IMG/VR virus record: IMGVR_UViG_3300012270_000024
Coordinates: 1-20,425 of that record
Direction: 5' to 3' (one strand)
From: a virus
DNA: 20,425 nt
Shown here one piece after another: positions 1 to 20,425 of this stretch. How positions within the stretch are numbered: position 1 is the stretch's first letter; every line of letters begins with the position of its first letter. Below the pieces are notes generated by a model, which was not told the DNA's origin, searched no databases, and saw only the letters and a list, made by a program, of their open reading frames with translations. The translations under genes and the position numbers were made by a program.

Positions 1-799
1 CATTTGTAGTTTCAACTGCATTTGCATAATCACTAGAATCAAAATCTTTTACTTGTGCTAGGTTTGCTACCTCATCATCCATTAAAGCACCTGAACTTCT
101 TACATTTTCAGTATCGGTTATGTCTGCATTAGCTTCTATATTGACTAGTTTAGTAATCTCACTAGAATTTATTAATCTTTCCCCTGATGCCTTATCAACC
201 TTATCATTTAAAGCATTTATTAAATCTATTTGGTTTGTTAAAGTTCCAATAATCTTTCCCCATTCAACTTTAATATCAAACTTAGTATTACCACCTTTAT
301 TATTTGTTATTTTAGAATCACCTAAAGTCCAACCACCAAAACTTTTTGTTCTAGTCGTAACTCTCTCCCACTCTGGAAATATTTTATAATTAAAATCCAT
401 AAAGGAATAAAATCCAGTCTTAAAGTCTTCATAAAGTCCTTCTTGTGCCTTCACTAAATAGTCAACCTCGTTCTTACTAACACCTTCCGAATCGCTTCCT
501 ACAGCCTTGTAAATGCCCTTATCTGAAATGTTGTAAGCACCGTAAGAAAAATAATGTGATGCAGAAACATGAATAAGCATTGGAACAATATAATCTTCAT
601 AAAGTTCTAAATATTGGTCTGCTAAAGTGTCATCTTCAAAGTCTTTAACTATTTTCTTATATAAATTTCTACCTAAAAGTGGTTTTATTTTAGTAATTTG
701 TGCAGATTTTATAGCAGGTACTATACGAGAAGTCTGTACATTACCACCAATTGGTGTATTCTTACTTAAATCATCCTGTTTAATTAATAATGTTGCCAT
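1..799 (-). CDS. Head-tail connector domain fused to fibre-like stalk (partial)
   Basis: The gene starts at 799 with MATLLIKQDD and is open to the left edge of the window (266 codons seen), so the C-terminus is missing. Residues 1 to about 150 read like the Bacteroidota phage head-tail connector family (DUF6712/gp6-like): PIGGN, then a helix with LLGRNLYKKI, YIVPMLIHVSASHY, and VSKNEVDYLVKAQEGLYEDF ending in FPEW. From about residue 205 the sequence changes to the repetitive style of phage fibres (ERLINSSEITKLVNIEANAD, then ALMDDEVANLAQVKDFDSSD). The start has an A-rich leader and lies 2 nt after the portal stop, so it is co-transcribed with the portal. The position next to the portal supports an adaptor role at the head-tail joint. 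The stalk suggests a head or neck fibre. Family assignment is from sequence pattern; the fibre role is inferred. Confidence 0.7.
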   Translation of the reverse strand, partial: MATLLIKQDDLSKNTPIGGNVQTSRIVPAIKSAQITKIKPLLGRNLYKKIVKDFEDDTLADQYLELYEDYIVPMLIHVSASHYFSYGAYNISDKGIYKAVGSDSEGVSKNEVDYLVKAQEGLYEDFKTGFYSFMDFNYKIFPEWERVTTRTKSFGGWTLGDSKITNNKGGNTKFDIKVEWGKIIGTLTNQIDLINALNDKVDKASGERLINSSEITKLVNIEANADITDTENVRSSGALMDDEVANLAQVKDFDSSDYANAVETTN

Positions 800-801
800 A
801 T

Positions 802-1917
802 TTATATTTCTTTATTTTTATTTTCATCGACTTCTCTTAATTCTTCAAAATCTTTAAAACCTAATTTAACATCTGGATATCCTATCTTTAAAATATCTTC
901 TAAACCATCTATGATTTCTTCCCTTAAAGGATTAATTTGCGACCTATAAAGAGTCTTTAAAGCTGTCTTCATTTGTTCAGAATCACTAGAGAAGCCTGTA
1001 GCTACATTATGTCCAAAAAGTGAAGGACTAGTCACCTTATTAGCTAAAAGTATCTTAGCATTAGCCTGTTCGCTTAATGTGGTAAATTGCTGGTATGCAT
1101 CTATGATTTGAATATCTTCGACAGTTGTAGCATCCTCTTTATTGTTATTGAAACAAACTATTAAATTACCCGCCGCATTAGTACCTGTTAATTTATTCTT
1201 AATAGTTCTTTCTGCATCTTCTTCTGCTTCTTCACTTAAAGCTAGACCCTGGTTTATGTTAACTATTTTACCAGCCGAAAAGTTATTTTGAATATGTTTA
1301 ATGTAATAATTACTAATTTCTTCTTCAACTTTTGCATATTGCAAGCATGAGAAATAGTCAGGTAGTGAGAAAAATGGTTGTTCTGAATTACCTTGTAAGT
1401 AATACATTTCAGTCTCTCTATTTTCACCTTCTTTAAAACTTTTTATAAGTTGTGGTCTAAATCTTCCTCTAAGTTTCCAATCATATGAGAACCAATATGC
1501 TGTTGGGTCGTCCATCATATCTTTAGGTCTATCAACACAAACTTGTCTAGCAAAATATGAGTGTATTCTAGTCACCTTTAATTCACCAGCCTTGTTATAA
1601 ATGACTTGCAATGGACTATTGTTATGTTTTTTGAATTCTTTAACTAATCTTGTTAAATCTTTTTTACTTAATATAGAATCTAACTTTTCTTGTGTTATGC
1701 CTTCTAATGCGATTAGACCTTCGCCTAGAATATATCTACAGTAATTGTCTATAACTGCTTGTAAACTAGGACTGCCTAGATACCTTTCTTCAACTAAATT
1801 AAAGAAATTATTGTCAGGTCCATTGGTTAAATACTTATTACCTATTTGTAGTAATGATTGTGGATTAACACGTTCATAATTATTTAAATCTATTATTTCT
1901 ATATTACTCTTAGCCAT
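802..1917 (-). CDS. Portal protein
   Basis: The product has 371 residues and is likely the dodecameric ring at the capsid vertex through which DNA is packaged and to which the connector binds. The N-terminal third (LVEERYLGSPSLQAVIDNY) and the C-terminal part fit the Bacteroidota phage portal pattern: ILLANKVTSPSLFGHN near residues 290-305, then SSDSEQMKTALKTLYRSQIN and a terminal helix INPLREEIIDGLEDILKIG. It is somewhat shorter than many portals (400-500 residues). It starts at 1917 with a leader ending ACAAAATATG and sits between a small structural gene (8-nt gap) and the connector-fibre gene. Its place downstream of the capsid genes rather than beside the terminase is unusual. The assignment rests on family pattern plus context. 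Confidence 0.82.
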   Translation of the reverse strand: MAKSNIEIIDLNNYERVNPQSLLQIGNKYLTNGPDNNFFNLVEERYLGSPSLQAVIDNYCRYILGEGLIALEGITQEKLDSILSKKDLTRLVKEFKKHNNSPLQVIYNKAGELKVTRIHSYFARQVCVDRPKDMMDDPTAYWFSYDWKLRGRFRPQLIKSFKEGENRETEMYYLQGNSEQPFFSLPDYFSCLQYAKVEEEISNYYIKHIQNNFSAGKIVNINQGLALSEEAEEDAERTIKNKLTGTNAAGNLIVCFNNNKEDATTVEDIQIIDAYQQFTTLSEQANAKILLANKVTSPSLFGHNVATGFSSDSEQMKTALKTLYRSQINPLREEIIDGLEDILKIGYPDVKLGFKDFEELREVDENKNKEI

Positions 1918-1924
1918 ATTTTGT

Positions 1925-2317
1925 TTATATTTTTATTATTCCATTTTGAGATTCTTCTATAGTAGTGTAGTTTTGTAGGTCTGTTTGGTCAGTTGCAAGT
2001 GCTTTACCTCTCCATATTAAAGTATTAGAATTTGAAACATTTATCAAATATTCATTCTCATCTTTAAAATCAAACTCTATATAAATGTCTTGTCTACCTC
2101 TATCTTTATTTATAGCATAACATTCTAAGTCTACTTCTTTATCTCTATACACATCATATATATTAACATCAACAACTTCTTCATATTTTCTAGGATAAAT
2201 AGAAATTATGTTAAAATTATCACCTACACTAGTTGAGTCTACCGTTTCAGTCTCTGACAAGGTCATATCACTACCTAACCATACCTCTCTTATATCATTT
2301 ATGTTAACAACTACCAT
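1925..2317 (-). CDS. Small virion structural protein, function unknown
   Basis: This 130-residue, acidic, beta-rich protein has no transmembrane segment. It has a pattern seen in small Bacteroidota phage structural genes: an EVVDVNIYDVYRDKEVD region followed by IWRGKALATDQTDLQNYTT. I cannot assign a precise role. A head decoration, adaptor or tail-completion protein would fit its place between the tail-tube-like gene and the portal. It is preceded by a terminator hairpin and by one copy of the recurring TGTTTTTAGATA motif 13 nt upstream of the start. That suggests its expression is set separately from the strongly expressed genes before it. Confidence 0.6.
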   Translation of the reverse strand: MVVVNINDIREVWLGSDMTLSETETVDSTSVGDNFNIISIYPRKYEEVVDVNIYDVYRDKEVDLECYAINKDRGRQDIYIEFDFKDENEYLINVSNSNTLIWRGKALATDQTDLQNYTTIEESQNGIIKI

Positions 2318-2330
2318 GTATGTTTCTTTT

Positions 2331-2342
2331 TATCTAAAAACA
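2331..2342 (-). promoter_or_regulatory. TGTTTTTAGATA start-site motif
   Basis: On the minus strand this reads TGTTTTTAGATA and lies 13 nt upstream of the start at 2317. The same motif recurs upstream of the genes starting at 8173, 16517 and 19204, with a variant at 5608. Read from the TTG at 2343 it gives LFLDKKKHTW and stops at 2311-2313, overlapping the gene start. Its role (translation or transcription signal) is not established. Confidence 0.4.
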
Positions 2343-2348
2343 ATAAAT

Positions 2349-2385
2349 AAAAAAAGACCTACTAAATAAATAGTAAGTCTTTTTA
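2349..2385 (-). terminator. Intrinsic terminator between tail-tube-like gene and next gene
   Basis: On the minus strand a hairpin with stem AAAAAGACTTACTA and TAGTAGGTCTTTTT (one T/G interruption) is followed by a T run. It is nearly symmetrical, so it could also stop transcription from the other strand. It lies between the gene ending at 2408 and the gene starting at 2317, and would lower read-through from the abundant structural genes. Confidence 0.75.
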
Positions 2386-2407
2386 AGTATCCTTATCGAG
2401 TAATTAG

Positions 2408-2941
2408 TTATACATTGGTAACACTAGCTTTAAGTGCTATTGCTGTTGCTGAATCTAGAAAGTAAGCTGGTTCTGCTTCTTGTGATACACCTACCAATTG
2501 ATAAGCGTTAACACCATCTAATGCACCTTCTACGTTTGTTGTTGAGTTAAATTCTACACCTCTTTTTAAACCGATTGCTAATATTTCTCCATTCTCCATT
2601 TCTGCAAATACTATGGGTCTACCCCATACCATATTCTTTATCTGAAATGTTTTCAATGCTTTAATATTAGTTAAAACCATATTAAATGTTCCTGAAAATA
2701 CAGTTGTACCCGCATCTCTAGAAGAAGTCGAAGGTTCGTTATAGTTGTTTCCAGTATTTTTTAATGGGAATTTAAAAGTTTCAAATCCCGCTGGAAGTGC
2801 TGTTAAAAGGTGTCCTTCAGCGTCAGATACAGTAGTAAATTCGTAGTCCTCATAATTGGCAACATAAATCGCCTTAAATCCTGCTACTGTATTCTTACAT
2901 GCACCTCCGTCAATACCTCTCGTTATATTACATATTGCCAT
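2408..2941 (-). CDS. Virion structural protein, tail-tube-like
   Basis: The product has 177 residues, beginning ITRGIDGGACKNTVAGFKAI. It then shows a FETFKFPLKNTG segment, a DAGTTVFSGTFNMVL segment, an IVFAEMENGEILAIGLKRG strand pair, and a closing YQLVGVSQEAEPAYFLD. This layout matches a common structural family in Bacteroidota phages that resembles tail tube (major tail) proteins. The gene directly follows the major capsid gene, has the same leader (23 identical bases around the start), and is enclosed by two terminators. All of this fits a protein made in many copies. A head decoration protein is the alternative. The structural role is fairly sure; the tail tube call is inferred. Confidence 0.6.
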   Translation of the reverse strand: MAICNITRGIDGGACKNTVAGFKAIYVANYEDYEFTTVSDAEGHLLTALPAGFETFKFPLKNTGNNYNEPSTSSRDAGTTVFSGTFNMVLTNIKALKTFQIKNMVWGRPIVFAEMENGEILAIGLKRGVEFNSTTNVEGALDGVNAYQLVGVSQEAEPAYFLDSATAIALKASVTNV

Positions 2942-2960
2942 ATTGTTTTATTTATTTTTG
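2942..2960 (-). promoter_or_regulatory. A-rich translation leader shared with capsid gene
   Basis: The minus-strand leader AAAAATAAATAAAACAATATG matches the major capsid gene leader, with 23 identical bases that include the start codon. There is no Shine-Dalgarno sequence. Bacteroidota ribosomes favour A-rich leaders, so this is likely a strong start signal for an abundant protein. Confidence 0.55.
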
Positions 2961-2964
2961 TTTA

Positions 2965-2996
2965 TAAAAAATCCCCTCTAAATTGAGAGGATTTTA
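2965..2996 (-). terminator. Intrinsic terminator after the major capsid gene
   Basis: On the minus strand the hairpin reads AAAATCCTCT, loop CAATTT, then AGAGGGGATTTTTT, followed by further AT-rich sequence. It lies in the short gap between the capsid gene stop (3018) and the next start (2941). It is a typical Rho-independent terminator and would partly separate capsid expression from the genes downstream. Confidence 0.75.
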
Positions 2997-3017
2997 TGTT
3001 AATTATTTATTAATTGA

Positions 3018-3905
3018 TTATACGAAATCACCGTAAAAAACTATCTCGTCTCCAAAAGAGAATCCAACTCCAATCTCTAAAACTACTTTAGTTCTAATTG
3101 TTCCAGATAAATCACTTTCATCCATATCCTTAACAGTTACATTGTTTAAGTCAGCTTCAAGTCCTGTCAAGAAGCCTAAATTCTTAACTCTGTATATGAA
3201 TATTTGGTCACCAGTGATTGCACCGATAGACTCCATTCTAAGACCTAAGAAATCAAGTTCCTTATCACCCACAGTTGTATTTAAACCTTGTGCTGCAACT
3301 GCTTGCTTGTATAACTTCAACACTTTTTTAGATGTCACCATAACTAAATCTTCGTCATCCATTACCTCGTCTTTAATAGCATCATAAGCCTTTTCAACTT
3401 CAACAACTACGTTTGATTTAGTGATAGCAGAATTTTGTACTTCTATAACACCAGAACCAGTAGCTTTCATCTTATCGATAAGCCCTAAAGTTGGTCTATT
3501 CCAAATATAATTATCTACTTTTGCACCTAAATTCTCTACGATTGCTAAAAGAATAGCCGATGTAATGTCAGCTGGAATCTCATTAGCTGCACCGAACAGT
3601 CCTTGTGCTTGTGCCTGGAATGTTTGGTGAAATTCATCTTTACATAGTTCGTGTTCGATTTTCAATTTCTTTAGAGTCACCTCTACGTCAGTGTAATCTA
3701 CATCACCTTCTGGTGTAAATCCACATGCATAGTCTTGAAAGTCAGCTGCGTACTCTAATTTTGGTAGGAATCCTGTTCCTATGTTGTTAGGTAATACTGT
3801 TATTGCGTTCTTAGCAATTGTATCACTTTTCTTGAATGCTTGTACAAAGATTTCTCCTGCTAATGCACCTTCATATCCACTGTTAATATTTGTTGTTGTA
3901 GCCAT
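3018..3905 (-). CDS. Major capsid protein (HK97 fold)
   Basis: The product has 295 residues, the size expected for a small HK97-fold capsid subunit. The sequence follows the Bacteroidota phage capsid pattern: ATTTNINSGYEGALAGEIF at the start, an N-terminal segment with DTIAKNAITVLPNNIGT, then DYACGFTPEGDVDYTDVEVT and EHELCKDEFHQTF. The rest includes a central helix EVEKAYDAIKDEVMDDEDLV and a C-terminal GVGFSFGDEIVFYGDFV. It follows the protease/scaffold gene at a 25-nt gap, the standard order for head assembly. Its leader is A-rich and is duplicated before the next gene, and a terminator follows. No long N-terminal delta domain is present, consistent with a separate scaffold. Confidence 0.88.
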   Translation of the reverse strand: MATTTNINSGYEGALAGEIFVQAFKKSDTIAKNAITVLPNNIGTGFLPKLEYAADFQDYACGFTPEGDVDYTDVEVTLKKLKIEHELCKDEFHQTFQAQAQGLFGAANEIPADITSAILLAIVENLGAKVDNYIWNRPTLGLIDKMKATGSGVIEVQNSAITKSNVVVEVEKAYDAIKDEVMDDEDLVMVTSKKVLKLYKQAVAAQGLNTTVGDKELDFLGLRMESIGAITGDQIFIYRVKNLGFLTGLEADLNNVTVKDMDESDLSGTIRTKVVLEIGVGFSFGDEIVFYGDFV

Positions 3906-3924
3906 ATTGTTTTATTTATTTTTT
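3906..3924 (-). promoter_or_regulatory. A-rich translation leader of the major capsid gene
   Basis: The minus-strand leader ends AAATAAATAAAACAATATG and lacks a Shine-Dalgarno sequence. It is the same as the leader at 2942-2960 and is the best example in this window of the start signal also seen, more loosely, at the internal start at 4521. Confidence 0.55.
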
Positions 3925-3930
3925 TTGTTT

Positions 3931-4521
3931 TTATTTACTTGTTTTTGCTATTCTATTTAATGCGGTTAATGTACTCTCACCTCTTCTTTCGTTAAGATTT
4001 ACTTCAACACCTCCCTTTAATTTACCCGAATTAGGTGTATTCTCTAATGCTAATTTTAATTCTGTAATCTCTTTTTCAAGGTCAGACTTAATTTTAGCAT
4101 TCTTTTCAGCCAATGCTGACATTTCCATTTTCTCTTTGTCATCTTTTTTAGTTTCAAACTTTTCTCTTAACATTTTCTCTATTTCTGGGTTTTCATCAAC
4201 CATTTTATAAAGTTCTGTTCTTTGTTCTTCTAATGACATTGCTTGTTCTTCTTTATCTTTAGCTTCTACCTCAACTTCTGCTTCTACATCACTAATTTCT
4301 GAAATCATTCCTTCTGCATCTGTCTTATATACTTTACCTTCGAATGTAAATTCTGAATTAGAAATTACTTCTTCGCCTCTCATTACCATTTGTCCTACTT
4401 CTAAAGTTGCTACTGTTAATGCTTCTCCTTCCTCTTGTGGAATTTCTAACATTTTAACTTCTTCTTTCTTCTCTTCTTCTTGAAGTGAAAATTTTAAGAA
4501 TTTCTTTAAATAATTTTCCAT
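3931..4521 (-). CDS. Nested scaffold protein from internal start
   Basis: An in-frame ATG at 4521 (Met197 of the protease fusion, MENYLKKFLKFSLQ) is preceded by AAAATAAAATAACACAAAATATG, the same kind of A-rich leader used by true gene starts here (compare the capsid gene). Translation from it would give a 196-residue protein that lacks the protease and keeps the whole acidic coiled-coil scaffold. Nested scaffold genes inside protease genes are well known, for example lambda Nu3 within C. The leader is visible in the sequence; its use is inferred. Confidence 0.55.
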   Translation of the reverse strand: MENYLKKFLKFSLQEEEKKEEVKMLEIPQEEGEALTVATLEVGQMVMRGEEVISNSEFTFEGKVYKTDAEGMISEISDVEAEVEVEAKDKEEQAMSLEEQRTELYKMVDENPEIEKMLREKFETKKDDKEKMEMSALAEKNAKIKSDLEKEITELKLALENTPNSGKLKGGVEVNLNERRGESTLTALNRIAKTSK

Positions 4522-5109
4522 ATTTTGTGTTATTTTATTTTTAATACTTTGTTCTTTAGTTTCCTCTATATCTGAAAACAATAACTGTTCTAATTTTAGG
4601 TAAGAATCAATACTAAATCCTTTAGCCTTGCCTGTTTCTATGTACTCTGACCAATCTTTATCACTTAACTTCATAACTATACACCAAGTACCTATGGGTA
4701 AATCTGAATAGCCTAATGCGAAGGCTTTATCTTTAGTTTCAGAACTTAATAACCAAGATTCAACTACTACACTATTATCTATAGCTTCATTTTTATCGTG
4801 ATTATACCAGTTATTTTTGTTAAATCCTTCTTGTGATAAAAAGTTATGTGCTAGTTTTTCGATAGTTTTCTCATCAAATACTATATCAAACTCACCTCTT
4901 TCTTTTGTATATCTTGCTATCTTTTGGTCAGGAACTAATACAACACCAACTAGTAATTTCTTCTTCTCGTCTGCTATACTTAATTTAAGTTTTTCTTTAG
5001 AGAATTGAATAAATTCATATTGATTTGCAGGACTATCCACAATAGAGACACCATACAGTAAACCATCTTCCTCATTGTCCCAATCTATTTTATATACTTT
5101 TCTTTCCAT
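3931..5109 (-). CDS. Prohead protease (XkdF-like) with C-terminal scaffold
   Basis: The product has 392 residues in two parts. Residues 1-175 match the XkdF-type protease domain of Bacteroidota phages: YGVSIVDSPANQYEFIQFS, then LVGVVLVPDQKIAR, GEFDIVFDEKTIEKLAHNFL, NWYNHDKN (His104), VVVESW, FALGYSDLPIGTWCIVMKL and KGFSIDSY (Ser166). His104 and Ser166 are candidate active-site residues. Residues 197-392 are acidic, very rich in Glu and Lys and likely helical, including an SALAEKNAKIKSDLEKEIT coiled coil, and end in a basic helix STLTALNRIAKTSK. This is the usual make-up of a scaffold. The protease would cut the scaffold and perhaps the capsid after prohead assembly. The next gene is the major capsid protein. 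An internal start at 4521 would give the scaffold alone. Confidence 0.82.
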   Translation of the reverse strand: MERKVYKIDWDNEEDGLLYGVSIVDSPANQYEFIQFSKEKLKLSIADEKKKLLVGVVLVPDQKIARYTKERGEFDIVFDEKTIEKLAHNFLSQEGFNKNNWYNHDKNEAIDNSVVVESWLLSSETKDKAFALGYSDLPIGTWCIVMKLSDKDWSEYIETGKAKGFSIDSYLKLEQLLFSDIEETKEQSIKNKITQNMENYLKKFLKFSLQEEEKKEEVKMLEIPQEEGEALTVATLEVGQMVMRGEEVISNSEFTFEGKVYKTDAEGMISEISDVEAEVEVEAKDKEEQAMSLEEQRTELYKMVDENPEIEKMLREKFETKKDDKEKMEMSALAEKNAKIKSDLEKEITELKLALENTPNSGKLKGGVEVNLNERRGESTLTALNRIAKTSK

Positions 5110-5131
5110 TATTTAATATTATTTTAACTAT

Positions 5132-5608
5132 TTATAAAATTTTAAAAGGGCCATTAGGATGTGTCTTAAATCTATTACTAGCTTTTGCTGGTTCACCTGC
5201 AAGTCCTGGGGCATTATTTACTCTAACAGTTTGTGTTATTTTATTGTTCTTATCTCTAATTATTGTATACACTACCCAATTGTGTTTACAAAAAGGCCCT
5301 CCACAATACTTAAAAATACTATAATTCTGTCCTTTATGTCCAAAGCTTTTATTCTTACCTTGAAAAGACATTATGTTAATTTCGGATTTAGTATAAAACT
5401 TATCTAAACGTATCATTTCTTTACAAAAATCCCTTTCTGGTTTAGGTCCCTCATATCTGTATACTGTTTCCTCACCTTTTGCTAAATCAATATATTCCAT
5501 TTCACCAAATACTAAATCTTTGGGAATCTTAAATCCAAATATTCTGGCTAGTCTTAGAATTGGGTCTTCATTATTATCTAATAATTTGATAGATGCATGT
5601 ATAGTCAT
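5132..5608 (-). CDS. Capsid-module protein with conserved Cys-His-Trp motif
   Basis: The product has 158 residues. It contains ERDFCKEMIRLDKFYTKSEI, then IMSFQGKNKSFGHKGQNYSIF and KYCGGPFCKHNW. This is a domain often found in Bacteroidota and other phages near, or fused to, MuF-like or XkdF-like head genes. The CGGPxCxHxW run looks able to bind a metal, although I see only two Cys and one His close together. It is the first gene after the 500-bp noncoding region and lies 22 nt before the protease/scaffold gene, so it probably opens the capsid operon. The variant motif TGTTTTTAGTTA ends 1 nt before the start. The biochemical function is unknown; a head morphogenesis role is inferred from context. 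Confidence 0.6.
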   Translation of the reverse strand: MTIHASIKLLDNNEDPILRLARIFGFKIPKDLVFGEMEYIDLAKGEETVYRYEGPKPERDFCKEMIRLDKFYTKSEINIMSFQGKNKSFGHKGQNYSIFKYCGGPFCKHNWVVYTIIRDKNNKITQTVRVNNAPGLAGEPAKASNRFKTHPNGPFKIL

Positions 5609-5735
5609 ATAACTAAAAACAATATTGAATATTAAATTTTGTCGGTGTGTGACACCTAAGCATTAAATAGTGTCTAATACTAGTGGTAGCAAGGAAGTTG
5701 AGTATGAAATTAAAGGAAGGTAATAGAATTAAATA
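5609..5735. other. Noncoding region upstream of capsid operon with short hairpins
   Basis: No gene is seen here. A compact inverted repeat GGTGTgtgACACC lies at about 5644-5656, and a weaker TAGT...ACTA pair follows near 5669-5683. The next 40 bases are purine-rich on the plus strand. The hairpin sits upstream of the capsid operon and could be an operator or part of its 5' leader. I could not find a clear Bacteroidota-type promoter (TAnnTTTG) on the minus strand. Confidence 0.35.
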
Positions 5736-5925
5736 ATTAAATATAAATAAATAAATTTCTTTTGCTTAGACTGTTTAAATAATTACACCACATATGATAT
5801 ATAAACTTAATTAAACCTTATAATATTTTAATTAAATATGAATAAATAAATTTCCTTTACTTAAACTATTTAAATAATTACCGCACATATAATATATAAA
5901 CTTAATTAAACCTTTATTATATTTA
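5736..5925. repeat. Two tandem ~95-bp AT-rich repeats
   Basis: Copy 1 (5736-5830) and copy 2 (5831-5925) align along their full length without a net gap. They share TAAATAAATAAATTTC, then TTTAAATAATTAC, CACATAT, and ATATATAAACTTAATTAAACC, with scattered single-base differences. A fragment of a third copy (ATTAATTATTTAA) follows. The sequence is almost all A and T, with stops in all frames. Such iterons occur at replication origins and regulatory regions, but the function here is unknown. Confidence 0.75.
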
Positions 5926-5951
5926 ATTAATTATTTAATCTATATATAAAA

Positions 5952-6107
5952 ACTCACTTAAAACTCTCTAATTAATAACCCGCCTACTGCGTGGCGTTCT
6001 CTATATTTAATTCGACTCTAAAGACTAATTATCTACTATTCGATACATAACACTAATTATACTTTAAACTCTATTACAAAGCCTTATAAGACAACACCCG
6101 ATGATGT
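5952..6107 (-). repeat. Inverted 155-bp element, left copy
   Basis: This is the left copy of an element whose right copy lies at 20248-20401 in opposite orientation. Read on the minus strand it has a 34-base block (ACATCATCGGGTGTTGTCTT...) identical to the right copy. A diverged ~45-base middle follows, then a second block with 35 identical bases and a GC-rich hairpin (CGCC, loop ACGCAGTA, GGCG) flanked by AATTAAATA and TATTAATT. Its first base lies in the stop codon of the tape measure gene. It stands out from its AT-rich surroundings by its conserved GC-rich hairpin. The function is unknown. Confidence 0.88.
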
Positions 6108-8032
6108 TATCCTATAAACCTAGAGTTTTTTTGTCTATTACGGTCTAATGCCTGTTGATTAGTCACCTTACCTGAAACCACATAAGCTTCCACAGGTTCA
6201 TTTTGATTAGGATTATTTTCAGAATCTCTAACATTTTGACTGTCTCCAACCGTATCAAATCTAGGACCAGAAGATATTCCACCACCAGCACCTCTTACAC
6301 CACCACTAGATGCAGGCCCATCACCAGTAGTAGGATTTGTTGATGCAATCTTAGCTACTTGTAATAAACCAAATACTCCTGTAGCAACTGCTTGTGCAAT
6401 AGCATAACCTGGGATTGGTTTATCAGCAAATGCAGCTAATGTTTTAGTAATAGCTAAGTAGGTATTAAATGCAGACTCAGCAATAGCAAATCCTTTAGCA
6501 GCTATACTACCTTGTCCAAGTGATTTTACAATAGCACTAGTTGCACCTAAATATGCTTGTATTTCGGTATTCTTAGCATCCTTTGTGGCTTGTGCTTGCT
6601 TGTTTTCTACAGCAACTTTCTTTTTTACTGTATCTTTATCAAACTTAGCAAGTAATGCAGCTTTTTCTTCTTCAAATTCTTCTAATGCTTCTAGTTCTTT
6701 TACATAAGCTTCTCTTTGAACTTCTCTTTCTCTCTCAAATATTTCAACTTGTGATAGACCTACATTATCTTCATCAATATATTTATCTCTAATCTCTTTT
6801 AATTTCGCTAATGATTCATCTTCTAGTGCTTGAATACCTTCATTATATTCCATTTCAGCAGCTAAAAGTAATGCAATTTCTTCCTCTTTACTTTCTACAT
6901 TTCTTTCAATTAAAATTCTTTGGTTTTCTAAAGTAGTTTCTAATTCAGCCTTACTTAACTCTTCTTTAGACTTACCTATCTTTCTTAATTCTTGTAAATT
7001 AGTTCTTCTTTCTTCTCGCAAAGATTGTTCATTTAACAATTGTTCACTAGTAAATCCTGCAATTCTTTCCTCTATATCTAATAGTTCTGTATTGGCATTT
7101 ATGAGTGCAATTTTTAATTCCTCATTATCTTTATTAGCAGCTAAATCTGCCGCTGCTTCATCAACTCTTAATTGTGCTAGTTCTCTTTCTTCTTCACCTT
7201 GTTGCTTTAATAATACACCTATCTCATCATTTGCTTTAATTCTAGCAGCCATATTCATTTCTACATTATCACGAACTTGTCTTAACTGTTCTATTTCAGT
7301 TTGATAAATAAATATAGACTGTCTTATTTGTGCCTCTGCCAATGCAGCTGACTTTCTTAATTCAACTTGTGCACCAGCAGCATCTAATATTCCAGCGGTA
7401 TAATCGTATATATCATTAGCACCTTTAGTTACTGCTACACCTAGTTTAAGTACTGAATTATCAACTCCTGTTATAACATCGGCAAACTCTATACCTGCTT
7501 CAACCCCAGTGGCAAAAGCTTTCTTAAATTCTCCTGCAAGTACTTGGTCTACAACTCTTGCCAACAGTCTAAAAGTAGCTACTAATGAAACTATTCTTTC
7601 AGTTATGTTTTGTGCTATTAATCTACCAAAATCCTTAATACTTTGTGTGGGGTCTTCAAATATACTCTTAAAAAAGTCAGATACATTACTTGTATTATCT
7701 ATAATATAAGATATAAAATCATTGATAATTCTAGAGGTTGCTTCCATAGCAATGTTAAATACATCTAAAACTCTTTGGTTTTTAGAAAGTACCTCAACAA
7801 ACTTAGCAAAAGCCGCAATGACTATACCTATACCTAATGCTTTTAAAGCTACACCTATGACATTTAATCCATTTGATATCCCTGTTAAAAAAGTAGGTGT
7901 CTTTTTGGTTGCAGTATTTAACTTATTAGTTTCTTGAGTGACACCTCCAATATTATCTTTGGTATCTTTTATATCTTTATTTGCTTTCTTGTTCTTTACT
8001 TCGAATTCAAATATCTTTTTTATTATATTCAT
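6107..8032 (-). CDS. Tail tape measure protein
   Basis: The product has 641 residues and is expected to set tail length and to line the tail tube before DNA ejection. It begins with a helical region, followed by a hydrophobic segment GVALKALGIGIVIAAFAKFV (residues about 57-76). A long charged coiled coil (about residues 225-480, rich in Glu, Lys, Arg and Leu) leads to an Ala-rich membrane-like stretch near 490-560 and a Gly-rich linker. The C-terminal motif VEAYVVSGKVTNQQALDR is typical of marine and Bacteroidota phage tape measures. At about 0.15 nm per residue a tail near 95 nm would be expected. It lies 3 nt after a 45-residue gene and ends exactly where the inverted element begins, closing the right-hand operon. 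Confidence 0.85.
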   Translation of the reverse strand: MNIIKKIFEFEVKNKKANKDIKDTKDNIGGVTQETNKLNTATKKTPTFLTGISNGLNVIGVALKALGIGIVIAAFAKFVEVLSKNQRVLDVFNIAMEATSRIINDFISYIIDNTSNVSDFFKSIFEDPTQSIKDFGRLIAQNITERIVSLVATFRLLARVVDQVLAGEFKKAFATGVEAGIEFADVITGVDNSVLKLGVAVTKGANDIYDYTAGILDAAGAQVELRKSAALAEAQIRQSIFIYQTEIEQLRQVRDNVEMNMAARIKANDEIGVLLKQQGEEERELAQLRVDEAAADLAANKDNEELKIALINANTELLDIEERIAGFTSEQLLNEQSLREERRTNLQELRKIGKSKEELSKAELETTLENQRILIERNVESKEEEIALLLAAEMEYNEGIQALEDESLAKLKEIRDKYIDEDNVGLSQVEIFEREREVQREAYVKELEALEEFEEEKAALLAKFDKDTVKKKVAVENKQAQATKDAKNTEIQAYLGATSAIVKSLGQGSIAAKGFAIAESAFNTYLAITKTLAAFADKPIPGYAIAQAVATGVFGLLQVAKIASTNPTTGDGPASSGGVRGAGGGISSGPRFDTVGDSQNVRDSENNPNQNEPVEAYVVSGKVTNQQALDRNRQKNSRFIG

Positions 8033-8035
8033 TTC

Positions 8036-8173
8036 TTAATCTATTATTTTGAATTTTCTTAGTATTCTTTTAAGAGTTTTTAACAACTCATGCTTCCCTT
8101 TATAAATACACATATAAGGATGCTTAGGCAATTTCTTGCAATTATTTAATTTATTTATTGTATCTGTTATCAT
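8036..8173 (-). CDS. Small basic protein before the tape measure gene
   Basis: This is a 45-residue ORF (MITDTINKLNNCKKLPKHPY..., ending RILRKFKIID), rich in Lys and with two Cys. It ends 3 nt before the tape measure start, in the tight spacing of co-translated genes. It fills an otherwise empty 180-bp gap. A recurring start-site motif with 23 bases identical to the one at 16524-16546 lies just upstream, which supports its being a real gene. I do not recognise a family. It is far too short to be the usual tail assembly chaperone, which is found elsewhere (17258-16552). Confidence 0.6.
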   Translation of the reverse strand: MITDTINKLNNCKKLPKHPYMCIYKGKHELLKTLKRILRKFKIID

Positions 8174-8180
8174 AATTGTA

Positions 8181-8203
8181 TATCTATTTTATCTAAAAAC
8201 ATT
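8181..8203 (-). promoter_or_regulatory. TGTTTTTAGATA motif with MFLD mini-ORF
   Basis: This 23-base block is identical to 16524-16546. On the minus strand it contains TGTTTTTAGATAAAATAGAT. From the ATG at 8202 it reads MFLDKIDIQL and stops with TGA at 8170-8172, overlapping the start of the 45-residue gene as ATGA. It may be a translation-coupling leader or a DNA/RNA signal. Confidence 0.45.
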
Positions 8204-8208
8204 CTTAA

Positions 8209-11200
8209 TTAATTACCAAAACTACATAAGTCAGAATTTATAACATCCCCATTGTTATTGGTTTCTAATACTATACCTTCATGTGAATAAAATCCAGCAA
8301 GGGCCCTTAATGAACCTGTACTGTTTCTATATAATACTTGACTACCTCCAAAATTACTACTTGTTGAGTAAACGTTTATTGATGAACTAGCAGAACAAGC
8401 ATTTAATGCATCAAAACCCGTAGCTACTAAGTATTCAAATAAATCGTTTGGATTAACTCCTACTTGTGTTACTGTATGTGTTTGAGATATGTTACCTGTA
8501 GAGAATGTTATATCCGCAACTCTAGTAGTATTTGATGAATTGTTAAGAACTCTTACTTCTAGGTTATCATTCCCACTTCCAGAGAATACATCAATGTCTA
8601 TCCAATTAGCATCTCTTAATACACTCCAAGATGTATTAGACTCAATAGTTATATTATAGTTTTGGGCACTTCTTGATACAGTTTTATTTTCAGGGTTAAT
8701 AGTTAATGTACCACTAAATCCTATTTGAGAAATATTAAAGTTCCTTGTTATAGTATTATTAGGACTACCTACATTTGCTTCTACTTGTAAAGTAAAGTTT
8801 CTGTTCTGTCCTGAATTGTTAGTATCAGCATCTATAGTAAATGAACCATTACCTGTACCACTGCCTCCAATTACTGTAAACCAGGAAGGTGCCGCACTAA
8901 CTACCCAGCTTGTATTAGATGTAACAGTAACACCTACATTATTTGGATTAAACTGTGTTAAACTAGCAGATGTAGGAATTAATGATAAAGTAGGTGTAAA
9001 GGCAGCTTGTGTAACATTATGTGTATCACTACTATTACCTACATTAGCTTCAACTGTAACTACACCTGTTCTAGTGTTGTCTGTGTTAGCAGAATAAATG
9101 TAATCTATCTCTTTATTACCAAAACCAGTTTGGTCAGCAGTAGGAATACTTAAAAAATTATTACCACTAGCACTCCAAGCAGTATTTGATATTACATCAA
9201 TTGAATTACTACCATTTTGATTACCTACACTAGAATTATTAGGTCTTATTATAACTTTCCTATCTACTACTATATTTAATGATATTGAATTAGCTACACT
9301 TTGTTGTCCTAAGTTATCAACTGCAATCACTCTATATTTGTATTGTCCACCTCCAAGTATATCAAAGTCTGTAAAGAATAAATTAGAAGTTGTACTTACA
9401 TTTTCAAAGGCCCCAAAATTAAGACTTCTTTGTACTATGTAATTAGCAATAGTTCCATACTCAGGATTAGAAGCTAACCAAGAAATATCTATTCTATCTC
9501 CATTATCTAAGTAAGTTACTTGTCCTTGGGGTCTACCAGTAGGAGGGGGATTAGGTTGGTCATATTCTAATTGATTTACAACTAAAGTATCTTCAATATT
9601 ATTTGCATTATTTCTTACTGTAACTATACCTTGTCTTTGTGAACCTAAATTATCATCTAAGGTTATACTTACATTATTACTATCACCATTTCCATTTGTT
9701 GTATTTAATGAAATCCAAGAAACGTCTTTAGTTACTGTCCAAGATACATTTGAATCAACTTCATATATATAACTATTATTATCAAAATCTAAATTAACAT
9801 TAGAGGGTATTACAGTTATAAAAGGTACTGCATCAGATTGTGTTATAAGTAAAGAATCTGTATAAAAACCTGTAAAGAAGTTTCCTATTCTAAAAGTAAT
9901 TAGAGAATCCCTATTTTCAGTTGTTGAGGGGTTTTCAGTTATTGTAAAAGTAAATCTATATCCTCCAGTTATAACAGTTGAAGAAGTTTCAGTTATAAAA
10001 GTTTCTTCTATAAAAGTAGTAGGTGTTACATCTGAATTTGTAGCTACTTCTACTGTAAAGTTTTGTGAACCACTACTTACATCTAAATCTTCTGTTAATA
10101 CTTCTATGAAAGGTTCTGCTTCTTGAGTAAAACTAAATGTTCTAAAAGATTGTTGTGTTAAAGGATATATTATAAAAGAATCATTTCTTTCTTCTTCTGT
10201 ATCATTTTCAGTTATGCTTAATCTTATAATACCATTTCCAAAATTTAAATCATCACTTAATAAAGTTATGTACTCAGGTAATTCTCCTATGGTCCAAAAT
10301 CCATTCGATTGCACATCAATTGTAAATTCTTGTCCTACTTGTGCTAAAACTCTAGAAGTAGGAGATATTGTTAACTGTGTATTATTTAAGCTACCTACTC
10401 TAATTGCTTGGTTAATATTTACCACATAAGTCTGACCCCCAATGACAAGAGTTATAGAAGCATTTCTCTGTTCATCTATATAATTCTCACTTACAAAAAC
10501 AGGTACATTAAATACTCTCCTATTACCAGAAATTTCCCCTAGAGTTATCCAAGTTGAATTTTCAGAAATAGATTCTATATCTTTATCTGTTCTTACTACT
10601 ATATTAGAGAATCCTCCACCTGCATTAAAGTTAATCTGTGTAGGACTTACAGTAGTTCCCGTAACTAAATATTGATTATTAAAGTTTGGAAACAGTCTAA
10701 ATTTACTCTCATTAGTAGTTAAATCTATCTCAAAATCTTCTATACTATATTTGTTATTCTTATATATTATCTGGCTATTTAAGTCTATATTATTAACTAT
10801 GCTAGGAGGTAATATACTGTCCATAGAAGTTATCCTTGCATCAGAATTTAATAGATTATCTATCCAAGGTTTATGATTTTGGTTGTAGATATTCTTAATT
10901 AAACTTATACCATGCCATCCATTAACCGTTGTAGAACTAAAGTCTAGATTATTAGTAACCTGTGATTCCACATAATTATTAGATGAGTCACAAATAGGTA
11001 CACCTGTTATTTCTATAATGTTGGTTTCACTTTTAGCTTCAGCACCCTCTTCTGGTCTAGAGTTTAAATCCAGTTTAATAGGTACAATAGTATCATCATT
11101 AGTAATAGGTGTTAACCCATTATAATAAAAACTTAACATATTCTCTGGGAATATACTATCTATTTTACTACCATCTACTTTATTATATAATGCTATGTTT

Positions 11201-12945
11201 ATATTAGAAGGTTTATTAGTATCTGAATTTTTCAACTTAACAAAGAATGGTATTTCTGTACTTAATTCTATTTCAGTTGTCTTCTTATTATCTACTGGGA
11301 AATTCTTTATGACATTACCTCTATATCTACCTGTGTTGAATTTAAAATCTTCCTGTAAAGCACTATTCTCTTCTACCTTATACTTGTAAGATATCTTCTT
11401 ATTATTTTTGTAAACAACAGACTCCTCTGATTCTTCATCAGTATACTTTGTAATATCAATTATATTACCTTCTGAATAGTAGTCATTAATGTTCTGTAGT
11501 CTAAAGTCTGTTGTAGAATTAGGTCTTATAATTAGTTTGAACTCCTTAATTAAGTTTTTCAGATAGTCTAATATAGTTATATCAGGCATGTTTCTACTTA
11601 CTGTAAAGGTAGGTAGTATCTCCTCTATAACTCTTACACCTCCCAATGCAGAAGCATCATCAATTTGAGTACCAGTACCAGAAGTCCCTGGTAATTTCCA
11701 AGTTGTAATCATGTCTGAGTAATATTCATTACCATCAGCAGTATTCATCTCTTCATTAATCTGTATTTCAACCCTATAAGTTTGGTCTATCACATCATTT
11801 GAGTTGGGTACCATGTTGTATTGTGTGTTAAATATAATTTCAAAAAATCCATTATCCCCAATATTAGGATTTGTAGTACCTCTACCTTGTGTAAGTTCAC
11901 TAGTATGTAATATATTATCCTCTCTATCAATTATCCTTATCTTAAAGAATATCTCATTAGGGAATTTATACTTGAATTTATGTTCAAAGTTAATTTCATA
12001 ACTCTCATTTAGTTCAGTAACACCACTTTCAGCAGCTAAATTGGCACTAGTCATGTTCAAATTAATGTCATCACCATCAAATGTTAGGTATTCATCCCCA
12101 ATATAAGCAGAAGCTTCTAAAGACTCCCACTTAAATACATTACTTCCATCAGGGTTACCATTTAACCAAGTATATAATGTGGTAAAATCTGTACTATCTA
12201 TAAAGTCTCTAGAAAATGTTATACCATATTTTTCCTCTATTGCTTCTATAATAGCCATCTGCCTTATAGCAGGTCTTAAATCCTCTACAAATAGTCTACC
12301 TTCCTCTGTTGTTATATCATCTTCGTTTCCAATAGTACCTGTATTGTACTCTATCTTTCTATTAGTAGGTATAATCATTGGCATTATCAAACTAGGTACT
12401 ACAGATAAAGATTCAGTTAATACTAAACTAGGTGTAGTAAATAGTGCATTTATGTTTCTCTCATTATAAGTGAAATTATAAGCAGAGAAATCTAGGTCTT
12501 TTAATTTAGCTTGTTCTCCTAAGTCTTTTCCTTCTCCATCTTTTAAAGTAAAAAGATTATCTAGTCCAGTGACCTGCCCATAGAAAGTAATAGAGTAGCT
12601 ATTTATCTTACCATCCTTATCTCTGGTAGCTTCTAACTGAGTTTTACCTGTTTTAAAATGTAATGTATTGTACTCAAGGAAAGAATCAACTCTTAAATTA
12701 GGGTTAAAACCATCTTTGACTCCAATCTCAAACCAGTTCTTAAATATTCTATTATTCTTAGGAGTAGCTGGAACTGTAAATGTATTTACAAGGTCATTAA
12801 AGATAGCTTCAATGTTATCAGCATCAACCAATTTACCCCTATACATTACACTCTCATCTTCAAATAAATCTATTTTATCCGATTCAGTGAAGATTGAGTT
12901 GTTATTATCTGTGTTAAAAGTTCCTATATAATAGTTTAAATTCAT
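8209..12945 (-). CDS. Tail hub / receptor-binding protein with BACON and FN3 domains
   Basis: The product has 1578 residues. Residues 1 to about 750 match a Bacteroidota phage tail-tip (hub) protein: TFTVPATPKNNRIFKNW, ITFYGQVTGLDNLF, YNFTYNERNI, and later MPDITILDYLKNLIKEF with DITKYTD and KISYKYKV. After this come about seven BACON-like beta domains starting near residues 762, 862, 946, 1043, 1225, 1318 and 1413. Most have the SNTSWxV core and end in xxxTQ/SQ. A fibronectin type III domain lies at about 1132-1222 (ISWLASNPEYGTIANYIVQR). The end (about 1497-1578) is a Cys-containing cap, NACSASSSINVYS...GFYSHEG, common at the ends of Bacteroidota surface proteins and phage fibres. BACON domains are thought to bind glycans or mucins, so a role in binding the host surface is likely. 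Its start overlaps the previous stop as TAATG. Confidence 0.82.
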   Translation of the reverse strand: MNLNYYIGTFNTDNNNSIFTESDKIDLFEDESVMYRGKLVDADNIEAIFNDLVNTFTVPATPKNNRIFKNWFEIGVKDGFNPNLRVDSFLEYNTLHFKTGKTQLEATRDKDGKINSYSITFYGQVTGLDNLFTLKDGEGKDLGEQAKLKDLDFSAYNFTYNERNINALFTTPSLVLTESLSVVPSLIMPMIIPTNRKIEYNTGTIGNEDDITTEEGRLFVEDLRPAIRQMAIIEAIEEKYGITFSRDFIDSTDFTTLYTWLNGNPDGSNVFKWESLEASAYIGDEYLTFDGDDINLNMTSANLAAESGVTELNESYEINFEHKFKYKFPNEIFFKIRIIDREDNILHTSELTQGRGTTNPNIGDNGFFEIIFNTQYNMVPNSNDVIDQTYRVEIQINEEMNTADGNEYYSDMITTWKLPGTSGTGTQIDDASALGGVRVIEEILPTFTVSRNMPDITILDYLKNLIKEFKLIIRPNSTTDFRLQNINDYYSEGNIIDITKYTDEESEESVVYKNNKKISYKYKVEENSALQEDFKFNTGRYRGNVIKNFPVDNKKTTEIELSTEIPFFVKLKNSDTNKPSNINIALYNKVDGSKIDSIFPENMLSFYYNGLTPITNDDTIVPIKLDLNSRPEEGAEAKSETNIIEITGVPICDSSNNYVESQVTNNLDFSSTTVNGWHGISLIKNIYNQNHKPWIDNLLNSDARITSMDSILPPSIVNNIDLNSQIIYKNNKYSIEDFEIDLTTNESKFRLFPNFNNQYLVTGTTVSPTQINFNAGGGFSNIVVRTDKDIESISENSTWITLGEISGNRRVFNVPVFVSENYIDEQRNASITLVIGGQTYVVNINQAIRVGSLNNTQLTISPTSRVLAQVGQEFTIDVQSNGFWTIGELPEYITLLSDDLNFGNGIIRLSITENDTEEERNDSFIIYPLTQQSFRTFSFTQEAEPFIEVLTEDLDVSSGSQNFTVEVATNSDVTPTTFIEETFITETSSTVITGGYRFTFTITENPSTTENRDSLITFRIGNFFTGFYTDSLLITQSDAVPFITVIPSNVNLDFDNNSYIYEVDSNVSWTVTKDVSWISLNTTNGNGDSNNVSITLDDNLGSQRQGIVTVRNNANNIEDTLVVNQLEYDQPNPPPTGRPQGQVTYLDNGDRIDISWLASNPEYGTIANYIVQRSLNFGAFENVSTTSNLFFTDFDILGGGQYKYRVIAVDNLGQQSVANSISLNIVVDRKVIIRPNNSSVGNQNGSNSIDVISNTAWSASGNNFLSIPTADQTGFGNKEIDYIYSANTDNTRTGVVTVEANVGNSSDTHNVTQAAFTPTLSLIPTSASLTQFNPNNVGVTVTSNTSWVVSAAPSWFTVIGGSGTGNGSFTIDADTNNSGQNRNFTLQVEANVGSPNNTITRNFNISQIGFSGTLTINPENKTVSRSAQNYNITIESNTSWSVLRDANWIDIDVFSGSGNDNLEVRVLNNSSNTTRVADITFSTGNISQTHTVTQVGVNPNDLFEYLVATGFDALNACSASSSINVYSTSSNFGGSQVLYRNSTGSLRALAGFYSHEGIVLETNNNGDVINSDLCSFGN

Positions 12946-15593
12946 TATTCGTTTATTTTTTTATCTTCTTTAAATCTAAAGCGGTAATTAATCATGTTTG
13001 TTTGTAAATTATCTTCCTTATTAAAGTTGCTTTCTTGTAAAGAAACTGCGTGTAGTTTATTATCATATTCCAACCATACTTCCTCACTCATAAAAAGGTC
13101 TTCATAGCAGTCATTCATATAAGCATCAACTAGACCTGTATTACATTCCCATTCTCTTTCACCTATTTTATTGTAAGTTTTATTTATATGCCTCAAAGGT
13201 TCTTGTGTATTTCCGTTTATATCTTTTATATCTCTATTATAAGAACTACTGTCTGTACTTACAGAATCAATACTTCTACCTGTCATGTATGTAGTTTCTA
13301 GCACACCAAAACTATTTTTGAATATAACCTTAAAGGATTCAAAAAGACAAGATGAGGTAGCTTTAAATAGAGTTACAGTATCAAATAGTCCATTGTTATC
13401 ATAGAAGTCTAGGATTGTCTTATCATTATTAAAGTATAAGTCATAATCAATACATACATAGCTTACATATATATCTGAATTGTTAGGGTCTATATTCTCA
13501 AAATTTGTATTAAGTAAAGTAACATCAAGTAAACCATCCCGAACTATTACCTTAGATACTCTTGAAGTTATAAAAGGAATTGTTATTTTATCTTTTGCCT
13601 TAAAGGTTCTTTTTTTACCTTTTAAAAGTATAGACTCAAAATCATTATACCCATCTAAAATAAAACCTATATCATTCTTCTCTTCTAATACATTATCATT
13701 TATTGATATGTTTGAAGAAAAGCTTATAAACTTACCTACATTTGCTGAATTTAAAATAGGAGAAGTTGTTCCATAACCTAAACTATTGTAGTAGCTTATG
13801 TTTGATTCTAAATCACTAATGTCAATTAATGGACTAAGATTTAAAAACTGATTTGTTTGTACATCACTTATCTTTTGTTTATCAATTTGATTACTAGCTT
13901 CATTTAATTGCATAGAGAAAAACCCTTGTTCATATACATCATATCTAAAACTAGCATTTGACCAGTTACTTGAAATAGGTGATTTTATAAAGAAATCCTT
14001 TCTTATGGGGATATTGATAAGTCTACCTTCTAGTCCACCATCATTACTTGCTATTGTTATACTTAACTTATTTGGAATATCTTTTATATTATTTACAAAG
14101 TATATATCATTCTCATTTTCAATTATCTTAAAAACCCTTACTGTATCATTACCTATTTTTATGTATTTAAATCCTAAGTCTGTATCAATAGAATTTTGTT
14201 CTACTAGATTATTAAATAGATTATCCCTTGTAATACTTACACTTGAATTAACCAACAGTACTTCATTTGGGTTTAAGTCTGTAGTTAAATCATTGTATTC
14301 AGTTATATCACCACCGATTAATAAATCATTTGTACTAGAGGAATTACCATCTTCTAAATAAGCAAATGCCTTTACTCTATTATTTATATTTAACCTTTTG
14401 TCTAATAAACCTGTGTTTACATTTAATCTACCAAAATCATAAGATAAAGTTTGTGAAACAAAGTTTATGTAAATAGTATTATTCTCTGCAACTACTGCTT
14501 CAGTTATTGCATCAATATCATAATCAAAAATAAAGGTTGGGTCAATAACACCATCTAAATTTACTCTTATTATTTTATTAACATCTATACCATTGTACTC
14601 CTCAAAGTTCCCTGATATGTAATAATTATTATCTATTTTAGATATATTCTTTGTATTAGCATCTAATGATTTAAACCCATCTATCTGATTACCTAAAACA
14701 TTAAAAGCGATTAGGTTATCCCTTATATCACTTTTAAAAACACCACAAACTAATATTTGTAAATCCCCTTGTTGCTTAATAAATATTTCATTTATATCAT
14801 CCCCACCACCTAAATTTTGTATATTAATTGTGTTTCTAAACTTGTCAAATAATTTATTACCCTGTAATTCAAACTCTGAATTAACCATAAATAATCTTCT
14901 TGCAACTACACCAATAACTTCGGTAAACTTACCACCAAATGCTATCACTCCATTACTCTGTATAACATCTATTGCAGTAACTTTACCATTAACACTTCCT
15001 TCCGTAGCAAAGTTAATCATAGAAGCTGATACTGCTTCATTTAATAGGTCAAGTTCAAATAAGTTATTTAAATCATATATATCTACACCTTCAAATTGTC
15101 CACCAATAAGTAGACTGTCATTAATAGAGTGGTACTTTATAATATCAACAGATACACCAGACCCAATAAAATCTGAATAATCTACTGACTGAAATACAGT
15201 TCCATCGGCATTTAAAATTATAAATAAATTACAAGCAGTTGTTACACCATTCTTAGTGTACTCTGAAAATTTACCACCTACTGCAATTAAATTAATATCC
15301 TCTTCTCTATAATTAAAAGGTTCAATAGTTAAAACCTCATCATCAAAACTTCCTATTAAGTCTTTAGCAATACCACCATTTAAAGTAAATATATTATCTG
15401 CCTGTGTAGTATCTGCTGATACAAAAGTTTTATCAACTAATGATGGGTTAATGTCATAACCAAATCCTTCAAAGTTCTTATTGATTTGATAAGTAAAGTT
15501 AGTACCAGAAGGTATATGTAACTCAGGTTGCGAAGTAAAAAAAGCACTTGAATCTAATCTTAAATCTATTTGTAATAATTTTATTTCTGCCAT
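12945..15593 (-). CDS. Distal-tail-like protein with N-terminal beta-propeller
   Basis: The product has 882 residues from MAEIKLLQID. A longer start at 15632 would add 13 residues encoded in the A-rich leader and in the overlap with the previous gene, so I prefer 15593. Residues about 80-480 hold six repeats of the Delta-60/DUF5122 type, each centred on a GGxF strand: GGKFSEY, GGQFEGV, GGKFTEV, CGVFKSD, SGNFEEYNG and GGDITEYND, as in a six-bladed propeller. Residues about 600-882 match the distal-tail-like region of Bacteroidota siphophages: FKVIFKNSFGVLETTYMTGR, EREWECNTGLVDAYM, LFMSEEVWLEYDNKLHAV and MINYRFRFKED. It likely joins the tail tube to the hub encoded next, with the propeller facing outward. 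Confidence 0.72.
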   Translation of the reverse strand: MAEIKLLQIDLRLDSSAFFTSQPELHIPSGTNFTYQINKNFEGFGYDINPSLVDKTFVSADTTQADNIFTLNGGIAKDLIGSFDDEVLTIEPFNYREEDINLIAVGGKFSEYTKNGVTTACNLFIILNADGTVFQSVDYSDFIGSGVSVDIIKYHSINDSLLIGGQFEGVDIYDLNNLFELDLLNEAVSASMINFATEGSVNGKVTAIDVIQSNGVIAFGGKFTEVIGVVARRLFMVNSEFELQGNKLFDKFRNTINIQNLGGGDDINEIFIKQQGDLQILVCGVFKSDIRDNLIAFNVLGNQIDGFKSLDANTKNISKIDNNYYISGNFEEYNGIDVNKIIRVNLDGVIDPTFIFDYDIDAITEAVVAENNTIYINFVSQTLSYDFGRLNVNTGLLDKRLNINNRVKAFAYLEDGNSSSTNDLLIGGDITEYNDLTTDLNPNEVLLVNSSVSITRDNLFNNLVEQNSIDTDLGFKYIKIGNDTVRVFKIIENENDIYFVNNIKDIPNKLSITIASNDGGLEGRLINIPIRKDFFIKSPISSNWSNASFRYDVYEQGFFSMQLNEASNQIDKQKISDVQTNQFLNLSPLIDISDLESNISYYNSLGYGTTSPILNSANVGKFISFSSNISINDNVLEEKNDIGFILDGYNDFESILLKGKKRTFKAKDKITIPFITSRVSKVIVRDGLLDVTLLNTNFENIDPNNSDIYVSYVCIDYDLYFNNDKTILDFYDNNGLFDTVTLFKATSSCLFESFKVIFKNSFGVLETTYMTGRSIDSVSTDSSSYNRDIKDINGNTQEPLRHINKTYNKIGEREWECNTGLVDAYMNDCYEDLFMSEEVWLEYDNKLHAVSLQESNFNKEDNLQTNMINYRFRFKEDKKINE

Positions 15594-15603
15594 TTTATAT
15601 ATA

Positions 15604-16068
15604 TTATTTTTCTTCTTCGTTGAATATATCATCTAAATCTTTAGAAAATCCTTCTACCAATCTATCATCTACACCACGACCTCTTTGTAATTGAACCTCT
15701 ACTTTATCACCTATTCTTCTAGGTACTAAACCTTTTCTAAATATAGAATTTTGTACTGCATATACATTTATATTCTTAGCATCTGCCCATTCTTTTAATG
15801 CAGAAATTGGGGGCTTCTTATCCTTATAAGAAAATGGTGTATCATATTGAAATATTGAATATGCATCCTTAGCTTTCAAACTACCAGAAACTCCTTTGTC
15901 TAAGAAATGGTAATACAATAACCCATCAATATAGAATCCATCTTCTGTTTTATTTAACTTTATACTTTTTTTCAAAGCTGAATTAAACACAGGTGAGAAT
16001 TGTTGAAATGAATTTTTATATTCTATTCCAATACCCAAAACTGCATTTCTTAAATTCTTTCCTAACAT
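15604..16068 (-). CDS. Neck / tail-completion protein (HK97 gp10-like)
   Basis: The product has 154 residues. The pattern YYHFLDKGVSGSLKAKDAYS, then PFSYKDKKPPISALKEWADA, INVYAVQNSIFRKGLVPRR and a long C-terminal helix is that of HK97 gp10-like proteins as found in Bacteroidota phages. The features are a DxGVxG turn, a short helix before a W, and an ixxxGlxPrr strand. These proteins sit at the head-tail joint or complete the tail. The gene overlaps the end of the tail-terminator-like gene by 7 nt, so the two are translationally linked. The assignment is from pattern and synteny. Confidence 0.65.
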   Translation of the reverse strand: MLGKNLRNAVLGIGIEYKNSFQQFSPVFNSALKKSIKLNKTEDGFYIDGLLYYHFLDKGVSGSLKAKDAYSIFQYDTPFSYKDKKPPISALKEWADAKNINVYAVQNSIFRKGLVPRRIGDKVEVQLQRGRGVDDRLVEGFSKDLDDIFNEEEK

Positions 16069-16517
16069 ACTTCTGTTTTGTTTATTAATTGCAATGTTAT
16101 TGTCACTGCAAATCCATCTAAGCCATTTAGATTAGATAGGTAGATTGGACTTAAATCACTTACACTTATCATTGTGATACTATCACGATTATCAACGCTT
16201 AGAACTGTTAAGAATTCGTTTAAAATAGAATAGCATGTATTGTGATTATCAATCAAATTATCATTACCTAAAAACTTTGTGTCATTATGTCTGTTATCTC
16301 TTGTTCTTTGATTTAGAACTCCTATCTCAAATGTAAATTCATTAACTGCATTAGTTGACCAAGGACTTGCCAATGGATTAATATGTGCTAAAGGATATAA
16401 ATTATTTTTAAGTAAATCTGCATCTTCATTTCTAGCGTATATAACTGTATTGACTAAAGGATTCTCATTGAGTACTTCCTTTATTCTTTCTGTCACTTTA
16501 TAAAAATTATTATTCAT
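16062..16517 (-). CDS. Tail terminator-like protein
   Basis: The product has 151 residues. The pattern is that of Bacteroidota phage tail terminator or completion proteins: an N-terminal helix YKVTERIKEVL, VNTVIYARNEDADLLKNNLYPLAHI, a central strand TFEIGVLNQR, the helix NTCYSILNEFLTVL and a C-terminal LNGLDGFAVTITLQL ending in NKTEVC. Such proteins cap the growing tail and fix it to the head. The start at 16517 has a TGTTTTTAGATA motif block just upstream that is identical over 23 bases to the one before the 45-residue gene. The next gene overlaps its stop. Confidence 0.6.
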   Translation of the reverse strand: MNNNFYKVTERIKEVLNENPLVNTVIYARNEDADLLKNNLYPLAHINPLASPWSTNAVNEFTFEIGVLNQRTRDNRHNDTKFLGNDNLIDNHNTCYSILNEFLTVLSVDNRDSITMISVSDLSPIYLSNLNGLDGFAVTITLQLINKTEVC

Positions 16518-16546
16518 ATTCTATATCTATTTTATCTAAAAACATT
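16510..16546 (-). promoter_or_regulatory. TGTTTTTAGATA motif with MFLD mini-ORF
   Basis: The 23-base block 16524-16546 is identical to 8181-8203. From the ATG at 16545 the minus strand reads MFLDKIDIEYE and stops with TAA at 16510-16512, just past the ATG of the next gene (16517). This mini-ORF has its own good leader, AAAATAAAATACAATG, of the type used by real genes here. That makes a translated leader peptide plausible. Confidence 0.45.
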
Positions 16547-16551
16547 GTATT

Positions 16552-16833
16552 TTATTTTGAATGATTTAATTTTATTCTAGCATCTTCTGCTTCTCTTCTA
16601 TCTGTCATGTAGTTGAGGTAATGTAGGAATTCGGCTACTGGACTTTCTAACACTTTATTAACGTTTAAATATTTAAAATCTGCGGCTACCATAATTTGAT
16701 TATACCAACCATACATTTCTGCTATTTCTTCATCTTTAGTTATTATTCTTCTTTCACTTTTTGCTTCAGTACTTGACTCTGAATATACTCTTGGGAATTT
16801 TGTAATAAAATCACGTTTAAAGTCAAAAAAAAA
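16552..16833 (-). CDS. -1 frame extension of tail assembly chaperone
   Basis: From the run of nine T at 16833-16825 the -1 frame stays open for 93 codons to a TAA at 16552-16554. It reads FFFDFKRDFITKF, then a linker, EEIAEMYGWYNQIM, VNKVLESPVAEFLHYLNYMT and a basic end. The YGWY...VxxxxxxxxLxYLxY pattern is that of the C-terminal chaperone domain of Bacteroidota phages. Joined to the 0-frame protein it gives about 235 residues, like the lambda G/GT pair. There is no good start codon with an A-rich leader within it except a poor ATG at the EMYGW Met, so frameshifting is preferred. A single-base error in the homopolymer is the alternative. Confidence 0.65.
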   Translation of the reverse strand, partial: FFFDFKRDFITKFPRVYSESSTEAKSERRIITKDEEIAEMYGWYNQIMVAADFKYLNVNKVLESPVAEFLHYLNYMTDRREAEDARIKLNHSK

Positions 16834-17258
16834 GACATAACACTATGATATATTGAAATGTCTGCTTCTAGCATTTTACTAGAATATCTCTCTACATCAA
16901 CGAACTTTTCTATTTCATATGATTTACCATAAGAGTATTTAATCGGTCTGTACAGTACTGCAAGTAGCTTGTGGATACTCTCTACTTTATTTTCATAGCT
17001 ATCTATTTCTAAATACTCTACTGTATACATTTGTTGAAGGTTTGGAATTAATCCATACTCTACACCGTTAAGTATAAACCTTTCTACTAGAGTTTCATTT
17101 TTTTTGTTAATACCTTGTAAGTAATTTATTAACATTTTATTAGCTTCATTAAGAGTTAAATGTTTATTAATATTTAAGAGTTCTCTTACAATAGCTTCTT
17201 CGTCATTTTTATTTGCATCAAATAATAATCTAATTGTTATGTAATCTTTAACCTTCAT
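16743..17258 (-). CDS. Tail assembly chaperone, short (0-frame) form
   Basis: The product has 171 residues and is expected to bind the tape measure protein and guide tail assembly. The pattern matches the Bacteroidota tail assembly chaperone family: MKVKDYITIRLLFD, the helix LTLNEANKMLINYLQ, FILNGVEYGLIPNLQQMYTVEYLEID and ESIHKLLAVLYRPI. Near Met141-Phe144 the mRNA has nine U (16833-16825) that can slip from U UUU UUU in the -1 direction. The 0 frame runs 27 codons beyond this site before its stop. The leader AAAACAACAATATG follows 16 nt after the terminase stop. Its place just after the terminase, far from the tape measure gene, is unusual. Confidence 0.7.
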   Translation of the reverse strand: MKVKDYITIRLLFDANKNDEEAIVRELLNINKHLTLNEANKMLINYLQGINKKNETLVERFILNGVEYGLIPNLQQMYTVEYLEIDSYENKVESIHKLLAVLYRPIKYSYGKSYEIEKFVDVERYSSKMLEADISIYHSVMSFFLTLNVILLQNSQEYIQSQVLKQKVKEE

Positions 17259-17274
17259 ATTGTTGTTTTTTATT

Positions 17275-18493
17275 TTATCTAATTCTATATCTTTCTACTT
17301 TCTTGTTCCTACCTCTATACACTATATAGTAATTTATTGCATCGACATAGTGATTATATTTGTCGACTGGTCTATCCCCTAGTGCGTAGTTCTCATCCCA
17401 GCAATATTCATTAAATTCATTTATAATATCTTTACTCTCTGGGTCTACAATAATTTTATAGTCTCTTAACATTTCTAATCTATCAACTATTTTAGGTTTA
17501 CTGACTGGTAAAATATTACAATGTCCATTTTTTAATTCAGCAATAATGTCAGGTGATGCAGAATCTGCAATGATGAGGTCTCTACCACATATATTTGATA
17601 CTAGAGTTGCAAGCTTAGAAGGTATTATTCCTGTTTGATATAATAGACCCTTAACATATAAAAGCTTCTTAGAATGGTCTATATGGCATTTAACTAAAGC
17701 AGTAGGGTCATTAGAAAATCCAAAGTCCAAACCATATTCTGCACTTACATTAGGAAAGTTTCCTAGTTCCCAATTTGTTATAATTAATCCCTCTGCCTTA
17801 TCTTTGAATCCACCTAATATTATATTGTTATATTTATCATAATCTTTTATCTTTAGTTCTTCAAATTCTTTTATTATATCTTTGTTAAGGTTTTCATAAT
17901 TATCTAGATAACTTGTGTGTATATACGTTATGTTATCATATGTTAAATTACTGCCAGGTTCTATTCCCTTATCCAAAAACCATTTAGTATATAGCCAATG
18001 TTTCTTCGTTGGTGGATTGAATACTAGTATAACCTCATTGTCAGCTAGGACTGTTCTTATAGAGAAGTTAATAGTATCGAATAGTGTCTGGTCATGCAGT
18101 TCTTCTGCTTCATCTAATACCCATGTAGTAAGTCCTGCAATAGATTTAAGTGCAGCTGTTTGTATCTTAGCACCAGTTTTTAATCCCCTAAATAAAATTC
18201 TAGAACCTGTTTGTTTATTAATAATTTCTGTGTTGTTAACCGTAAAAGAATCCTCTAATTCCAATAGTTCTATCTTTTCTACAAATTCTGGGATAACTGA
18301 CAAATGGGCAGATACCATTGTATAACGTGTAAATAATATTACCTCGTTTTCTTGGAATGTTTTGAATAATAAATATACTGCTACCGAGAATGATTTACTT
18401 GACCCACAATCGACCCCCACTGATTATGTAATATCTACTATTATCCATAATCAAGGGGGTATATTTATTATCTAATACTATTTTTTCTGTCAT
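17275..18493 (-). CDS. terL: Large terminase subunit, reading frame broken at Walker A
   Basis: This is the packaging motor ATPase and nuclease. The true start is at 18493 (MTEKIVLDNKYTPLIMDNSR, YYIISGGR), overlapping the small-subunit stop as TAATG, but this frame hits TAA at 18395-18397. The rest of the protein is in the +1 frame, from GSSKSFSVAVYLLF to the end at 17275. Joined, the P-loop reads SGGR-(C)-GSSKSFSVA, close to the GGRGSSKS form usual in Bacteroidota phages. Then come Walker B TTWVLDEAEEL, nuclease motif I YGLDFGFSNDPTALV, motif II IIADSASPD and motif III KYNHYVDAINYY. The expected length is about 405 residues, normal for the family. One extra base (or a 4-base insertion) near 18400-18415 explains the break. 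A GTG at 18420 could start a shorter form, but it would lack the first glycines of the P-loop. Confidence 0.85.
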
Positions 18494-18942
18494 TACTTAA
18501 ATTTTATTAAAGATTTTAAATCAAATTCATTCTTATTAGTATTCTTATTAGTATTTTCAGTTTTTTCTTTCCAATCATGTTTAGATGATAATGTGAATTT
18601 TGCCATTGTAGAATCTACTTTTCTATTTAATGATAAGTCTGCTAATTTATATTCTTGCATCTTTAAAAGGTCATCATAGTAATCTTGTAAATATGTTTTG
18701 ATTCTAAAAATATCTAATAGTTTTGTATTATACAATCCATTTTGCATTAAGAAAGATTTAACGAATATATTCTTTTCGTGTATATCTATAATTTTATCAT
18801 TCTTATCTTGTATTTTATAAGGCAATAACCATTCAGCACATTCATTAAATAAAGAGATTATTTCATCATCACTCCAATGATATTCTCTGTGTTTTTTGTG
18901 CGTTGGTTTCGTTTGGTTCTGTTTACTTTCGTTCTCTTTCAT
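18493..18942 (-). CDS. Small terminase subunit
   Basis: The product has 149 residues. It has a basic, Lys/Gln/Asn-rich N-terminus, then YHWSDDEIISLFNECAEWLL, the FLMQNGLYNTKLLDIFRIKT region that resembles a helix-turn-helix, and LADLSLNRKVDSTMAKFTLS leading to SSKHDWKEKTE. This matches the Bacteroidota phage small terminase pattern, which recognises the packaging site and loads the large subunit. Its start overlaps the preceding gene by 20 nt, and its stop overlaps the large-subunit start as TAATG, so the two subunits are translationally coupled. The tail of alternating Asn-Thr-Lys (TENTNKNTNKN) is probably a flexible linker. Confidence 0.7.
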   Translation of the reverse strand: MKENESKQNQTKPTHKKHREYHWSDDEIISLFNECAEWLLPYKIQDKNDKIIDIHEKNIFVKSFLMQNGLYNTKLLDIFRIKTYLQDYYDDLLKMQEYKLADLSLNRKVDSTMAKFTLSSKHDWKEKTENTNKNTNKNEFDLKSLIKFK

Positions 18943-19204
18943 ATGTTACTTTTATTTTAGCTATCATTTTCTTAACAACACCTGGACAATGACACTTTTT
19001 ATATTTTGTGTTAAATAAATCATTATGTGTATCGAATAACCAAGATACATCCTCACTAGGCACTCTACCTTCATAAGATGTCACTTTGTTATATACATCA
19101 TCTTGAACAGTATAAACTAATAAATCGTATTCTTTTTTAACAGATTTATATTCTAGAGTTCTTTTATCCAGTCCTTCCATTTTTATTATTAAATCTTCTT
19201 TCAT
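18923..19204 (-). CDS. Small hypothetical protein with CxC motif
   Basis: The product has 93 residues and is charged, with no signal peptide or membrane segment. The C-terminal part has an LFDTHNDLFNTKYKKCHCPG stretch (Cys71 and Cys73) followed by a basic helix VVKKMIAKIKVTYERERK. A hydrophobic helix, then Cys pair, then basic helix, is seen in small phage proteins placed before small terminases. I cannot name a function. It lies between the sigma-like gene (4-nt gap) and the small terminase (20-nt overlap), and a packaging or DNA-binding helper role would fit. A TGTTTTTAGATA motif ends 1 nt before its start. Confidence 0.6.
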   Translation of the reverse strand: MKEDLIIKMEGLDKRTLEYKSVKKEYDLLVYTVQDDVYNKVTSYEGRVPSEDVSWLFDTHNDLFNTKYKKCHCPGVVKKMIAKIKVTYERERK

Positions 19205-19218
19205 ATATCTAAAAACAT
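19201..19218 (-). promoter_or_regulatory. TGTTTTTAGATA motif with MFLD mini-ORF
   Basis: From the ATG at 19218 the minus strand reads MFLDI and stops with TGA at 19201-19203, overlapping the next start as ATGA. The motif covers the last codons and the stop (TAG, 19209-19211) of the sigma-like gene in another frame. Its upstream bases AAAATAAAATG look like the usual leader. Confidence 0.4.
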
Positions 19219-19808
19219 TTTATTTTAACATCCCACAAATATTTTATTGTGTTTATTACTTTTAGTCTAGAATTTGATATTGTTTTCTCACTCTTTTCAA
19301 AATATACACTAGCTTTTTTTATAGTGTTTTTTCTAATTAAGCAGTAGTGAAATATTTCTATATCAAATTCATTTATTCTATGATAGTTAGCTAATGTATT
19401 AACTATAAATCTTAACTTATCTGTTTCTATATCATCTTGTGTTCTGTCATATTCTTCTATATTAGATTCTAGTTCATATATTAGAGAAGAATCTGTTAAA
19501 GTATTATTAAGACTTATATTGTTAAATTCTTTAAATACTTTTGTCTTTAAACTAGCTTCTCTAGTTATTGTATTCAGAATTGTATTCTTGCACAATATAA
19601 AGTAATAGTTATCATTCATTTGCTTTTCTTCCCACTTATCTAATAAATTCCTTTTATGGAATGTTTCTAATACTTTTGAATGTGCTTCCTCTGCAATATA
19701 TCTATCAGCTTGATTAGTTCTTTTTTTGTTAGCAGAATATTGTGTTGCTAGAATAAGACAGTAATCTTTAAGTTGATTAACTAATTTAGTAGTTATATTA
19801 ATCTTCAT
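19209..19808 (-). CDS. Sigma-70-like regulatory protein
   Basis: The product has 199 residues. Residues about 30-85 (ADRYIAEEAHSKVLETFHKR, then NDNYYFILCKNTILNTITRE) resemble sigma region 2 as found in short Bacteroidota phage sigma-like proteins. An acidic linker follows, then a C-terminal helix-turn-helix near 165-190 (FEKSEKTISNSRLKVINTIK) like region 4. It could direct host RNA polymerase to phage late promoters, which would suit its place early in the late operon. It overlaps the preceding gene by 11 nt. Similarity to other small helix-turn-helix proteins cannot be ruled out, and I see no full set of region 2 residues, so confidence is moderate. Confidence 0.55.
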   Translation of the reverse strand: MKINITTKLVNQLKDYCLILATQYSANKKRTNQADRYIAEEAHSKVLETFHKRNLLDKWEEKQMNDNYYFILCKNTILNTITREASLKTKVFKEFNNISLNNTLTDSSLIYELESNIEEYDRTQDDIETDKLRFIVNTLANYHRINEFDIEIFHYCLIRKNTIKKASVYFEKSEKTISNSRLKVINTIKYLWDVKIKCF

Positions 19809-20037
19809 ATTCTATTTCAGGATTATTTTTCTTGAAGTTTTGTAAATCAATTTCTGCCTTCTCGACTAAATCATTCCACCTTATAGTTAATCTACCTTGT
19901 TCAAATGTTAAAGACAATACATGATTGTTTTCTCTAATAGTTTGTAATTCATCTTCGGAGGTATATAGGTTAACATATTTAATAGTTCTAAGGTAAAAGT
20001 ATTCTCCTTGTGTTTTAACAAATTCTGTTTCGTTCAT
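19798..20037 (-). CDS. Hypothetical acidic protein
   Basis: The product has 79 residues (MNETEFVKTQGEYFYLRTIK...), acidic, with a central beta-like half (VLSLTFEQGRLTIRWNDL) and a C-terminal helix EKAEIDLQNFKKNN. It has no recognisable motif, signal peptide or membrane segment. Its leader AAATAAAACAATG is of the strong local type. It follows the small membrane protein gene by 4 nt and overlaps the sigma-like gene by 11 nt, so it belongs to the same operon. The function is unknown. Confidence 0.6.
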   Translation of the reverse strand: MNETEFVKTQGEYFYLRTIKYVNLYTSEDELQTIRENNHVLSLTFEQGRLTIRWNDLVEKAEIDLQNFKKNNPEIEYED

Positions 20038-20041
20038 TGTT

Positions 20042-20200
20042 TTATTTTTTTTTAAACAAACTTAAAATCCAAATTATTACTATTGCTAGAAGTGTAGCTG
20101 TTATTCTGTATATCCATATATTATCAATGACTATAACTATTATTATTAAAAAGCTAAATACTAGTAATGTTAATTTGGTTTGTTTGTCAGTTGTTTTCAT
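20042..20200 (-). CDS. Small two-helix membrane protein (holin-like)
   Basis: This is a 52-residue ORF beginning MKTTDKQTKLTLLVFSF. It has a short polar N-terminus, a first hydrophobic helix (about residues 10-25, LIIIVIVI), a turn DNIWIYR, a second helix (about 33-49, ATLLAIVIIWILSLF) and a C-terminal KKK. Small size, two membrane helices and a basic tail are general features of class II holins, but no lysis gene lies nearby in the window, so this is only a possibility. It is the first gene of the right-hand operon and ends 4 nt before the next start. A promoter-like pair lies just upstream. Confidence 0.6.
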   Translation of the reverse strand: MKTTDKQTKLTLLVFSFLIIIVIVIDNIWIYRITATLLAIVIIWILSLFKKK

Positions 20201-20217
20201 AGTATATATATTAAATT

Positions 20218-20246
20218 TTTATAATGCCTTGTTATGTTATAGTCAA
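20218..20246 (-). promoter_or_regulatory. Promoter-like TTGACT-17-TATAAA
   Basis: On the minus strand TTGACT (20246-20241) and TATAAA (20223-20218) are 17 nt apart. This is near the general sigma-70 consensus and lies 18 nt before the start of the first gene of the right-hand operon. It lies just inside the inverted element (which starts at 20248). It is not the Bacteroidota TAnnTTTG form, so a phage- or housekeeping-type use is uncertain. Confidence 0.4.
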
Positions 20247-20247
20247 T

Positions 20248-20401
20248 ACATCATCGGGTGTTGTCTTATAAGGCTTTGTAAGAGAGTTTAATCTATAAAT
20301 GGTATAATGTATACTAATAGATAATTAAGGCTTTAGAGTCGAATTAAATATAGAGAACGCCACGCTGTAGGCGGGCTATTAATTAGAGGAGGGAAGTGAG
20401 T
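20248..20401 (+). repeat. Inverted 155-bp element, right copy
   Basis: This is the right copy of the element at 5952-6107, in opposite orientation. It has a 34-base identical block (20248-20281), then a diverged middle that includes the palindrome GTATAatgTATAC near 20302-20314. A second conserved block follows (from about 20331), with the hairpin CGCC-ACGCTGTA-GGCG at 20358-20373 inside an outer AATTAAATA/TATTAATT stem. The similarity ends near AAGTGAGT at 20401. The element faces inward toward the operon. No protein is encoded by it. Confidence 0.88.
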
Positions 20402-20425
20402 CTGACCGTACTAGAGAGTCTAAAC
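20402..20425. other. Edge sequence with GAGTCT direct repeats
   Basis: Only 24 bases remain after the repeat. GAGTCT occurs at about 20399-20404 and GAGTCTA at about 20416-20422. Nothing more can be said at the window edge. Confidence 0.2.

Follow-up and report, generated by a model that had tools for sequence, protein, structure and literature searches.

The DNA analysed here, hereafter the window, is a complete IMG/VR record of 20,425 bp from a phage of flavobacteria-like hosts, and it represents a fragment of a genome, since replication genes found in its relatives are missing from it. Its minus-strand gene order equals that of the Nonlabens phages P12024L and P12024S (Inhavirus): in both cases TerL, a BACON tail protein and the tape measure are followed by the capsid genes and the portal. 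The Inhavirus phages differ in that small genes on the opposite strand separate the tape measure from the capsid genes, and neither of the two elements described below, block E and array D, was found in them. In the window, the gene that we consider to be probably the tape measure, judging by its position, directly precedes the left copy of E. A further difference concerns gene 5132-5608: its Inhavirus relative forms the C-terminal end of the portal itself, whereas in the window it is a separate gene. The position of this domain varies among relatives (loci compared: window 5132-5608; L148 9447-10004; L083 3405-5087).

For comparison we used G032, the full contig of relative L094 (IMG/VR contig 3300031216_000071, 22,512 bp), whose TerL is 91% and whose MCP is 93% identical to that of the window. 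The TerL frame of the window breaks at the P-loop (18400-18480, minus strand), with YYIISGGR and GSSKSF falling into successive frames, while it is open in G032; the break is either a sequencing error or a real frameshift. Ahead of TerL lies a 199-aa protein (19209-19808, minus strand) that is conserved in this place in relatives, and the similarly placed gp35 of P12024L is annotated with sigma-70 region 2, so that the protein is perhaps a late sigma factor. Searches of the window for tRNA, tmRNA and Rfam families returned nothing.

Outside its first 800 bases, the window contains three non-coding gaps longer than 100 bp (5609-6106, 8033-8208 and 20201-20425), and two of these are occupied by inverted copies of E, each with D on its outer side (Table 1). 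The two E and D pairs face apart, one at each end of the late packaging and tail genes. The sequence-only reading had described this block as exactly bracketed by the copies; they do lie at its ends, but this carries little weight since few gaps of such length exist. Nor does the left copy close the gene set, as had been proposed, because genes on the same strand as the bracketed operon run on from 5608 to 802.

Table 1. Features of the two sites and their neighbouring genes (window coordinates)
Feature	Position	Strand	Remarks
Gene accompanying the left module	5132..5608	-	58% identity to a G038 gene close to a holin-like gene
Array D, left site	5734..5934	-	two 95-bp units, 13% GC; contains the lowest-GC 180 bases of the window
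Left block E	5966..6107	-	91.4% identical to right copy; ~79% to G032 right copy
GC-rich box of left E	5979..5998	-	AACGCCACGCAGTAGGCGGG; first 9 bases invariant in 3/3 E copies
Two 28-bp direct repeats of left E	6001..6056	-	TTAGTGTTATGTATCGAATAGTAGATAA / TTAGTCTTTAGAGTCGAATTAAATATAG
Weaker third 28-bp repeat of left E	6057..6084
Hairpin across the tape-measure stop codon	6083..6118	-	16 pairs (four G-T); half gene end, half E; terminator-like
Virion structural protein, probably tape measure	6107..8032	-	phrog_21537; upstream of left E
Terminase large subunit (TerL)	17275..18420	-	reading frame broken at start
First gene of bracketed operon	20042..20200	-	52 aa; homologue at G032 527-697
Right block E	20248..20388	+	points away from operon head; G032 equivalent at ~345-490
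Best-kept 28-bp repeat of right E	20326..20353	+	two preceding repeats degenerate
GC-rich box of right E	20356..20375	+	AACGCCACGCTGTAGGCGGG
Start of array D, right site	20400..20425	+	GTCTGACCGTACTAGAGAGTCTAAAC vs G032 GTATGACCAATCTAGACAGTCTAAGC; contig ends there

Structure of block E and array D

The two inverted copies of E exist where the sequence-only reading had placed them, with identical runs of 34 and 35 bases as claimed. In a global alignment they agree at 128 of 140 positions, and a self-blastn of the window reported them as the sole pair at the settings used (143 aligned columns, 89.5%, expect value 7e-48). The repeat arms pair 5966-6026 with 20328-20388 (61 nt, 95%) and 6043-6107 with 20248-20312 (65 nt, 89% complementarity). 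The left copy is in sense with the late genes and starts within the stop codon of the tape measure, while the right copy lies 47 bp from the first operon gene, and its homology to the left extends weakly as far as 20401. The short diverged middle that had been noted is present, and consists mainly of the second of the repeats described next. What did not hold is the proposed extent of about 155 bp, as each copy is one half of a larger module composed of E and D.

Internally, E is built from imperfect 28-bp direct repeats and a GC-rich box. The periodicity of the left copy at a lag of 26-30 was reached by 3 of 500 dinucleotide shuffles and that of the G032 copy by none of 500, with TRF also reporting a period of 28 in G032; in the right copy the signal is weak, and the first and third repeats alone still match, at a lag of 57. 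A weight matrix of the repeat finds matches confined to E in the window and G032, and the 28-bp unit has no evident dyad symmetry. Across the three E copies of the two module-carrying genomes that were compared, the blocks CTTTAGAGTCGAATTA and TAGAGAACGCCACG are unchanged from one genome to the other, within aligned DNA that is ~64-80% identical.

D is a tandem AT-rich array with units of 95-111 bp. The lowest-GC 180-mer of the window and that of G032 both fall in D, at 12.8% each compared with 30% overall, and the left D units of the window are related to the G032 arrays by TATATATCATATGTGGTGTAATT. On the right side, the 26 bases that follow E match the start of D, and the window stops inside it. 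E and D thus adjoin at both window sites, the right D being cut by the contig end, and also at the right site of G032. Since both contigs end in or at D, we infer that short-read assembly failed to cross this repeat array at either contig end.

Distribution of the module and likeness of its two sites

Relatives were found with the MCP, which is 93% identical in L093 and L094 and 81-86% identical in L095-L108; a search of viral contigs with TerL had missed these nearest relatives, its listed matches being at most 51% identical. In G032, the right E occupies the same place as in the window, in the stretch that separates the first TerL-operon gene from the contig end, and likewise points away from the operon; outward of it follow 2.8 tandem D units of 111 bp. 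Like the window, G032 has E followed by D at its operon head, D there amounting to about three units, and the two genomes share an inserted gene. They differ at the left site, where E is truncated in G032: after the tape measure the repeat part is gone, a GAACGC...G-rich stretch resembles the end of E by eye, and this stretch is followed by one D unit and then by the homologue of gene 5608. They differ as well in their D units, which in G032 are 111 bp long with TTAGAC...GTCTAA and in the window 95 bp. As to whether the element always flanks the same block in related phages, E and D are kept at the operon head of G032, while its left site is without most of E.

We compared the junction between tape measure and protease in 16 relatives (15 of L093-L108, with L097 left out, and L114). 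The left module and gene 5132-5608 occur there only in the window and in L093/L094, the latter with a remnant of the module. In 13 others of L095-L108 the tape measure runs to the protease with a gap of about 40 bp, and in the more distant L114 the gap is somewhat longer and also without E. At the operon head of G037, G038 and G040 (TerL 68-69%) we found neither E nor D. The record of G038 starts and ends with the same ~127 bases and so is seemingly complete, circular or circularly permuted, at ~31.4 kb; it contains nothing resembling the module, while its homologue of gene 5608 (58% identity) lies near a holin-like gene. Given the 13 relatives without the left module and the different location of this homologue in G038, we conclude that the left module and gene 5132-5608 arrived together, or were moved there, in the lineage of the window. 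Of the earlier proposal that the element marks a module boundary, it is this lineage-limited insertion at the tape-measure/protease junction that stands.

Searches of viral contigs with the core patterns of E and D gave matches in G032 and G031 only, and exact long E patterns gave none. A shorter E pattern had four matches there, which we attribute to chance (alignments of 19-20 bases only, with one read-out contig at 67% GC), as we do the short likenesses to E in L032 and L087. No match was obtained for the right copy among phage records, for the left copy among plasmids, or, with a gapped E pattern, in the collection of bacterial and archaeal genomes, where MCP relatives were not found either, and relatives found via the 19209-19808 protein included no further E carrier. 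Literature searches on P12024L, P4 crr and flavobacterial phage origins yielded no title or abstract dealing with such an element.

The two sites of one genome are more alike than either is to its counterpart in the other genome. The E copies of the window are 91.4% identical to each other and 79-80% identical to that of G032, and the left and right D units of G032 are 85% identical over 75 bp, whereas they match the units of the window over 29-39 bp only, the left one over 35 bp. As a left module is present in both genomes, these figures from two genomes are most simply read as suggesting that the sites exchange sequence within each genome; independent duplication is a possible alternative.

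A candidate origin-like role

We favour the reading that E and D together form a non-coding, protein-binding module acting in cis. Among the functions that had been listed for the element from its sequence, binding of a replication or packaging protein would fit best, because the 28-bp repeats are kept in a relative and adjoin the most AT-rich stretch of the genome. More specifically, we consider an origin-like role in replication, to which we assign a probability of roughly 0.35. The E repeats would then be candidate protein-binding iterons beside an AT-rich D, and two features looked for in an iteron-type origin are present, namely tandem direct repeats (period 28, weak in the right copy) and an adjacent AT-rich stretch, which in both genomes is the one of lowest GC.

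The lambda origin has its four iterons inside the O gene beside an AT-rich tract; each is a 19-bp imperfect inverted repeat to which O binds, and two iterons together with the tract are the minimal unit competent for unwinding (PMC7466680). The module is like ori-lambda in layout only, with short direct repeats beside an AT-rich tract, and we do not claim that it belongs to the same class: its 28-bp units have no evident dyad, it lies outside any gene, no initiator is encoded on its contig, and it is present as two inverted copies 14 kb apart. The relatives' primase has a VirE N-terminal domain according to the annotation of P12024L/S, and it is this primase, together with the lambda-like layout, that leads us to place a replication role first and transcription control only slightly below it.

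The satellite phage P4, which uses a replication protein of primase-helicase type, may offer a further likeness, since its crr and ori are a pair of separate non-coding regions that have repeats in common; in G032 the second copy is only a truncated one. The two copies are not terminal inverted repeats of a linear genome, as in phi29 or the tectiviruses, the left copy being internal with capsid and portal genes beyond it. No initiator gene was found on the window contig, and the replication genes lie outside both contigs. Moreover, the left site of G032 has lost the repeat part of E, which argues that two full modules are dispensable, and the seemingly complete G038 has no counterpart of the module. 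GC skew shows no turn at the left site (5.9 kb) and is uninformative here because the genes on either side share one strand.

Alternative readings and significance

The strongest alternative, which we regard as possible yet somewhat unlikely, is that E and D form a transcription-control array in which the repeats are operators and D perhaps holds repeated promoters, switching the late operon and the capsid genes after the left copy. A gene block begins right after each module, with gene 5608 in the case of the left one, and AACAAGGCA(T/A)TA is common to the operon heads of the window (20222-20233, minus strand) and G032 (494, plus strand) and recurs before the G032 homologue of gene 5608 (15023, plus strand), so that it is a possible late promoter element. 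In addition, G038 has a promoter-like sequence of ~85 bases (ATTAGTTTAAGTAAGTGTTCATTTATC...TATATTTG) repeated before three genes (L107 12783-12864, 19249-19335 and 19750-19838); these repeats were considered as copies of E and rejected as such. However, neither E nor D contains a match to the Bacteroidota promoter boxes TTTG-n-TAnnTTTG, and no excess of sigma-70-like sites was found. At the right site, moreover, E points off the operon and D lies beyond it, so that their order with respect to the genes downstream is opposite to that at the left site.

We consider it unlikely that E is a structured RNA or the 3' end of a transcript, with the left copy ending the tape-measure transcript via a hairpin and E acting as a non-coding RNA. 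The hairpin over the tape-measure stop codon is strong (z -6.0; one hairpin of 16 pairs found compared with 0.1 expected) and may end a transcript there. In all three copies, folding is also stronger for the E strand than for its complement, and the outer stem CGGGUG/CGCCACG is invariant among them. Yet the z-scores for the fold of whole E are only -1.5, -1.9 and -0.7, the right copy prefers another fold to the stop-codon hairpin, and half of that hairpin belongs to the gene end. An earlier suggestion of a structured RNA is further weakened by the lack of any match of E to Rfam and by a covariation term that is unfavourable in the three sequences available, with one pair changed on both sides and 331 of 500 shuffles scoring as well.

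That positions 5952-20401 are a cassette with terminal inverted repeats, inverting or moving as a unit, is very improbable. The inverted 150-bp copies at both ends and their likeness within a genome, which suggests recombination between the sites, speak for it, but all 16 relatives are collinear at the tape-measure/protease junction and none is inverted, contrary to the block inversion previously envisaged. Furthermore, the same genes are present without E in relatives, and G032 has an unchanged layout in spite of having lost most of E at its left site. The window genes searched against PHROGs gave no recombinase or transposase match, although one could lie off the contig. Finally, the possibility that misassembly produced the right copy, by duplicating the left one with a switch of strand, can be dismissed almost entirely. 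Its nearness to the contig end (24 bp) would speak for this, but substitutions and indels set the middles of the two copies apart, and G032, a separate contig, carries an E of different sequence at the corresponding operon head.

Returning to the replication reading, two opposed origin-like modules, one at either end of the late operon and kept similar by exchange, might jointly start replication as a looped or bipartite site, which is an extension that we hold to be improbable. Little is known of the replication origins of Bacteroidota phages or of the sites that control their late genes, and the module provides a defined, conserved pair of sites that combines a repeat unit with an AT-rich partner and has a natural variant without most of one copy.
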